Source: Gammaproteobacteria bacterium (GTDB taxonomy: Bacteria; Pseudomonadota; Gammaproteobacteria; Ga0077536). Taken from it: a stretch of DNA of 64,000 nucleotides. The notes beneath the pieces are model-generated. The model was not told the origin of the DNA. It ran no database searches and saw only the letters and a list, made by a program, of their open reading frames with translations. The DNA is taken from NCBI GenBank assembly GCA_021773835.1, contig JAJFJQ010000008.1, positions 62,001-126,000 on the forward strand. The letters are read 5' to 3'. Positions within the stretch are counted from its first letter, which is position 1. Each line of letters starts with the position of its first letter. The translations under genes were made by a program, and so were the position numbers. Below are positions 1-64,000 of this stretch, in pieces.

Positions 1-1
1 G

Positions 2-499
2 ATTACTCAGACGAATCCCGGAGGCCTATTTATTTGTCGCAATGCCGGGAACATCGTACCGCCGCACACGACCGCCACTGGTGCGATGACGGCATCGATA
101 GAGTTCGCGGCCGCCTCGTTGAAAGTACCTCATATTGTCGTGTGCGGACACACCGAATGCGTTGCGATGAAAGGCGCTATGGAATCCGATGCGCTAGACG
201 AACTCCTCAACATCAAAGAGTGGTTGAGTTTCTCGAAAGCGGGAGTCGACCTCGGTACCGACTTAGATGAATGGGGACGCGTGAACACGCTGCTAGAGCA
301 GAACGTGATCCTACAATTGCAGCATTTAAAAACCCACCCCACGGTGGCATTGCGTCTTGCCAAACACGAGGTGCAACTTCATGGTTGGGTCTATGACATC
401 GCTTCCGGCAAAGTTCGCGCCTACGATGAGTTGACCAAGAAGTTTTTGCCGGTTGCCGAACGTTACGCTGACGCGGTCGAATTGAGCGAAAGTGCTTAA
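2..499 (+). CDS. beta-carbonic anhydrase, 5' end missing
   Basis: Interconverts CO2 and bicarbonate. The frame is open to the window edge, so the N-terminus is missing, including the family's first zinc cysteine (CxDxR motif). What remains begins just before CRNAGNIVP (from base 35), a hallmark of the family. It keeps the other two zinc ligands in CGHTEC: His at 149-151 and Cys at 158-160. The C-terminal stretch WVYDIASGKVRAYD also matches beta-class enzymes. No signal sequence can be judged. It ends about 100 bases before the exporter operon on the same strand. The family call is firm; a link to the exporter is not shown. Confidence 0.93.
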   Translation: MTQTNPGGLFICRNAGNIVPPHTTATGAMTASIEFAAASLKVPHIVVCGHTECVAMKGAMESDALDELLNIKEWLSFSKAGVDLGTDLDEWGRVNTLLEQNVILQLQHLKTHPTVALRLAKHEVQLHGWVYDIASGKVRAYDELTKKFLPVAERYADAVELSESA

Positions 500-600
500 G
501 CGGCACGGCATAAGCCAGAGACTTTTCCGAGCAAACTCGGTTCCCTGCAATCCGTTTCGAGAATTCGCGATTAATCGCGGGAAAGCTACGGTAGTTGTCG

Positions 601-2493
601 ATGCCCTATATCAATCGGCAGCAATTCTCCTTGGACGAAAAGCAACTAGCTCTGCTTGACCCCAAGCGGCCGCGTATCGGCCATGACTCAAATTCTGGAA
701 AGTTACCCGTAATAGTGTCGCCCTTAGTAGTCACCGAATCATCAGCCATGCAAAGAGAATTCACCGCGATCAGCACGTACTCGCTATTCAAGCTGATCCT
801 ACAACCCGAACGCCGCTTTTATTGGCTAATGCTGGTGTACGGTGGTGCTGTTAGCGCATTGAGTCTATCCGTGCCTTTGTCAGTACAAGTGTTGGTTGCC
901 ACGGTCGCTAATTCGGCCCTGATACAACAAGTATTAGTACTTGCACTAATACTTTTTGGTCTGCTTGTGTTGAGCGGGTTGTTCACCGCCATTCAAGTTT
1001 ACTTAATGGAGTTGTTTGAACGTCGATTCTACCAACGTGTGGTATCGGAAGTTTCGTTGCGATTGCTCTACGCTCACTATCCATACATGGAAAGCATAAA
1101 CCGCGACGAGTTGGTTAATCGCTATTTCGACATCATGACCGTGCAAAAAAACTTGCCACCGCTGCTGACCGGCGCGCTGACGACTAGCTTGCAAATTTTA
1201 GTCGGAATAGCGGTGACGTCGTTTTACCACCCCGCTTTTCTGATTTTTAATGCCGCGGTTCTAATCACAGCGTACTTAACTTTCCGGGTTTTTCACCATG
1301 GTGCCGCAGTTTCTGCGATCGCACTATCAACATCCAAATACGAAACCGCTAAATGGCTTGAGAACTTGTCGCGCGCGAACTCATTTTTCAAATCACAGCG
1401 AACGATTGCATATGCGCTCACACATACAAATGACGTGCTCGAGAGTTACGACAACGCGCATATACAACATTTTAAGTTTACATTCGCGCAGGTGGTCGGG
1501 TTCCTTATCCTGTACGCAAGCACGAGCGCGGCCTTACTCGGCGTTGGCGGCTGGTTGGTCATTCTCGGACAGCTGAGCCTCGGACAATTGATTGCTGCTG
1601 AACTGATCATGGTAGTGATATTCGCTGGGCTTGCTCGCACGGGTTATTACCTCGAGTTGTATTACGACTTATATGCCGCCATGACGAAACTGCAGCAACT
1701 TTACCTAACGCCAACGGAAGGCAACCGCGCCAACAGATGCAACACCCCGATAGTGGGTGCATTAAGATTTGATAACGTAATTTGTAAGCTTCCTCGAGGC
1801 CGTTTCCATTTTAACCTCGATTTACCCGCCGGAAACCACGCACTAATTCGCACCAGATCTAGTACGCAAATTACAGCGATAGCCGAACTATTACAGGGTT
1901 TTGCAGAGGCGGAATCCGGCGACATATTTTTTGGTTCAACGACAATCGACGATATCGCACAACAACACTTGCGCAACAGCTGTCTCGTAGTCGATTCAAC
2001 CTTAATGCTGGAGTGTTCGATCGCCGACTATCTCGATATTGCATCGCCGGGCATACCGCGATCACGCATGCGGCAACTCGTACATGACGTGCACCTCGAT
2101 AATGAACTCGACGGCCTCAAAAATGGAATCGATCAGGCCCTTACGCCTTACGGCAATCCGCTAAGCGTCGCAGGGGTCATCAAATTAAAAATAGCATTCG
2201 CACTGGCCGCGCAGCCGTCCGTACTCGTGTTGACGCCGTTGTTTGACTCACTTTCGTTTGATAGCAGACAAACGATCATGCGCAGCGTTCGCAGTTTAGA
2301 TAATTGCACCGTCCTATGCTTTTCTAATCGCAGCGACTTAGCCGATTTCGACGACTATGTACTATGCGAATTTGACCGCCAATTTCGCTTCGACAATCTA
2401 AAGTCCTTGTCCGCAGCATTGGATGACGCGCTCAAGACACGTCAACCCCATTCACAACAAGCCGCAGACCTGCAGGAATTTGACCTGCCATGA
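601..2493 (+). CDS. type I secretion ABC transporter-like protein with degenerate ATPase domain
   Basis: About 630 residues in the layout of a type I exporter: an N-terminal extension without a C39 peptidase motif, a membrane domain with hydrophobic segments at roughly residues 75-130, 195-235 and 295-350, then a nucleotide-binding-like domain from about 385. That domain keeps its position and spacing but not its catalysis. The Walker A site reads IRTRSSTQIT (no GxxGxGKS lysine), the signature LSGGQ reads LSVAG, Walker B reads VLVLTPLFD (no Asp-Glu pair), and the switch His is Asn (CFSNRS). The start is ATG at 601; an in-frame TTG lies two codons upstream. Its stop overlaps the HlyD gene start (ATGA), so it belongs with the adaptor and channel. 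ATP hydrolysis by this subunit is doubtful. Confidence 0.85.
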   Translation: MPYINRQQFSLDEKQLALLDPKRPRIGHDSNSGKLPVIVSPLVVTESSAMQREFTAISTYSLFKLILQPERRFYWLMLVYGGAVSALSLSVPLSVQVLVATVANSALIQQVLVLALILFGLLVLSGLFTAIQVYLMELFERRFYQRVVSEVSLRLLYAHYPYMESINRDELVNRYFDIMTVQKNLPPLLTGALTTSLQILVGIAVTSFYHPAFLIFNAAVLITAYLTFRVFHHGAAVSAIALSTSKYETAKWLENLSRANSFFKSQRTIAYALTHTNDVLESYDNAHIQHFKFTFAQVVGFLILYASTSAALLGVGGWLVILGQLSLGQLIAAELIMVVIFAGLARTGYYLELYYDLYAAMTKLQQLYLTPTEGNRANRCNTPIVGALRFDNVICKLPRGRFHFNLDLPAGNHALIRTRSSTQITAIAELLQGFAEAESGDIFFGSTTIDDIAQQHLRNSCLVVDSTLMLECSIADYLDIASPGIPRSRMRQLVHDVHLDNELDGLKNGIDQALTPYGNPLSVAGVIKLKIAFALAAQPSVLVLTPLFDSLSFDSRQTIMRSVRSLDNCTVLCFSNRSDLADFDDYVLCEFDRQFRFDNLKSLSAALDDALKTRQPHSQQAADLQEFDLP

Positions 2494-3560
2494 ATCGTTC
2501 ACAGACGTTTGGCGTGCGGCCACTTACTGAATTTGTACAGCGCGAACACCTAGATGCCTTACCGGTCGACGTAATTACACCAGTACCGTCGATCCTGAGG
2601 GCACTTACCAGTGTGTTGCTGTTATTCCTTATTACGGCGATCACCGGGTTGTGGGCGATCCCGTGGGTTCAAACAGCTAGTGGTACGGGAGACGTGATTG
2701 CGCTGGATCCGGCCGACAGAGTGCAGGCGATCAACTCACTCGTCGACGGCAGGATCAATCGATGGTTTGTAGAAGACGGCGGGGTCGTGGCGCTCGATGA
2801 CCCAATCGTGGAAGTCACCGATGTTGACCCGGACCTATTGCAACGCTTAGGCGCTGAGCGAAGGGCCGTCGCCAGTAGTCTAAATGCGGCTCGAGTCGCC
2901 ACTGAAACGGCACTACTTGATTATGAACGCCAAAAGCGGCTGCTGGCCGACGGCCTTAGTTCCCGTCGGAACGTAGAAGCCGCAAAAATCAAATACCAGC
3001 AAATATTGGCGCACGAAGCTCAAGCACGAGCCCGCCTCAATAAAGCAGACATCGCGGTGACTCGACAATCGTCGCAACTCGTGCGGGCGCCTCAGGACGG
3101 GCGCATCGTACAAATTCTCGCCGGCAACACGGCGACGTTTGTAAAGGCGGGGGATCCTGTTGCGACTTTCGCGCCAGCGAACGTAGAACGGGCAGTTCAA
3201 GTATATGTCAGCGGTTTAGATGCGCCGTTGGTTCAAGCCGGTTTGAAAGCGCGCGTTATGTTCGAAGGTTGGCCAGCCGTACAGTTCAGCGGCTGGCCAG
3301 AAACGGCTATCGGCACGTTCGCAGGTGTGGTGACCACGATCGATCCAGTTGCTTCGGCTGACGGACGTTTCCGCGTATTGATTTCGGCGCCGAGAGAAGA
3401 ACCCTGGCCCGACGATCGTTACCTGCGACTCGGCGGCCAGGCTCAAGCCTGGATACAACTTGGCGAAGTGCGCCTCGGATATGAACTGTGGCGTAGGCTG
3501 AATCGTTTTCCACCATCGCGTCCCGCCGCCGAACAGGCGGCACGCGCAAATAACAAATGA
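2490..3560 (+). CDS. HlyD-family periplasmic adaptor protein
   Basis: Membrane fusion protein of a tripartite exporter, linking the inner-membrane transporter to the TolC channel. It has a short cytoplasmic N-terminus, one membrane segment at about residues 36-56, a lipoyl-like half after it, a helical hairpin rich in Ala, Glu and Arg (about 110-190), the returning lipoyl half (VRAPQDGRIVQILAGNTATF) and a beta-barrel region. At 356 residues it is slightly short for type I secretion adaptors. The start overlaps the upstream stop by four bases and its stop overlaps the TolC-like gene in the same way, so translation is probably coupled. The cargo is unknown: no RTX or bacteriocin gene lies nearby. 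Confidence 0.9.
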   Translation: MNRSQTFGVRPLTEFVQREHLDALPVDVITPVPSILRALTSVLLLFLITAITGLWAIPWVQTASGTGDVIALDPADRVQAINSLVDGRINRWFVEDGGVVALDDPIVEVTDVDPDLLQRLGAERRAVASSLNAARVATETALLDYERQKRLLADGLSSRRNVEAAKIKYQQILAHEAQARARLNKADIAVTRQSSQLVRAPQDGRIVQILAGNTATFVKAGDPVATFAPANVERAVQVYVSGLDAPLVQAGLKARVMFEGWPAVQFSGWPETAIGTFAGVVTTIDPVASADGRFRVLISAPREEPWPDDRYLRLGGQAQAWIQLGEVRLGYELWRRLNRFPPSRPAAEQAARANNK

Positions 3561-4957
3561 ACTGGTACCGCATCTTTTTGATTTTGGTTTTGCCCACCGC
3601 AAATGCGATTGCCAACGGCGATGCCGGCCTCAGCTTGGGTACCGTGCTGGCCTCATCTGAGCGACATTTTCCTGAAATTCAGATCGCCGTCGAAGAAAAA
3701 CTACTCCGCGAGGGTCGACTAACCAGCAAACTTGGTGCTTTCGATTTAGCCTTGGAACAGGAGTCCTTAGTTTGGGCCGACGGATTCTACGACGGCGTTT
3801 CCGCCGATACGAGATTCGTGAAACGGCTACCCTGGTCGAACACTAGGTTAAGCGCGGGTTACCGAGCGACGAACGACGACTTCCCAGTATATCAACAAGA
3901 GCTCGTCACAAATGACGCCGGCGAGTTCAATGTCGGGGTCGTTTTGTCCTTGTGGCGAGACCGTACGATCGACGATCGCCGCTTCGATGTCGAAAGCGCG
4001 CGTCTCGGTATTCTTGCAGCGGAGATTAATATCACGCTGGCATCGATAGTTACTCAACGCGCAGCGGCGCGCGCGTATTGGAATTGGGTAGCGGCTGGGC
4101 GCCGACAATCTATCTATGCGGATTTGACTGACTTGGCCGAAGGCCGTATGGCCGGGCTAGAACGCCGTGTTGCCGAGGGAGACGTCGCCCAAATCGACGT
4201 CATCGAAAATCGTCAGAACCTATTACGCAGGAAAGCATTGCTGACGAACGCGATGCGAGATTTTGTTGCCGCTTCCATTGAGCTTTCGCTATATCTCCGC
4301 GACGAAAACGGTGATCCCATAAGTCCGAGTCTTGCGGACATGCCGGTTGACTTCCCATCGACTATCGCCGGCACCGGCGATCCCGAGGAGGTTATAAACG
4401 AAGTACTCGCACGGCGGCCCGAATTGGCGAAACTAGATAATTCCGTAATTCTCGAACAACAAAAACTGCGCCTGGCGGAAAACGAATTAAATCCTCGAGT
4501 TGATTTGAGCTTCAAGGGTTCCCATGATATCGGCGGAGGCAACCGTAGTCGAAAAGGATTTGAGGCCATCGCCGAACTTACCCTGTCGATTCCCTTGGAG
4601 CGGCGTCGTGGCGAAGGCTTGGTTGCCACGTCTCGCGCGCGGTTACGCCAATTGGAGCTGGAACGCAGGCTACTTGAAAACCGTCTCTCAAATGAAATTC
4701 GCAAACTGCACAATACGCTGGAGGCAGCGCGACATTTCGTTGAAATCACTGCGATGGAAGCCAACCTTGCAGAAACTCTTGAAGATGCGGAGCGGAAAAA
4801 ATTCGCGGACGGCGCCAGCGATTTTTTCATCGTCAATTTGCGCGAGGAACGACGTGCGGACGCAAGAATTCGTAATCTGCGATCTCAACTAGAGTATTTC
4901 CTTAGTTTGACCGACTACTATGCGATCACCGTCGATCTGAAGGAGCTTGGTCTTTAG
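3557..4957 (+). CDS. TolC-family outer membrane efflux protein
   Basis: Outer-membrane and periplasmic tunnel protein completing the exporter. It begins with a signal peptide (hydrophobic run, then NAIANG, cleavage near residue 20) followed by two long alpha-helical repeats typical of TolC: a first half rich in ELs and ARs and a second half starting near the EEVINEVLARRPELAKL segment, a very common TolC motif. At 466 residues it has the usual family length. It is the last gene of the overlapping operon. About 60 bases downstream lies an inverted-repeat element (5012-5095). Confidence 0.9.
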   Translation: MNWYRIFLILVLPTANAIANGDAGLSLGTVLASSERHFPEIQIAVEEKLLREGRLTSKLGAFDLALEQESLVWADGFYDGVSADTRFVKRLPWSNTRLSAGYRATNDDFPVYQQELVTNDAGEFNVGVVLSLWRDRTIDDRRFDVESARLGILAAEINITLASIVTQRAAARAYWNWVAAGRRQSIYADLTDLAEGRMAGLERRVAEGDVAQIDVIENRQNLLRRKALLTNAMRDFVAASIELSLYLRDENGDPISPSLADMPVDFPSTIAGTGDPEEVINEVLARRPELAKLDNSVILEQQKLRLAENELNPRVDLSFKGSHDIGGGNRSRKGFEAIAELTLSIPLERRRGEGLVATSRARLRQLELERRLLENRLSNEIRKLHNTLEAARHFVEITAMEANLAETLEDAERKKFADGASDFFIVNLREERRADARIRNLRSQLEYFLSLTDYYAITVDLKELGL

Positions 4958-5011
4958 GGCTACAAGCATCAAATATCTTGCTGCAGTAAAAGGCGAATAA
5001 ATATTTCGATA

Positions 5012-5095
5012 AAGGACACCCTCAAAAATACCACTACGGAGATCGAGATTTAGTTCATTTTCTGTCCGCGCTCTACTCTTTTCTTGGGTGTCCTT
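5012..5095. repeat. 84-base inverted-repeat element, copy 1
   Basis: Ends are perfect 10-base inverted repeats, AAGGACACCC (5012-5021) and GGGTGTCCTT (5086-5095). The interior shares GAGATCG, AGTTCATTTTC and CTACTC with two further copies at about 7733-7816 and 9424-9507. It sits between the convergent TolC-like and lyase genes. No transposase is in the window, so this looks like a REP or MITE-type non-autonomous repeat. Confidence 0.65.
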
Positions 5096-5119
5096 ATGCT
5101 TTCATGTCTCGATGTCGAA

Positions 5120-5938
5120 TTATTCGTCAACAGCAGATCGCTCCGGTGGCTGGGGCCCCGTGTAGGTAACGTGTTCGTTGGGCACATGCCGCCATCGCGT
5201 GTTTTGCGACTTTTCCTCTAAATGATGCGCCAGCGTGCTAAAGCTTCGAGGAATCATGACAAAGGCGGCGGAACATCCCATAGGAAAGCCGAAGTCCATG
5301 ACTAACGCGGCGACAATGCCATCCAGATTGATCGGAATGGGGCGACCTTTGGCAATTTGTAATTCGCGTTCCATGGCGACCAACAGACGACAGTATGGGC
5401 CCGCCGCACCAGTCTCTTGAGCCACTTTTAAAAGTGCCGGCGCCCGTGGATCCGTTTTGTGCGCGGGGATGCCAAATCCCGGCATGCGTCCTCCTGTGTT
5501 CATAGCGTCGGCAACGATACTTTTTGCCGCATTGGAAATCGCGACGCCATCCAGCGGGCCTTTTGATTCAACCGCAGCACCAATTGCTTCTGACATCAGC
5601 TGCGCAACTGGCTCTCCCGCGCCACCGTGGATGTCCCCGAATAGAAGGATCCCGGCCGCGATCGCTTGCGGCACCGTTGTGCCGTATGACGCAGACGCAC
5701 GACCAATCATTGCGGCCGGCGTCACACCGTGATCGACACAGGCGGTAAACAATGCGTCAAGCGTTCGAGCCTGACCCTCGCTCGGCATTTGTCCGCTGAG
5801 CATCAGAAACACTGCTTCGGCGAAGCTGGAGTTTTGAATCAAGTCGCTGAGGCGGTGCCCGCGCAATACCACTTCCTCTTCAATATCGTTACTGACAATC
5901 TGTGAGATCGCGGTCACGTAATGATGCATATCTGCCAT
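5120..5938 (-). CDS. citryl-CoA lyase / citrate synthase family protein
   Basis: Short member (272 residues) of the citrate synthase superfamily, the size of the citryl-CoA lyase-like group rather than the 370-430 residues of true citrate synthase. Visible motifs are LSGQMP near the N-terminus, GDIHGGAGEPVAQL carrying the active-site His, and GFGIPAHKTDPRAPAL, matching the second catalytic region. The family forms or cleaves citryl-CoA-type bonds between an acyl-CoA and an oxoacid. It stands alone on the minus strand with no CoA ligase or lyase partner adjacent, so the real substrate cannot be read from context. The start has a moderate GAGACG site upstream. Confidence 0.85.
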   Translation of the reverse strand: MADMHHYVTAISQIVSNDIEEEVVLRGHRLSDLIQNSSFAEAVFLMLSGQMPSEGQARTLDALFTACVDHGVTPAAMIGRASASYGTTVPQAIAAGILLFGDIHGGAGEPVAQLMSEAIGAAVESKGPLDGVAISNAAKSIVADAMNTGGRMPGFGIPAHKTDPRAPALLKVAQETGAAGPYCRLLVAMERELQIAKGRPIPINLDGIVAALVMDFGFPMGCSAAFVMIPRSFSTLAHHLEEKSQNTRWRHVPNEHVTYTGPQPPERSAVDE

Positions 5939-6304
5939 TGGTTGATCGTCTCGATTAATGGGTGGGTGAAAAGTGATGCAGAAGAATTAGAGGATACCAC
6001 CAGCGCTCGAAGTAATTTTGTGGGTATCCTATCTGTGCTGCCAATCACTTATTTGACTGGACTGAAAATTAACTCCGACCCCTTTTATTCCTACATACGC
6101 AAACCCCGCGTCGCATTAATAATTTGCGCAACGCCCGCATGCTGCTACCATCGATTGGGTGGGGCAAGTCAGTACAGCGACAAAGCTGTCAACAACGTTA
6201 CAACAACGCCGACCGCGAAACCCGCCGCACACAGAATCAAGAATAAAAACAAGCGGTCTTTTTCCCACTAACGGAATGATTATTTTGGTCAGGAGATTCA
6301 TACC
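5939..6304. other. intergenic region without a convincing gene
   Basis: This 366-base stretch separates the divergent lyase and VOC genes and should hold both promoters. It ends with a strong AGGAG ribosome binding site before 6305. Frames on both strands are open for up to about 110 codons but lack protein-like composition. The only coding-like piece is a 27-codon hydrophobic frame on the minus strand (6169-6252). Confidence 0.5.
6169..6252 (-). CDS. possible tiny membrane protein (very tentative)
   Basis: A TTG-started frame of 27 codons encodes one strongly hydrophobic helix (FLILCAAGFAVGVVVTLLTA) and stops just after it. The codons upstream in frame add charged residues (EKDR) before a stop, giving the charged-then-hydrophobic layout of single-pass small proteins. 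A GTGGGAAAAAG stretch lies upstream. There is no ATG and no neighbour to support it, so it may be chance. Confidence 0.2.
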   Translation of the reverse strand: MFLFLILCAAGFAVGVVVTLLTALSLY

Positions 6305-7696
6305 ATGAATAGAATGAACAATATTCACACCAGTCTAACCGTGCGTCTGAGAGTAGCCGGATCAGCGCTGTTACTTGGCCTTCTCTCGTTTGCGCAGATA
6401 GCCTCGGCGGGCGAGGCCAACCTGACTCGCTTCGGGCCGAAGCTCTACAAGTCCGAGCGAGGAGCGTCCGCGCCGGCGAGCAGGCCGGCTTATTTCAGGG
6501 CCATGGAAGGTCCCGCCGAGCTGGTTCTCCAAGGCAACGGCGCGGTTAACGCGCTTATCAAGGTCAACGGCCTCGAAGTTGTCGGGCCGAAGGACTTTCG
6601 CGGAAACGGCAAGGTCGTCGTACCGCTGAACCTTAATTATCCGGGAAACACAATCGAGGTGAACGTCCGACGCGGGAAGCTCGACGTCCGTGTGACCCAG
6701 CTCACCGAGTCCAATATCAATGTCAGGGCCCAAATGTATTTCGGGCTCAACACAAGCAATTTTGTTGATCAGCTAGCTTTCTACGACAAGTTGGGCATAA
6801 CAGGCCACATCAATCCGGCAGGACCGGACGAGTGCAAAACGTTTGCACGGTCGCTCGGGTTTGCGGACAACTACCTGATAAAGGTCGCGCTGAGTAGCTT
6901 TGACTTCGCACCGCCATGGATCGACACGGTGGGATTCAGAGACGAGGAAATCGGTGATTTTTCGTATCGCGATGATCCGCCCTATGCGAACCTAAATCAC
7001 ATCGGGATGGCCTACGCCACCTACTCGACGACAGACCTCGATGGCGACTACGCATACCTCAGGGGGCAAGGCATCGAATTCGTGTCAGCGCCGGCTACAG
7101 CGCCCAACGGTGAGCGGTTCGTATTCCTGAAGGATCAGGACGGCACCTTCTTGAAGTTGATCGAGGAGAGTGGGGACGCAACCGACGGGCCTGACCTGGT
7201 GCGGCTGGTGAACACGAACATGAATGTGGCTGATCTTGAAAGGTCACGCGAGTTCTACCGGCTGCTGGGGTTTATCGAAGAGGAGGATGGCTCGCAGAAA
7301 GGCGCCGGCTCGTTCGCCAAAGCCCACGGGTTTAAGGGCTTGATCAAGTTCAAGGGCGTGGACGTGAGCCTTCCTGGCTTGGGGGCCCCTTTCCCGTTCG
7401 GTGGTGACGATGAGGCAACGCTACAGCTGCGGCAGTGGAAGAGGCCCTTTGACGACGACCCGGCCTACTCGCCACCGGTGAATCACCTCGGCATCGACAG
7501 AATTGCGTTATTCGTAGACGATCTGAACGCGACCATAGAGGAGATGAAAAGGCTTGGTTTCAACCAATTAGGTCCGATTGGCGGTGGCGACGGCCCCGGT
7601 CAAATCGGCATCGTATTTTTCTACGACCCCGACGGGATTAAAGTCGAGTTTTGGGGTCCGGTAAGTGAGGCGAACCCAGATGCGGGATGCTTTTAG
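6305..7696 (+). CDS. exported protein with beta-rich N-terminal domain and two VOC (glyoxalase-fold) domains
   Basis: 463 residues with a clear signal peptide (hydrophobic core, cleavage after IASA near residue 36). Residues 37-140 form a small beta-rich domain (VNALIKVNGLEVVG, then many alternating hydrophobics). Two vicinal-oxygen-chelate modules follow at about 145-290 and 300-455. Each has the pattern of a hydrophobic strand, DxxxFYxxLGF, a middle LNHIGM or VNHLGID strand and a closing strand (FLKLIEE; IKVEFWGP). VOC proteins are metal enzymes or binding proteins for glyoxalase, dioxygenase or resistance functions, and most are cytoplasmic; this one should act outside the inner membrane. 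The start has AGGAG seven bases upstream. No operon partner is obvious. Confidence 0.8.
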   Translation: MNRMNNIHTSLTVRLRVAGSALLLGLLSFAQIASAGEANLTRFGPKLYKSERGASAPASRPAYFRAMEGPAELVLQGNGAVNALIKVNGLEVVGPKDFRGNGKVVVPLNLNYPGNTIEVNVRRGKLDVRVTQLTESNINVRAQMYFGLNTSNFVDQLAFYDKLGITGHINPAGPDECKTFARSLGFADNYLIKVALSSFDFAPPWIDTVGFRDEEIGDFSYRDDPPYANLNHIGMAYATYSTTDLDGDYAYLRGQGIEFVSAPATAPNGERFVFLKDQDGTFLKLIEESGDATDGPDLVRLVNTNMNVADLERSREFYRLLGFIEEEDGSQKGAGSFAKAHGFKGLIKFKGVDVSLPGLGAPFPFGGDDEATLQLRQWKRPFDDDPAYSPPVNHLGIDRIALFVDDLNATIEEMKRLGFNQLGPIGGGDGPGQIGIVFFYDPDGIKVEFWGPVSEANPDAGCF

Positions 7697-7732
7697 AGCC
7701 GCGCAGTAATCGGAGGGCGCGACCTAAAAACC

Positions 7733-7816
7733 AGGGACACCCACGGGAAGATCACTAGGCGTACCGATATCTAGATCGTATCCCGCCTGTGGCCTACTCC
7801 TTTCGCGGGTGTCCTT
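7733..7816. repeat. 84-base inverted-repeat element, copy 2
   Basis: Same length and layout as the element at 5012. The left end is AGGGACACCCACG and the right end CGCGGGTGTCCT; the interior has ATCACT, TAGATCG and GGCCTACTC. It lies between the convergent VOC and DUF1329 genes, where it could also end transcription as a hairpin. Confidence 0.6.
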
Positions 7817-7847
7817 TTTCTCCGTGTTTCTTCCTCCTCCGGTCGGT

Positions 7848-9170
7848 TCAACGTCCCGAAGTAAGATTCGAAACGCTGAAGATACGCTTGATCTGCTTAG
7901 CTCCCATCGTCGGATGAAACGTCTCGGTTAGGCCCTGAACGACGGTGGAAGTATTCGACTTGTGATCAATATTAAATTGTCCCCGCCAGCTCGGCACCGA
8001 GGTATGCAACGGGGCGTCCGGGGTGTCCTGTGGCGCCGGCCCCCGATAGACGGTCAGGAATGTTTTCCACAACATGTGATCGTGGTCGAACGCCATCGAT
8101 AAGACGGCAGCTAGCGTTTGCACATCGATAAAAAGCACGCGGCTACCGTAGGGATGGCCATCCCAGATTGATTTAGCTTCGACCACATAACAATCTCGGA
8201 TCTGCCAGCGATCGTGGGGCAGACGGCTATACGGCCCAAACCCCTGTGTCACAAAATGCTGGCTGTCTGGGACATACATCAGCTGGTGCCGACCGAGGTA
8301 GTTCCAGGTGTAGTCGAGTACGCGTCCTGAAAATCCTTCGAAGTCGTCCATCGTGCCGGTAGAACCCATAAAGGTGTCGGCGCGTTCCTTGGCAGAGAAG
8401 CGACGTACTCGCCGTTCGGTCGGAGAATAGATATTCACCTGATCGTCGGCATGGGGATCAAGATTTCGCTCGACTACAAACATCGTCCCTTTCACATCAA
8501 ACGGCGCAAGAAAAGAGATGTGATCCTTGAAGAAGTTGGTATCGCTACCTGCAACATCGAAGCGGTAATTTTGCTTGTCGAGCCACGCTAGCTTGCTGAG
8601 ATAAACCCGGTGGTAGGATTGCGTTAGCTGCCGGGTCGAGGTACCGCCACCTATCAGTCCGTTATCTGGATCCAGCGGCCCATCGCCGGGCACGCTATCG
8701 ATATAAGTCATGGTCAGTTCGTCAACCTGGTAGCCGGTATACTGCCACCGGTGGATTTGATTCCACGCCACCATGAACCCGGCTTTGTCCGGCTCGGCCG
8801 CGCTTATCTGATCCTCGTCGAAAGGCTGGCCAGCGGTATAGTTTTCAAGTTCATTACGGGGGCCGAGTCTGGTCTGCCCGCGAAATCGCTTACTCGCTTC
8901 TATATAACTGTGGTGCCCAGGATAGTTTAAGGTCTCCTGGATCTCGACGCGCACCTCTGGGAATCTAAACTCGTCGATCAGCCCCGGCGGAATCCACGGC
9001 TTCAAGGTATCGAGATGTTCAACGTCGATAATAGTACCGGCCACCGGCGGGTCGATGACGATATTTTGTTTTAACCAGGCATCCAGGTCATCTCGCGAAA
9101 CATCGCTTGCTGCGCCCGCGAGATTAAAGGCGAACAATCCAAATAAGCCTAATACGTATACAAACGGCAT
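7848..9170 (-). CDS. DUF1329 family exported protein
   Basis: 440 residues. The ATG at 9170 is chosen over a longer frame because it begins a signal peptide (MPFVYVLGLFGLFAFNLAGA) and has GGAG upstream. The mature part matches DUF1329 (outer-membrane LolA-like fold), including AGQPF, the repeated tyrosine-rich beta strands, RRVRRF and the C-terminal YDCYV-like and DHDHM regions. These proteins are found in the envelope of Proteobacteria, often beside RND transporters or aromatic and steroid degradation genes; the molecular function is not established. It has no adjacent co-directional partner here. Confidence 0.85.
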   Translation of the reverse strand: MPFVYVLGLFGLFAFNLAGAASDVSRDDLDAWLKQNIVIDPPVAGTIIDVEHLDTLKPWIPPGLIDEFRFPEVRVEIQETLNYPGHHSYIEASKRFRGQTRLGPRNELENYTAGQPFDEDQISAAEPDKAGFMVAWNQIHRWQYTGYQVDELTMTYIDSVPGDGPLDPDNGLIGGGTSTRQLTQSYHRVYLSKLAWLDKQNYRFDVAGSDTNFFKDHISFLAPFDVKGTMFVVERNLDPHADDQVNIYSPTERRVRRFSAKERADTFMGSTGTMDDFEGFSGRVLDYTWNYLGRHQLMYVPDSQHFVTQGFGPYSRLPHDRWQIRDCYVVEAKSIWDGHPYGSRVLFIDVQTLAAVLSMAFDHDHMLWKTFLTVYRGPAPQDTPDAPLHTSVPSWRGQFNIDHKSNTSTVVQGLTETFHPTMGAKQIKRIFSVSNLTSGR

Positions 9171-9582
9171 TTCTAAACTCCAGTGAGTAGCAAATTCGGG
9201 ATACTGCGGGCTTACAACGTTAACATGTTCGCAACGGTGAAAAGCGGTCTTGAAGGTGAGCGTAACAAACCCTGTTATCGTCGACGCTTGTGATTTCTTG
9301 CATCTAATTTTAGGAGCCGCGCAGTCTATCTCTAGAAGAACAAAGAAAAACTGGGACACTCAACAAAATACTACATCAAAGCATGACCTGCCGAGCCACC
9401 GTCATGCGACTAAAAAAGCGATAAAGCGCACCCACGAAATTGTCACTAACGAGATCGTTATCCAGTTCATTTTCCGACCGTGGCCTACTCTTCTCTTGTG
9501 TTCCTCTTGTGTTCCTACTCTGTGTTCCGTGAGTCAAAACTCGGATGAATATTAGTCTGGGAAAATCGAAGTTGTCACTGCG
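9171..9582. other. 412-base intergenic region containing repeat copy 3
   Basis: Upstream region of the DUF1329 gene. No frame here looks coding. It holds the third copy of the inverted-repeat family and, just before it, a lone GGGACACT half-site (9353-9360). The right end is followed by short direct repeats of CTTGTGTTCCT, suggesting slippage or partial duplication of a repeat end. Confidence 0.5.
9424..9507. repeat. inverted-repeat element, copy 3 (diverged)
   Basis: Aligns with copies 1 and 2 over its full length: CACCCACG, GTCACT, GAGATCG, AGTTCATTTTC and GTGGCCTACTC occur in the same order and spacing. The terminal inverted repeat is eroded (GTGTTCCT instead of GGGTGTCCT). Boundaries are uncertain by a few bases. 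Confidence 0.55.
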
Positions 9583-9858
9583 TCATGTGCGCCGTATGCG
9601 CACAACTCTCATGACTTCAAGTTCGACCCCTGCGACCGTCTCTGTGGCCGGGTAATACGTCAAGTTCACCTGCGCGCCAACCAAGCTCTTATACAATTTT
9701 TTTCGTTTATAACGGAATGGGACCGCGAGATCGTCGATTAATACGGTATTGATAAACCACTCTCCTGATTCGCGCTGGACATGGGACACAACTTTGCGTT
9801 TCTCAGAATGTACCAACGAACTGTGACGTGCGAGTAATTTGTCGGAACTTGAGTTCAT
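9583..9858 (-). CDS. small conserved-looking hypothetical protein
   Basis: A 91-residue basic protein beginning at the ATG at 9858 (MNSSSDKLL); the upstream extension of the frame looks non-coding. It is predicted soluble, with alternating strands (VVSHVQRE, INTVLIDDLAVPFRYKRKKLY, AGVELEVMRVVRI) suggesting a small beta-barrel fold. I do not recognise the family. The start lacks a good ribosome binding site. It lies between an upstream repeat cluster and a long hairpin on the other side. Confidence 0.6.
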   Translation of the reverse strand: MNSSSDKLLARHSSLVHSEKRKVVSHVQRESGEWFINTVLIDDLAVPFRYKRKKLYKSLVGAQVNLTYYPATETVAGVELEVMRVVRIRRT

Positions 9859-10050
9859 TGTTAGGGACCACTGAATACGATGGCGACAGTAACTGCGTCC
9901 CCGTATTTCGCTTGGAGCTTGCGACTCAAGCCGCACCACAGCCCAACCCATCTTAACCCCGGTCGCCGTTCGTAAGATTGATAGGTCCCACGGTCGGTAA
10001 TTAAAACTTCAAGCGAGATAGATTGGAATCGGCACAAAAGCGCGAGAACC

Positions 10051-10099
10051 CAGGGACAGACCACGTTTACCCAAAAAAATTAAGCGTGCTCTGTCCCTG
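10051..10099. repeat. REP-like long hairpin
   Basis: Arms CAGGGACAGA-CCACGTTTA (10051-10069) and the near-complement at 10081-10099 pair over 19 positions with one mismatch and one G-T, around an 11-base loop rich in A. It lies just past the stop of the beta-propeller gene on the minus strand. There is no T-run after the stem, so it resembles a REP sequence more than a simple terminator. The GGGACAG core recalls repeats mobilised by REP-associated transposases; none is present here. Confidence 0.6.
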
Positions 10100-10115
10100 A
10101 TACTCTCTAAGGCAT

Positions 10116-10967
10116 TTAGTCTAACGTTAAGAGTATGAATCGATTGTCTTTCATGACAGTCAGGCCGAGCTGCTTGTTCTCTGGGTTGTAGCCGAGATCG
10201 GACAATTGCTCGAATCCGGACAGCATAGTATGAACGGCCCCATTCAGCGCTATCCTCAAAAGCCGTCCGCCAGCCCAATCCGTTGCATAGTATGCGTCCC
10301 CAGTACTGATCACCCCATCAAAATGCGCAATCGGAGCGCCTTTTCCAACCGGCGTAATTGCTTTAGTCGCGAGATCGATCAGCAGGAGAGTCCCCGGGTG
10401 TTTGGCAGCGAATGTCGTTATATCGGTCATTGGCCCCCAAGTAGCGACGATTAACGTTTGGCCCGATACCCATAAGCCGTTTGGGCTTTGTAATTCCTCA
10501 CTCTCGAGCCATATCGCCGCTGTTCCGTTCGCAATGCGGTATATACGATTCGTAGCAGTATCTGAAACAAAGACGTCGCCCTCAGGAGTCACCGTAGCGT
10601 CGTTCGCGAACTCTGATCCAGGGAGTTCAATTTGTCGGATCGTTCGTCCGGTATCAATTTCGATTTCATGAACTCGCCCCCGGTCAACGACATACAAACT
10701 GCCATCAAACCCTGTCATCCCACTCGGTGCATCGAGGCCATCGGCCCACCTTGGCGCTACGACGGCGCCGGACGCATCGAACTTGGTCACCCAGCCAAAT
10801 CCATCCTTTTCTAGTGATAAACCTCCGCCGAGGCTAGAGACGAACCACGACCGTGATTCAGCATGCCAATAGGCGTTCTCAGGCGCATCGAGAACTGGTA
10901 TGTCTTCCTCGGCATACACTTGCCACGGTAGCAGTAGTAACACGAAGTAAACGAATAGATTAAGCAT
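10116..10967 (-). CDS. exported SMP-30/NHL-type beta-propeller protein
   Basis: 283 residues from the ATG at 10967, which has GGAG upstream and opens a signal peptide (MLNLFVYFVLLLLPWQVYA). The mature chain shows repeated propeller blades: ENAYWHAESRSWFVSS, GLDAPSGMTGFDGSLYVVD, NDATVTPEGDVFVSDTATN and SPNGLWVSGQTLIVATW. This pattern is typical of SMP-30/gluconolactonase/NHL proteins, which bind a metal and often hydrolyse lactones or esters. As an exported form it would act in the periplasm. Substrate unknown; no clear operon. Confidence 0.75.
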   Translation of the reverse strand: MLNLFVYFVLLLLPWQVYAEEDIPVLDAPENAYWHAESRSWFVSSLGGGLSLEKDGFGWVTKFDASGAVVAPRWADGLDAPSGMTGFDGSLYVVDRGRVHEIEIDTGRTIRQIELPGSEFANDATVTPEGDVFVSDTATNRIYRIANGTAAIWLESEELQSPNGLWVSGQTLIVATWGPMTDITTFAAKHPGTLLLIDLATKAITPVGKGAPIAHFDGVISTGDAYYATDWAGGRLLRIALNGAVHTMLSGFEQLSDLGYNPENKQLGLTVMKDNRFILLTLD

Positions 10968-11203
10968 AAAATTTTTCTCCAATAGGCAATGAGTGACGTG
11001 CGACATTGCTCGTCCAATGATCGCATTTTCAATGTGGCCTAACAGTCGGACATGGAAACCCAATTTCAACATCTCATTTCGAAAGGTGAACAGCGTGGGA
11101 TCAAGATACGACGAGCGACGGCTGTGGACACAACAAATCCGGGTACACCAATTACAATGAACGTTCGCTTACCCTCTAACGCCGTATCTACCCGTGTCCG
11201 AAA

Positions 11204-13165
11204 CTACGATCCCCGTAATCTTTCTGTCGCTTTTACGTCAATTGCCAGGCCTTCTGGATCCAGCGCCGGGTCTCCTGTGATAGCGACGTGGTAAATGCTC
11301 TTTGCCGCTTCGATGCTGACGTACTCGTTCTGGACATCCGCGAGAACACGCTCTGGTTCCCGTGATGCAGGGTCGCCCCAACCGCCGCCACCGTTAGTAA
11401 TGTAACGCGAGGCTGCGCCAGCGCGCGTCTTCCAAACGTGTTGCCGGGCGAAGTAGAAGTATTCGCCTTGCGGGTCTAATGCTTTGGTTGTTGGATCGAG
11501 GACCCCGGCGATAGGCGTTGAGTTCGCGTAGATGTTGTTGTCGACTGGCAAAAGTTTGCCATGGCTGTTGAGCACCTCGTCGTCGGGGTCGAACAGCCAA
11601 CAGGCCCCGGCGCGGCCTGTCATCCCGCCCTGAACGCCATTACCCGTGCCTTGCTTCAATCGTATCGGGATACTGTAGTGCTCGCCGTCGGTCTCCCAGT
11701 AGGCGTCTTTCAATACCCCGGCACCGCCGCGATTGTGTCCCGCTCCGCCGCTGTCGATGACGTATTCTTTGCGTAACAACAACACGGGCGAGTCCTGCTC
11801 CATCGCTTCCGTCGCGGGATCGAGACCATTAACCATATAGGTAACTGTATAGCTCTCGCCGTCATGATACTGATCTGCCCCCCACGGGCCATGTTCGCCG
11901 CCAACGATCGCAATGTTCTGCCATGGCGTGCCATCTGCATTGACCCCATGTGCGTTGTGTACCGCGACGCCACCATAGTCACCGCCAAACGCGTCGGTCC
12001 CTAGAACGTCACTTAGGCTCCGGTTAATCGCCGTCAGTAGGGCTTGGGTAACCTCCCAATACAACATGATCGCGCCGTCTGGTGGCATCGCCGACAATAC
12101 CGTGCCTGGCGGTACGACAATATCGATCGGACGGTAGGCGCCGGAACTAAACGGCGTCTCGCGATCGAGCAGTAACTTAAAGGCTGCACCAACCGCGGTC
12201 TTCGTATCGAGCGGACCGGCATTGATACAAGTCCGCGCCTGGCGCGATGAGCCGCTGCAATCTACTTCTACCCGGCCGGCGCGTTTTACAATCTTTGCGC
12301 GAATGGTTATCGGCTCGTCATCACCGGCACCATCGGCGTCGATGGGTTCTTCGGCGTAATAGTCGCCGTCGGGAATACGGTCGAACGCGTCGCTCATTGC
12401 CTCCGCAGACGCATCGCAACAGTAGCGCACAGTCCCGCGGTACGCCGCTTCGCCGTAACGCTCTATGCTTTCGAGCAAGAGTCGCTCACCAAGCTTGAGC
12501 TGCTCGGCCATAGTCATAAAGTCTGGCTGCAGAAAAGCGGCAAAACGTGTGTTGTCGAACACCAGACTAAAGGTCGAACGGAGGGGCTTATCGTGCTCGA
12601 ACAGTAACATCGGCCCCAGTACCAAGCCATTTTCATAGGCGTTGGCTTTTGTTCCGCTAAACCCACCCGGCGTTACCCCGCCCATGTCGAGTTGATGGGC
12701 ACGTGCGTTAACAAACGCAATTGGTTTACCGTCGTGGAAGACCGGCCGAATAAAGCAAGTGTCGTTGACGTGCGTGCCGACTCGATAGGGATCGTTGCAC
12801 AACAATACGTCACCGGGTTTGAGGTTTTCGACCCCATACTCCTCGACCGTATTGCGTACTGCGTCTTCCATCGTTCCGAGGAACACCAGTAGAGAGCTCG
12901 ACACTGCGGGCATGGGGTAGTCCATATCGGGCGGTCCCGAAATCGTGATCGCAAAGTCATACCAATCGCGAATAATCGGCGAGAAGGCGCTGAAAGCAAG
13001 CCCGGTGCTCATATGATCAACGGTATAGCGCAATCGATTTGATAACACGATTGCGGTGAAACGATCGCAATCGTAGACGTCTCGAAATTGCTCTTCAGTA
13101 AAATTACGCAGGCGCGACGGTTTTGATTGGTCTAGTGAGCCGTCTTTGTTTGGTTGAGTACTCAT
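11204..13165 (-). CDS. hyuB: hydantoinase B / oxoprolinase-type subunit
   Basis: 653 residues of the hydantoinase B/HpyuB family, with the metal-site region LLCNDPYRVGTHVNDT and the HQLDMGGVTPGGFSG segment near the N-terminus and a C-terminal GGGGWGDP motif. With the A subunit it forms an ATP-dependent amidohydrolase or, in relatives such as acetone carboxylase, a carboxylase. It is longer than many family members (about 520-600). It follows the A subunit by 55 bases on the same strand and has AGGAAG before its ATG, so the two form an operon. Substrate not deducible from sequence; hydantoins, oxoproline, ketones or N-methyl lactams are all possible. Confidence 0.92.
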   Translation of the reverse strand: MSTQPNKDGSLDQSKPSRLRNFTEEQFRDVYDCDRFTAIVLSNRLRYTVDHMSTGLAFSAFSPIIRDWYDFAITISGPPDMDYPMPAVSSSLLVFLGTMEDAVRNTVEEYGVENLKPGDVLLCNDPYRVGTHVNDTCFIRPVFHDGKPIAFVNARAHQLDMGGVTPGGFSGTKANAYENGLVLGPMLLFEHDKPLRSTFSLVFDNTRFAAFLQPDFMTMAEQLKLGERLLLESIERYGEAAYRGTVRYCCDASAEAMSDAFDRIPDGDYYAEEPIDADGAGDDEPITIRAKIVKRAGRVEVDCSGSSRQARTCINAGPLDTKTAVGAAFKLLLDRETPFSSGAYRPIDIVVPPGTVLSAMPPDGAIMLYWEVTQALLTAINRSLSDVLGTDAFGGDYGGVAVHNAHGVNADGTPWQNIAIVGGEHGPWGADQYHDGESYTVTYMVNGLDPATEAMEQDSPVLLLRKEYVIDSGGAGHNRGGAGVLKDAYWETDGEHYSIPIRLKQGTGNGVQGGMTGRAGACWLFDPDDEVLNSHGKLLPVDNNIYANSTPIAGVLDPTTKALDPQGEYFYFARQHVWKTRAGAASRYITNGGGGWGDPASREPERVLADVQNEYVSIEAAKSIYHVAITGDPALDPEGLAIDVKATERLRGS

Positions 13166-13220
13166 TCGGAGCTTCCTATTCGACTGTCGAACACAACTTA
13201 CTTCGCGTTTATTGGTAACA

Positions 13221-15248
13221 TTATTTCGACGATCGCCTGATGCTTATTTCGCCATATTGGCCTACGTAGCCAGTTTGGTTCTGTGTAATGTACGTCGTCG
13301 ACAGCGCTTCGCGCACAATTGCGGGGCCCTGAATGACATCGCCTAGGCACAGATCCTCACGCGCATAAATTTGCGCGAGTTCTTCGGCATCTGCAACGTA
13401 TCGCAACACGCTTGTCCCGATCGGCCTCAGCGACCCACCCTGTCGATCGACTAGCGATGCGTAACTCACTTTATCCGTCTTAACCACGGCACTTAACCGA
13501 TAGGTCACACCCTGCACAGGGATCGTTTCAAAGCGGTTACCGTTGCGCGCTGCATAGGCATTGTGGAAGTTAGCAATCATTGTCTCGAGCGTGCTGCGAT
13601 CGATAGGGCCATCAGGTACCGGGACGAAGGGTGTCTCCCACGTCTGTCCAACTAGCTGACCGTCGAAAGAACGGACGATAACGATGTCCTGATTTGCGCC
13701 GAGCCGCTGGCGCAACTTATTTTCCATTTCGGTAAATATTGTCGCGATGTCTGCGGCTGCATCGGGTGAGAGCACGGTATAGGCGCTTTGCGATATTGAA
13801 TAGGCTTGATCGGCGCTCAACAAACCCAAAGCCGAGAAGAGACCAGGATGCGGCGGCACGATCACGCTCTTGACGTGAATGAGGTCAGCGATCGCGGGCA
13901 GCAACAGCGGTCCGGCCGCACCAAATGCAATGAGCGAATAATCGCGCGGGTCGATGCCGTGTTTTACCGCGATGTTAAAGATCCCCTCCGCAACATTATT
14001 TAGCCCAATGTCGTAGGCATAACGCACACGATTTTCAAACGGTAACGGGGTGTCGAGATTTTCGAAAGCTTGTTTCGCGAGACCCAAATCAAGCTTCATT
14101 TTGCCGCCGGCAAATCCATCTGGATCGAGCAAGCCAGCAAGCAAGCAAATGTCCGTCATCGTGGGTTGAGTACCGCCGTGCCCATAGCAAGCCGGACCGG
14201 GCGCAGCGCCTGCACTTTCAGGGCCGACCGTAATATCACCGCTGGGTGAAATAGCAACGATACTGCCGCCGCCGGCGCCGATGCTGGAAATGTCGTTAGA
14301 TAGCGCGTTGACGATCAAGTCGTGCTCAAGTTCGAAGGTTGTATTCACGAAGGGTTCGCCACGCGTAACCAGCGAGATATCACACGACGTACCGCCCACG
14401 TCCGCGCACAAAAGATTGGTTTCTCCTACGATGGCGCCAAAATGCGCGCTGCCAACTGTGCCCGCGGCCGGGCCGGCGAAGACAACTCGAAATGGCGCTT
14501 CCATGGCATCGCGCGCAGGAATAAGGTTCGCGGTGCAGTCGGCGTAATTAAGCTGACCACTAAAACCAAGGTCGCGCAGACCATCATCGAGTTGGTCGGT
14601 GTACTCGTCATAGATGATCTTCATAAACACATCGACCAAGGTCGTCGATGCGCGCGCGTACTCCTTCGCCAAGGGTGAAATCTCGCTTGATACAGAACAC
14701 GGGATATCGCCTAACTCTTCACGCACGAGTTCACGTAAGCGCAACTCATGGCTATCGTTCGTATAAGCGTTGAGCAGACAAATAGCGATACCTTCAATTT
14801 CGCAACGCTTTAACACCTGCAGCTGTTCGCGCGCTTGTGCTTCATCGAGGCTCGCGAAGATCTCGCCGTTGGCCTTAGTGCGTTCGACAATCCCACGACG
14901 AAGATAGCGTGGCACTAGCGGTCGGGCTGCGTCGCCAAAAGTGCGTCGCCAACTTGGATCCGTCATTGCCGCCACTGGACGCCAGCTGCGCCCAATGTCC
15001 AGGATATCGCGATGACCCTCGGTGGTTAGAAACCCGATCTTCGGTAGTGAACGGGTGATGATCGCGTTGAGTCCATGGGTACTCGCATGATTGAATACGG
15101 CGGCATCGGCAACGCCTAATTCGGCCGCGCCTGCGATGACACTTTTATCGACCTGGTTTGCATTGGTTGAAACCTTTGCGGTCAATATTTGATCACCTCT
15201 TACCGCGACAACATCCGTAAACGTGCCACCTACGTCGACTGCCATCAT
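13221..15248 (-). CDS. hyuA: hydantoinase A / oxoprolinase-type ATP-binding subunit
   Basis: 675 residues with the family's actin-like phosphate loops: VDVGGTFTDVV at the N-terminus, ADVGGTSCDISLV mid-chain and SSIGAGGGSIV. It phosphorylates the substrate amide or carbonyl so the B subunit can act on it. The start is one of two adjacent ATGs at 15248, preceded by GGAG at a somewhat long spacing. It sits between the zinc-ribbon gene and hyuB in one minus-strand operon. Confidence 0.93.
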   Translation of the reverse strand: MMAVDVGGTFTDVVAVRGDQILTAKVSTNANQVDKSVIAGAAELGVADAAVFNHASTHGLNAIITRSLPKIGFLTTEGHRDILDIGRSWRPVAAMTDPSWRRTFGDAARPLVPRYLRRGIVERTKANGEIFASLDEAQAREQLQVLKRCEIEGIAICLLNAYTNDSHELRLRELVREELGDIPCSVSSEISPLAKEYARASTTLVDVFMKIIYDEYTDQLDDGLRDLGFSGQLNYADCTANLIPARDAMEAPFRVVFAGPAAGTVGSAHFGAIVGETNLLCADVGGTSCDISLVTRGEPFVNTTFELEHDLIVNALSNDISSIGAGGGSIVAISPSGDITVGPESAGAAPGPACYGHGGTQPTMTDICLLAGLLDPDGFAGGKMKLDLGLAKQAFENLDTPLPFENRVRYAYDIGLNNVAEGIFNIAVKHGIDPRDYSLIAFGAAGPLLLPAIADLIHVKSVIVPPHPGLFSALGLLSADQAYSISQSAYTVLSPDAAADIATIFTEMENKLRQRLGANQDIVIVRSFDGQLVGQTWETPFVPVPDGPIDRSTLETMIANFHNAYAARNGNRFETIPVQGVTYRLSAVVKTDKVSYASLVDRQGGSLRPIGTSVLRYVADAEELAQIYAREDLCLGDVIQGPAIVREALSTTYITQNQTGYVGQYGEISIRRSSK

Positions 15249-15336
15249 CGTTTTTATTGCTCCTTAATTGACGCTAAACGGCGCACTACGCACCCGGGTG
15301 TGATGCAGGGTATGCGGGCATTTTGCAATGGATTGC

Positions 15337-15567
15337 TTACTCGATTGCGTCTGTGAGCAAGGTCACATGACCAAGCCGCGTCCATTTTTCGCGGCTTTGC
15401 GAATAGAGGCAGTCCTGACATTTCACCACCATGTACCAACCACCCTCGGACAAAACCGGATAGCGCATCAGGTGCTCAGCACCACACTCCTTGCAGTTGC
15501 CGTAGACCGGCTCACGTGCTTGCATTGGGGTCGGATCATCGGGACGGGCGAAACTAAAATTGCTCAT
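15337..15567 (-). CDS. small zinc-ribbon protein, likely third subunit of the hydantoinase/carboxylase-like operon
   Basis: 76 residues with two CxxC pairs (C25/C28 in NCKECGA and C50/C53 in KCQDC) separated by about 22 residues, a classic zinc ribbon. Acetone carboxylases and related HyuAB enzymes often carry a small third (gamma) subunit with cysteine-based metal binding; that is family knowledge, and assigning this protein to that role is inference from its position as first gene of the operon, 88 bases before hyuA. The start has GGAG six bases upstream. Confidence 0.7.
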   Translation of the reverse strand: MSNFSFARPDDPTPMQAREPVYGNCKECGAEHLMRYPVLSEGGWYMVVKCQDCLYSQSREKWTRLGHVTLLTDAIE

Positions 15568-15887
15568 CTAAATCTCCATCGAGATCAACTTAACTAACTA
15601 ATTTATCGAACTTTTTCCTTAATTCACACGCCCGAGTCCGCGACCTTGGACCAACAACCTCGACAGTCGCAACACAAAGCTGCCGAGACCCGGAAATTAC
15701 GGGCACCGATAGCCTATCCACAACGGAACAACGAAAAAACGTCGAGTCGCCTACGCGTGTGAGGCGGTCGCCATTGCACCGGCGGACCCGCCACCTATAG
15801 GGTAATTCGTGACGTTACCTTTGCCCAGCGGTTGCACCATGGGATAATTACCGGCCCCATATCGGTAAGCGACTAAGGACAAGACCC
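15568..15887. promoter_or_regulatory. divergent intergenic region between the hyu operon and the amidohydrolase gene
   Basis: 320 bases without a plausible gene. It must carry promoters for both divergent units. The right end has a sigma70-like pair, TTGCCC (15821-15826) and GATAAT (15843-15848), 16 bases apart and about 40 bases before the amidohydrolase ATG. No clear operator palindrome was seen. Confidence 0.4.
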
Positions 15888-17621
15888 ATGGCAGAATTCG
15901 ATACGCTGATCAAAGGCGGCATGGTGATCGACGGTTCACGATCACCACGGTATCGCGGCGACATCGCGATCAAAGACGGTGTCATTGCCGAGATCGGTCA
16001 TATCGAAGCGCACAGAGCGGCGAAAGTCCTCGACGCGGACGGCATGATCGTGGCGCCAGGCTTCGTCGACCTCCATACCCATTACGACGCACAGGTCTTC
16101 TGGGATCCCTATTGTTCCATCTCTAGTTGGCACGGCATCACGACCGTGGTCATTGGCAATTGCGGTTTTGGTTTCGCGCCGGTAGCGCCCGAAGCACGCG
16201 AACGCTCGATGCTGTCGATGACCCGGGTCGAGGCGATACCGTTGGCGTCAATGAAAGCAGGTATGCCCTGGGATTGGGAAACGTTTCCGGAATACCTGGA
16301 TAGCGTGGAACGGACGCCGAAGGCAATGAACATCGTGCCCTATGTGCCCATCAGTCCGATACTTATCTCCGTGCTCGGGCTTGAGGACGCGAAAGCCGGA
16401 CGCTTACCGACCGATGCCGAACACGCCGAGATGTGTCGGATCCTGAATGAATCCATGGACGCCGGTGCCTGTGGATGGTCTGCACAGCGACTACCAATTA
16501 CCGGCCCGGGCGGTGCGCAGCTTGATTACGATGGCACACCGATGCCGACCGATGTCATGCACAACGAAACCGCGATCGAATTTGCCAAGGTCCTACGTCA
16601 GCGCAACGCAGGTCATATGCAGACGACAATGGTCACCGGCGATCCACAAGCCGATCAAGCGCACATGGAAGAGTTAGCTACCGTTAGTGGTCGACCGTTG
16701 GTGTTTAACGTTGTCCAAGCCCAAGACACGATGCCGCATATTCACCGCAAGGTGATCGCATGGCTTGAACGGTGCCGTGCTAAAGGGACCCGCGTCTATG
16801 GACAGGGCTTGACCACAGACGCCGGATTCTCGTTTACCTTTGTTGATTGGAATCTATTCGACGAGTGCCCGGCATGGCGCGAAGCCACCGTCGGTACGCG
16901 AGACGAGCGACTCGCTAAGCTGTCTGATCCAGAACGTAGGCCGGCGTTGCGCGAACAAATCCCCGGCTTTGTGCTTGGACCGTTCGAGAACATCGTGGTC
17001 ACGGGGCCGGTGGCGCCGGAATCGCAACAATGGCTAGATCACACGATCGGCCTGATCGCGGAGAAGACCGGCAAACATCCGGTCGATGCAATGCTCGACA
17101 TCGTCGTCGCCGATGGACTTGATACCGAATTCTTTTCGATGCCTCCCAATTCGAGACTCGACTATCTAAAAGAAATCGTCGACAACCCGTATATCTTATT
17201 TGGTGTTTCCGATGGCGGCGCGCACACGAAGTTCTTGACTGCCGGTCGCTACCCGACTGAGACACTCGTAAAGATCGTACGCGAGCACGGCATGCTGAGC
17301 CTTGAAGATGCCCATTGGCGCCTGTCTTCGCTACCCGCACAACTCGCTGGTTGTAATGATCGCGGGACGCTAATGGTCGGTTCGCCGGCGGACATTTTGG
17401 TCTATGACTTCGAGAACCTCAGCATCACGCCACCGGAAGTTGTGCATGATATGCCGGGGAACGAATGGCGTCGGGTGCAACGCGCTAAAGGATACCGCTA
17501 CATTCTCATCAATGGTGAAGTCACCATTGAAAACGATGAGCAAACCAACGTGTTCCCAGGTGAATTGCTGCGTCATGGTCGGGGACGCCCACGCACCCAA
17601 TCCGCAATCGCCGCTGCTTAA
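15888..17621 (+). CDS. D-aminoacylase-like amidohydrolase
   Basis: 577 residues of the amidohydrolase superfamily, closest in layout to N-acyl-D-amino-acid deacylases. It has the first metal-binding motif HTHYD (H63, H65), GNCGFGFAP, VSDGGAHTKF near residue 445 and a C-terminal beta-sandwich ending with GSPADILVYD. The family hydrolyses amide bonds, including dihydropyrimidine, hydantoin-derived or N-acyl substrates. No signal peptide. AGGAC lies before the ATG. It is divergent from the HyuAB operon, whose products could act on related cyclic amides, and is followed within 60 bases by an iron alcohol dehydrogenase on the same strand. Confidence 0.9.
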   Translation: MAEFDTLIKGGMVIDGSRSPRYRGDIAIKDGVIAEIGHIEAHRAAKVLDADGMIVAPGFVDLHTHYDAQVFWDPYCSISSWHGITTVVIGNCGFGFAPVAPEARERSMLSMTRVEAIPLASMKAGMPWDWETFPEYLDSVERTPKAMNIVPYVPISPILISVLGLEDAKAGRLPTDAEHAEMCRILNESMDAGACGWSAQRLPITGPGGAQLDYDGTPMPTDVMHNETAIEFAKVLRQRNAGHMQTTMVTGDPQADQAHMEELATVSGRPLVFNVVQAQDTMPHIHRKVIAWLERCRAKGTRVYGQGLTTDAGFSFTFVDWNLFDECPAWREATVGTRDERLAKLSDPERRPALREQIPGFVLGPFENIVVTGPVAPESQQWLDHTIGLIAEKTGKHPVDAMLDIVVADGLDTEFFSMPPNSRLDYLKEIVDNPYILFGVSDGGAHTKFLTAGRYPTETLVKIVREHGMLSLEDAHWRLSSLPAQLAGCNDRGTLMVGSPADILVYDFENLSITPPEVVHDMPGNEWRRVQRAKGYRYILINGEVTIENDEQTNVFPGELLRHGRGRPRTQSAIAAA

Positions 17622-17646
17622 GAATTAGCATCCAATATTGCTGGAT

Positions 17647-17663
17647 ATCGATCTCTGATCGAT
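17647..17663. promoter_or_regulatory. short perfect palindrome before the alcohol dehydrogenase gene
   Basis: ATCGATC, three bases, GATCGAT: a 7-base perfect inverted repeat 17 bases before the ATG at 17680. It could be an operator or a small hairpin at the ribosome binding region. No regulator gene is next to it. Confidence 0.3.
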
Positions 17664-17679
17664 TCCGCTCGGAACTACT

Positions 17680-18894
17680 ATGTACGAAGTACCTAAAACC
17701 GATCTAGTCGGCGCATTTACCTTCCTGCCGATCGAAGACGTCTACTACGGCGCGGGCGCCATCGACAGCCTTGCTGATATCTTAGCGCAGCACGGGATCG
17801 AGCGTGCCCTTTTGATCACTGGCAACACGCTGGCGACCAAAACTAATCTCGTTGATCGCGTCGTAGACGCAAGCGCTGGACGAATTGCCGCAGTATTCCA
17901 TGAGACCACGCAACACGTTCACCGTGGCTCAGTCGTCGAGGCCATCGAGATCGCGCGCAAGAATAAAGTCGATGGGATCATCAGCTTTGGTGGCGGTACA
18001 CCAAACGATACTGGAAAGGCGGTACTACTTGGGCTCGCCGAAGATGTCGAGGTAACCGACGATTTCGATCGCTTTCGCGTACGCTTTGAATACCCCGCGA
18101 CCGTAGAAATCCCGCCTGTTACTGGCGATGCATTGCCAATGATCGCCATCTCGACGACGCTCTCCGGCGGCGAGTTCACCCATTTCGCTGGGGTCACCGA
18201 TAGCGACCGGCAGGTAAAAGACCTCTACATCGATAAAAAACTCGCGGCGCGGGCGGTTTATCTCGACCCTGAGCTGACCCTGGAGACCCCGGACTGGCTC
18301 TGGTTGTCAACCGGCATGCGTTCAGTCGACCACTGCATAGAGGCCTTGAGTTCAATCAATGCCCACCCTTTCACCGACGCATTGGCAAGTCGCTCGCTTA
18401 ACATGCTGAATCGTTATCTACGTGAGTGTAAGGCGGATCCCGGCGACCTGGCTTCCCGAACCCAAGCACATATTGCCGCCTGGATGTCGGTGTGCGGTCT
18501 GGCGAATGTGAACCTTGGATTGAGCCACGGCATTGGACATCAACTTGGCGCGCGCAACGACGTTCCGCACGGCGTGACATCTTGTGTGATGATGGCACCG
18601 ACGATGGAATTTAACGCCAAACATGTTGGCACGCGTCAGTCCTGGATCGCCGAAATCATGGGATGTGATGTCCGTAACCTCGATCCCAGCGCCGCATCTG
18701 CAGCGGGACGGGATGCGGTGCGCGCTCTTGTAACCGATCTCGATTTACCGCATCGGTTACGTGACGTTGGGGTTAGCGAAGACGACTTTCCGGCACTCGC
18801 GAAGGATGCACTCGAAGACCTCATTGTTGCGACCAACCCAAGACCTGTCGATAGCGTCGAAGATGTTATTGAGGTGTTAGCAAGCGCGTGGTGA
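17680..18894 (+). CDS. iron-containing alcohol dehydrogenase
   Basis: 404 residues of the group III (iron-dependent) alcohol dehydrogenases, a family that includes maleylacetate reductases and hydroxyacid-oxoacid transhydrogenases. It has the nucleotide loop ISFGGGTPNDTGKA and the metal-binding His region SVDHCIEAL followed by GLSHGIGHQLG and VPHG. Cytoplasmic, NAD(P)-dependent. It lies 58 bases after the amidohydrolase gene and is probably co-transcribed; it may oxidise or reduce a product of that pathway. It is convergent with the cupin gene, 12 bases away. Confidence 0.92.
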   Translation: MYEVPKTDLVGAFTFLPIEDVYYGAGAIDSLADILAQHGIERALLITGNTLATKTNLVDRVVDASAGRIAAVFHETTQHVHRGSVVEAIEIARKNKVDGIISFGGGTPNDTGKAVLLGLAEDVEVTDDFDRFRVRFEYPATVEIPPVTGDALPMIAISTTLSGGEFTHFAGVTDSDRQVKDLYIDKKLAARAVYLDPELTLETPDWLWLSTGMRSVDHCIEALSSINAHPFTDALASRSLNMLNRYLRECKADPGDLASRTQAHIAAWMSVCGLANVNLGLSHGIGHQLGARNDVPHGVTSCVMMAPTMEFNAKHVGTRQSWIAEIMGCDVRNLDPSAASAAGRDAVRALVTDLDLPHRLRDVGVSEDDFPALAKDALEDLIVATNPRPVDSVEDVIEVLASAW

Positions 18895-18906
18895 CCCGAT
18901 CTGATG

Positions 18907-19395
18907 CTAGGGTGTTTCTGGTAACGCCACGATAGCAAACAACGCCGGCTCCACACTCACTACGCGTGTGTCGTGGCCTTTGCCGGATACGTCCTCAAGC
19001 AGAATGATGTCGCCAATCGAGAATCGCCGGATCTCGCCGTCGGCGACCTCGATCTCAATCGCACCGCCGAGCATAAACACGAATTGTTTGTGCGGCGTTG
19101 GATGCCAGTCGCCGTGCCAGTCGCCATCGGCAGTAGTGAAGACCACTGTTTTTGCCGGCTGCATCGCGGCCACCCCAACCGGTCCGGCCGGCGGCGCAAA
19201 GTCTTTGAGTTCGAATTTTGCCTCGGCATCGGCGAAATAGGTCTGCCCTTCGGCGTTCATCGCGACACGCGCGTAGGCCACACTCTCGGCGATGCCGACA
19301 GCGCTCGTGTCGTCTGAAATGTCGTCGGCATAGAGGTTGAGTGACAGCTCCAGACAAGCCAATCCGACAAGTGTTGCGATCCAGATCCGGTTCAT
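18907..19395 (-). CDS. exported cupin-domain protein
   Basis: 162 residues with an N-terminal signal peptide (MNRIWIATLVGLACLELSLN, cleavage near LYA-DD) and one cupin barrel: GDWHPTPHKQFVFMLGG provides His and Gln/Glu-type ligands of motif 1 and the RFSIGDIILLEDVSGKGH segment motif 2. Cupins bind a metal and serve as enzymes or small-molecule sensors. This one should be periplasmic. No partner gene is adjacent on its strand. Confidence 0.8.
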   Translation of the reverse strand: MNRIWIATLVGLACLELSLNLYADDISDDTSAVGIAESVAYARVAMNAEGQTYFADAEAKFELKDFAPPAGPVGVAAMQPAKTVVFTTADGDWHGDWHPTPHKQFVFMLGGAIEIEVADGEIRRFSIGDIILLEDVSGKGHDTRVVSVEPALFAIVALPETP

Positions 19396-19593
19396 TATCG
19401 TGCGCTCCCTGTGTGGTGATAGGTCATACTAGATAGTCGTAGTGCTGGACGATATGGCAGTGTGATTTTCCACCGCAACTAAGTCTAAGGTAGAGTAGGT
19501 TCATTGGAAACGACTGGCAATAACAGCCGCTAGGCGATGCTTCAAATTTCGGCGAAGGCAGTACTGCATCGCCACAGTATTAGTTGGGACTCA

Positions 19594-19911
19594 ATGGAAA
19601 ACAATCCGGCTAGAATAAAGTTCACGGGCATTCGCATTGCATTCTATTTATTTTCAACTTCTTGGTTGTTCTTATTTCTTTTTTTTGAAGATAGCGCGGC
19701 GTTTTTCGGTTGGGGCTTCTTCCAAATGGCGGCCGCGGTAGTCGGGGTACCACTGGTCCAGTGCGCCCTTCTTATCGATTTGATTATGCGTGTTACCGAC
19801 GCCCGTACGCTAACCGACAGCGGCTTGATAGCTAAAGTAGTTGCCGTAGCAATTCCAGCGATATTACTTGCTGCATCCGGTGCCTGGATGTACTACGAGT
19901 ACGTGTCGTAG
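19594..19911 (+). CDS. small membrane protein of unknown function
   Basis: 105 residues from the ATG at 19594 (MENNPARIKF). Three hydrophobic segments are visible: IAFYLFSTSWLFLFLFF, GFFQMAAAVVGVPLVQCALLI and LIAKVVAVAIPAILLAASGA, so an inner-membrane protein with about three helices. A longer frame starts at 19537 but adds only a polar stretch. No family recognised. It is convergent with the SDR gene. Confidence 0.6.
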   Translation: MENNPARIKFTGIRIAFYLFSTSWLFLFLFFEDSAAFFGWGFFQMAAAVVGVPLVQCALLIDLIMRVTDARTLTDSGLIAKVVAVAIPAILLAASGAWMYYEYVS

Positions 19912-19936
19912 GCCCTTCGTGCTCAAGCCTCACTTG

Positions 19937-20698
19937 CTATTGCGCAACCCACCCCCCATCTACCGGCATCGCGACCCCGGTCACATAGGATGACTTGTCC
20001 GATAACAACCATGCCGCCGTCTCGCCGATCTCCGACGGTTGCGCGACCCGGCGCATCGGCACTGCACCAATTAATTGATCACGTATCTTTACACTCGCAT
20101 CGGTCACGCGGTCCAACATTGGGGTTTCGATAAAACCCGGACACACCGCATTGGCGCGAACCTTCTTAGACGCGTATTCCAGCGCTATAGTTTTCGTGAG
20201 TCCAATAACGCCATGTTTTGAGGCGTTGTAACTCGCCGCCCCCGGGATCCCGATTAATCCAGCCGCGGATGATGTGCTGACGATGCTGCCACCACTATCT
20301 TGTTTTACCATTTGCTCGATCTCACATTTCATGCAGATGAAAACGCCGGTGAGATTCACGCGTATTACACGTTCCCAAGCTTCCACTGGGACATCGAGGA
20401 TCTTGGCTGTTGGCCCTTCGATACCGGCGTTATTGAATGCGCCGTCGAGCGATCCGTGCGACTCGGCTACGTGCGTTACCAGCGCGCGAACCTGCTCGTA
20501 GTCGCTAACGTCGACATGGTGATATTCGGCCTTACCGCCGGAGTCGTTCACCATTTCGACCGTAGTAGCACCTTCTTGGTCCTGAACATCGGCGATGATG
20601 ACGGTTGCGCCTTCAGTGCCCAACACTTTGGCTGTTGCGCGGCCGATTCCGGTGCTGCCCCCCGTCACTAATATCACCTTATTCGTCAGCATCGCCAC
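19937..20698 (-). CDS. short-chain dehydrogenase/reductase
   Basis: 253-residue classical SDR: cofactor loop TGGSTGIGRA, NNAG, catalytic Ser in VSTSSAAG, YNASK (Tyr and Lys) and the C-terminal PVDGGW. It oxidises or reduces an alcohol/ketone with NAD(P). The acidic DV after strand 2 (IIADVQD) favours NAD. It is transcribed away from the SnoaL-like gene, with 147 bases between them. Confidence 0.93.
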   Translation of the reverse strand: MAMLTNKVILVTGGSTGIGRATAKVLGTEGATVIIADVQDQEGATTVEMVNDSGGKAEYHHVDVSDYEQVRALVTHVAESHGSLDGAFNNAGIEGPTAKILDVPVEAWERVIRVNLTGVFICMKCEIEQMVKQDSGGSIVSTSSAAGLIGIPGAASYNASKHGVIGLTKTIALEYASKKVRANAVCPGFIETPMLDRVTDASVKIRDQLIGAVPMRRVAQPSEIGETAAWLLSDKSSYVTGVAMPVDGGWVAQ

Positions 20699-20845
20699 GA
20701 CAATTACCTCCTAGAAAACAAACGTATTACACAAGTTGCAAAGGTCCCGAGCCCAAGGTTATCGTGACCACCAGGTGTTCACTATGGTCAAGCGTGGCTT
20801 CCAATTCAAGACGTAGGACCACAGGAAATCGATAAGGAAAGTTCT

Positions 20846-21373
20846 ATGTCAGACTCAGACAAAATTGAAACGCTGATTGCACGACAGGAAATCGCGGACG
20901 TCATCTACCGCTACGCGCGCGGTATCGATCGCCTAGATTTCGATCTGGTGCGATCCTGCTACCACCCCGATGCCTATGACGACCATGGTTCGTTCGCCGG
21001 CAATGTCGAGGAATTCATAACTGCTGCCGCTAGTTTTTTAGCACGTTGGACCGCGACTCAACATTTTATGGGCAACATGTTGATCGAAATCGATGGCGAC
21101 CGCGCTCGGGCGGAGACTTACGCGGTTGCTTATCACCGACGCGAGGACAGTAATGGTGACGGCAAAGATGACATTATGGGGATCCGGTACGTTGACCGTT
21201 TTGAAAAACGCAACAACGAATGGCGTATCGCCCACCGCGTTGTAGCAAGCGAATGGCGTCGCGTGGATCCTGTAAACGGTGCCCGCGGACGCAACAAAAT
21301 TGGCGTTTGGGGTCAGCGCGATGATGGCGACGTGCTCGGCTGGATCATGGCGGCGTCAGCACCAGGGTCTTAA
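20846..21373 (+). CDS. SnoaL/NTF2-like protein
   Basis: 175 residues with the opening IETLIARQEIADVIYRYARGID, typical of SnoaL_4-type polyketide cyclase or dehydratase-like proteins found in aromatic and steroid catabolic clusters, where they isomerise or dehydrate, or form small dioxygenase subunits. The cone-shaped fold is supported by the C-terminal strand pattern (YVDRFEKRNNEWRIAHRVV). GGAAAG lies before the ATG. Adjacent to the unknown gene at 21430 on the same strand. Confidence 0.85.
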   Translation: MSDSDKIETLIARQEIADVIYRYARGIDRLDFDLVRSCYHPDAYDDHGSFAGNVEEFITAAASFLARWTATQHFMGNMLIEIDGDRARAETYAVAYHRREDSNGDGKDDIMGIRYVDRFEKRNNEWRIAHRVVASEWRRVDPVNGARGRNKIGVWGQRDDGDVLGWIMAASAPGS

Positions 21374-21429
21374 TTGCAACGGCCAGTTCGACTAAAACTT
21401 TTTTCCGAAACGCTAAGCGGGCGTCCACC

Positions 21430-22005
21430 ATGGCCGAAGATATCGATCAATCCTTCGCCGCGCAAATTGCTGATGGTTGCGCAGAACTGTTAGCAAAATC
21501 AGACCTTATCGTTGCCCGTCGCAAAGATGACGTGGAGATAAATTCTCGAACGATTGTTAAGGGAGGCGTTGCCGATTTCGTTAAGTTCATTGTTGAGGAA
21601 AAACAAGAAGACGAAGAGGTCGTGGTCTGGACGAGCGAAGAAGAACGTGAAAAAGACAACTGGACGATGCGCTATCCGGTACGCATGAAGGCGTTTTACA
21701 AGGAAGCACGAGAAGCGGTCACCGCGCGCCGACTAGCAGCCTTCGAAAGTGTAGATGATGGGTTTACCTTGCAGACCGAGGGGCGCAGTGGCTATCTTTA
21801 CTATCGCGACGGCGCCCGCATGTTGGAGATGTATGTCGAGATGTCGGGCACACGTCAATATAATTTCATCCTCTATTGGGAAGGCTTGGAGCGCTGGATT
21901 TACCCGGATGAGGCCGTCATAGATACCGCACAAAAAGCACGCCTCGTCGACCTGACCAAAGCATGGCTCAACGAACACGACTACACGCCGAATTCACCAG
22001 AGTGA
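21430..22005 (+). CDS. hypothetical protein
   Basis: 191 residues, acidic and soluble, no signal peptide or membrane segment. The middle is a charged helix (EEKQEDEEVVVWTSEEEREK) and the C-terminal half is rich in aromatic strands (GYLYYRDGARMLEMYVEM; YNFILYWEGLERWIYP), suggesting an alpha/beta or NTF2-like fold. I do not recognise the family. It follows the SnoaL-like gene by 56 bases and may be in its operon. It is convergent with the gene at 22025. Confidence 0.65.
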   Translation: MAEDIDQSFAAQIADGCAELLAKSDLIVARRKDDVEINSRTIVKGGVADFVKFIVEEKQEDEEVVVWTSEEEREKDNWTMRYPVRMKAFYKEAREAVTARRLAAFESVDDGFTLQTEGRSGYLYYRDGARMLEMYVEMSGTRQYNFILYWEGLERWIYPDEAVIDTAQKARLVDLTKAWLNEHDYTPNSPE

Positions 22006-22024
22006 GCGACCGCGAAGACCATTC

Positions 22025-22435
22025 CTAGTTCTCGGCTTGTAGCCAATTATGCGCAGCGGTGGGATCGGCAAAATAGGCGGTAGGAAAATTCGCAGGTCCT
22101 TCTGCCGCAGGCGCCGCCCCGATCGCCGGCATACCGCCTGGCATCACGAAAGCGAACTTCTTCAAACCAGCGGCGTTGTAGCGGGGTATGATCTGCTGGT
22201 CGCGCCAGCCCATACTCACTCCAGCCGGATTCATGCGGAAGCGGCGCGCATCGACTAATGCAGTGTCGCATTGTCCCGATTCGACAAATCCCGCGAAGCG
22301 CTCCAACCATCCCATGAACTCCTCATCGCTCATTTCCGCGGTCGCCTCAAACCACAGTATCTCGATATGATTGTGCGCTCTATCGACGGCGATCGTGCCC
22401 CAGTTATCGCGGTACAGTTCTTCCAGGTCGGCCAT
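22025..22435 (-). CDS. STAS/SpoIIAA-like protein
   Basis: 136 residues; DNWGTIAVDRAHNHIEILWFEATAEMSDEEF is followed by a helix and LVDARRFRMNP, matching proteins annotated as STAS/SpoIIAA-like (lipid- or ligand-binding regulators). Function unknown. GGAG before the ATG supports the start. It is divergent from the LysR gene; LysR regulators often control the divergent neighbour, so it may be a target. Confidence 0.6.
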   Translation of the reverse strand: MADLEELYRDNWGTIAVDRAHNHIEILWFEATAEMSDEEFMGWLERFAGFVESGQCDTALVDARRFRMNPAGVSMGWRDQQIIPRYNAAGLKKFAFVMPGGMPAIGAAPAAEGPANFPTAYFADPTAAHNWLQAEN

Positions 22436-22523
22436 TTCCGATGCTCCATATTACAGATTAGGCAAAGTCTGGCCATGGAGATTCTTTTCTGAAAGCGAAA
22501 TATAAGAAATAATAGTTTCCATA

Positions 22524-23462
22524 ATGGAAATAAAAAGATTGCGCCACTTCCGTACCGTTGTTGAAGCCGGCGGATTGTCGAAGGCCGCGGCTTTGCTGCA
22601 CCTGACACCGGGCGCACTGTCGAAGTCGATCCGCCAATTGGAGGCCGCAACAGGTCACGAGCTATTTCGACGAACGGCACGCAAGCTACTCCTTACGGAT
22701 GCGGGGAGACGCTTGTTTCATGCCAGCGAGTCACTGATGGCAGAGCATTCTCGCTTGCTGAAGACTCTGCAGGAGAAACCGAAGCACGGTGGCGCCCTGT
22801 TGCGCATTGCCTCATTTGAAGTATTCACAACGCATACGCTTGCGGCTGTGGTGGCTTGCGGTATGGAAGACACTTCGTTGCGCGTTTTGGAAATGCCAGT
22901 GCACCGGATCGGGGAGGCGGTGGCCGAACACGAGGTTGATCTCGGGATCACCTACGCCCCTTATCCTCAGCCGGGCTTGGAATTCAATCGAATTGGCATT
23001 GCAAAGTTTCGCATCTTCGCGCGCCGGGACGCGTTCAAGAAAACGGTATTCGAAGACCTTCCGTTTGCCATCCCGACAACGACAGTCGATGGCTCTACGG
23101 CCGGCCTACTTGGAATCGACGGCTGGCCTTATGAGCAGCTTAATCGGTTGGTCCGATACGAATTAACGTCGCTAGAATCCGCCTTAGCCCTCACACGCAA
23201 TGGGAGCTGCGTGGTGTTCATCCCGAGCTTTGTTGCTGCGGTTCATAACAGTCAGTTCCCAGCCCGGTGCGCGCTGGTAGAAATCGGAGCGCCACGACGG
23301 ATGCCAAACGTCGAGCACACCGTTTATTCCGTTACGCGGACCGAGCAACTAGGCGGCAACGAAATCGATCTTTTCGTTGCACGACTTCGCCAGATAATAG
23401 ACATCCCATCGACGAAACCAAGCCCGCGAACGCGTAAGGTTCGCGGGCCTCGCGCTGACTAA
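22524..23462 (+). CDS. LysR-family transcriptional regulator
   Basis: 312 residues: winged helix at 1-60 (RLRHFRTVVEAGGLSKAAAL, LSKSIRQLE, ELFRRT) and a C-terminal periplasmic-binding-like effector domain (about 90-295). LysR proteins usually sense a pathway metabolite and control the divergent gene, here the STAS-like gene at 22025-22435. The 88-base spacer is AT-rich with GAAAtaatagTTTC at its start-codon side, a possible half of a binding site. Its stop overlaps the stop of the convergent hydrolase by four bases. Confidence 0.92.
   Translation: MEIKRLRHFRTVVEAGGLSKAAALLHLTPGALSKSIRQLEAATGHELFRRTARKLLLTDAGRRLFHASESLMAEHSRLLKTLQEKPKHGGALLRIASFEVFTTHTLAAVVACGMEDTSLRVLEMPVHRIGEAVAEHEVDLGITYAPYPQPGLEFNRIGIAKFRIFARRDAFKKTVFEDLPFAIPTTTVDGSTAGLLGIDGWPYEQLNRLVRYELTSLESALALTRNGSCVVFIPSFVAAVHNSQFPARCALVEIGAPRRMPNVEHTVYSVTRTEQLGGNEIDLFVARLRQIIDIPSTKPSPRTRKVRGPRAD
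23422..23448. terminator. hairpin at the end of the LysR gene
   Basis: GCCCGCGAAC, seven bases, GTTCGCGGGC: a perfect 10-base stem inside the last LysR codons, between two convergent genes whose stops overlap. There is no T-run, so termination is possible rather than shown. Confidence 0.4.
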
Positions 23463-24346
23463 CCCCCACTCGCGGCAAGCGGTAACTTATCCGATTTTTC
23501 CTCGATATCGCTAAGCACTGGCATGATGTACTTTTTAAAGTTTTCCGGGTCCTCAGACATCGGAAAATGTCCCATACTTTCCATCAACGTATAGGTGGCA
23601 CCCGGGACCTTATCGGCAAGTTCTTTCGATGCAGCTGGATAAGCGCTCCAATCGTAGTCGCCGCTGAGTACATATAGCATGCATTTGGAGGTATCGATGT
23701 CCTTCGCGGTTTCGCGCAGGTCGTGTTCAATCCCGTAGTAATTCAGATCACCTGTGAAAACCACCGGCGCACCCTGGCTGTACATCCATACGGTCTCGCG
23801 CACACGCTGCTCAGGCGCGTTTGGCGAACATAAACTCAACATCGCCGCCGGCTTCGACTCATTCGATAGGCGCGGATGATGCCACCACTTATCGATCAAT
23901 TGATCCATGTTGCCGCTCCAGCAAGACGCTTCGAGACCGATGCAAGCGCGGAATTCATCTGGATAATTCAGCGCCAAGTCGCCGGCCAAATGTCCGCCCA
24001 TCGAACAGCCCATGTATACCGGCCGATCGAGTTCGAGTTCGTGACATAGCGTCACCCAATAGGTCATAAACCATTCTTTGCGCAGCTTGTACTCCTGTTC
24101 CCAATAGCGAACGGAGTCCGGCGGTAGGGACTTACCGTGATACGGCAGGTCGACCGCGATCACGCGAAAGCGTGATGTGATTTCTGGGTCTTCCAGCAGG
24201 TGACGGTATTGGCGTCCGTCCGAACCCGCAGTGTGCTGGCACACGAGTGGGATCCCGCTGCCTGCCTCTTCGAGGTAAACACGATACTCAACATCTTCGA
24301 CGTCGAGATATATATAGCGCCCCGTAATATCAGAATATTTTGCCAT
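23459..24346 (-). CDS. alpha/beta hydrolase
   Basis: 295 residues of the alpha/beta hydrolase fold: oxyanion region LVCQHTAGSDG, nucleophile elbow MGCSMGGHLAG with Ser, acid in the LSGDYDWS region and His in SMGHFPMSED. It resembles C-C or ester hydrolases of catabolic pathways. It starts 12 bases after the preceding small gene (24359-24772) with a GAGGGG site, so the two are co-transcribed, and the pairing suggests they act together. Confidence 0.9.
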   Translation of the reverse strand: MAKYSDITGRYIYLDVEDVEYRVYLEEAGSGIPLVCQHTAGSDGRQYRHLLEDPEITSRFRVIAVDLPYHGKSLPPDSVRYWEQEYKLRKEWFMTYWVTLCHELELDRPVYMGCSMGGHLAGDLALNYPDEFRACIGLEASCWSGNMDQLIDKWWHHPRLSNESKPAAMLSLCSPNAPEQRVRETVWMYSQGAPVVFTGDLNYYGIEHDLRETAKDIDTSKCMLYVLSGDYDWSAYPAASKELADKVPGATYTLMESMGHFPMSEDPENFKKYIMPVLSDIEEKSDKLPLAASGG

Positions 24347-24358
24347 TTGATTATCCCC

Positions 24359-24772
24359 TCACGCGGCCTTCGCCGCACACCCGGCGCGAACGGCCTCGCC
24401 CATGATTGCCTTGATTCGACGCAGTGAATAGTAGTACGCGTATGCACTTTCTAGATCGCCGCCGAATTCGAATTCGTGATGAAACGACGCTGCGAACCAA
24501 TCGTGATAAAACGGTTTTGGGACTTCTTCAAACATCTGGGCCCACACGTCTTCACCGCCACTAAGGTTAATCGTGTAGGGATCGAAACCGTTCGTGCCAT
24601 GCGTAAACGACTCGACCTTGCCGTTTTCGATATGCATGAAATACTGCTCTGCACCGATGACGAATCGAATATCGCAGTACCAAAATCTCGCCGTTAATTG
24701 AAACTCGGGGTCCTTATTGAGTCGCGCGACGATATCGTCGACCGGCAATATTGCCATTTTATTTGTAGCCAT
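24359..24772 (-). CDS. hypothetical protein, partner of the alpha/beta hydrolase
   Basis: 137 residues, soluble. DDIVARLNKDPEFQLTARFW, then FVIGAEQYFMHIENGKVESF and FAASFHHEFEFGGDLE: the beta-strand pattern with a ligand-contact GxxxFxxxE resembles SCP2-like (sterol carrier) folds, but this is inference by eye. It is first in a two-gene operon with the hydrolase and has a strong GGAGGAGG site close to its ATG. Confidence 0.65.
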   Translation of the reverse strand: MATNKMAILPVDDIVARLNKDPEFQLTARFWYCDIRFVIGAEQYFMHIENGKVESFTHGTNGFDPYTINLSGGEDVWAQMFEEVPKPFYHDWFAASFHHEFEFGGDLESAYAYYYSLRRIKAIMGEAVRAGCAAKAA

Positions 24773-24811
24773 GGCCTCCTCCGTTGGTCTTGTTGGGCAC
24801 AGGGAAGCCTA

Positions 24812-25504
24812 TCAGAAAAGTTTTAGCTGGCCACCCCGGTCGAAGACCTGCTGGTAGCTGTGTAACCACTGATCACCCCACCAGTTCGCATTCGCCTCGG
24901 TGTTTTTTAAATCCACCTGGCCAGAATCGCTCAGAAAATGAAAGCATTCGTGGCTTAGCGTGTGTACGGCGCATTCCTCAAGGTCAGCGAAATAGAACGT
25001 TTGCTCTCCGGATTTCCAACCGTGGTCGCTGTCGGCCGCAGGGATCCGACCCCAATGTTCATAGGAGAAAGGCGGTGCCATTTCAACATTGACGCTGGCG
25101 CGGATCCGATAGCCATAACGAACCTGGCGTTCCGGGGTCGCACCAGGGAAAGTACATTCTCCGTGAAGCAAGGTGGTTTTGCTTAAGGGCAGCAGCTTTA
25201 CCCAATCGAGTTGGGAAGTGTCGAAGTCGGAGAGCTTTTGCCTGATGTAGTCGACAACATGGGGCATACCCACTTTGTCGATCACCTTATAACTGGTTTG
25301 GGTCAATGAAGTTTTGTTCCCGAAACTTCGCCGCGCGAGGCCGCCAATCGGACCATATCCATCGGTCGAGCTATCTCTGTCGAGAAGCCATCGGTAACGA
25401 CCGCGCCACGAACCTGTTATTTTGTTTGCGCAATTGCGATTATAGTGAAGTAGACGACGGGTCGATACCGCACATCGCCAATTCTTTTTGGAAATAGAAC
25501 CCAT
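24812..25504 (-). CDS. HExxH-motif protein, probable zinc metalloprotein
   Basis: The frame gives 230 residues. The C-terminal half holds HTLSHECFHFL (zinc-metallopeptidase HExxH at about 185-189) followed by NTEANANWW with a possible third ligand Glu. The 5' end is uncertain. The ATG at 25504 sits in the same CATG as the start of the divergent M20 gene, and a TATAAT box for this strand lies inside the frame (25445-25440). An internal ATG at 25267 would leave a 151-residue protein containing the whole motif. Neighbours do not suggest a substrate. Confidence 0.6.
   Translation of the reverse strand: MGSISKKNWRCAVSTRRLLHYNRNCANKITGSWRGRYRWLLDRDSSTDGYGPIGGLARRSFGNKTSLTQTSYKVIDKVGMPHVVDYIRQKLSDFDTSQLDWVKLLPLSKTTLLHGECTFPGATPERQVRYGYRIRASVNVEMAPPFSYEHWGRIPAADSDHGWKSGEQTFYFADLEECAVHTLSHECFHFLSDSGQVDLKNTEANANWWGDQWLHSYQQVFDRGGQLKLF
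25440..25445 (-). promoter_or_regulatory. candidate -10 box for the HExxH gene
   Basis: TATAAT on the minus strand. If used, transcription starts near 25433 and the ATG at 25504 would lie upstream of it, favouring a start further into the frame. The -35 side is weak. Confidence 0.3.
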
Positions 25505-26681
25505 GAAACTTATCCCCGCTATCGTTCAAAAGCACGCGTCACATACGGCTTGGCGGCGCGACATTCATGCCCATCCCGAATTGGCCTACGAAGAGCATCG
25601 CACTGCGCAACTCGTCGCCGACAAACTTTCGGATTTTGGGATCCCGATAGAGACTGGTATCGGACGCACCGGTGTCGTCGGCACGATCAAAAACGGCGCC
25701 AGCGATCGCTGCATTGGGCTGCGCGCCGACATGGATGCCTTACCGATGCAGGAGTACAACGATTTCGAACATCGCTCGACCAATGATGGCGTGATGCATG
25801 GATGTGGGCATGACGGTCACACGACAATGCTCCTGGCGGCGGCCGAGTATCTTGCGCACAATCGCAATTTCGACGGGACCGTGCACGTCATTTTTCAACC
25901 CGCGGAGGAAGGTGAGGCGGGTGCAAAAGCAATGATCGACGACGGCTTGTTCGAGCGCTTTCCGGTTGATGCGGTATACGGCATGCACAACTGGCCAGGA
26001 CATCAGGTGGGTAAGATGGCGACCCGTAGCGGCCCAATCATGGCTGCAATGGACATCTTCGAAGTGAAGATCATCGGTAAGGGGGGCCACGGCGCCCTAC
26101 CCCATCTCGCCGTTGATCCAATTTTGGTCGCCGCTCAACTCGTGACGCAATGGCAAGGAATTGTTTCGCGTAACGTTAATCCAATAGAAGCCGCGGTGGT
26201 GACGGTCACGCAGATCCATGCCGGCGACGCATGGGCGGTGATACCAAATGAGGTGGTACTGCGCGGCACCGTTCGTTCTTTCAAGCCGGCGACACGCGAA
26301 CTTCTTCAACACCGGATGAAACAACTCACGGCCGGCATTTGCGAGGGTAATGACTGTACGTTTGAGTGGTGGTACGACCATCGTTTTCCACCAACGATAA
26401 ACTCCGCTGCCGAAACTTCCGCCGCCGGCCGCGCTGCCGCAGGGCTCCTTGGAGATTTGAATTTCAGTGACAGCGTTGACCCATCCACTGGCTCTGAAGA
26501 TTTCGGCTACATGTTAGAAGAAAAGCCTGGGTGCTACATTTTCATTGGTAACGGGTCCAGCGACGGTGGGTGCTTGCTGCATAACCCGAACTATGATTTC
26601 AACGACGACATCATTCCGATCGGCGCGAGCTATTGGGTTGAGTTGGTAGAACAGGAGTTGGCGCTGGGACGCGGCCTATAA
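25503..26681 (+). CDS. M20-family amidohydrolase (hippurate-hydrolase type)
   Basis: 392 residues from ATG 25503 (GGAAATAG upstream). Motifs of the dimetal M20/AbgA-like group: RADMDALPMQE, HGCGHDGHTTMLL, PAEEGEAGAKAM and GSEDFGYML near the end. These enzymes remove acyl or amino-acid groups, for example from hippurate, indole-amino-acid conjugates or N-acetyl amino acids. Cytoplasmic. It may cooperate with the deacylase at 15888 in amide breakdown, though it is not linked by operon. Confidence 0.93.
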   Translation: MKLIPAIVQKHASHTAWRRDIHAHPELAYEEHRTAQLVADKLSDFGIPIETGIGRTGVVGTIKNGASDRCIGLRADMDALPMQEYNDFEHRSTNDGVMHGCGHDGHTTMLLAAAEYLAHNRNFDGTVHVIFQPAEEGEAGAKAMIDDGLFERFPVDAVYGMHNWPGHQVGKMATRSGPIMAAMDIFEVKIIGKGGHGALPHLAVDPILVAAQLVTQWQGIVSRNVNPIEAAVVTVTQIHAGDAWAVIPNEVVLRGTVRSFKPATRELLQHRMKQLTAGICEGNDCTFEWWYDHRFPPTINSAAETSAAGRAAAGLLGDLNFSDSVDPSTGSEDFGYMLEEKPGCYIFIGNGSSDGGCLLHNPNYDFNDDIIPIGASYWVELVEQELALGRGL

Positions 26682-26783
26682 AAAATACTAACGTGACTTC
26701 TCACACAAATTCGACTAGCTGAATTAGACATTACGCGATAATTGAAATGACAATTGCAACTACACGAACAGAGGGCTTAGCTC

Positions 26784-27014
26784 ATGTACGAAGATGACGA
26801 GCACGAAACCGTTGCCAAGACACTATGGTCGGAGACGCTTATTGAGGCGCTCTGCATCAACCTAAAGAAAGACAAGCCGGATGCAGCGATCATCGAGATG
26901 CTACGCGAAATCAAAGCCAAGGGCTTCAAACCCGATTACCTCAACAGTAAAATCAAAAAAGATGTAGGTGAAGCGGCCGCGAGTCGCGTGCGGGCCTTGC
27001 TGCGAAATATCTAG
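26784..27014 (+). CDS. small hypothetical protein
   Basis: 76 residues, charged, helix-rich (LWSETLIEALCINLKKDKPDAAI, EMLREIKAKGFKPDYLNSKIKK). The length, composition and clear start suggest a real small gene. No family is recognised. A helical bundle or nucleic-acid-binding protein would fit its basic second half. Confidence 0.5.
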   Translation: MYEDDEHETVAKTLWSETLIEALCINLKKDKPDAAIIEMLREIKAKGFKPDYLNSKIKKDVGEAAASRVRALLRNI

Positions 27015-27085
27015 CAGGAGCAACCGATAATCCACGCCTCGCCGACACCTCGCTCAAGGCCGCTCACCATACGCTAGCGATTCCC

Positions 27086-27895
27086 CTACACCGGTGAACG
27101 CGGGTCAAACTTCGGCGGCCGTTTCTCTCGATGCGAGTCGATCCCTTCTCGCGCCTCCGGGCCAGCGAAACCGAGCATCTCGAGCGCGGTCGATGCATCA
27201 AACGCCGGCCCCGCCATTCGATACCAGTTGTTGAGTGCGTACTTCGTCCAGCGGATAGCTGAAGGCGCGCCAGCGGCGAGGCGCTTCGCTATCTCAAGCG
27301 CCTTGTCCTGAAGCTCATCGTCTTCCACACACAGCGAAACCAAACCATATTTTTCCGCATCTTCGCCGTTCACCGGCTCGCATAGCATCAGCAAATATTT
27401 GGCCTTTGCCATGCCGCACAATAACGGCCAATTAATCACGGCAGAATCGCCCGCCGCGACCCCAAGACGCGTGTGACCATCGACAATTTTTGCGGACTTG
27501 CCGGCGATTGAGATATCGGCCAGCAGACCGGCGACCAGCCCTGCTCCAACGGCGACTCCATTAATTGCAGAAACAATCGGTTTCGAACAATTGATGACGT
27601 TGTAGACGAGATCTCGCGCTTCTTTCCAAGCGCGCATACGCGCCTGCGGATCCTCGATGATGTCCTCGATCATGCCGAAGTCACCTCCAGCTGAAAACGC
27701 CCGGCCTTTACCCGTCAGGATTGCGACATCAAAATCCTCGTCCTCATCGATGTCACGCCAAATATATGTAAGCTCGCGATGACCTGCTTTATCGACGGAG
27801 TTTAGCGTGTCAGGTTTGTCGAAGCTTATGCGCAAGACCCGATCCGCTGGAGAATCCAATTTGAGTTCTGTGTATTTTGCGTAGTTTTCGAGCAT
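27086..27895 (-). CDS. enoyl-CoA hydratase/isomerase superfamily protein, likely not a canonical hydratase
   Basis: 269 residues of the crotonase fold: RAFSAGGDFGM (oxyanion hole), INGVAVGAGLVAGLLADISI and the DAEKYGLV segment. The two catalytic glutamates of true hydratases appear missing: the PE of the PExxLG motif is HTRLG here, and the second Glu aligns with a Tyr (AKYLLML). So it may be an isomerase, hydrolase or lyase of the superfamily. It sits on the same strand as, and just downstream of, two MFS transporters, suggesting one catabolic unit. Confidence 0.85.
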   Translation of the reverse strand: MLENYAKYTELKLDSPADRVLRISFDKPDTLNSVDKAGHRELTYIWRDIDEDEDFDVAILTGKGRAFSAGGDFGMIEDIIEDPQARMRAWKEARDLVYNVINCSKPIVSAINGVAVGAGLVAGLLADISIAGKSAKIVDGHTRLGVAAGDSAVINWPLLCGMAKAKYLLMLCEPVNGEDAEKYGLVSLCVEDDELQDKALEIAKRLAAGAPSAIRWTKYALNNWYRMAGPAFDASTALEMLGFAGPEAREGIDSHREKRPPKFDPRSPV

Positions 27896-27941
27896 GTCGT
27901 TTCCTTAACTTAATAGTGTTGAAAATTTTACTGTTGAGCTA

Positions 27942-29237
27942 TCAATCAATCACGCGCTCTCCGGTAGCAAACGCCAGCCACACGATCGCACCAATAATGT
28001 TAATCGCAGCAGCCAACGCAAACGCAGACGAATACGTTCCAGATACATCGACCAACCATCCTGTAATAGCAACGCCAATGATTCCCGGGACCGTGCCAGC
28101 AGTATTCGTGATGCCCATGAGGATATCAGCGTAGCGCGGCGCGATATCGAGATGGTTCGGGATGAATCCCGACCAGGTAAACGCCAAAGCGCCGAGTGCT
28201 CCACACATTAGCAGCACGGCAACGCCGGCGGTATCGACATCGCGCGCGAGTAACAGAAAAACTGCGGAACCGACTAAGCCAATGGTCTGCATGATCTTCC
28301 GCACCATTGTTAGGCTGACGCCCCGTTTAACCATAGTGTCGGCAATCCAGCTCGCACCGTTGCCGACAATAAACATCGTCAACCACGGCGCGGCTGAATA
28401 GATCCCCGCGTTCGTGATACTCAATCCCAAGTGCCCACGGAAATAACTCGGTAGCCATGCGAGCAGCATGTAGAACGCCCAATTGCTGCAGAAGTGATTA
28501 AAGAATAGGGCCCAAATCGCGCTCGAAGAATAGATCTGACGCCATGGAATTGGCGGCTTTTCGGCGTCCAGATGCGCCAGCTCAGCGAGCACCTCACGCT
28601 CGGTGGGTGAGACCTTGGGATCGGCTGCCGGATTGTCGTGCGCTTGATAAAACCAGATCGCCGTCCACACAAATCCGGTCGCACCGAACAGGTAAAAGAC
28701 ACTCGGCCAGCCATAGGTGCTAACGATCCAACCGGTCGTCATCAACGCAAACAAGGTTCCGAGCGGAATACCACTGATCAATATAGCGACCGCACGCGAT
28801 CGCTCGGCGGGCAATACCCAGCGTCCATAAATATTGTAGGCGGCTGGAAACATCGCCGCTTCGCCTAAGCCCATGGCGATGCGAGCGAAGATCAAAATTG
28901 GCAATGAGGCGAAGGCCGCAGCCGGGGTTAGGATCGTAAACAAGGACCACCACAACACAGCCAATCCCAACACAATGCGTCCGCCAATACGATTGGCGAT
29001 CCAGCCACTCGGCGCCATGAACAACATGTAGCCAATGTAAAACGAAGACAGGACAAAGCCTTTGATGGTCTCCGACCAACCGAACTCTTCCTGCATCGCG
29101 AGCGCGGCTACCGAAATATTCACGCGATCGATATAGCAAACAAAGACCGCGCAGAAACACAGGCCAACCATGGTGTAGCGCCGCGGCCATCGCCCCGCAA
29201 CGCCGTCTCGTGCGGCCCCCGGTTCAGCTACCGTCAT
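27942..29237 (-). CDS. MFS transporter, ACS (anion:cation symporter)-like, copy 1
   Basis: 431 residues from ATG 29237 (GGGGGAA upstream), twelve hydrophobic segments. The conserved CYIDRVNISVAALAMQEEF and GYMLFMAPSGWIANRIGGR are typical of the ACS family that imports organic anions such as phthalate, glucarate or hydroxyphenylacetate. It is closely similar to the next gene (29377-30672) along its whole length. The leader contains GACCCGAAGATAAGC-type sequence also found before copy 2. Confidence 0.93.
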   Translation of the reverse strand: MTVAEPGAARDGVAGRWPRRYTMVGLCFCAVFVCYIDRVNISVAALAMQEEFGWSETIKGFVLSSFYIGYMLFMAPSGWIANRIGGRIVLGLAVLWWSLFTILTPAAAFASLPILIFARIAMGLGEAAMFPAAYNIYGRWVLPAERSRAVAILISGIPLGTLFALMTTGWIVSTYGWPSVFYLFGATGFVWTAIWFYQAHDNPAADPKVSPTEREVLAELAHLDAEKPPIPWRQIYSSSAIWALFFNHFCSNWAFYMLLAWLPSYFRGHLGLSITNAGIYSAAPWLTMFIVGNGASWIADTMVKRGVSLTMVRKIMQTIGLVGSAVFLLLARDVDTAGVAVLLMCGALGALAFTWSGFIPNHLDIAPRYADILMGITNTAGTVPGIIGVAITGWLVDVSGTYSSAFALAAAINIIGAIVWLAFATGERVID

Positions 29238-29255
29238 GTGTTTCCCCCGATTCGT

Positions 29256-29280
29256 GACCCGAAGATAAGCCATAAGCCCC
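29256..29280 (-). promoter_or_regulatory. duplicated leader element before MFS copy 1
   Basis: 25 bases reading GGGGCTTATGGCTTATCTTC then GGGTC on the minus strand, 18 bases before the ATG. 24 of 25 bases are identical to the same position before MFS copy 2. It may hold the -10 region or an operator; conservation in a diverging duplicate suggests function or recent duplication. Confidence 0.45.
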
Positions 29281-29376
29281 ACGGTAGGGAACCGCTACGT
29301 TTGTGAGCAGAAGCCACGGTGGAACATCTATCGGCTTAATAAAACGCCTTACCTCTCAACCGCCAGCGGCCCACTG

Positions 29377-30672
29377 TTAATCGATCACACGCTCTCCACT
29401 CGCGAATGCCAACCATACGATCGCGCCAAAGATATTAATTGCTGCCGCCAGCGCAAACGCCGACGAATAGGTTCCCGTGACATCGACCATCCAACCAGTA
29501 ATGGCCACGCCGATGATTCCAGGAATAGTACCTGCAGTATTTGCGATGCCCATCAGCAAATCGGCGTAACGTGGCGCGATATCTAAGGGGTTTGGGAGGA
29601 AACCGGACCAGGTCAGCCCGACGCCGCCCAATGCACCACACATCAACAATATCGCGACTCCGGCAGTATCCACATCACGCGCGAGCAACAGGAACGTAGC
29701 GGACCCAAGCAACCCTGTGATCTGCATGGTCTTCCGCACGAAGGTTAGACTCAGACCCTTGTTGACCATCGTATCGGCCGTCCAGCCGGCGAGATTGGCA
29801 ACCACGAAAAGGGTCAACCAGGGCGCGGCCGAATAGATGCCCGCGCTCGTAATAGTCAATCCCAAATGTCCACGAAAGTAACTGGGCAGCCACGCCAACA
29901 ACACATACAAGACCCAAGTGCTGCAGAATTGATTGATAATTAATGCCCAAATCGCACTGGAAGTAAAAAGTTTTCGCCACGGGATAGGCGGCTTCTCACC
30001 TTTGGGATCGGCAAATTCTTGTAGTTGGGCAAGTTCCTCGTGCGAGACTTTACAGTCCTCGGCAGGATCATTACGGGTCTGTAAAAACCAGATCGCGGTC
30101 CATACAAAACCTGCCGCCCCGAATAAATAAAACACACTCGGCCACCCGAAGGTAACGACTATCCAACCGGTGGTGGTTAGCGCGAACAAGGTTCCAAGCG
30201 GAATGCCGCTGATCAAAAACGCTACTGCGCGTGAGCGCTCAGCGGGTAGCACCCAGCGACCAAAAATATTGTAGGCGGCCGGGAACATGACGGCTTCGCC
30301 TAAACCCATGCCAATTCGTGCAGCGATCAGGATCGGTAATGATATAAAGGCCGCTGCAGGTGTAAGCAGCGTAAACGCCGACCACCATAAAACCGCCAGT
30401 CCGAGCACGACGCGTCCGCCAATTCGATTGGCGATCCAGCCGCTCGGCGCCATGAACAACATGTAGCCGATAAAAAACGACGACAGCACGAAACCTTTAA
30501 CAGTCTCAGACCAGCCGAACTCTTCTTGCATTGCGAGCGCGGCGACTGAAATATTCACCCGATCGATATAGCAAATAAAAACCGCGCAGAAACATAGGCC
30601 GACCATGGTGTAGCGGCGCGGCCATCGTCCTGCTTCGGCATTTCTCACCACCGCCGGTCGACCTGCGGTCAT
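29377..30672 (-). CDS. MFS transporter, ACS-like, copy 2
   Basis: 431 residues from ATG 30672. Twelve membrane segments, with the same motifs as copy 1 (CYIDRVNISVAALAMQEEF; IANRIGGRVVLGL). The two differ mainly in the central loop (about residues 195-225) and scattered residues, so substrate or affinity may have diverged. GGGGAAT lies before the start. It is first in the minus-strand series with copy 1 and the crotonase-fold gene. Confidence 0.93.
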   Translation of the reverse strand: MTAGRPAVVRNAEAGRWPRRYTMVGLCFCAVFICYIDRVNISVAALAMQEEFGWSETVKGFVLSSFFIGYMLFMAPSGWIANRIGGRVVLGLAVLWWSAFTLLTPAAAFISLPILIAARIGMGLGEAVMFPAAYNIFGRWVLPAERSRAVAFLISGIPLGTLFALTTTGWIVVTFGWPSVFYLFGAAGFVWTAIWFLQTRNDPAEDCKVSHEELAQLQEFADPKGEKPPIPWRKLFTSSAIWALIINQFCSTWVLYVLLAWLPSYFRGHLGLTITSAGIYSAAPWLTLFVVANLAGWTADTMVNKGLSLTFVRKTMQITGLLGSATFLLLARDVDTAGVAILLMCGALGGVGLTWSGFLPNPLDIAPRYADLLMGIANTAGTIPGIIGVAITGWMVDVTGTYSSAFALAAAINIFGAIVWLAFASGERVID

Positions 30673-30690
30673 TTGATTCCCCAATTTTGA

Positions 30691-30715
30691 GACCCGAAGA
30701 TAAGGCATAAGCCCC
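30691..30715 (-). promoter_or_regulatory. duplicated leader element before MFS copy 2
   Basis: 24 of 25 bases match 29256-29280, at the same 18-base distance from the ATG. This shows that the tandem duplication included the 5' region as well as the coding sequence. Confidence 0.45.
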
Positions 30716-30792
30716 GAGATTGGGAACTGCCAGGCATCTGCTTCAAGTGACGACCGCGGGCTTGCCGGCCGCTATAAAACAAGGCTTGTACC

Positions 30793-31599
30793 GTGCCCAC
30801 GAGCGCCGACTATAATCGGGCCGAACACCTCCTTCTTCCGAGCGCAGGGTACGGCGCCATCACAAGCAATACGCAAACAGCTTCAAGTTTTACGCCGATC
30901 AAGGTCACGACCGGTTCTACTGTGATCGAATGCGGGGCACTTGGTACGGGACCGCCAGTGATCCTGCTGCCCGGTCGTGGCGGCTCTGGACCGGAGCAAT
31001 TTGACCAACTCGGCGTAGCACTTGCTGGTGGTGGCTTCCGTGCCGTCGCCATGAATCCGCGTGGTGTTGGTGCCAGCAATGGCCCACTCGACGACCTGTC
31101 GCTGCATGACCTAGCCGATGATGTTGCCGCAGTTATCAACTCGATTGGAGGTCCCGCCCATGTCGTTGGCCGCGCGCTCGGTAACCGGATTGCACGCTGC
31201 GCCGCAGTTAATCATCCAGCACTGGTTAAAAGTCTTTCACTCATATCCGCCGGCGGCTTGGTGCCGCCAGTTGCCCGTCGCACAACCGCACAACCGCCAA
31301 CACGGCGACGACCGCGAAACCGTTGGCACCAGGCCGGTCTTGCCCACGAGCACGCGGCCCAAACAACACCAGTGGACGAGTGGTGGTCCGGTGGAGATGC
31401 GCCAATATTGGTCATTCAAGGACTCGACGATCATGTCGCTGTGCCACAGAACGGGAGACAACTTGCCGCAGCGTTTCCAAACAGAGTGCGATTACTCGAA
31501 ATTCCTGCGGCCGGACATATGGTGTTGTTCGAACGTCCGGATCTCGTAATCCCTGCGGTGTTATCGTTTATCCGAGAAATCGACGATGCCGAGCGCTAG
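30793..31599 (+). CDS. alpha/beta hydrolase-fold protein lacking the nucleophile serine
   Basis: 268 residues, GTG start. The fold is clear: ILLPGRGGSGPEQFDQ, MNPRGVGAS, QGLDDHV with the acid (D212) and AAGHMVLF with His (H242). The nucleophile elbow reads VVGRALGNR, with Ala at position 128 where Ser is expected. Some related proteins with GHAxGN elbows exist and may act as binding or cofactor-free enzymes. The start is somewhat uncertain. Divergent from the MFS pair. Confidence 0.8.
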   Translation: MPTSADYNRAEHLLLPSAGYGAITSNTQTASSFTPIKVTTGSTVIECGALGTGPPVILLPGRGGSGPEQFDQLGVALAGGGFRAVAMNPRGVGASNGPLDDLSLHDLADDVAAVINSIGGPAHVVGRALGNRIARCAAVNHPALVKSLSLISAGGLVPPVARRTTAQPPTRRRPRNRWHQAGLAHEHAAQTTPVDEWWSGGDAPILVIQGLDDHVAVPQNGRQLAAAFPNRVRLLEIPAAGHMVLFERPDLVIPAVLSFIREIDDAER

Positions 31600-31719
31600 C
31601 GCGTCGGCATCTCCGTGGCAAAGCCGACAGCGTGGATCCCATAATTTCGCGGCTACCAAGGACGATCGAAGTGCATAATGTTTGCAGGGGCAAACGATGC
31701 ACGGGACAAGGATATTTGG

Positions 31720-32454
31720 CTACGGTGCGCGCAGCATTCGCGCGATCCCTTGCTCAGTGAAATATTCCGGCCAGTGGCTCGGACGCAGATCCGGTTCGAC
31801 GTCGTTTAATTCCTCCAACCAGGCATCGTCTTGCTCATAGCCGAATTCGATCAGATCATCGGCAATTGAACCATGCAGGGCGATCTGGCCGGCGATCCGC
31901 GGCAAGTGATCGCGCCACTTGTCCACGCCCTCGACGCTGATTGCGCGCACGCCGTTGAGCGCTTGCGCCGCATTCGGTGCCGGTTTCGCGATTTCATGAA
32001 AACGACTGAACGGTGCGGTTTCCACCAAAAACGGCATTCTGGCGCTCAACGTCGACTGCACGGCATTCGGATCTGCAACCAGCGCTTCGTAGCGCACCAG
32101 TATAAATCGATGGTGACTCATAAGCCGCCTCGCGCACGGCGTGTAAGCCTTCCAAAACTTGAGGCCCGCCCAGTAACAACTGGGATCGCGCCGATGCTTG
32201 CTAACAATGATATTGCGCGGATCGCGCAGCAAAAACACGACGTACAAGTCTGGCGATTTCTCAAGCTCTTGTTCGGCCAATAGGATGTCGCGCGGCGCCT
32301 TTGTGAGGTAGACGTTACCGGGCGTCGGCGGGGGTGAAAAGATGCGCGCCTCATGATCGCAAAAAAGATCAATATCAAAGCAGGCGATCATCGCTTCGGC
32401 GAGCAGTGTCGTGCCGCTGCGCGGGCTGGCGCCTACGATATGGATCCTGTGCAT
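31720..32454 (-). CDS. sulfotransferase-family protein
   Basis: 244 residues. The N-terminus has the PAPS 5'-phosphosulfate loop VGASPRSGTTLLAEAM, and the second signature (3'-phosphate binding) appears as FLLRDPRNIIVSKHRRD. It would transfer sulfate from PAPS to a small molecule, carbohydrate or lipid. It follows the kinase gene by 107 bases on the same strand. Smaller than many sulfotransferases (250-350), but both signatures are intact. Confidence 0.85.
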   Translation of the reverse strand: MHRIHIVGASPRSGTTLLAEAMIACFDIDLFCDHEARIFSPPPTPGNVYLTKAPRDILLAEQELEKSPDLYVVFLLRDPRNIIVSKHRRDPSCYWAGLKFWKAYTPCARRLMSHHRFILVRYEALVADPNAVQSTLSARMPFLVETAPFSRFHEIAKPAPNAAQALNGVRAISVEGVDKWRDHLPRIAGQIALHGSIADDLIEFGYEQDDAWLEELNDVEPDLRPSHWPEYFTEQGIARMLRAP

Positions 32455-32561
32455 ATTCGACAGCGTGAGCTATGCATCCACGCGAGTTTCCTCCAATCCA
32501 ACGGATATCATTTCACGAAGTCGCGAGCCATTACTCCTGGCCCACCCGCTGACAACTCGGC

Positions 32562-33818
32562 CTATAAGCCGACGCAATGCGGTTGCAGGTTGACGACAAG
32601 CTCCGAGGCGCTCTGGTACCGATCGGCCGGATCTTTGGCCAGCAAGTGGTCGACGATTGATTGAAACTTTGCGAGATCCGTCGGCAACGTCGGCACATCA
32701 GCGTACAAGTGTTGGTAGACCAACGCGCCGGGCGAGCTCGCGTGATAGGCCTTCTCGCCGGTTAACATCTCGTACATGATCATCCCGAGTCCGTAGAGGT
32801 CGGTGCGCAGATCAACCTTCTGCCCCAAACCCTGTTCGGGGCTGAGATAGTTGAGTGTGCCCAAGATACTACCGGTCTTGGTTAAGTCCCATGAACCGCC
32901 GAGGTGCTTGGATATGCCGAAGTCCGCGAGCGCGAGGCTATCGTCCGACCGGAACATAATGTTTCCGGGTTTCAAGTCGCGGTGTACGATGTTTCGTGTA
33001 TGGATCGCTTCAAGCCCAAAGGCAATATTCAAGGTATAGAGTAAAGCCTCCTCTAAACTTACACCGTTCTCTATGCGCTGTTTGAGATCCCCGCGGGTAA
33101 AGAATTCAACGGCGATATATCCATATTTTGGCGTGAAATCGTGGCCGTAAAATTTAACCACATAGGGACTATCTATCTCAGCAAGCAATGCGGCTTCCTG
33201 GGCGAAGCGCTGCGTAACCGTCGCATCATCTATTGATTGCAGATCCATGATCTTGAGCACCAGCGTCAATTGGTCTTCGAGGCGCTCGGCCAAGTAGACG
33301 CGGGAATGCGCGCCCTGGCCGATCAGGCGAACAAACTTATAGCCGTTGTCGACCTCCCCCTCGTAGGTCGCCAGATCCCCGAATATCTTTTTGTCCCGCT
33401 CATACAAACTGCCTTCGAGCGGATCGGGTTTCCCAGCCAGTCGTTCGTAGACCCCAAGCGACTGCAGGACCCCAGGTAGGGTCTCACTGTTGAACGCCGA
33501 TTCGAGCACATAGGCCGTCGCCGGCATTTCGGCGACCTTACTCGCCACGAACATGTTGTCCTCAGCAGCCAACATGATGGTTGGGGGGAGTTCCGTTTCG
33601 AATGAAAATAACGCAAGCCACGCAAGTCCGCTTTCGGTGCCGCCGAGCTGCTCTTTTATGACCAATAGATCGTAAAGATTCCAATGAAACCCTTGTTCGG
33701 GCCGTCCGACTTGCTCCGGATCATGCTCGGTGACTTCGACGGAGGGATCGAACGCAGCGAACAAACGCCGCAGCGCGACCATGTCCTCCTTGGAGTCGTT
33801 GATGATGATGATCCGCAT
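32562..33818 (-). CDS. Ser/Thr protein kinase with degenerate N-terminal receiver domain
   Basis: 418 residues. Residues 1-125 look like a response-regulator receiver (IIIINDSKED, then YDLLVIKEQLGG and PPTIMLAAE), but the phospho-acceptor Asp aligns with Lys or Ile, so normal phosphorylation is unlikely. Residues 158-415 are a Hanks-type kinase with complete motifs: GQGAHSRVY, VLKI (Lys189), HRDLKPGN (Asp281), ADFG (Asp299) and LSPEQ. No transmembrane or PASTA region, so cytoplasmic. It lies between a FecR-domain gene upstream and a sulfotransferase gene downstream, all minus strand. Confidence 0.88.
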   Translation of the reverse strand: MRIIIINDSKEDMVALRRLFAAFDPSVEVTEHDPEQVGRPEQGFHWNLYDLLVIKEQLGGTESGLAWLALFSFETELPPTIMLAAEDNMFVASKVAEMPATAYVLESAFNSETLPGVLQSLGVYERLAGKPDPLEGSLYERDKKIFGDLATYEGEVDNGYKFVRLIGQGAHSRVYLAERLEDQLTLVLKIMDLQSIDDATVTQRFAQEAALLAEIDSPYVVKFYGHDFTPKYGYIAVEFFTRGDLKQRIENGVSLEEALLYTLNIAFGLEAIHTRNIVHRDLKPGNIMFRSDDSLALADFGISKHLGGSWDLTKTGSILGTLNYLSPEQGLGQKVDLRTDLYGLGMIMYEMLTGEKAYHASSPGALVYQHLYADVPTLPTDLAKFQSIVDHLLAKDPADRYQSASELVVNLQPHCVGL

Positions 33819-33912
33819 AGGTCTGTTTATCTATGAAAAACGGGCCGAGATTATGCCATGACGATACATTACAACCATGAACCTGTACGCAAAGTCGCAC
33901 GCCTCTCGTCGA

Positions 33913-34680
33913 TCATGGCGATCGGCTCGGGCCAGGCCCTGGTGCTCCAATTCCTGGGCTGCTCGGAAACGTCTCCGGTGTCTCGAGTACCGGTGAACTT
34001 GGTTCAATGTGAATTTGTTGGTCACCTTCACGGTAGCGCTGATTGAAGTCGGGGACGACTGGATTGGGCCCTTGTGGTGCCTCGTGGTCGGCGATTTTAG
34101 AGCAGCCCTCGCCGTCGCAAAAATACATCTCCCGCGGGTACACCTCGCCGCTAAACGGGCCTGATAGCAAGGTCAAGATCCCGTTGTACGTAGTGAGATA
34201 GGTTCCGTCGGCCCGATTTGGGCAGCTACCGTTTTCGCATTGCTCGGCGAGTCCACTCGATCCGCGAATGCCGATGGTGGCGGTTCGCGTCGACAAACGA
34301 AAATGCTTGCGATTGGCCTTGCCGATAGCACCGGTAACGAATCGCACACCACCCTTAATTAGGCGGAAAAACCCGCGCTCGCTACCGTCGGCTGCACCTC
34401 GATAGCTGTACTGCGACAGAGAATATTCGGTTCGCGAACGGATAGACGCAAAGCCGCCATCGGTAAATTTTATCTGCGCCCGGCCGTCGCCGGTGACGAT
34501 GGTATCGCCGGAGAACACTTTATCGCCACGAATGAGGTAGCGGCTCGTCTCGTTTGCATCAAGCGCCGAGACCTCACCTTTTGCGAACACGACGCTCCCG
34601 GCGGCGTCAACTGCCCACGCGGCCGGCACGGGCTGCCCCAGGATTGCCAAGCACACAACTACGAATCGTAATTTAGCCAT
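33913..34680 (-). CDS. FecR-domain exported protein
   Basis: 255 residues from ATG 34680, opening a signal peptide (MAKLRFVVVCLAILGQPVP, cleavage near AWA). The FecR domain follows (AAGSVVFAKGEVSAL, IRGDKVFSGDTIVTGDGRA, FRLIKGGVRFVTGAIG, STRTATIGIRGS). Unlike the iron-dicitrate anti-sigma factor it has no N-terminal cytoplasmic part and no membrane anchor. The C-terminal tail is Pro/Gly/Ser-rich and disordered, perhaps secreted or periplasmic. It sits 95 bases before the kinase gene; such FecR proteins often accompany signalling kinases or cyclases. Confidence 0.85.
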   Translation of the reverse strand: MAKLRFVVVCLAILGQPVPAAWAVDAAGSVVFAKGEVSALDANETSRYLIRGDKVFSGDTIVTGDGRAQIKFTDGGFASIRSRTEYSLSQYSYRGAADGSERGFFRLIKGGVRFVTGAIGKANRKHFRLSTRTATIGIRGSSGLAEQCENGSCPNRADGTYLTTYNGILTLLSGPFSGEVYPREMYFCDGEGCSKIADHEAPQGPNPVVPDFNQRYREGDQQIHIEPSSPVLETPETFPSSPGIGAPGPGPSRSP

Positions 34681-34877
34681 CACACTGCTTCGAGACGAGG
34701 ACCATGACACCGTCTGCATCACCGCCGAGTAGCTCCAGCATGCGCCACGGCCGGTGAGGATTCAACCGCCTCCGTGAAGCCCAAAGGACCCTAGATGCCT
34801 ATGATTTCACTGGTGTTTCGCTATCAAACTCAACGGCGGTACAATCACCGGTCCTAAAAGCTACGAGTGGAGCAACC

Positions 34878-35747
34878 GTGACACAGATCCAATTTTCTGC
34901 ACCGACCTCGGTGGATGATGCAGTACGCCAACTCACCGATGGCGGTAGCGCAGCAAAGATTTTAGCCGGAGGCACCGATCTGCTCGTGCAGCTCCGCGCC
35001 GGGTATGCGCGCCCGACGACGATTGTAGATATCAAGAGGATCCCCGAACTACGGCAAATCAAGGCCGAGAACGGTGGTTTTCGCGTTGGCGCTGCGGTCG
35101 CTGGAGCCGAACTCAGCGAGCATGCCGAAGTCAAAAATAGTTGGCCCGGCGTTGTCGAAGGATTGGACCTTATCGGCTCAACGCAGATTCAAGGTCGGGC
35201 CAGTCTTGGCGGAAATCTATGCAATGCATCGCCTGCTGCCGACAGCGTTCCAGCGATGATAGCGGCAGCCGCTACGTGCACGATCGCGGGTCCTGGCGGT
35301 CAGCGCGAGGCAAATGTCGAAGACATTGTCACCGCCCCTGGGCAGACCTCACTCGGTGAGGGCGAATTCATCGTCAGTTTTTTTCTACCCGCCAGACCGC
35401 CACATTCTGGTGACGCCTACCTGCGCTTCATTCCGCGTACCGAAATGGATATCGCGGTGGTCGGTGCCGGGGTGAGCTTGAGTTTGGATGACGGTGGCAA
35501 ATGTGTGGCAGCCCGGCTTGCCTTGGGCGCGGTTGCCCCACGGCCGTTACTGGTCGAAGACGGGGCTAAGGCATTGATAGGGACCATGGTCGATGACGCA
35601 GCGCTAGCAAAACTCAGCGCTGCGGCCAGCGCCGCCTGCAACCCGATCGACGACAAACGCGGCACGATCGAATATCGAACAAAGGTAGCCGGGGTTTTAG
35701 CTCGCCGTGCTGCGGAAATTGCGCTTACGCGCGCGAGGGCAAACTAA
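34878..35747 (+). CDS. molybdenum hydroxylase, FAD-binding subunit (CoxM-like)
   Basis: 289 residues of the FAD subunit of xanthine-oxidase/CO-dehydrogenase-type enzymes: AGGTDLLVQLRAG and STQIQGRASLGGNLCNASP are the two flavin motifs. It passes electrons from the iron-sulfur subunit to an acceptor. First gene of a five-gene plus-strand operon; its stop shares one base with the next ATG (TAATG). Confidence 0.93.
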   Translation: MTQIQFSAPTSVDDAVRQLTDGGSAAKILAGGTDLLVQLRAGYARPTTIVDIKRIPELRQIKAENGGFRVGAAVAGAELSEHAEVKNSWPGVVEGLDLIGSTQIQGRASLGGNLCNASPAADSVPAMIAAAATCTIAGPGGQREANVEDIVTAPGQTSLGEGEFIVSFFLPARPPHSGDAYLRFIPRTEMDIAVVGAGVSLSLDDGGKCVAARLALGAVAPRPLLVEDGAKALIGTMVDDAALAKLSAAASAACNPIDDKRGTIEYRTKVAGVLARRAAEIALTRARAN

Positions 35748-36223
35748 TGGCGAAACATCATGTTGCGACTACGATTAACGGCGACCCAGTTGAGTACCTA
35801 TGCGACACCGAACAAACCCTGCTTGACGTCTTGCGCGATAACTTGCAATTAACAGGTAGCAAAGAAGGCTGCGCCTCGGGTGATTGCGGCGCGTGTAGCG
35901 TCACTATCGACGGCCGTCTTGTATGCGCTTGTTTGGTTCTCGGCGTAGAGGCCGACGGTTGTGAGGTCGGCACTATCGAAGGTATCGCCGAAGGCGATAG
36001 CCTGCACCCATTGCAACAACATTTTCTGCAGGACGCCGCGCTTCAGTGCGGTATCTGCACACCGGGGTTTATCGTCGCAGCGAAGTCACTGCTTGAACGA
36101 AACCCAAACCCCACCGAAACAGAAATGCGTTACTGGCTCGCCGGCAATCTGTGCCGTTGTACTGGTTACGACAAGATCATCACAGCGGTAACAAATGCCG
36201 CATCCGAACTTCGCGGAGAATAA
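35747..36223 (+). CDS. molybdenum hydroxylase, 2Fe-2S subunit (CoxS-like)
   Basis: 158 residues with both [2Fe-2S] centres: KEGCASGDCGACSV with the trailing VCAC for the plant-ferredoxin cluster, and CGICTPGF plus LCRCTGY for the second. It links the molybdenum and FAD subunits. Overlaps the upstream stop and precedes the large subunit by only three bases. Confidence 0.95.
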   Translation: MAKHHVATTINGDPVEYLCDTEQTLLDVLRDNLQLTGSKEGCASGDCGACSVTIDGRLVCACLVLGVEADGCEVGTIEGIAEGDSLHPLQQHFLQDAALQCGICTPGFIVAAKSLLERNPNPTETEMRYWLAGNLCRCTGYDKIITAVTNAASELRGE

Positions 36224-36225
36224 TC

Positions 36226-38520
36226 ATGGGAAAAGAAGAACAATTCGACACCGCAACGCAAAGTGTTGAAGCCAGTGGCTATAAGGTCGTCGGCACCCGC
36301 CCAATCCGGCCCGACGGCATTGAGAAAGTTACCGGTCGCGCGAACTTCGGCGCCGACTGCAACCTGCCCGGAATGCTCGTCGGCCGCATCATTCGTAGCC
36401 CGCACGCACACGCGCGCATCGTATCGATAAACACGGATAAGGCGCTGGCCTTGGCCGGTGTAAAAGCGGTGGTAACGTCCGCCGACTTTCCGGAGATTGG
36501 CCCCAAAGCGCGTGGTGCCGGCGAAGCTCCGGTTAGTTTTCGCGACATGTCGCGCAACATCATGGCCCGAGATAAAGCACTGTACGACGGACATGCCGTA
36601 GCCGCCGTTGCCGCCACGACCGCCGCCATTGCTGATCAAGCAGCCGCACTCATCGAGGTCGAATACGAGGTTCTGCCACACGTACTTGATGCGCGCGAAG
36701 CAATGAAGCCAGACGCACCATTGCTACACGACGACTTGTTTACCAAGGGCCTGGATCCAAAACCGGAAACTCCGTCGAACGTTAGCCAACGATTCGAGTT
36801 TGGCATCGGTGATACGGCAGCCGGATTCGCTGCCGCCGACGTCATCGTCGAGCATGATTTCACGACCCAATGCGTACATCAGGGCTATATCGAAACCCAT
36901 GCCTGCGTCGCGAATACCACCGAAGATGGTATGTCCACCGTTTGGGCGAGCAGCCAAGGCCAATTCATGGTGCGTAACTACAGCGCCACGGTGTGCGGCA
37001 TGGACATTACGAAGGTGCGGGTAATGCCCGCGGAGATTGGCGGCGGCTTCGGCGGCAAAACCACGGTCTACCTAGAACCGGTTGCAATCATGTTGTCCAA
37101 GAAGGCCGGCAAGCCGGTCAAGATAGTCATGAATCGTGAAGACGTCTTTCGTGCGACGGGCCCGACTTCCGGCGGGCACGCGCACGCCAAAATCGGCGCA
37201 AAGAAAGACGGTACGATCACCGCCGGTGAACTAACCATGGAATACGAAGCCGGTGCGTTCCCAGGGTCGCCGGTGCAATTCGGGTGTATGACGGGGTATG
37301 CGCCATACGATATCGAAAATGTAAAAGCGGTTGGCTTTGACGTCGTAGTCAACCGTCCCAAAGTCGCGGCCTACCGCGCACCCGGCGCACCAGTTGCGGC
37401 CTTTGCGGTGGAATCTGCGCTTGACGAGCTGGCGAAGAAACTTGGGATGGATCCCATCGCGTTGCGTGAAAAGAATGCCGCGACCGAGGGCACGCAAGCT
37501 GCCTATGGACCGAAGTTTCAACGCATTGGTTATCTTGAGACCTTACAAGCAGCGAAGAATCACCCGCATTACTCGGCGCCGCTTGGACCAAACCAAGGCC
37601 GCGGCGTTGCCTCGGGGTTTTGGTTCAATATTGGTGGCGAGTCGAGCGCGGCAATGCATGTAAACGAAGACGGCACCGTCGAGGTCGTCACGGCGAATCC
37701 AGATATCGGCGGTTCGCGCGCGTCAATGGGAATCATGGCAGCGGAAGTTCTGGGTATCGACGTCTCGCAGGTCAAGCCATTGATCGCCGATACCGCTTCC
37801 AGCGCCTATAGCATGCTGACCGGCGGCAGCCGCGTCACCTTTGCGGTCGGAAAAGCTGTGTGCGAAGCCGCAGACGATGTGGTGGTCCAGCTCCGCGAAC
37901 GCGCAGCCAAAGTATGGGATGTCGATATCGAGGCAGTCGAATGGAAAGACGGCGCCGCGATCAATACTAAATCCGATAGCGGCGAATCCTTAAGCTTAAA
38001 AGCCATCGCCAACACCGCCGGTAAGACAGGCGGTCCGATAAGTGGCAAAGCCAACATTAACGCAACCGGTGCGGGGCCGGGCTTCGGCACGCATATTTGC
38101 GATATCGAAGTTGATCCGGAAACCGGCCGCTCCTCGGTCGTTCGCTATACCGCGATCCAAGATGTGGGTACCGCGATCCATCCAAGCTATGTCGAAGGAC
38201 AACTTCAGGGCGGCGCCGTACAAGGTATCGGCTGGGCGCTGAACGAAGAATACATCTACGACGACAAAGGCTGTTTACAAAACGGTGGCTTTCTCGATTA
38301 CCGAGTGCCGGTTGCCTCTGACCTACCGATGATCGACACGGTATTGGTCGAAGTGCCAAACCCAGGGCATCGCTTTGGCGTGCGCGGGGTTGGCGAAGTC
38401 CCGATCATTCCACCGTTGGCCGCCGTCGCGAACGCCGTAGCTGCGGCCGCAGACGTGCGCATGACCGACCTGCCGATTTCGCCACCGAAACTACTTGCGG
38501 CAATTGACGGGGCCAAATAA
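36226..38520 (+). CDS. molybdenum hydroxylase large subunit (XdhB/CoxL family, substrate unknown)
   Basis: 764 residues from ATG 36226 with GGAG upstream. Molybdopterin-binding motifs: GGGFGGKTTVYLEPVA, the active-site loop AYRAPGAP and the catalytic Glu in GVRGVGEVPI near the C-terminus. The loop is not the AYRCSFR of true CO dehydrogenase (form I) nor AYRGAGR (form II), so CO oxidation is unlikely; hydroxylation of an aromatic or N-heterocyclic compound or a CoA ester fits better. Cofactor is inferred as MCD or MPT. Confidence 0.92.
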   Translation: MGKEEQFDTATQSVEASGYKVVGTRPIRPDGIEKVTGRANFGADCNLPGMLVGRIIRSPHAHARIVSINTDKALALAGVKAVVTSADFPEIGPKARGAGEAPVSFRDMSRNIMARDKALYDGHAVAAVAATTAAIADQAAALIEVEYEVLPHVLDAREAMKPDAPLLHDDLFTKGLDPKPETPSNVSQRFEFGIGDTAAGFAAADVIVEHDFTTQCVHQGYIETHACVANTTEDGMSTVWASSQGQFMVRNYSATVCGMDITKVRVMPAEIGGGFGGKTTVYLEPVAIMLSKKAGKPVKIVMNREDVFRATGPTSGGHAHAKIGAKKDGTITAGELTMEYEAGAFPGSPVQFGCMTGYAPYDIENVKAVGFDVVVNRPKVAAYRAPGAPVAAFAVESALDELAKKLGMDPIALREKNAATEGTQAAYGPKFQRIGYLETLQAAKNHPHYSAPLGPNQGRGVASGFWFNIGGESSAAMHVNEDGTVEVVTANPDIGGSRASMGIMAAEVLGIDVSQVKPLIADTASSAYSMLTGGSRVTFAVGKAVCEAADDVVVQLRERAAKVWDVDIEAVEWKDGAAINTKSDSGESLSLKAIANTAGKTGGPISGKANINATGAGPGFGTHICDIEVDPETGRSSVVRYTAIQDVGTAIHPSYVEGQLQGGAVQGIGWALNEEYIYDDKGCLQNGGFLDYRVPVASDLPMIDTVLVEVPNPGHRFGVRGVGEVPIIPPLAAVANAVAAAADVRMTDLPISPPKLLAAIDGAK

Positions 38521-38561
38521 AGCGGGCAAAGCCAAAAATCTAGCAGCTGTCGCTTGAGATA

Positions 38562-38810
38562 GTGGCGAAGGTTGTTCTGCAGCGCGAGGTCGCGCGCGAC
38601 TTTGCCAATGGTGAAGCCGAGCTTGAGATCCTGGCGGACGATGTCCGCCAGTTGATCAATAAGCTCGATCTAAAATTCCCAGGCATCGGCGAGCGTCTGA
38701 GAGATCGCACCGCGGTCGCGATCGACGGCGAGATATTCCAAGATCCATTACTCCAGCCAATCCACGAAAACAGTGAAGTCTATTTCCTGCCGATGATCGA
38801 GGGCGGTTGA
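38562..38810 (+). CDS. MoaD/ThiS-like sulfur-carrier protein
   Basis: 82 residues, GTG start, beta-grasp pattern (VVLQREVARDF, DVRQLINKLDLKFPGIG, TAVAIDGEIFQD) and ending in the diglycine EGG that is needed for thiocarboxylate formation. This is the small subunit role of molybdopterin synthase or a related sulfur carrier. It lies directly after the large Mo subunit gene, so it may supply sulfur for this enzyme's cofactor. No MoaE is in the window. Confidence 0.85.
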   Translation: MAKVVLQREVARDFANGEAELEILADDVRQLINKLDLKFPGIGERLRDRTAVAIDGEIFQDPLLQPIHENSEVYFLPMIEGG

Positions 38811-39742
38811 TGACGCTCGCATCAGACCCGACCGTAAGCACCGGTAGGTTCGCACCAACACTGCCGGCACCTAGTTGGTTTCATTGGGCGTTGACCTATC
38901 CGCTGACGTCGAATTTTGTCGAGGTCGAGGCTTGTCCAATACATTACCTGCGCTGGCCAGGCCCCCGGGAGGGCCAAAAGCGTGGTCTGCTGTTCGTCCA
39001 CGGCGGCGGCGCGCACGCGAATTGGTGGCGCTTTATCGCACCGTTTTTTACCCAAGATTTTACCGTCGCGGCACTCGACCTCTCCGGTATGGGCGACAGC
39101 GGCCACCGTGAACAATACAGTGCGGCGCAACGCGCCAACGAGATGCGCGCCGTGATCGACGCGGCCGGTCTCGGACCTAATCCGTTTGTGGTCGGTCATT
39201 CATTTGGTGGATTTATGACCATGCGATTCGGTGCGGATTACGGTGACGAGATCGGCGGCGCAGTGATTGTCGATTCGCCAATACGACGTCCCGAAGAACG
39301 CGATAAATTCAAACCACCGACGGCTAGCCGCCTACACGTGTATGACAGCTTTGAGACGGCGGCGCAGCGCTTTCGCCTACTCCCGGCGCAGCACTGCATC
39401 AATGACTTTATCGTCGATTTTGTTGCCCGCCATTCAATCAAGGAGACCAACGATGGCTGGACATGGAAATTTGACGTTGGTGTGCTCTCCTCACGCCGTT
39501 TCGGCGAGCCGTTTCACGAGCACCTGCAAAAAGTTCGCTGCCGGGCGGCGTTGATATTCGGGCAAAATAGCGCGTTGGTAAGCCGCGATACCGCTGCCTA
39601 CATGTCCGAGCTCATGGGGCCGCAGGCGCCGATCGTCGAAATACCCGAAGCGCAGCACCATGTGATGCTGGACCAGCCACTTGCGTTTATTACCGCGCTA
39701 CGGGCATTGATCGACAGTTGGGTTCGAGCAGAAGTTGCTTGA
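38810..39742 (+). CDS. alpha/beta hydrolase of the molybdenum hydroxylase operon
   Basis: 310 residues from the ATG at 38810, which overlaps the preceding TGA (TGATG). Alpha/beta hydrolase motifs: LLFVHGGGAHANWW, VVGHSFGGFMT with nucleophile Ser, and AQHHVMLDQP with His. Its place as last gene of the operon suggests it hydrolyses the hydroxylated product or a lactone/ester/C-C bond in that pathway. An in-frame TTG one codon upstream is less likely as start. Confidence 0.9.
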   Translation: MTLASDPTVSTGRFAPTLPAPSWFHWALTYPLTSNFVEVEACPIHYLRWPGPREGQKRGLLFVHGGGAHANWWRFIAPFFTQDFTVAALDLSGMGDSGHREQYSAAQRANEMRAVIDAAGLGPNPFVVGHSFGGFMTMRFGADYGDEIGGAVIVDSPIRRPEERDKFKPPTASRLHVYDSFETAAQRFRLLPAQHCINDFIVDFVARHSIKETNDGWTWKFDVGVLSSRRFGEPFHEHLQKVRCRAALIFGQNSALVSRDTAAYMSELMGPQAPIVEIPEAQHHVMLDQPLAFITALRALIDSWVRAEVA

Positions 39743-39889
39743 GCCACTCACAACGACAAACCCGATAAAGTTGACATTGATGCCCAATCGACCGAGGATT
39801 TTCGGTCACTAGAAAAATCAACTTCGCGTAAGGTCCACGACCCAAGCCCGGCGAGTTCGACTCCGCGATAACTAGAAGGATCACACAAT

Positions 39890-40540
39890 ATGAAACTACT
39901 GAATTCGTTTGGCCCAAACCCACGCGCGGTGCGCATGGCCTTGCTCGAGAAAGGTATCGACATGGAGTTCGTAGAACACGACCTCATGGGCGGCGAGAAT
40001 CGCGCCGACGCGTACTCTAAGAAAAATCCCGGCGCGCAGATGCCGGCGCTTGAACTCGACGACGGTACTGTGTTCGGCGAGACAACAACTATCTGCGAAT
40101 ACCTTGAGGAAAAACACCCGACGCCCGCGTTGATCGGTGCCACGGCAGAAGAGCGCGCCAATACGCGCCAATGGATCCGGCGCGTAGAGCTCGGTCTCAC
40201 GGAGCATATGTACAACGCGTTTCGCTACGCCGAAGGGATCGACATTTTTCGCGATCGCATGGTCGTCATCCCCGAAGCCGCAGACGGCTTGAAGGCCAAG
40301 GCGGCTGACGCACGTAAGTGGCTCGATGGACAGATCGCTGGACGCGACTTCATTGCCGGCGACAAATTCACGTTCGCCGATATCGTTCTATATTGCTGCA
40401 CGGATTTCGCAAAAGGTGTCGCCCAGCCGATCGAAGGCGAGCTTAAAAATCTTACCGCCTGGTTCGCTCGGGTAGATGCACGGCCAAGCGCGGCGGCGAG
40501 TCTGCACCCAGCGGCAAGCCAGGTAAATATGCAAGGCTAG
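39890..40540 (+). CDS. glutathione S-transferase, copy 1
   Basis: 216 residues: thioredoxin fold with the glutathione-site cis-Pro region (QMPALELDDG) and GETTTICEYLEE, then the helical C-domain ending YCCTDFAKG. It conjugates glutathione or isomerises/dehalogenates a substrate, and may detoxify products of the nearby pathways. Copy 2 follows after 135 bases that contain a terminator-like hairpin. Confidence 0.93.
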   Translation: MKLLNSFGPNPRAVRMALLEKGIDMEFVEHDLMGGENRADAYSKKNPGAQMPALELDDGTVFGETTTICEYLEEKHPTPALIGATAEERANTRQWIRRVELGLTEHMYNAFRYAEGIDIFRDRMVVIPEAADGLKAKAADARKWLDGQIAGRDFIAGDKFTFADIVLYCCTDFAKGVAQPIEGELKNLTAWFARVDARPSAAASLHPAASQVNMQG

Positions 40541-40545
40541 ACCGA

Positions 40546-40578
40546 AGGCGCGTGCGAAGTTTCGCTTCGCTCGCGCCT
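40546..40578. terminator. hairpin between the two glutathione S-transferase genes
   Basis: AGGCGCG (40546-40552) pairs with CGCGCCT (40572-40578), and inside it CGAAG pairs with CTTCG around TTTCG: a 12-base-pair stem with a 2x2 internal loop. It begins 6 bases after the first GST stop. There is no long T-run, so it could be a terminator or a REP. Confidence 0.5.
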
Positions 40579-40674
40579 TACCCCCAAGCGATGGTCGCTG
40601 CCCCACAGGACCCATCTCGATTTGACCGCCAACATCCGCTTACTGGATCCCCGATCCCTGTGATGGAGACGTAA

Positions 40675-41325
40675 ATGAAGCTGTTGAATTCCTTTGGTCC
40701 CAATCCACGCGCCGTACGCATGTTTATTATTGAAAAAAACATCGACATCCCATTCCAGGAACACGATATAAGGGACGCAGAAAACCGGGGAGCGGCGTAT
40801 CTGAAAAAAAATCCGGCGGGTCAGATGCCGGCCTTGGAACTCGACGACGGCACCGTATACGGCGAAACGACGGCGATCTGCGAGTATCTCGAAGAAAAAC
40901 AACCGACCCCGGTATTGTTCGGCGCGACAGCTGAAGAGCGCGCCAATACGCGACAATGGATCCGCCGTATTGAATTGAATATCACCGAACATTCCTACAA
41001 CGGATTTCGTTATGGCGCCGGGATAGAGGTTTTCCGCGAGCGCCTGTTCGTCATCCCCGAAGCCGCGGATGGCTTGCAGGCAAAAGCTGCTGACGCAAAA
41101 AGATGGTTGAACGACCAAATTGATGGACGCGAATTCATTGCTGGCGACAAATTCACGTTTGCCGACATCGTGCTTTACTGCTGCCAAGACTTCGTCAAGG
41201 ATGTCGGACAGCCTATTGACAGCAGCCTTGATAATCTTACCGCGTGGTTTGCACGCATAGATGCACGCCCGAGCGCGACCGCCTCCATACACCCGAGCGC
41301 AGCTGAGCGGCAACGCCGCGGTTAG
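40675..41325 (+). CDS. glutathione S-transferase, copy 2
   Basis: 216 residues, the same length as copy 1 and alignable without gaps; most residues are identical (MKLLNSFGPNPRAVRM, QMPALELDDGTV, ATAEERANTRQWIRR). Differences cluster at the C-terminus and in residues 17-42, near the substrate side, so specificity may differ. GGAG precedes the ATG. Followed after 33 bases by the carboxyltransferase gene. Confidence 0.93.
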   Translation: MKLLNSFGPNPRAVRMFIIEKNIDIPFQEHDIRDAENRGAAYLKKNPAGQMPALELDDGTVYGETTAICEYLEEKQPTPVLFGATAEERANTRQWIRRIELNITEHSYNGFRYGAGIEVFRERLFVIPEAADGLQAKAADAKRWLNDQIDGREFIAGDKFTFADIVLYCCQDFVKDVGQPIDSSLDNLTAWFARIDARPSATASIHPSAAERQRRG

Positions 41326-41358
41326 GGGTGGCGCAGAAATCCCGTTGAGTGCCTTCAA

Positions 41359-42921
41359 ATGAGCTGGCAAGACCACGTTGACAAGATCGCGCAACGGCGA
41401 GAACTCGCCCGCGCGCAAGGCGGATCCGAGGGTGTAGCGAAGCAGCACGAACGTGGAAAATTAACCGTACGCGAACGCATCGACCGTTTGCTCGACGACG
41501 GTTCTTTTCGCGAACATGGGCGCATCGCAGGCGGCGCGCTACTCGACGACGCCGGCGAGATTGAACAATTTACCCCCGCGAACTACGTCGTTGGCTTCGG
41601 CACAATTGACGATCGGCGAATCGTCGTTGGCGGAGAAGACTTTACTCTGAAAGGTGGTTCACCGAACGCCGCCGGCTTACGCAAAAGTGTCTATGCCGAA
41701 CACCTCGCGGTTCAATATCGCACCCCACTGGTACGTTTGCTGGAAGGTGGCGGCGGAAGCGTTGGTGGGGGCGACAGCGACCCACGTAAACCAAAGACCG
41801 TCGGCAGCCCGCTATACGATCCTCCACGATTTCGCATCATCGCCGAAGCGATGGGCAGCGTCCCAGTGGCCTCCGCGGCGCTCGGTCCGGTTGCGGGTTT
41901 TCCAGCCGGCCGGCTCGTCGCCTCGCACTTTTCCGTAATGACCGAGGCCACATCGCAGGTCATGATTGGTGGACCAGCTTTGGTAAAGCGCGCACTCGGC
42001 CGGACCATGACGAAGGAAGAGCTTGGCGGCGTTGCTATCCACGCGCGATCGGGTGTCGTCGACAACACCGCAGTGGACGAAGCGGACGCGTTTGACCAGA
42101 TCCGAAGATTTCTTAGCTACCTACCATCTAGTGTTTGGGAACGTGCGCAGCGGCAGCCATGCAAAGACCCGTGCGATCGCTGCGACGACGAGTTGCTCTC
42201 GATCGTGCCGAACAATTCGCGTCACCCATTTGATATGGGGCGCGTAATCGATCTAGTCGTCGACAGAGATTCGTTCTTCCCGATGATGCCGGCTTACGGC
42301 CCATCACTGATCGTAGGACTCGCAAGAATCAATGGACAAGCCGTCGGCATTACTGCCAACGACTGTCGCTCCCTCGCCGGTGCCATGACAGCCGCGGCCG
42401 CGCAAAAGATGCGCCGGATGATTGAGATGTGCGACACCTTTCATTTGCCCTTAGTCAATTTTGTCGACGAACCCGGATTTATGATCGGACCGGATGCCGA
42501 GGCCGACGCCACGATCCGATACGGTATGGCCGCCGTAGCCGCAGCGGCCACGGCATCGATTCCGTCGGCATCGGTGCGGGTACATAAATCTTTTGGCGTC
42601 GCCGGTGCTGCACATTACTGCCCGGACGCCTACGTCTTAGACTGGCCGTCGGCACAATCCGGCGCCTTGCCGCTCGAAGGCGGGGTTGCCGTTGCCTTCG
42701 GACGCGATATCGCAGCCGCGGCCGACCCCGAAGCCAGGCGACGAGAACTCGAAGAACGCTTCGCCGCCGCGCGTAATCCATTTGGTGCTGCGGAGTCGTT
42801 TGCCGTCCACGACATCATCGATCCGCGAGAGACCCGCCCAATGTTGTGCGAATGGGTTGAATGGATCCAGCCGCGTTTGGAGACCCTGATCGGGGAGACT
42901 CGGTTCACGATGCGGCCGTAA
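41359..42921 (+). CDS. acyl-CoA carboxyltransferase (propionyl/methylcrotonyl-CoA carboxylase beta-like)
   Basis: 520 residues of the carboxyltransferase (AccD/PccB) family: GKLTVRERIDRLLDDGSF, GGGGSVGGGDSD, GGPALVKRALG, GFMIGPDAEAD and SFGVAGAAH. The family transfers CO2 from biotin to an acyl-CoA (propionyl-, methylcrotonyl- or a longer acyl-CoA) or, in decarboxylases, the reverse. No biotin carboxylase or biotin carrier gene is in the window, so it depends on a distant partner or acts in another reaction. Probably co-transcribed with GST copy 2. Confidence 0.9.
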   Translation: MSWQDHVDKIAQRRELARAQGGSEGVAKQHERGKLTVRERIDRLLDDGSFREHGRIAGGALLDDAGEIEQFTPANYVVGFGTIDDRRIVVGGEDFTLKGGSPNAAGLRKSVYAEHLAVQYRTPLVRLLEGGGGSVGGGDSDPRKPKTVGSPLYDPPRFRIIAEAMGSVPVASAALGPVAGFPAGRLVASHFSVMTEATSQVMIGGPALVKRALGRTMTKEELGGVAIHARSGVVDNTAVDEADAFDQIRRFLSYLPSSVWERAQRQPCKDPCDRCDDELLSIVPNNSRHPFDMGRVIDLVVDRDSFFPMMPAYGPSLIVGLARINGQAVGITANDCRSLAGAMTAAAAQKMRRMIEMCDTFHLPLVNFVDEPGFMIGPDAEADATIRYGMAAVAAAATASIPSASVRVHKSFGVAGAAHYCPDAYVLDWPSAQSGALPLEGGVAVAFGRDIAAAADPEARRRELEERFAAARNPFGAAESFAVHDIIDPRETRPMLCEWVEWIQPRLETLIGETRFTMRP

Positions 42922-43032
42922 CTTCCAACAGAATCTGTAGCAAATGAAAACAAGCCAATCGGCGCAAAACCGGATACTGCACAGCGCGGCCGAATCGAGC
43001 ATAATGCCGCCACCTTAGAGGAGGAGATAATA

Positions 43033-43767
43033 ATGAATATTACGACTGAGAACGTGTCGATACCCGTTGGTAGCGACGCCATGCCCGCCTATATTGCACG
43101 ACCGGAAGGCAGCGACACTCTACCCGCCGTTATTGTTTGGATGGAAATATTTGGTGTCAATTCGCACATCCAAGAAGTAACCGAACGAGTGGCGAAAGAA
43201 GGTTACGTTGCCTGCGCGCCAAATTTTTTCCACCGGGTGGCACCGAAACTCAACCTTAACTACGACGAAGCCGGCATGAACGAAGGCATCGAACACATGA
43301 TGAAACTTACGGCCGACAATATGATCGCCGATCAGAAGGCGACGATTGCCTACCTCAACGGTCGCGGCGACGTAACCGGTAAGATCGGGGCGATGGGTTT
43401 TTGCATTGGTGGTCATATGACCTACCTCACCGCATGCGAAAATGATATCGCTGCTGCAGCCAGCTTTTACGGCGGCGGCATCGCCGCACCCGAAGGTCCC
43501 GGTGGTGCTGCATCAACGATCAGCCGCACGGGAAATATTAATTGTCCCATTCTGTGCCTATTTGGCGGACTCGATGCGCATATCCCGGTGGAACACACCG
43601 ACGCGGTAGACGCAGCGCTGAAAGAACATGGGCGCAACGGCGAAGTTGTCGTCTACGACGACGCTGACCATGGTTTCTTCTGTGATCAACGGGCGAGTTT
43701 TAACGCCAACGCAAGCGCCGACGCGTGGACTCGAACCAAGAGCTTGTTTGCAGAGAACCTCAGGTAA
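43033..43767 (+). CDS. dienelactone hydrolase family protein
   Basis: 244 residues; catalytic triad visible as Cys124 in GFCIGG, Asp181 in GGLDAHIP and His213 in DADHGFF. The family opens dienelactones of chloro- or hydroxy-muconate pathways and similar esters. A strong GAGGAG site lies before the ATG and a CATAAT box near 43000. It stands alone on the plus strand, followed by a repeat pair and the convergent cinA-like gene. Confidence 0.92.
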   Translation: MNITTENVSIPVGSDAMPAYIARPEGSDTLPAVIVWMEIFGVNSHIQEVTERVAKEGYVACAPNFFHRVAPKLNLNYDEAGMNEGIEHMMKLTADNMIADQKATIAYLNGRGDVTGKIGAMGFCIGGHMTYLTACENDIAAAASFYGGGIAAPEGPGGAASTISRTGNINCPILCLFGGLDAHIPVEHTDAVDAALKEHGRNGEVVVYDDADHGFFCDQRASFNANASADAWTRTKSLFAENLR

Positions 43768-43787
43768 GTCAGACACGAGTCTCACCA

Positions 43788-43890
43788 CGTTCGTCATCGC
43801 GCGGACCAGGTCCAGGATCCTAATAAAATAAGGCCGCTTTCTGCGGGCACTGATTTTAATGGATGCCGGACCAGGTCCGGCATGACGAGG
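43788..43890. repeat. pair of REP-like palindromes in opposite orientation
   Basis: Copy A (about 43788-43820) has CGTCATCGCGCGGACCAGG followed by TCCAGGATCC. Copy B (43861-43890) has TGCCGGACC-A-GGTCCGGCA, a perfect 9-base palindrome, then TGACGAGG; it is the reverse of copy A. The 40 bases between them are AT-rich. It lies between convergent genes, where it could end transcription from both sides. The form resembles BIME-type repeats. Confidence 0.6.
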
Positions 43891-43898
43891 CGGTGGAT

Positions 43899-45131
43899 CT
43901 AGGCGAGTAGTTTCAGGCGCAAATAGTTGAGTAAGCTGATCACGCTGTATTGACGGATGCGTTCACGGTCACCCGGCAGTCGTACCTGTTCGACTTCGGT
44001 CCCGGCGGCGGTGGACAGGCCTAAAAATGTCGTCCCGGGCGGTCGCTCGCCGGTTACAGGTAAGTCGAATAGGCTTGTTGTCGCGATACCGACATCGGCG
44101 CCAAGCGATTCGCGCACGGCACTCGCCATCGTCGCGGCAGCCTCTTCCGTCCCAATTGCGTCATGCGGTACACCAAGCACCGACTCGCGCACGCTGCCGG
44201 CGACCGGCACAATCGCACCTCGAAAGACCTCACCCGAGCCGTCGATGGCGCTCAAGCGAGTGCTGATCAACCCGCCACTGCTGATCTCGGCGACTGCCAA
44301 AGTCAAACCCTTACGTCGTAAGCCGTCCAGCACCACCGATTCCATCGTCTGGTCGTCGACCGCAAAGATGTAGTGACCAAGTATCTGTCGCAGGGCCGAT
44401 TCTTCGGCGTCCAACATTGCGATCGCACTTGGTTCATCTTGCGTCTTTACGGTGATCCGGACTTTGATCCCTTCGATACCGCTCGCTTGAAATGCAAGCG
44501 TAGCGGAGCCTTCGGTATCGAGTGTTTCAATCCGTTCACTTAGGAGTTCAGCCAGCCCCGATTCTGAATGGCCCCAGGTCTTCAATACACGGCTCTTAAT
44601 GATCCCGCCGAAACCGGCGCGGCGCTGCAGATCGGCCAATATCGTGCCGTTCATCATGGTGCGCATCTCATTCGGAACACCGGGAACTGCGTATATAACC
44701 TTTTCTCCCACGGGACAAATCAAACCCGGCGCAGTCCCCGGTTGCTGCGCAATGGTGGTCGCACCTTCGGGCACATCGGCCTGGCGAAGGTTGTTTTGCG
44801 GCATCACCCGGCCCCGCGATTCGAACATTTGCTGAATGCGATCAGCAATCTCGGCGTGCCGTACCAGGCCGACCCCCATCACTTCCGCAATCGCCTCACG
44901 AGTGATGTCGTCTTGAGTTGGCCCAAGTCCGCCACAGGTAATAACCGCATCGCTCCTCGATAGCGAGTGTCGAATGCATTCGACCATCCGCTCGGGGTTA
45001 TCTCCGACCTTCATTTGGTATAAAGAGTCGATCCCAGCGAGCGCTAGTTGCTCGCCGATCCACGACGAATTGGTATCCGTTATCTGGCCGAGTAATAACT
45101 CGGTACCGATGGCTATGACTTCGCAGCGCAT
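43899..45131 (-). CDS. cinA: CinA-family protein
   Basis: 410 residues with the two CinA parts: an N-terminal molybdopterin-binding-like (COG1058) domain (VIAIGTELLLGQITDTNSS, TCGGLGPTQDD) and a C-terminal nicotinamide-mononucleotide deamidase-like domain, though the latter is diverged. CinA acts in pyridine nucleotide salvage and in some bacteria near competence genes. A stand-alone gene here; the ATG at 45131 is the first in frame. Confidence 0.9.
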   Translation of the reverse strand: MRCEVIAIGTELLLGQITDTNSSWIGEQLALAGIDSLYQMKVGDNPERMVECIRHSLSRSDAVITCGGLGPTQDDITREAIAEVMGVGLVRHAEIADRIQQMFESRGRVMPQNNLRQADVPEGATTIAQQPGTAPGLICPVGEKVIYAVPGVPNEMRTMMNGTILADLQRRAGFGGIIKSRVLKTWGHSESGLAELLSERIETLDTEGSATLAFQASGIEGIKVRITVKTQDEPSAIAMLDAEESALRQILGHYIFAVDDQTMESVVLDGLRRKGLTLAVAEISSGGLISTRLSAIDGSGEVFRGAIVPVAGSVRESVLGVPHDAIGTEEAAATMASAVRESLGADVGIATTSLFDLPVTGERPPGTTFLGLSTAAGTEVEQVRLPGDRERIRQYSVISLLNYLRLKLLA

Positions 45132-45215
45132 GACAGCTCGTACATTAATTAAACGGCGTTAGCCATTTAGGGTTTAGATTCGTCGTGCAATGAATTAGTA
45201 ATTACTCAATGACGA

Positions 45216-46586
45216 TCATGAATTATTGCGGCGCCGCTCGACGACGCGTAATAGCGCGCCGTCGCTCGGTCCGATCGATATCCCTCGGCGTACCGGTCGC
45301 GACACCGCACCAGGTTTACGCTCCATCCGCAAGCTGGCAAACAAGGTCGCCAATACTACCTTCATTTCATAAACGGCGAACGCCTGACCTAAACACGCAC
45401 GGTTACCGCCTCCAAACGGGATCCATTCGTGTGGTGCAAATTTTCGTTCAAGAAACCGATCTGGGCGAAATCGGAGTGGTTCCGGGTAAAGGTCTTCGCG
45501 CATATGTAGAAGATGGATCGATGGGCACAAAACAACATTGCTGGGATAGGCGAAACCGCCGACGGAGAAATCTTCCTTTAAGACCCGCACGATAAATGGG
45601 ATCACATTACGTACGCGCAAACTCTCGCGCACAACCGCATCGAGGTAGATCAATTGTGGTATCTGCTCGATGCTGGGCAACGCGCCGCCCGCAACCTCAT
45701 CCAATTCCGCCTCAATTCGGCTCACCACATCGGGCTGTGCGAGGATCAATTCGAAAGCCCAGGCGAGCGCTAGCGCGGTGGTGTCGTGTCCGGCGGCGAG
45801 TACCGTCACAATCGCATCGCGCAATTCATTGTCGGTCATGGTGCTACCATCGTCATAAGTCGCAACCATCAGATCTTTCAGCAGACATTCGGGCCGATCG
45901 TCCGGGTCCATGGCTCGCTGGCGCGCGAAATTTTCAAACAGCATCGAATCAAATTTCCGCCGCATACGGTAGAACGGCAGCACGCGGGAATTCTCGTAAC
46001 GATCGAGCGGGAACAAGTTCCACATCACTAATGCAAGTGGATGGCGCACATGCATCAGCAGCCGTGCCATGGTGTGTTGCATTTGATCGAATTCGGGTCC
46101 TGGCTGCAGCCCGAGTGAGGCGCGCAGGATAACTCTCAAGGTGATCGTCTGCATCGCCTTATCGGCGCGCACAAATCCCGCGCCACTCCATTGTTCTGCG
46201 ACGGTAAGTGCCTCGCCTTGCATGGCGTCGAAAAATGTTCGCATGCGATCGCCCTTCAGCGGCGGCAGCATGGCCTTGCGTTGCCGTACGTGCGGCTTCT
46301 CATCCAAGACTAAAACAGAGCTCGCGCCGACGACGCTAGACAACAGCGCATTACCCTCTCCCGCGTGCAATATCGTTGAGTCGCCTTTGAAGACATCGCG
46401 GATATCGTCCGGACGGGTCAACTGGACTAATGTGCCGAACCCGGCTAGTCGCAGGGTAAAGGTCTCACCGTAGCGCGCGGCACACTCCTCAAGAAACTCG
46501 ATCGGCCGAAACGAATAACGCAGTAACTGATTAGTCGCACCATACGCTGGGCCTGGGGGCAATTTTAACGGGCCAGTCATCCGCAT
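45216..46586 (-). CDS. cytochrome P450
   Basis: 456 residues, full length: I-helix AGHDTTALALAW, the ExxR motif in VVRESLRVRN and the heme-ligand region FGGGNRACLGQ with its Cys. A mono-oxygenase needing a ferredoxin/reductase, which are not in the window. The N-terminus has no clear membrane anchor, so it is probably soluble. Divergent from an MFS gene, and near the HpaB/MhpB cluster; initial hydroxylation of the same substrate is a reasonable guess. Confidence 0.95.
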   Translation of the reverse strand: MRMTGPLKLPPGPAYGATNQLLRYSFRPIEFLEECAARYGETFTLRLAGFGTLVQLTRPDDIRDVFKGDSTILHAGEGNALLSSVVGASSVLVLDEKPHVRQRKAMLPPLKGDRMRTFFDAMQGEALTVAEQWSGAGFVRADKAMQTITLRVILRASLGLQPGPEFDQMQHTMARLLMHVRHPLALVMWNLFPLDRYENSRVLPFYRMRRKFDSMLFENFARQRAMDPDDRPECLLKDLMVATYDDGSTMTDNELRDAIVTVLAAGHDTTALALAWAFELILAQPDVVSRIEAELDEVAGGALPSIEQIPQLIYLDAVVRESLRVRNVIPFIVRVLKEDFSVGGFAYPSNVVLCPSIHLLHMREDLYPEPLRFRPDRFLERKFAPHEWIPFGGGNRACLGQAFAVYEMKVVLATLFASLRMERKPGAVSRPVRRGISIGPSDGALLRVVERRRNNS

Positions 46587-46649
46587 CTACCTCATCGTGA
46601 TCCGAGTGCGTGGTCAATTCCCATCAGTGATTTTGCACGCATCTAGGTC

Positions 46650-47861
46650 ATGTATCATGCGCGTCCATCGTATGAGAATACAAGATTGAACGCTGAAAGA
46701 ATTCACGGGCCGGTGGTGCTATCGGTGTACTTGCCCGGTGTACTGCTTGGTGTGTCCTCACAGGCGATCCTGATATTACTCCCCTTATACGTCATCGATG
46801 TCGGCGGCAGCCTCGCCGCCGCTTCTGCTGCGGTCGGTTTTCGGGGTCTCGGCATGATGGTCTTGGACATTCCGGCTGGGTTTCTGGCGGCGCGTATCGG
46901 CGACAAGCGGGTGATGCTTCTTGCGATCGTACTGCTCGGTGCCGCGCAGCTCGGCTTTACGACCACGCAAAATATCACTCTGATTTGGTTGATCGCATTT
47001 ATCAACGGCGCGGGCGCAAGTTCCTTTCTGCTTGGTCGCATGTCCTACATAACCGAGGCCTGCACACCACAGACACGCGGACGCGTGATCGCGATGCTTG
47101 CCGGTACGATGCGGGGTTCGGCCTTGGTTGGGCCACTCGCGGGCGCGCTCATCGTAGAGCTTGCAGGGTATGCCGCTGCGTTCTATACCGCCGCTGCGGC
47201 TTCAGTTGTGGCATTTGCGATGATCGCCGCTTTCGCCAAACACGAACAACCGCTCTTAAGGGAACTAAGACTGCGCACGGTGGTGAACCTCTGCGTCGAG
47301 TACCAACGCGTGTTCTCAACCGCCGGGGTCGCCGCGATTACGTTCATGCTAATGCGCTCTTCTCGAACCGTATTGATCCCCTTGATTGGTACTGCTGTTG
47401 GGCTAGACGTCGGCACGATTGGGCTGATTGTGTCGATCTCTGCCAGCGTCGATATCGCCTTGTTTTATCCCGCCGGCCTAATCATGGATAAATACGGGCG
47501 CCGTGCAACAGCAGTACCGAGCTCTGCCTTGCTCGCACTATCACTTGCCGCGATGGCGCTTGCGAGCGGTTTCTATTCTCTACTCGCAGTGGCGATATTG
47601 GCAGGCGTCGCCAATGGCCTATCGACCGGCATCGTCATGACCTTGGGGACTGACCTTGCCCCGGCGCACAGACGCAGTGAGTTTCTCGGTCTATGGCGTC
47701 TGCTGACGGATCTCGGTGCCGCAACCGGGCCAATGGCGATCGGCCTCGTGGTCGCCGTAGCCCCAATCGGATTAGCCTGCATTAGCGTCGCCGGGCTCGG
47801 GGCACTGGGCAGTTATGTGGTCTACCAATTTGTCGAGGAAACGTTGGTAAAACAAACTTGA
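46650..47861 (+). CDS. MFS transporter
   Basis: 403 residues, twelve hydrophobic segments; loop 2-3 motif GFLAARIGDKRVM and the mid-protein GLIMDKYGRRATA show the usual MFS arrangement. Not the ACS type seen at 28-30 kb; closer in pattern to multidrug or sugar-type exporters. The ATG at 46650 has a weak ribosome binding site, and a TTG at 46686 is possible. It precedes the HpaB gene by 133 bases on the same strand. Confidence 0.88.
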   Translation: MYHARPSYENTRLNAERIHGPVVLSVYLPGVLLGVSSQAILILLPLYVIDVGGSLAAASAAVGFRGLGMMVLDIPAGFLAARIGDKRVMLLAIVLLGAAQLGFTTTQNITLIWLIAFINGAGASSFLLGRMSYITEACTPQTRGRVIAMLAGTMRGSALVGPLAGALIVELAGYAAAFYTAAAASVVAFAMIAAFAKHEQPLLRELRLRTVVNLCVEYQRVFSTAGVAAITFMLMRSSRTVLIPLIGTAVGLDVGTIGLIVSISASVDIALFYPAGLIMDKYGRRATAVPSSALLALSLAAMALASGFYSLLAVAILAGVANGLSTGIVMTLGTDLAPAHRRSEFLGLWRLLTDLGAATGPMAIGLVVAVAPIGLACISVAGLGALGSYVVYQFVEETLVKQT

Positions 47862-47994
47862 TTGCAAAAGGGGTTAGCATCTGTTGCCGAGTGACCCTAG
47901 TAACCGGCATCCGAATTACAATACCATCACCCACCCGGATCGAATGATCCCGCAATGGCAACGATAAGCAGCATTTCAGAAGGTAGTTACAACG

Positions 47995-49446
47995 ATGACC
48001 GTTAGGACAGGACAGGAATTTATCGACGGTCTTGATGACGACCGCGAAGTTTGGTATGGCGGCCAGCGGGTCGAAAAAATCACCGAGTTCAAGGAATTCA
48101 AGCCCTCCATTACTTCGCTCGCCAAACTCTACGACCTGCAACATGATCCCACCCTTAAGCCCGTTATGACCTTGGAGTCAGAGGACCTGGGTGAGGTGAT
48201 CGCGCGCCCATTTGAGATCCCTCGCACGCTCGACCACTTGCGCCTAAAGCGAGAGTGCTACATCGCCGTGGCCGAAGCGACTTGCGGCATGATGGGTCGC
48301 AGCCCCGATTTTCTGAATGCGATGATGGCCTCACTTGCGGCCAAGCGCAGTTTCTTTCATGAATGTGCGCCGGAACGTGCTGAGGCAATGGTCAACTACT
48401 ACGAGTACATTGCACGCAATGACTTGTTTATGACCCATGCCTTACTTGACCCCCAGCTCGATAAAGGCAAATTACGCAACGAACAAACAGACCCTGGTAC
48501 ACCGCTGAGAGTCGTCGATCGCAACGCCGATGGCATCATCGTAGACGGCATTAAACGTATCGCGACCTCGGCACCATACGCCGATGAGATCCTGGTGTGG
48601 CCGTTTCCGCCGACATTCCTACCAGGCGAAGAGGCCTACGCGAATGTATTCGCGGTGCCGATGAACACGAAAGGCCTGAAGACATTATGCCGACGCTCGT
48701 TTTCCAACTCGGGTTTGCAGGCAGATTTCCCGTTGTCTGGACAGTTTGACGAGATGGATGCGACCGTCGTGTTCGAGAACGTACTAGTGCCGTGGGAGCG
48801 CGTGTTTCTGCACGAAAATACCGCGTTTCTAAATCGAATGTACAAAGACACACGCATGCGCGAGATGACCGCGCATCAAACCAATGCCAGACTCGAGGTA
48901 AAGCTTGGTTTTGTCTACGCACTCCTCGTGCGTATGGCCGCCGCCGCAGGTACGGATAACCGATCAGAGATCATGGAGTTGCTCGGCGAGGCCGCGTTAA
49001 GAGTTGAAGTGATCCGCAATACCACCCGCTCGGCCGAATTGCAGGCGACGGTCGATCCGGATAACGGCGTGCTGTATCCGGATTTGCCAGCCCTGCAGGT
49101 TGGGCGCGCGCTAGGTCCTATTTACTATCCCGAAATGATCGCGATGATCAGAAAGATCGGGGGTGGCGGTTTGGTACAACTGCCGGTCAGCCTCGACGAG
49201 TTTGAATCAGCGATCGGCACCGACCTCGCTAAATCACTCTCCGGTTCCGGGATAGGTGGCCTCGATAAAACGCGTCAAATGAAGCTCGCCTGGGATCTCT
49301 GCGGCAGTGAATTTGGCGCCCGCCATGAACTCTATGAAATGAATTATGCGGGAGAGCGCGGCGCCTTGCTCGCCAGCGTCAACCGCGAATATTCTCGTAA
49401 GCAGCATTATCTCGATCACTTAGACGCCTTTATGGACAGCTTATGA
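47995..49446 (+). CDS. 4-hydroxyphenylacetate 3-hydroxylase family (HpaB-like) oxygenase
   Basis: 483 residues of the HpaB/PvcC-type FADH2-dependent monooxygenase family, as seen from the N-terminal RTGQEFIDGLDDDREVWYGG and the middle FENVLVPWERVFLHEN. It would hydroxylate a phenol ortho to the OH, giving a catechol, using reduced flavin from a separate reductase that is not in the window. Its stop overlaps the hydrolase start (ATGA). With the extradiol dioxygenase two genes downstream it implies phenol to catechol to ring opening. Confidence 0.92.
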   Translation: MTVRTGQEFIDGLDDDREVWYGGQRVEKITEFKEFKPSITSLAKLYDLQHDPTLKPVMTLESEDLGEVIARPFEIPRTLDHLRLKRECYIAVAEATCGMMGRSPDFLNAMMASLAAKRSFFHECAPERAEAMVNYYEYIARNDLFMTHALLDPQLDKGKLRNEQTDPGTPLRVVDRNADGIIVDGIKRIATSAPYADEILVWPFPPTFLPGEEAYANVFAVPMNTKGLKTLCRRSFSNSGLQADFPLSGQFDEMDATVVFENVLVPWERVFLHENTAFLNRMYKDTRMREMTAHQTNARLEVKLGFVYALLVRMAAAAGTDNRSEIMELLGEAALRVEVIRNTTRSAELQATVDPDNGVLYPDLPALQVGRALGPIYYPEMIAMIRKIGGGGLVQLPVSLDEFESAIGTDLAKSLSGSGIGGLDKTRQMKLAWDLCGSEFGARHELYEMNYAGERGALLASVNREYSRKQHYLDHLDAFMDSL

Positions 49447-50321
49447 ACGACACCAACGACGCCCATCGGAGCTTTTGGACAGATCTGCGCAGTGGGACTT
49501 TCGAACAAGGTTATCTCCAAGCGGGAGAGATCCGCACGCGTTACCTACACGCGGGCGATGCGTCGTTACCCACACTGTTGCTGCTGCATGGGGTAGGCGG
49601 CCATGCCGAGACCTACACGCGCAACCTTATTGAGCACGCGGAACATTTCGATACCTATTCGATCGATATGGTGGGCCATGGCTATAGTTCGAAGCCAGAT
49701 CACGACTATGAAATCGACGACTATGTCGAACACCTACGTAGTGTTATCGACACGCTTGGGTGCGAGAAGATCTTTCTTTCCGGTGAATCGCTGGGCGGTT
49801 GGGTTGCAGCGCGCTTCGCGCTCAAATATCCGGAACGTCTTGAACGCATGGTATTGAACACTTGCGGCGGTGCGACCTTAAACCCCGAGGTGATGCAGCG
49901 GATCAAGACACTTACGATGGCTGCTGTTAGTGAACCAACGTGGGAGACGGTAAGGGCGCGACTTGAGTGGCTGATGGCCGATCCGGCGACTGTCACCGAT
50001 GACCTTGTCGCGTGTCGTCAGGCGATCTACCAACAACCCGGCATGCGCGATGCGATGGCTCGCATCATGTGTCTGCAAGAGATGGAGATCCGCAAGCGAA
50101 ATAATCTTAGCGATGAAGATTGGGCCGCTATCGAAACCGAGACCTTGGTCTTATGGACTGACAAAGATCCCACCGCGGCGGTCAACGTCGGCGAAAAGAT
50201 CGCCCGCCTGATCCCGAATGCACGATTCGCACTCATGACCGAGTGCGGACATTGGCCACAATTTGAAGACCCGCCGACGTTTAATAATCTACATCTCGAC
50301 TTTTTGCTCGGGCGGAGTTGA
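49443..50321 (+). CDS. alpha/beta hydrolase (meta-cleavage product hydrolase, MhpC/BphD-like)
   Basis: 292 residues with LLLHGVGGHAETY, nucleophile SGESLGGWVAA, the acid in LWTDKDPTA and the His in ECGHWPQFEDP. This pattern and its position between a hydroxylase and an extradiol dioxygenase fit C-C bond hydrolysis of a ring-cleavage product. It starts four bases before the HpaB stop, and its stop is nine bases before the dioxygenase ATG. Confidence 0.9.
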   Translation: MNDTNDAHRSFWTDLRSGTFEQGYLQAGEIRTRYLHAGDASLPTLLLLHGVGGHAETYTRNLIEHAEHFDTYSIDMVGHGYSSKPDHDYEIDDYVEHLRSVIDTLGCEKIFLSGESLGGWVAARFALKYPERLERMVLNTCGGATLNPEVMQRIKTLTMAAVSEPTWETVRARLEWLMADPATVTDDLVACRQAIYQQPGMRDAMARIMCLQEMEIRKRNNLSDEDWAAIETETLVLWTDKDPTAAVNVGEKIARLIPNARFALMTECGHWPQFEDPPTFNNLHLDFLLGRS

Positions 50322-50330
50322 ACAGAGGCC

Positions 50331-51275
50331 ATGACCGTCGCTGCACTTTGCGCCTCGCACACACCGTTAAAAGACTATTTATCGCCTGGTGCTGAGATCG
50401 AGCAGGAAGTCGCCGCTTGCTTTAACAAAATCCGGACGTGGGTCGGCGACTTCGCGCCAGAGTTCGTCGTCGTTCTGGGACCGGATCATTTCAACGGATT
50501 TTTCTATAAGCTAATGCCGAGTTTCTGCGTCGGCGCCGCCGCGCAAGGGGTTGGCGATTGGAAAACCTCGCGCGATCCGTTTCCGATTGACACAAAAGTT
50601 TCAGAGCAGTGCACCAAATACCTACACCAAGCCGGAATCGATGCGGCATTGTCTTACCAAATGACCACCGATCATGGTTGTGTGCAGATCATTGATCAGC
50701 TATTTGATTGGTCGGCGTTGCCGCCCGTATTGCCCATCTTCATCAATTGTGCTGCGCCGCCTCTGCCACCGCTACATCGAACCGTTGCGTTCGGTAAAGC
50801 GCTGGGACAGTTTCTAACGACGCTTGAGCGACGAGTGCTGATCATTGGGTCAGGTGGCTTGTCGCACGATCCTCCGATCCCGCAACTGGCCGACGCGCCC
50901 CCTGAAGTTCGACAACGTCTCGTTGAAGGAGGAGAACTATCAGCCGAAGCGCGCGCCGCACGCCAAGCACGGGTCATCGAGGACGCCAACAATCGACGTG
51001 CGGGAACGAGCGAGCGCACGCCGCTAAACCCTACATGGGATAAGCGCTTTCTTGAGTTGTTAATGGCGCGCGACTTCGACCAGCTGTGCACCTTAGACGA
51101 TGATAGTATCACTAGGGACGGCGGGTGCGGCGGACACGAGGTCAGGACGTGGATTGCAACAAGTGCCGCAATTGAAGCGAGCGGAAGCTTCACACCAAAA
51201 TTACACTACTATCGCGCGATCGAAGATTGGATCGCGGGTTATGCGGTGATGAGCTTCGACCCGAGCGAAGCCTGA
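50331..51275 (+). CDS. class III extradiol dioxygenase (MhpB-like)
   Basis: 314 residues matching the 2,3-dihydroxyphenylpropionate 1,2-dioxygenase family: CASHTPLKDYL with a metal His, VLGPDHFNGFFYKLMPSF, GDWKTSRDPF and MTTDHG, then IGSGGLSHDPPIP. It opens a catechol ring next to the two hydroxyls using Fe(II) and O2. Third gene of the HpaB-hydrolase-dioxygenase operon. The exact catechol is not determined. Confidence 0.92.
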   Translation: MTVAALCASHTPLKDYLSPGAEIEQEVAACFNKIRTWVGDFAPEFVVVLGPDHFNGFFYKLMPSFCVGAAAQGVGDWKTSRDPFPIDTKVSEQCTKYLHQAGIDAALSYQMTTDHGCVQIIDQLFDWSALPPVLPIFINCAAPPLPPLHRTVAFGKALGQFLTTLERRVLIIGSGGLSHDPPIPQLADAPPEVRQRLVEGGELSAEARAARQARVIEDANNRRAGTSERTPLNPTWDKRFLELLMARDFDQLCTLDDDSITRDGGCGGHEVRTWIATSAAIEASGSFTPKLHYYRAIEDWIAGYAVMSFDPSEA

Positions 51276-51311
51276 TCAATCAAATTTCAATCGGCGATTA
51301 AGGAGTCGAAC

Positions 51312-52463
51312 ATGACTGCGAGCGGACCATTGGTAGGGTATAAAGTGATCGAACTGGCGGGGATCGGACCGAACCCAATGTGCGCCATGTTGTTGGCCGA
51401 TATGGGTGCGGAAGTGATTCGAGTTGACCGCTTGGTCGACGCCGGCCTTGGGATCAAAATGGACCCCAAACACGCATTGCTGGACCGCAGTCGCCGATCG
51501 ATCGCTGTGGATTTAAAAAGTCCCGATGGGGTGGAATTGATCCTGAAACTCGTCGAACAATCAGACGCCTTAATCGAAGGTTTCCGCGCCGGGGTGACCG
51601 AACGCCTCGGACTTGGACCGGAGGAGTGTCAACAACGCAATCCCAAACTCGTCTATGGGCGCATCACCGGTTGGGGTCAGGATGGACCGCTGGCCAAGGT
51701 TGCCGGCCATGATATCAATTACATTTCTCTGGCCGGCGCGGCGCATGCGATAGGGCCGGCTGATCGACCGCCGCCGCCGCCATTGAACCTGGTTGGTGAC
51801 TTCGGCGGTGGTGGTACCTACCTCGCGATAGGTGTATTGGCAGGCTTGCTAGAGGCACAAAAATCGGGTCTTGGTCAGGTTGTCGATGCGTCAATGGTCG
51901 ATGGGGTCGCTTCACTCATGACCGCTATCTACGGCATGTATGCTGCCGGCATTACCACTGATGATCGCGGCACGAATATTCTCGACGGCGGCGCGCACTT
52001 CTACGACACCTATGAAACGGCGGACGGTCGCTACATTTCCATCGCCTCGATCGAATCGAAATTCTACGCCGAACTGCTTGAGTTAACCGGTTTCGAGGAT
52101 CCGGATCATCAAGGTCATGGCAATAAAGAGGCATGGCCTGAGCTAGGCGTGAAAATGGCAGCGTTGATCAAGACCAAAACGCGCGACCAGTGGTGCGAGA
52201 TCCTAGAAGGATCGGATATCTGCTTTGCCCCGGTCTTGAGCCTAGCCGAAGCACCCAAGCATCCTCATAACGTGGCGCGCGAAACATTTGTAACGGTCGA
52301 TGGCGTTACACAACCGGCACCCGCACCGCGCTTTAGCCGCACGCCGTCGAAGATCCAAAAAGGCGCCTCGGTCCGCGGCTCAGATACCCAAGCCGTACTA
52401 ACGGATTGGGGCTTCGAAGCGTCACAAATTGCCTCCTGGAAAGAGGCCGGCGTTATCTCCTAG
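51312..52463 (+). CDS. alpha-methylacyl-CoA racemase-like (CaiB/BaiF family)
   Basis: 383 residues. CaiB/BaiF fold; details favour the racemase branch: AGHDINYISLAG (catalytic His), LNLVGDFGGGG (catalytic Asp) and GVTERLGLGPEE. It interconverts the 2R/2S methyl configuration of branched acyl-CoA so that acyl-CoA dehydrogenase can act, as in degradation of sterol or isoprenoid side chains. The next gene is an acyl-CoA dehydrogenase, which fits that role. Starts 36 bases after the dioxygenase gene. Confidence 0.9.
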   Translation: MTASGPLVGYKVIELAGIGPNPMCAMLLADMGAEVIRVDRLVDAGLGIKMDPKHALLDRSRRSIAVDLKSPDGVELILKLVEQSDALIEGFRAGVTERLGLGPEECQQRNPKLVYGRITGWGQDGPLAKVAGHDINYISLAGAAHAIGPADRPPPPPLNLVGDFGGGGTYLAIGVLAGLLEAQKSGLGQVVDASMVDGVASLMTAIYGMYAAGITTDDRGTNILDGGAHFYDTYETADGRYISIASIESKFYAELLELTGFEDPDHQGHGNKEAWPELGVKMAALIKTKTRDQWCEILEGSDICFAPVLSLAEAPKHPHNVARETFVTVDGVTQPAPAPRFSRTPSKIQKGASVRGSDTQAVLTDWGFEASQIASWKEAGVIS

Positions 52464-52544
52464 TCGTCCGCCGTCTTTGATGAATCGCGAACAGACGCGG
52501 GGCGACTGGGCCGCCTCGTTGCGGCAGCGTGTTAACTTCCGTTC

Positions 52545-53687
52545 ATGTCTTTGACACCTGAACAACGACAAATCCGCGACGCGGCGCGCGCATTTGCGGA
52601 TAAAGCGATACGCCCGTACGCCGCTGCCTGGGACCGCGCAGGCAACACGCCGCGAGAGACCTACCGCGCCATGGCCGAGATTGGCCTGATGGGCGTGACC
52701 ATCGACCCCCGCTATGGCGGAACTGGCGCAGATTTTGTCGCCTACGCATTGGCGATTGAGGAGATCGCAGCCGCCGATGGCGGGATCTCAAATGTCATGG
52801 CTGCGAATAACTCGCCGGTCGCCGTCGCGTTACAAGACCTCGGCAGCGATTGGCAAAAAACAAACTATCTGACGAAACTCACCTCGGGTGAATGGATTGG
52901 CTGTATCCAGCTCACCGAACCACATACCGGGTCGGATGCCGCAGCGATAACCACGCAAGCCGTGCGCGATGGCGACGACTATGTCATCGACGGCCGCAAA
53001 GCCTTCGTCACCGGTGGTTCGACCGCCGATCTTGCGATGATCATTGCCGTGACCGATAGCGCCGCAGGCAAGCGTGGTATTACTGCATTTATCACGCCGA
53101 CCGATAATGCTGCTTATGAAGTCGTGCGCAAGGAATCAAAGCTCGGTCATCGAACCAACGACACCTGCGAGATCCGCTTAAACCGAATGCGTGTCCCGGC
53201 CCGCGATGTCCTCGGGGAGCCCGGACACGGCCTTAGAATAGCCCTGGAAAATCTATCACTCGGTCGGATCGGCGTTGCAGCACAAGCGACTGGTGGTGCG
53301 CGCGCAGCATTAAAAGCGGCACTGGCTTACGCTAAAGAGCGCGAGACGTTTGGAAAACCAATCGACCAACATCAGGCCATCGCGTTTAAGCTCGCTGAGA
53401 TGGCAACGCAGATAGAAGCGGCGAGACAACTCTATTTACACGCAGCTCGCATGAAAGACTTAGATTTTGAGTGCATCCGCGAGGCATCTATGGCAAAACT
53501 GTTTGCCTCAGAGATGGCCGAACGCGTCGCCTCTCAGGCGATCCAAATCCACGGCGGCTACGGCTATCTCAGTGATTATCCAGTGGAAAAAATCTATCGC
53601 GATGTGCGTGTGTACCAAATTTATGAAGGAACTTCAGAGGTTCAAAAAATTCTGATTTCAAGGTTATTAAACGACCTCGACATATAA
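52545..53687 (+). CDS. acyl-CoA dehydrogenase
   Basis: 380 residues, full-length flavoprotein of the ACAD family: GCIQLTEPHTGSDAAAI, AFVTGGSTAD, FGKPIDQHQAIAFKLAEMA and the C-terminal QIHGGYGYLSDYPVEKIYRD. It introduces a 2,3 double bond into an acyl-CoA with ETF as acceptor. The catalytic Glu is expected in the YEGTSEVQ segment. Last gene of the probable racemase-dehydrogenase unit; followed by the putative structured RNA region. Confidence 0.95.
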   Translation: MSLTPEQRQIRDAARAFADKAIRPYAAAWDRAGNTPRETYRAMAEIGLMGVTIDPRYGGTGADFVAYALAIEEIAAADGGISNVMAANNSPVAVALQDLGSDWQKTNYLTKLTSGEWIGCIQLTEPHTGSDAAAITTQAVRDGDDYVIDGRKAFVTGGSTADLAMIIAVTDSAAGKRGITAFITPTDNAAYEVVRKESKLGHRTNDTCEIRLNRMRVPARDVLGEPGHGLRIALENLSLGRIGVAAQATGGARAALKAALAYAKERETFGKPIDQHQAIAFKLAEMATQIEAARQLYLHAARMKDLDFECIREASMAKLFASEMAERVASQAIQIHGGYGYLSDYPVEKIYRDVRVYQIYEGTSEVQKILISRLLNDLDI

Positions 53688-53714
53688 GAAAACAGTCAAA
53701 GCGATTGCCCGGCG

Positions 53715-53744
53715 TTACCGATTTTTTCTACTACACTTTAACTA
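53715..53744 (+). promoter_or_regulatory. weak promoter candidate upstream of the structured RNA
   Basis: TTACCG (53715-53720) and TAACTA (53739-53744) separated by 18 bases, giving a start near 53751. Both boxes depart from consensus; reported only because it is correctly placed before the folded region. Confidence 0.25.
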
Positions 53745-53749
53745 TGCGC

Positions 53750-53945
53750 TTCCCACTGCGATCGCATAAGGGAAAGGAGAGGCGCAAAGCCGATGGGCCG
53801 CGCGCATCTTGCGCCGACCCGAACTGGCAAACGTTCAGCCGCCCAAGTGGCGGGTTGTCAAACAACACTGCCAGGTGACGAACATCGCCTTTGCGCACGC
53901 GCTAGAAGATGGACAAGCAAACCCCGCAATAGCGGGGTTTGTTAT
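53750..53945 (+). ncRNA. probable structured RNA ending in a rho-independent-type terminator
   Basis: A 393-base gap between genes holds a region with strong folding potential on the plus strand. GCGCAAAGCCGATG (53782-53795) pairs with CATCGCCTTTGCGC (53883-53896) over 14 positions with one mismatch, closing an arm-bearing interior: CTGGCA/TGCCAG (53824-53829, 53869-53874), CCGCC/GGCGG (53839-53843, 53849-53853) and GTTG/CAAC (53854-53866). An alternative, exclusive pairing joins GGCGCAA (53781-53787) with TTGCGCC (53809-53815), so a switch is conceivable. The terminator hairpin follows at 53919. It matches none of 6S, tmRNA, RNase P, SRP or the common riboswitches I can recall. A cis-regulator of the downstream GFA gene or a free small RNA are both possible. 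Confidence 0.4.
53919..53940 (+). terminator. rho-independent-type terminator
   Basis: AAACCCCGC, AATA, GCGGGGTTT: a perfect 9-base-pair stem with a four-base loop, closing A-T pairs that supply a short T tract in either direction. It lies downstream of the structured region and about 140 bases before the GFA gene. Confidence 0.6.
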
Positions 53946-54079
53946 ATCTGCGACGGTGATTCGAAGCGCATCAATGTTACACGAAATAGAGGAGCTACAG
54001 CGCACTCGTCGGTGACGGTAGAATTGGACTCACCACGGTTGCGAAGTAAGACGAAACAAACGTAGTACGGGAGAAAGCG

Positions 54080-54493
54080 ATGCCAGCCAAGACCGTAACC
54101 GGTGGTTGTTTTTGCGGCGCGGTTCAATTTGAGATGGACCTACCCACTTTGTTCTGCGTCCATTGTCACTGCTCAATGTGTCGGCGCCCACATGGTGCGA
54201 GTTTTGTCACATGGTGTGGCGTTCCGCCAGAGCAGATGCGGATCACGGCGGGTGAGCACGACCTGGTGAACTTCAAGAGTTCAAAACTTGGATCGCGAAA
54301 CTTCTGCCGTCATTGCGGCAGTCAAATGTTCTGTCAGACACACGCCGAGTACATCGATATCGCGTTGGCCAGCCTGCACGATAAGATCGACCGCGAACCG
54401 GAAGCGCATTACTACTATGACTCCAGGGCCGACTGGACCCAAGTTAATGACGACTTGCCAAAATTCGGTGATGACGGTTCCGAGGCCGCTTAG
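54080..54493 (+). CDS. GFA-family (glutathione-dependent formaldehyde-activating-like) protein
   Basis: 137 residues with the zinc-binding Cys pattern GGCFCGAVQF, CVHCHCSMCRRPHGASF and FCRHCGSQMF. The family (S-hydroxymethylglutathione synthase-like fold, Mss4-like) binds one or two zinc ions; most members have unknown targets. GGGAGAAAG lies before the ATG. Convergent with the large acyl-activating gene. Confidence 0.92.
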   Translation: MPAKTVTGGCFCGAVQFEMDLPTLFCVHCHCSMCRRPHGASFVTWCGVPPEQMRITAGEHDLVNFKSSKLGSRNFCRHCGSQMFCQTHAEYIDIALASLHDKIDREPEAHYYYDSRADWTQVNDDLPKFGDDGSEAA

Positions 54494-54591
54494 TCCTGGG
54501 GCTGCGTCATTTCGCTAGACGATCGCCGATCGATAGTTTTCACTAAGTGCACCGGTAGCACCGTTAAGTAAAGCAGAGAAACTTTAAGACG

Positions 54592-57441
54592 CTATTGAGG
54601 TTTAGTGTCCACGACATTCGTCTCATGTGCCAGATCAGGTTCTCCTGAATGCGCAAGGATAAACGCGCGTGCACGATCTCTAAGTTCGAGCGACGCAGAC
54701 CATTCACTCGGGTGCTGATTTACTCGCATCGGCTCCCCGATTGTCACTTTGATCTTGTTGCGACGGGGATACCAGGAGTGGGCGCGTAATATTGAACGCG
54801 TACCATGGATCGCGATTGGAACGAGGCTAGCATCAGCGGCGATTGCAGTTGTAAACGCGCCCATATGGAATGGCAGTAATCCAGGCATCCGTTTAAAGGT
54901 CCCTTCCGGGAAAACGAGTAGCGGACTCGCTTCACTTACGGCTGCCGCCGCATCGCGCATTTGCGCTATGCCTTCGGCGCCATCAAAACGTTCGATAAAT
55001 CGAACGCCGAGCCGCAATAAAGGTCGACGCAACAACCACGATCCCTCAAGCTCACCTTTTACCAGGAATTCAACCGGGTTCGGCAATATCGACAACAACA
55101 ACGGACCATCCAAATAGCTTTGATGATTGGCAACGATGACGCATCGATGTCCCATTGCAGGCAGTTGCCCTTCGACACGCACGGGACAGGCCGTTAACCA
55201 CGAAAGAACGCGGATCATATATCGTAAACTAGACCACAACGCGGAACGTGGCAGCGGCGACATCGCGAGCACCCACGCACAGATCCCTGTCAGTGAAAAT
55301 GTGACCCAGGCATACAGAGCAAACGCTGTCTCGCTGAGTGCCCGCAGGCCACGGCGAAATTGCGGCACGACCCCCGCCAGGGCGAGTCGTGCAATTTGTA
55401 TCCAGAGGGCTGCTTCTGCCTGATCAAGACGGCCGGCTTCGTACAATTGTCGGCTCGCTGCCCGACGAATTTTACCGCTCGATGTTTTCAATACGGTGTT
55501 CGGTGATACCAATACAACATCGTCCGGCGGCGCAGTCACCACATCGGTTGCAATTTCGTTGATTGCGCTCAGCAGCCGCTCACGTGCCTCGGGTTGCTGC
55601 TTTCGCGTTTCTGCCAACACCACCAGACGCTCGGTTCCGGTTACGGGATCCGGCGATCCAAATACGGCGACACAGCCGGCGCGGATACCATCGAGTTCAC
55701 CGATCAGCGCTTCTAATTCAGTGGGATAAATGTTGCGCCCCGCACGGATGATCAAATCCTTGCTGCGCCCGGTTATGAACAGCTCTCCGGCTGTGATATA
55801 GGCCAGATCGCCCGTTTCCAGCCAACCGTTTCTGATCAGTTCTCCAGTTTTTTCGGGGTTGCGATAATAGCCGGACGTTGCTGAGGGACCACGAAATTGC
55901 AACCGCCCCTCGCGCCGCTCAGGGAGTTCACGCTCAGCAGAATCTACAATACGTATTTCGTGCTTCGGCAATGGTAGGCCACAGCTGACGACCTCCAAGC
56001 GATGGTGTTCCGGCGTATTGTCACTAACAGGCTCCGCCCGCCCTTCACGCGCAAGAACCTCACGATCGATCGTATCGACCAGCGGATCGCGCCCGAGCGG
56101 AGAAAACGTCAAACCGACTGAACATTCCGCCAAACCATAGACCGGCAGCATTGTTGTTCGTTTAAATCCGTAGTTGGCGAAACGATCGCAAAATCCACGC
56201 ATTGTCGCAGCACTTATCGCTTCAGCGCCATTCGCAACGATGCGCCATCGACTCAGGTCGAGGCCTTCAATTTCCTTATCGTCAATCCGTCGTACACAAA
56301 GATCAAAGGCAAAATTCGGTGCGGCGGAGATGGTTCCGCCGTAGCGATGGATGGCCCATAGCCAGCGCTGCGGCCGGCTCAGGAAACTCAGCGGCGACAT
56401 AATTACTAACCGAGGCGCGTGGTAGATACTACCCAACCAACCGCCGATCAGTCCCATGTCATGATAGAGAGGCAGCCAACTAACAAACACGTCGTTCGAT
56501 CTTACCTGCAAGCCATAGCCGTCGGCGCGAATGTTGGCGAGCAAATTTGCATGCGTTAGCACGACGCCTTTCGGATCGCCGGTGCTACCGGATGTATATT
56601 GAAGAAAGCCAATATCATCGGCCCGGCGGCTAACGATCTCACCAGCCACACTCAATGCGCTTAGTTGATCAACCGTCGCGATATAGCGTAGCGAGTCGAC
56701 TTGGGAGGTGAGTAAATGGGCAACCGTTTTCGCATCTTCCTGCGTGATCAACATAGTTGCCCGGCAGTTAATAAGAATTGCGCTTTGGCGACGCAGGTGA
56801 TCTTCAAGCTGTGTGCGTCGTACTGGAGGATAGATCGGTACTGGAATGCCGCCAGCGAGCACAACGGCACTAAAGGCAAAAAAATAGTCGGGACCCGTGG
56901 GCAGCATGAGTGCCACCGCCTCCCCTGGCATCAGACCGTGGCGTTGCAGGCCACCAGCGACAGCCACCGCACCTTCCCATAGATCGCCATAGGTGATGAT
57001 CTGCCCATCGGTGTAGTCGTCGTAAAACTGAATGTGCGGGCGCTCGGGATGTTGTTCGACGTGCCAACGCAACATGTCGGTCAGTGTTTCCGCGGTATCC
57101 GGTGCGGGAATCGCGGCACTTGTGCCGACATCGATAGTTTCAACCGACAGTGCCATGGCCTTCGCGCCACCAGATTTTATCAGCGCACGCAGGACATCTC
57201 GTGGCGTCTCGGCGGTGGCCATCATCTTTTCTGACAAGCTGACGTCAAAGTTGCGTTCAATTCTGGCCATCAGCTCGACCCGTCCAAGACTGTCAAGCCC
57301 GAGGTCGCGGTCGAATGCGCTATCCAAGCGGGCAGTTGAGAAGGTACTGTCATTTGGGTGCAGCTCGCGTGTAACGGCACCGACGAGATCGAGCAGCTCG
57401 CTTGCGACAACATTGGGATCGGTAGTGGACAAACTCTTCAT
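54592..57441 (-). CDS. three-domain protein: acyl carrier - fatty acyl-AMP ligase - PlsC-type acyltransferase
   Basis: 949 residues. (1) Residues 1-90, acyl carrier domain with phosphopantetheine Ser51 in LGLDSLGRVEL. (2) Residues 115-680, adenylation enzyme: LQYTSGSTGDPKGVV (280-294), LPLYHDMGLIGG, GLAECSVGLT, LETGDLAYI and SSGKIRR with Lys657; a FAAL-type layout that makes acyl-AMP. (3) Residues 690-905, acyltransferase after two hydrophobic segments (about 700-730): NHQSYLDG (HX4D, 773-778) and FPEGT (844-848) of the PlsC family. Thus it should activate a fatty acid, load it on its own carrier domain and transfer it to a lipid acceptor, at the membrane. The ATG at 57441 is the frame's first good start. 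Confidence 0.92.
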   Translation of the reverse strand: MKSLSTTDPNVVASELLDLVGAVTRELHPNDSTFSTARLDSAFDRDLGLDSLGRVELMARIERNFDVSLSEKMMATAETPRDVLRALIKSGGAKAMALSVETIDVGTSAAIPAPDTAETLTDMLRWHVEQHPERPHIQFYDDYTDGQIITYGDLWEGAVAVAGGLQRHGLMPGEAVALMLPTGPDYFFAFSAVVLAGGIPVPIYPPVRRTQLEDHLRRQSAILINCRATMLITQEDAKTVAHLLTSQVDSLRYIATVDQLSALSVAGEIVSRRADDIGFLQYTSGSTGDPKGVVLTHANLLANIRADGYGLQVRSNDVFVSWLPLYHDMGLIGGWLGSIYHAPRLVIMSPLSFLSRPQRWLWAIHRYGGTISAAPNFAFDLCVRRIDDKEIEGLDLSRWRIVANGAEAISAATMRGFCDRFANYGFKRTTMLPVYGLAECSVGLTFSPLGRDPLVDTIDREVLAREGRAEPVSDNTPEHHRLEVVSCGLPLPKHEIRIVDSAERELPERREGRLQFRGPSATSGYYRNPEKTGELIRNGWLETGDLAYITAGELFITGRSKDLIIRAGRNIYPTELEALIGELDGIRAGCVAVFGSPDPVTGTERLVVLAETRKQQPEARERLLSAINEIATDVVTAPPDDVVLVSPNTVLKTSSGKIRRAASRQLYEAGRLDQAEAALWIQIARLALAGVVPQFRRGLRALSETAFALYAWVTFSLTGICAWVLAMSPLPRSALWSSLRYMIRVLSWLTACPVRVEGQLPAMGHRCVIVANHQSYLDGPLLLSILPNPVEFLVKGELEGSWLLRRPLLRLGVRFIERFDGAEGIAQMRDAAAAVSEASPLLVFPEGTFKRMPGLLPFHMGAFTTAIAADASLVPIAIHGTRSILRAHSWYPRRNKIKVTIGEPMRVNQHPSEWSASLELRDRARAFILAHSGEPDLAHETNVVDTKPQ

Positions 57442-57552
57442 GCGCCGCCAATCAATTCGTTAGGTCTCACACGCCGCGTAGCGCGTTCACCGTGCAAACG
57501 TTCGTTGTACCTTACTTAATCTCCGGACAATCATAGACGCGAACCCCAGGCT

Positions 57553-58584
57553 GTGAAACCATCGGCCGCCATGAACAAAAACCTAAACCATGAGGCGACC
57601 TTGGCGGTCGCCAAACTTTACCACTGGTGGATAACCGGCGTCGTATTGGGCTTGAATACGCACAAGGGTCCGAAGCTTGCCGCCGAGTTTGTCTACCAAT
57701 TGTTTCGTCGACAACATCTTGAACGATTTCTACCTGGATTAAAAAAACTCGGACTTGAAAAACTCCCACATGCAGTCGCCGCCGCACAGTATCACTATTT
57801 TTCCAACCAACTCGGCGGGGTCAAAGTAGAGTATTTCGAGGAGAGTGAACGTAAAGCATGGATCCGATACCCACCGCCACGGTGGATATGGTCAGGAACG
57901 GCAATTTGTGCGATCCCAAGCGAGGTGAACAACGCCATGTTGCACGCGTGGCATGCCCACAACGGTGTGAGCTTAAATAATCCGCGGCTCGGTTTTGTGT
58001 GTACCGGCACGACCGTCGACGGTGGACCTGGGCTTGAAGGCTATTACTTTGAATACGAGCGCGCGCTTGCCCCTGAGGAGCGATTGCGCTTTGCCACGAA
58101 TGAATCTTGTCCTCGGGTCGATCCCGCAACTTTGCCGGCGCTTGATAGCGAGTCGTGGCCGGCAGCAAGGCAAGCAAAGGCATACCGAAACTACGCCATG
58201 GAATACATTCGAAATGGGCTGCCCTTGTTGCCTGAACTACTCGGCCCGAACGAGGCTCAACGGCTCGGACACTTATGCGGCAAGCAGATCGGTATGCAAT
58301 CCTACGATGACGTCGTCCAGCGCCTTAGCATCACGGGTGATGATGAGACGACTTTTATGGATATGTTAGAAACATTGTTACGCGCCTCAGGTGACGAGCT
58401 CGAGCGTGATGGCAACGTACTCACGCGTAAGACTTGGCGCTTATTCGCCGGATCGGAAATGCTGCCACCGCTGATTGAGCTCTGGCGCGCGCCGTTTCTA
58501 GGCTTGTTAGCGGTCCACAATCGTTTTCTTGAACTCGATCATAGCAGCGATGATCGGTTCTCGATTACCGCTAGCACCGATTAA
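57553..58584 (+). CDS. hypothetical protein, divergent from the acyl-activating megaprotein
   Basis: 343 residues (GTG start at 57553; ATG at 57571 is an alternative). No signal peptide or membrane segment. Recognisable islands are AVAAAQYHYFSNQLGGV, YPPPRWIWSGTAICAIP, GFVCTGTTVDGGPGLEGYYFEYER and a C-terminal W-rich tail (TWRLFAGSEMLPPLIELWRAPFLGL). The pattern resembles uncharacterised proteins seen in lipid and polyketide-type clusters, but I assign no function. It shares a divergent promoter region (111 bases) with the acyl-activating gene and is followed by an SDR on the same strand. Confidence 0.7.
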   Translation: MKPSAAMNKNLNHEATLAVAKLYHWWITGVVLGLNTHKGPKLAAEFVYQLFRRQHLERFLPGLKKLGLEKLPHAVAAAQYHYFSNQLGGVKVEYFEESERKAWIRYPPPRWIWSGTAICAIPSEVNNAMLHAWHAHNGVSLNNPRLGFVCTGTTVDGGPGLEGYYFEYERALAPEERLRFATNESCPRVDPATLPALDSESWPAARQAKAYRNYAMEYIRNGLPLLPELLGPNEAQRLGHLCGKQIGMQSYDDVVQRLSITGDDETTFMDMLETLLRASGDELERDGNVLTRKTWRLFAGSEMLPPLIELWRAPFLGLLAVHNRFLELDHSSDDRFSITASTD

Positions 58585-58680
58585 GTCAATTCCAATTCGA
58601 CCAACCGCCGTGCTCGGCTTTACTGTCTACGCTCTGGGCGGCGACAATTGCGGGCTTAGCATTCAATTGAGGTGACATAG

Positions 58681-59460
58681 ATGACGCAAGGTTTGTTCGA
58701 CCTAACTGGGAAGACGGCATTGATCACCGGATCAAGTAAAGGAATTGGTCGTGCCATCGCCGAAGAGATGGCGCGCCACGGTGCACAGGTCGTAATCTCC
58801 AGCCGTAAGCAAGATGTTTGCGACATGGTTGCCGATGAAATCAACACCGAGCTGCGTGACGCGGATGGCGGCGCCATTGTGATCCCAGCGAATATTGCAC
58901 ACAAGGAAGAACTGCAGCACTTGGTCGATGAGACGCGCGCTAAGCTCGGAAAAATCGACATTCTGGTGTGCAACGCCGCGGTCAATCCGTTTTACGGCCC
59001 GATGAAAGACATGCCAGACTCTGCCTTCGAGAAAATACTCGACGTCAATATCTTATCCAATCATTGGTTAATGCAGATGGTGTTACCGGAAATGGCTGAG
59101 CGAAAGGACGGTTCGATCATCATCGTCTCCTCGATTGGCGGCTTGCGGGGAAACGCCGTGCTCGGAGCCTACTGCATTTCTAAGGCCGCCGACCTGCAAA
59201 TGGTGCGAAATCTCGCGATCGAGTACGGACCAGATAACGTGCGGGTCAATGCAATTTCTCCCGGCCTCGTGCGCACGGAATTCGCCCGCGCACTGTGGGA
59301 AGACCCCAAATACCTTGAGATCCGCACGAGCCGAGATCCCTTGCGCCGGATGGCGGAGCCGCGCGAGATCGCCGGTGCGGCTGTATACCTCGGTTCGGCT
59401 GCCGGATCGTTCACGACCGGTCAAAATATTGTTGTTGATGGGGGCGCCACGATTGGATGA
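58681..59460 (+). CDS. short-chain dehydrogenase/reductase
   Basis: 259 residues, classical SDR: TGSSKGIGRAIAEEM, CNAAVNP (NNAG position), VSSIGG with Ser, YCISK with Tyr and Lys, and VDGGATIG at the C-terminus. GAGGTG precedes the ATG. Follows the unknown protein by 96 bases. Substrate unknown; enzymes of this subgroup act on hydroxyacyl or cyclic alcohol substrates. Confidence 0.93.
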   Translation: MTQGLFDLTGKTALITGSSKGIGRAIAEEMARHGAQVVISSRKQDVCDMVADEINTELRDADGGAIVIPANIAHKEELQHLVDETRAKLGKIDILVCNAAVNPFYGPMKDMPDSAFEKILDVNILSNHWLMQMVLPEMAERKDGSIIIVSSIGGLRGNAVLGAYCISKAADLQMVRNLAIEYGPDNVRVNAISPGLVRTEFARALWEDPKYLEIRTSRDPLRRMAEPREIAGAAVYLGSAAGSFTTGQNIVVDGGATIG

Positions 59461-59464
59461 CCGC

Positions 59465-59493
59465 TCGTTTTAAGACCCTAGCCCTTTTATAAT
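59465..59493 (+). promoter_or_regulatory. promoter candidate of the aldolase gene
   Basis: A perfect TATAAT (59488-59493) with a weak TCGTTT 17 bases upstream, placing the start near 59500, about 34 bases before the GTG at 59534. Confidence 0.4.
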
Positions 59494-59533
59494 GCCGCAA
59501 ATCAACTAGCAATTGCTGAATGTGAGGACACCT

Positions 59534-60427
59534 GTGAGTAGATTCGACGAACAAATTCAAAAGATTAAAGCCGGCAACGGATTTATCGCCGCATTGGACC
59601 AAAGTGGCGGCAGCACGCCGAAGGCTCTGGCACTTTACGGGATCACGGATGACGCCTGGTCGAACGACGAAGAGATGTTCAGCGTTGTCCACGAGATGCG
59701 TACGCGGATCATGACCTGCCCAAGCTTTAACGGTGATCGAATTCTGGGCGCCATTCTGTTTGAGAACACCATGGACCGTGATGTCGAAGGACGGCCCACA
59801 CCCGATTATTTGTGGGAAGTTAAGAACGTTGTCCCATTTTTGAAAATCGACAAGGGCCTTGCCGACGAAAACGACGGCGTGCAATTGATGAAACCTAACC
59901 CTGGGCTCGACGCCTTATTGGAAAAGGCGAAATCCAAAGGGATCTTTGGAACCAAGATGCGCTCGGTAATAAAGCAGGCTAGCCCGAGTGGCATTACTGC
60001 CGTTGTGAAACAGCAGTTCGAAGTTGGCCGCCAGATCGTCAAGGCGGGTCTGGTACCGATCATCGAACCAGAAGTTGATATCCATTGCCCCGAAAAGGCG
60101 CAAGCGGAATCGCTGTTGAAGGCCGCGATGCTCGATGAACTAAATCAGTTGGATGCCGATCAATTGGTTATGTTGAAACTTACCTTACCGGAAGAAGATA
60201 ATTTCTATGCCGAGTGCGTAAGCCACCCCAATATTGTGAAGGTTGTGGCGCTGTCCGGCGGCTATAGTCGTGAAGAAGCAAACGCGAGACTTAGACGTAA
60301 CAATGGTGTCGTCGCAAGCTTCTCGCGTGCCCTCGTTGAAGGTCTAAATGCGCAACAATCCGATAATGAATTTGACACGATGATAGGTGCGTCTATCGGC
60401 AGTATCTGCGAAGCCTCGGTTACCTAA
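59534..60427 (+). CDS. class I fructose-bisphosphate aldolase
   Basis: 297 residues from GTG 59534, supported by a GAGG site eight bases upstream; an in-frame TTG (59513) has no such site. [13 protein letters not shown] at the N-terminus, [19 protein letters not shown] (Schiff-base region), [12 protein letters not shown] and a C-terminal [12 protein letters not shown]. It cleaves fructose-1,6-bisphosphate into triose phosphates. Class I enzymes occur in a minority of bacteria alongside class II forms. It has its own promoter and does not belong to the catabolic cluster functionally. Confidence 0.93.
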
Positions 60428-60449
60428 GGCTAACGGGCCACATCAGTAC

Positions 60450-60470
60450 CGCCGAGCCTGTCACTCGGCG
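60450..60470. terminator. hairpin between the convergent aldolase and PQQ dehydrogenase genes
   Basis: CGCCGAG, seven bases, CTCGGCG: a perfect 7-base-pair stem reaching into the 3' end of the PQQ dehydrogenase gene. No T-run; a weak bidirectional terminator at best. Confidence 0.3.
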
Positions 60471-62254
60471 AGGGCAAAGGCGATCAAACTATCACCCGGG
60501 GGAAACCCGAAATACTTGCTACCGCCGGCGGCGACGGCCACGAATTGGGTATTACCAACCTGATAGCTAACCGGCGGCGCGTTAACACCTGCACCACAAG
60601 CATAGCCCCATAACCGCCCACCGTTTGCAGCGTTAAACGCTGCAAAGTTACCATCACCCTCCCCGACAAAAACGAGACCGCCGGCCGTCGCTAAGACACC
60701 ACCGATCAGCGGCCGCTCGGTTTTAATCTGCCAACGAATTTTCCCCTTGTCATTGGTATCGAGCGCAGATAGCGTCCCCCAGGTTGACTCGTCGAGTGCG
60801 ATGTTGGTGCTGATATAAGGAACCCGACCGGCTACCTCGTCGGCATAGTTTAAGGTCAGTCGTGTTGGTTTATGGATTGCGGCAAAGTACACGTTGCGGC
60901 TCGTTGGATCGAAGGATCCCGGCGACCAAGAAACGCCGCCGAATGAACCCGGCGCGATCACCACGCCTGCGGGCGTTGGACGAGCGAACATATTTTTCTG
61001 CGGCACCAATGGTTCCGAACGATACAACAATTTCCCACTACGCCGGTCGTGAACGTAGAACCAACCGGTCTTACCGGCAATTCCAACTGCTGGAATCGTG
61101 GCACCGTCGACCGTCGCGTCAAATAATATCGACGCGCTTGCGACATCGTATCCCCAGACATCCTGCGGCACCTGCTGGTAATGCCAACGGACCTTGCCTG
61201 TGTGGACGTCGAGTGCGACGAGCGAGCTGGCATACAAGTTATCTCCCGGTCTCGCGCTTGGCACATCATTTGGCGATGCGTTGCCAGTACCGACGTAGAG
61301 CAAGCCAACGGTGGGATCCAATGATGGTGTTGACCAAGTTGAACTGCCGCCAACCCGCCAGTTACGCCTACTATGCTTAGCGGCTTCTCGTTCGGCATCG
61401 AGATCTCGCGAGAGCGATTCTCCCTCGGGTGTTGTCGCTGAAAATTTTCCTTCCCAGTCTCCGGTACGAGTCGTATACCACCGCCAGATCTCATCGCCTG
61501 TCGCGGCGTCAAAAGCCGCTATGAACCCTCGTTGGCCAAGAAAGTGGGTGATATCCGGCGCTGGACCGACACGCGTAGGCCGTCCAAGATTGTAGTAAAT
61601 ACCGTAGCCCGCCGAGGTTACCCCGACGATGACCATGCCGTCGTAGACAAGTGGTGACATTTTCACCGGCAAGCGATCGACGTTTTTAGACCAGATCGAT
61701 CGCACACTTTCATCAACGGCGTCGAGTTCGCCCGGCGCCGGAACCGCTATGATTCGATCCCATTTGACCTCACCTGTCGTTGCGTCGAGCGCTACCAGAC
61801 GGCCATCGTTAGTCGCCGCAAACACCAGGCCATAGGCCATCGCCGCACCACGATTTGCCGGACTGCCTTGCGTTCGTTGATAACGCTTTTTATGGGTATA
61901 GCGCCATCGCGCGACCCCAGTCGCGGCGTCTAATGCAACCACATCGTTGCCTGGCAATGTTATGTACATCACTCCGTCAGCTACCAAGGGCTGCGCTTGA
62001 AACGGGCCTTTCGCGCCGGAATGAAATGTCCAAGCGGGAACGAGTCGCGCGATATTATCGACGGAAATTTGTGTCAGCGCCGAGTAGCGTTGATTGGTGT
62101 AATTGTGACCGAAGGTCAACCAATTCGCTGGATCGTTTGCCGCGCTCGCGAGACGCTTGTCGTCTACGGTATCGGATGGTGACGACGCATCGGTCAACTG
62201 TGCAAACGCACTACAAATAAAAACGACCAATAGACGCCGGGAAAGATTCTTCAT
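60461..62254 (-). CDS. PQQ-dependent (quinoprotein) dehydrogenase, exported
   Basis: 597 residues with a signal peptide (MKNLSRRLLVVFICSAFAQL, cleavage near TDA). Eight-bladed propeller with repeated W-motif strands such as VVALDAATGVARWRY, LVALDATTGEVKWD, VALDVHTGKVRWHYQ. Catalytic region GTGNASPND and RPGDNLYASS with the Asp, then GGVSWSP. The vicinal disulfide of methanol/ethanol dehydrogenases is absent: the usual CCxxVNRG position reads GSPANRG. No C-terminal cytochrome domain (no CxxCH). It oxidises an alcohol or aldehyde in the periplasm and passes electrons to a separate cytochrome. PQQ synthesis genes are not in the window. Confidence 0.92.
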   Translation of the reverse strand: MKNLSRRLLVVFICSAFAQLTDASSPSDTVDDKRLASAANDPANWLTFGHNYTNQRYSALTQISVDNIARLVPAWTFHSGAKGPFQAQPLVADGVMYITLPGNDVVALDAATGVARWRYTHKKRYQRTQGSPANRGAAMAYGLVFAATNDGRLVALDATTGEVKWDRIIAVPAPGELDAVDESVRSIWSKNVDRLPVKMSPLVYDGMVIVGVTSAGYGIYYNLGRPTRVGPAPDITHFLGQRGFIAAFDAATGDEIWRWYTTRTGDWEGKFSATTPEGESLSRDLDAEREAAKHSRRNWRVGGSSTWSTPSLDPTVGLLYVGTGNASPNDVPSARPGDNLYASSLVALDVHTGKVRWHYQQVPQDVWGYDVASASILFDATVDGATIPAVGIAGKTGWFYVHDRRSGKLLYRSEPLVPQKNMFARPTPAGVVIAPGSFGGVSWSPGSFDPTSRNVYFAAIHKPTRLTLNYADEVAGRVPYISTNIALDESTWGTLSALDTNDKGKIRWQIKTERPLIGGVLATAGGLVFVGEGDGNFAAFNAANGGRLWGYACGAGVNAPPVSYQVGNTQFVAVAAGGSKYFGFPPGDSLIAFALAE

Positions 62255-62288
62255 TTGCCTAAACCGTAGTATTCAATCTGCAAAGAAC

Positions 62289-63497
62289 TTATGCAGTCGA
62301 TCTGCCAACGATTCCATCGGCGATCAACTGATCCACTTCTTCGTTCGACAAATCGAGCTCGGTCTCCAATACCGAACGCGTGTGGGCCCCGAGATTCGGC
62401 GCCAATGTTATCGGAACCGTGCTTTCCGACATCCGCGCAGGCCAGCCAAGCAACGTGAGATCCCGTTCGCCGTCACCCTGCGGAAACTCATGGATAAAGC
62501 CCCGTTCATTTAAATGCGGATCTGAAAATAGATCTTTCGTGTCAAACACCCCACTGGCGGGTAATCCCACTTCACACAATTCGTGCATTGCTTCGTGCTT
62601 GGTGCGCGCCCCGGTCCATACGCTGATGATGTCATTGAGTTCATCACCATGTTGCCGGCGTGCGTCCAAATCGACAAAGCGCGGATCATCAATCAACTCC
62701 GGCCGTCCTATCGTGTTGCAAAACACCGACCAGTGCGGCTCGGTGACAATCATGATGTAAATATAGTCGTTCGGACCGAACGGCTTGCACGCAAACATGT
62801 TGATCGTTGGATCAAACTCGTTGCCGAGTCTGGGCGCAACCTTATTACCGCCTTCCGCACCAAGCGCTATCATTGTGCGCATGAAATACGTCACCGATTC
62901 CTGCATCGACAGTTCGATATGTTGGCCGATACCCTCGCGAAGTCGCTGCGCGTAGGCCGCCGTGATCGCGAGCGCCATCTGTACTCCGGAGCCGGAGTCT
63001 CCGAGCGTCGGACCGGGACGCATGGGCGGACCATCGGGTTCGCCGGTGATCGACAAGGCGCCTGCCGCTGCTTGGGCGACCATGTCGAAGCATTTGTATT
63101 TTGCATACGGACCAGACAGACCAAACCCTTTGATTTGCGCGTAGATCACCTGGGGGTTAATTGCCTTAATCGCGTCATAGCCAATGTCGAGTTTCTCAAC
63201 CACCCCAGGCCCGAAGTTTTCTATAAAGACGTCGAACTGTGGGACCATGCCCAACAATAGATCACGACCACGCGGGTCACGCAGGTCAATCGCGACGCTA
63301 CGCTTATTACAATTCCAGTTGATGAAGTATTCGGAATCTTGCCAATACCCGCGCTGTAACGTGCGCCCAGGATCGCCTTCGGCGGGTGATTCAATCTTGA
63401 CCACGTCCGCACCTAGCCAGGCGAGCGCTTGCGTACACGACGTGCCTGACTCCCATTGGGTCAGATCGAGGATCCGTAATCCGGTGAGCGCAGCCAT
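62289..63497 (-). CDS. class III CoA-transferase (CaiB/BaiF family)
   Basis: 402 residues from ATG 63497 (AGGTAAG upstream). CaiB/BaiF pattern: LTGLRILDLTQWESG, WLGADVVKIESP, FIENFGPGVVEKL and KGFGLSGPYAKYKCFDMV with the Asp that forms the acyl intermediate. Unlike the racemase at 51312 it has the CoA-transferase form. It moves CoA between carboxylic acids, for example formate, oxalate or succinate and a catabolic acid. Monocistronic or paired with the PQQ dehydrogenase on the same strand. Confidence 0.92.
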   Translation of the reverse strand: MAALTGLRILDLTQWESGTSCTQALAWLGADVVKIESPAEGDPGRTLQRGYWQDSEYFINWNCNKRSVAIDLRDPRGRDLLLGMVPQFDVFIENFGPGVVEKLDIGYDAIKAINPQVIYAQIKGFGLSGPYAKYKCFDMVAQAAAGALSITGEPDGPPMRPGPTLGDSGSGVQMALAITAAYAQRLREGIGQHIELSMQESVTYFMRTMIALGAEGGNKVAPRLGNEFDPTINMFACKPFGPNDYIYIMIVTEPHWSVFCNTIGRPELIDDPRFVDLDARRQHGDELNDIISVWTGARTKHEAMHELCEVGLPASGVFDTKDLFSDPHLNERGFIHEFPQGDGERDLTLLGWPARMSESTVPITLAPNLGAHTRSVLETELDLSNEEVDQLIADGIVGRSTA

Positions 63498-63599
63498 CTT
63501 CGTCTTACCTCTGTTGTTATTTAGTTTCCGAAGCAGTTGCCTGCGACCGAAAGGCAAGCGTACCAGACCCGAACAAGACCGCCAGCTAAATGCATTCGA

Positions 63600-64000
63600 T
63601 CATTGGGAAGTTTTAAATCTTGCGATCCGCTCGGCATTGGCCGGGTGCGTCGATAGATATTTTAGCCAGCCGCCAGTTTTTGTACCCGCTTGAGCTTCGT
63701 CTTCAGCATGCGCACGCACACACTCAGGAAGCGTTTCCTCTTCTTCGAATGCGCAACGCTCGATGCGCTCCATGAAAGTGGCAAAATGTATTGGGTCGAG
63801 CCCTATGTCGCGCATCCTCTCCAGCGCATAGTCGTCAGCCTCGGATTCAAACTCACGCGAGTATGCGGATTGCACCAACACGCTAGGTAACGCCAACACC
63901 AACGTTCCCGCTGAACTCACGTCGCCAATGATCAGGAGACCCAGCACCGCCAGCCATGAATGACGGATCACTTGACGCAGGCTGTGGCGATGAACGACGT
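63600..64000 (-). CDS. M48-family metalloprotease, N-terminus beyond the window
   Basis: The frame stays open to the window edge (VVHRHSLRQVIRHSW), so this is a C-terminal piece of about 133 residues. The residues at the edge match the tail of the HExGHxxxRHS zinc motif of M48 peptidases (the HE part lies outside). Further on it has a membrane segment, SREFESEADDYALERM with the third zinc ligand Glu, and the C-terminal STHPANAERIARF typical of HtpX/BepA-type proteases. It would be an envelope-bound protease. Confidence 0.88.
   Translation of the reverse strand, partial: VVHRHSLRQVIRHSWLAVLGLLIIGDVSSAGTLVLALPSVLVQSAYSREFESEADDYALERMRDIGLDPIHFATFMERIERCAFEEEETLPECVRAHAEDEAQAGTKTGGWLKYLSTHPANAERIARFKTSQ

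Follow-up and report, generated by a model that had tools for sequence, protein, structure and literature searches.

A covarying structured RNA family in an uncultured gammaproteobacterial lineage

Described RNAs and the locus

Stand-alone RNAs with invariant junctions have elsewhere proved to bind important proteins or ligands. Close in kind to the locus described here is 6S RNA (RF00013), which has a gene of its own in gammaproteobacteria, is structured, and measures about 190 nt, and so is RsmY (RF00195), a stand-alone small RNA with a similar GC-rich terminator. The bacterial Y RNA (YrlA) works with the TROVE/Ro protein Rsr. Three further candidates come from PMC8632094, in the passages of that source that deal with them. 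The HRC-28-1 motif is a multi-stem noncoding RNA candidate, found mostly in Polynucleobacter, that may be a 3'-UTR element and for which a riboswitch was judged unlikely from its orientation relative to the neighboring genes, while the riboswitch candidates icd-II and ldh2 form three-stem junctions, with conserved junction bases in ldh2 (PMC8632094).

Our locus lies at positions 53744-53943 of the window, by which we mean the whole stretch of 64,000 nucleotides analyzed, and it is one of seven homologous loci, namely, that of the window's own genome (G000) and those of G001, G012, G018, G028, G032, and G033. Scanning the window against Rfam gave none of 4227 families at gathering score, and of the 14 matches listed across the seven loci, none reached gathering, in line with the initial annotation, which had found no known family to match. 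The locus had no RF00013 match, even up to an E value of 10, and a separate 6S gene is present elsewhere in the same genome (G000:C21:574469-574654), 6S RNA being found in 31 of the 36 genomes of the family; 6S RNA was thus rejected. RsmY and other Rsm small RNAs were rejected as well, since the scores were far under the 57-bit gathering threshold of RF00195: the locus reached only 20.9 bits, and the seven loci together gave eight weak matches (16.9 to 22.0 bits), four of which covered only the model end, that is, its terminator part, with one of the other four on the opposite strand. No genome of the family (0/36) encoded a TROVE protein (PF05731) over the cut-off, the one sub-threshold match being in G019, a noncarrier, which led us to reject a Y RNA.

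Set side by side by description, not by sequence, the window RNA and HRC-28-1, as far as the cited part of the source describes it, are both multi-stem, narrowly distributed, and closed by a terminator-like last stem, but HRC-28-1 occurs mostly in Polynucleobacter (PMC8632094). Likewise, in the portion of that work concerned with them, ldh2 almost always precedes a single type of gene, and a link to icd is described for icd-II (PMC8632094), whereas the window RNA has no constant neighbor. A description of the window RNA was not found in the open-licence PubMed Central literature. Rfam release 15 does not contain this RNA, so that the locus adds a family that is conserved, supported by covariation, and found in an uncultured gammaproteobacterial lineage.

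Architecture and comparative support for the fold

The RNA would be transcribed from its own promoter and end at an intrinsic terminator, with a 5' hairpin preceding a core in which P1, P2, and P3 are predicted to meet at a three-way junction (Table 1). The P1 arms, GCGCAAAGCCGATG and CATCGCCTTTGCGC, are 93% complementary over 14 positions with 87 nt between them, the sole mismatch being a C·C at 53790/53888. The long stem with its single mismatch, the inner stems, and the rho-independent hairpin about 20 bases further on were all found as the initial annotation had described them.

Table 1. Features of the RNA locus, in window coordinates
Feature	Position	Strand	Sequence or remark	Basis
-10-like box	53732..53737	+	TACACT (homologs: TAGACT in five, TAGAAT in one)	motif comparison
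Putative transcript	53744..53943	+	about 200 nt	-10-like box and terminator
P0, 5' hairpin	53750..53774	+	variable	fold, covariation
P1, 5' strand	53782..53795	+	GCGCAAAG-C-CGATG, mismatch at C53790	inverted repeat, covariation
P2 hairpin	53796..53819	+	length variable	fold, covariation
J2/3 junction	53820..53823	+	CGAA; CGGA in G012	alignment of homologs
P3, 5' strand	53824..53828	+	CTGGC	one both-side change (CCGGC/GCCGG in G033)
P4 and weak P5	53829..53869	+	hairpins within P3 (P4, 53839-53853; P5, 53856-53867)	fold, covariation
P3, 3' strand	53870..53874	+	GCCAG	alignment of homologs
J3/1 junction	53875..53882	+	GTGACGAA, same in 7/7	alignment of homologs
P1, 3' strand	53883..53896	+	CATCG-C-CTTTGCGC	inverted repeat
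Intrinsic terminator hairpin	53918..53941	+	CAAACCCCGC-AATA-GCGGGGTTTG, 21 nt after P1	hairpin in 7/7
Alternative fold	53789..53889	+	53789-53791/53826-53828 and 53874-53878/53885-53889	pairs possible in 7/7

At all seven loci, the -10-like box lies 46 to 51 nt from the core. A -35-like hexamer (TTGCGA, TTGCAA, or TTGCGC) with a 16-nt spacer accompanies it at five of them and is not recognizable in the window and G001. The T tract of the window terminator is weak (TTATAT), and a simple consensus scan of 53500-54200 picked up neither promoter nor terminator. The weakest helix is P5, for which only 66.7% of the cells in the structure-fitted alignment pair. No reading frame is common to the homologs: with frames counted from the ends of the core, all six are interrupted by a stop in one or more of the seven sequences, and a coding sequence was ruled out.

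Evidence for the structure came from the comparison of the seven homologs, the seven sequences on which all comparative statistics rest. On a MAFFT alignment that was not fitted to structure, 21 of 46 pairs showed changes on both sides with pairing kept, and 94.0% of the cells paired. Neither 500 alignments with shuffled letters nor six slid versions came up to this result, although the test is tilted toward the scored structure, which RNAalifold had chosen from that very alignment. A tree-aware null, the idea of which follows the cited part of PMC11234323 and which did not use R-scape itself, gave a mean of 6.4 pairs and 62.5% of cells paired, and none of 1,000 simulations was as high on either measure. 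For core P1-P4 alone, 14 of 29 pairs were changed on both sides, compared to 3.9 under the null (0/1000 as high).

Helix by helix, the number of null runs per 1,000 with at least as many both-side pairs was 0 for P0, in which five of six pairs carried such changes, 38 for P1, 0 for P2, 500 for P3, 7 for P4, 358 for the terminator, and 0 for core P1-P4, while for the share of cells paired the corresponding numbers were 8, 0, 0, 0, 3, 0, and 0. Covariation of the long stem in homologs, which the initial annotation had named as its own test, was thus observed for P1. Support for P3 consists of one compensatory change, not significant on the first measure, together with 100% pairing. On the structure-fitted alignment, the consensus fold energy was -26.1, compared to a column-shuffled mean of -9.25 (z -6.27, 0/200), and the count of further pair types was not above that of shuffles (278/500 reaching it).

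This comparative signal is far stronger than that of single-sequence folding. The stretch 53750-53945 folded at -82.8 kcal/mol (z -4.00, none of 200 shuffles as low), but much of this is due to the terminator, since the z score of the window transcript fell from -3.18 with it to only -1.58 without it (9/150 shuffles as low). Terminator-less z scores ranged from -2.17 to +0.51 across the seven homologs, those of the core alone were -2.05 in the window (6/200 as low) and +0.42 in G001, and the reverse strand of the window also scored low (z -3.80). Energy folding gave the inner P1 a probability of 0.0 to 0.04 in G001, G018, and G032, and the probability of P3 exceeded 0.34 in none of the seven. 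For G012, the minimum was 6.5 kcal/mol below the junction fold. Energy folding alone thus does not favor the junction, and single-sequence folding is insufficient to settle whether the described structured RNA is real; the comparative evidence does settle this.

The initial annotation had further read a competition between GGCGCAA (53781-53787) and TTGCGCC (53809-53815) as the sign of a switch. Both segments are present, and in the window their duplex rivals the stem (-13.8 versus -13.2 kcal/mol), but in the six homologs the counterpart reaches only -3.5 to -8.3 kcal/mol versus -7.2 to -13.3 kcal/mol for the stem. The pairing is not conserved beyond the window, and this switch was rejected; what stands of the original reading is that the RNA is structured and has a terminator hairpin.

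A different second fold can be drawn in all seven homologs, pairing GCC (53789-53791) with GGC (53826-53828) and GGTGA (53874-53878) with TCGCC (53885-53889). With each fold enforced, it and the P1/P3 fold lay 1.0 to 4.2 kcal/mol apart, with now one and now the other lower; it was the minimum in G001 and G018, and both folds were well above the minimum in G012. The RNA could truly have two states, or the second fold could simply follow from the presence of short segments that are complementary. None of the seven homologs provided covariation supporting the second fold, and since the alternative pairs hardly vary, covariation cannot separate the two. We consider it unlikely that the family is a class of two-state regulatory RNAs alternating between the junction (P1 plus P3) and a state with GCC/GGC around P2 plus a GGUGA-CGAACA-UCGCC hairpin, with a partner or ligand selecting in trans, although such a class would explain the invariant C·C mismatch, each of whose Cs finds a pairing partner in the alternative state.

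Inspection by eye gave some minor observations on the peripheral parts of the RNA. A small pseudoknot of P0 may form in four homologs, through CCCA/TGGG in L003, L007, and L020 and through CTCA/TGAG in L006; the window, G001, and G012 show no such pairing. In the P2 region, GCGTACGATC is common to L003, L007, and L020, and GTACG is found in L006; the stretch thus occurs in two genera and is lacking in the window. The terminator-like AAACCCCGC-NNNN-GCGGGGTTT also occurs in L004 and L005, which belong to two RNA-less genomes from other families of the class, and it therefore looks like a common terminator and not a mark of the RNA.

Gene neighborhood and possible mode of action

In the window, the RNA is followed by a co-oriented GFA gene (PF04828, E value of 9.4e-23) that begins at 54080, 138 nt past the terminator and close to the 140 bases first estimated. 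The other downstream genes encode LolA_like (G001), DUF1329 (G033), SRAP (G018 and G032, the latter typed through 67% identity to that of G018), a GGDEF response regulator (G028), and ApbA (G012), giving six Pfam-level kinds at seven loci, of which LolA_like and DUF1329 are perhaps related. They are convergent with the RNA in G001, G033, G018, and G032 and co-oriented with it in the window, G012, and G028. Upstream, an acyl-CoA dehydrogenase gene is found in the window and G001 (83% identical) and an isocitrate-dehydrogenase-like gene in G018 and, by eye, G032, while G033 has DUF364, G012 a short-chain dehydrogenase, and G028 an open reading frame. These upstream genes vary in direction as well as in kind, being divergent in G018, G033, and, by eye, G032.

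Two side observations concern the neighbors themselves. The G033 DUF1329 gene (L003, 3-1337) also gives a weak LolA_like match, and the convergent neighbors of G033 and G001 (the LolA_like gene, L002, 3-488) may thus be distantly related, despite the different genera. In the window, GFA is convergent with a gene at 54592-57441 on the minus strand for a 949-amino-acid protein with a phosphopantetheine site and AMP-binding and acyltransferase domains (PF00550, PF00501, and PF01553).

The tie to GFA implied by the initial annotation did not hold, since not one of the six homologs has GFA as its next downstream gene. One kind of co-oriented gene would be expected behind a cis-acting riboswitch or attenuator, and the orientation and 138-nt distance of GFA in the window, together with the co-oriented next genes in G012 and G028, fit this as far as they go. 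However, GFA, ApbA, and the GGDEF response regulator, which make up the co-oriented set, have no relation to one another, the next gene is convergent at the other four loci, and the competing pairing proposed for the switch is not conserved. On the kind and direction of the downstream gene at the seven loci, we rejected a GFA riboswitch and hold cis control of whatever gene follows to be highly improbable. Still harder to credit is that the gene upstream carries the RNA as a structured element of its 3'-UTR. The acyl-CoA dehydrogenase gene shared by the window and G001, with the RNA close behind it, speaks for such an element, but the upstream neighbor is divergent in G018, G033, and, by eye, G032, and a -10-like box stands at near-constant spacing in all seven.

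A trans-acting small RNA, in turn, is recognized by its own terminator and by the lack of a constant neighbor, and at these loci the terminator hairpin is present in 7/7 and the neighbors differ. Together with the 46- to 51-nt spacing, the terminator hairpin and the changing neighbors point to an independent gene acting in trans. Our preferred explanation, which we consider reasonably probable, is that the locus encodes, in a gene of its own, a structured small RNA about 200 nt long that would act in trans, its core binding a protein or another cellular partner. The junction linkers, nearly invariant on one side and invariant on the other, and the conserved closing pairs suggest a putative binding site more than a mere scaffold. 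We would guess that the partner, perhaps a protein, might be bound via a shift between the junction fold and the second fold.

Many bacterial small RNAs of such size act by base pairing. An RNA of this kind, in which the invariant junction segment GTGACGAAC would be a seed for target mRNAs and the folds would only present it, also fits an apparently independent gene that has a terminator hairpin and a stretch that is identical in all homologs and mostly unpaired. We regard this as possible but doubtful, given that conservation spans both junction strands and the closing pairs and that the structure covaries. In addition, the tail of the window RNA is T-poor, which is atypical of Hfq-bound small RNAs.

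Distribution of the RNA

Of the 36 genomes examined from the window's family, 7 carry the RNA, counting that of the window, and these represent four genera (G000 and G001; G018 and G032; G028 and G033; G012). Six of the carriers are among the 23 family genomes with a completeness of 90% or more and a contamination of 5% or less. With a covariance model, all seven scored at least 82.7 bits, with one strong match per genome, and every other match in the family scored at most 26.4 bits. BLAST with the G032 copy returned exactly the same seven genomes at E values up to 0.1, two further weak places in G033 and G028 being chance-like. A motif search matched seven genomes, six of them truly; the two matches in G031 look unrelated, and the G028 copy, one base off the search motif, was missed. 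The carriers G018, G032, and G012 were first detected through the motif GGTGACGAACATCG, G001 and G033 through BLAST, and G028 through the model, so that the invariance of GGTGACGAACATCG is partly by construction, three of the seven having been found with the motif itself.

A fixed-motif scan that covered 84,980 species with one genome apiece, and from which records of the genome containing the window may be missing, returned 34 stretches, of which six (L030, L034, L038, L040, L047, and L048; 82.2 to 119.8 bits) were true members, all of them loci already among the seven carriers. The other 28 were rejected, with at most 27.8 bits or no match up to an E value of 1; many of them have one conserved Caulobacterales context in common and resemble coding sequence. 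Weak model matches (at most 29.0 bits) were also dropped. Among those whose matched stretch was read (L021, L061, L063, L064, and L065), GTGACGAACAT is absent; L063 came nearest, differing in the last base. No further members were found in 369 genomes of the class and 398 of the phylum with at most nine candidates per genome scored, a depth at which relatives could be missed, and viral contigs, plasmids, and phages gave no match.

Close relatives differ in whether they carry the RNA. Two genomes of the window's genus, G002 and G003, lack both the RNA and a close match to the acyl-CoA dehydrogenase, which says little since they are 57% and 82% complete. In G023 and G029, of G018's genus, the SRAP gene and an isocitrate/isopropylmalate-dehydrogenase-like gene apparently adjoin, by eye, with the RNA missing between them, so that its absence from this locus is real. 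The best reading is that of a lineage-restricted, patchy RNA family.

Patchy presence at different loci across genera, with the gene junction apparently kept in G023 and G029 without the RNA, is also what a piece of a small mobile element or of a repeat family folding by chance could leave behind. This origin is very unlikely in view of the single strong match in each of the seven genomes, the absence of direct repeats of at least 10 nt at the four loci tested, the compensatory change across genera, and the lack of matches in viral contigs, plasmids, and phages noted above. For a stand-alone RNA gene, presence and absence among close relatives make gene-content comparison a practical route to the partner.

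One database record deserves mention. L038 (CAMATU010000082.1), titled as a Klebsiella pneumoniae metagenome-assembled genome, carries the same RNA as G032:C82, which is placed in the window's family; the organism name of the record looks wrong.
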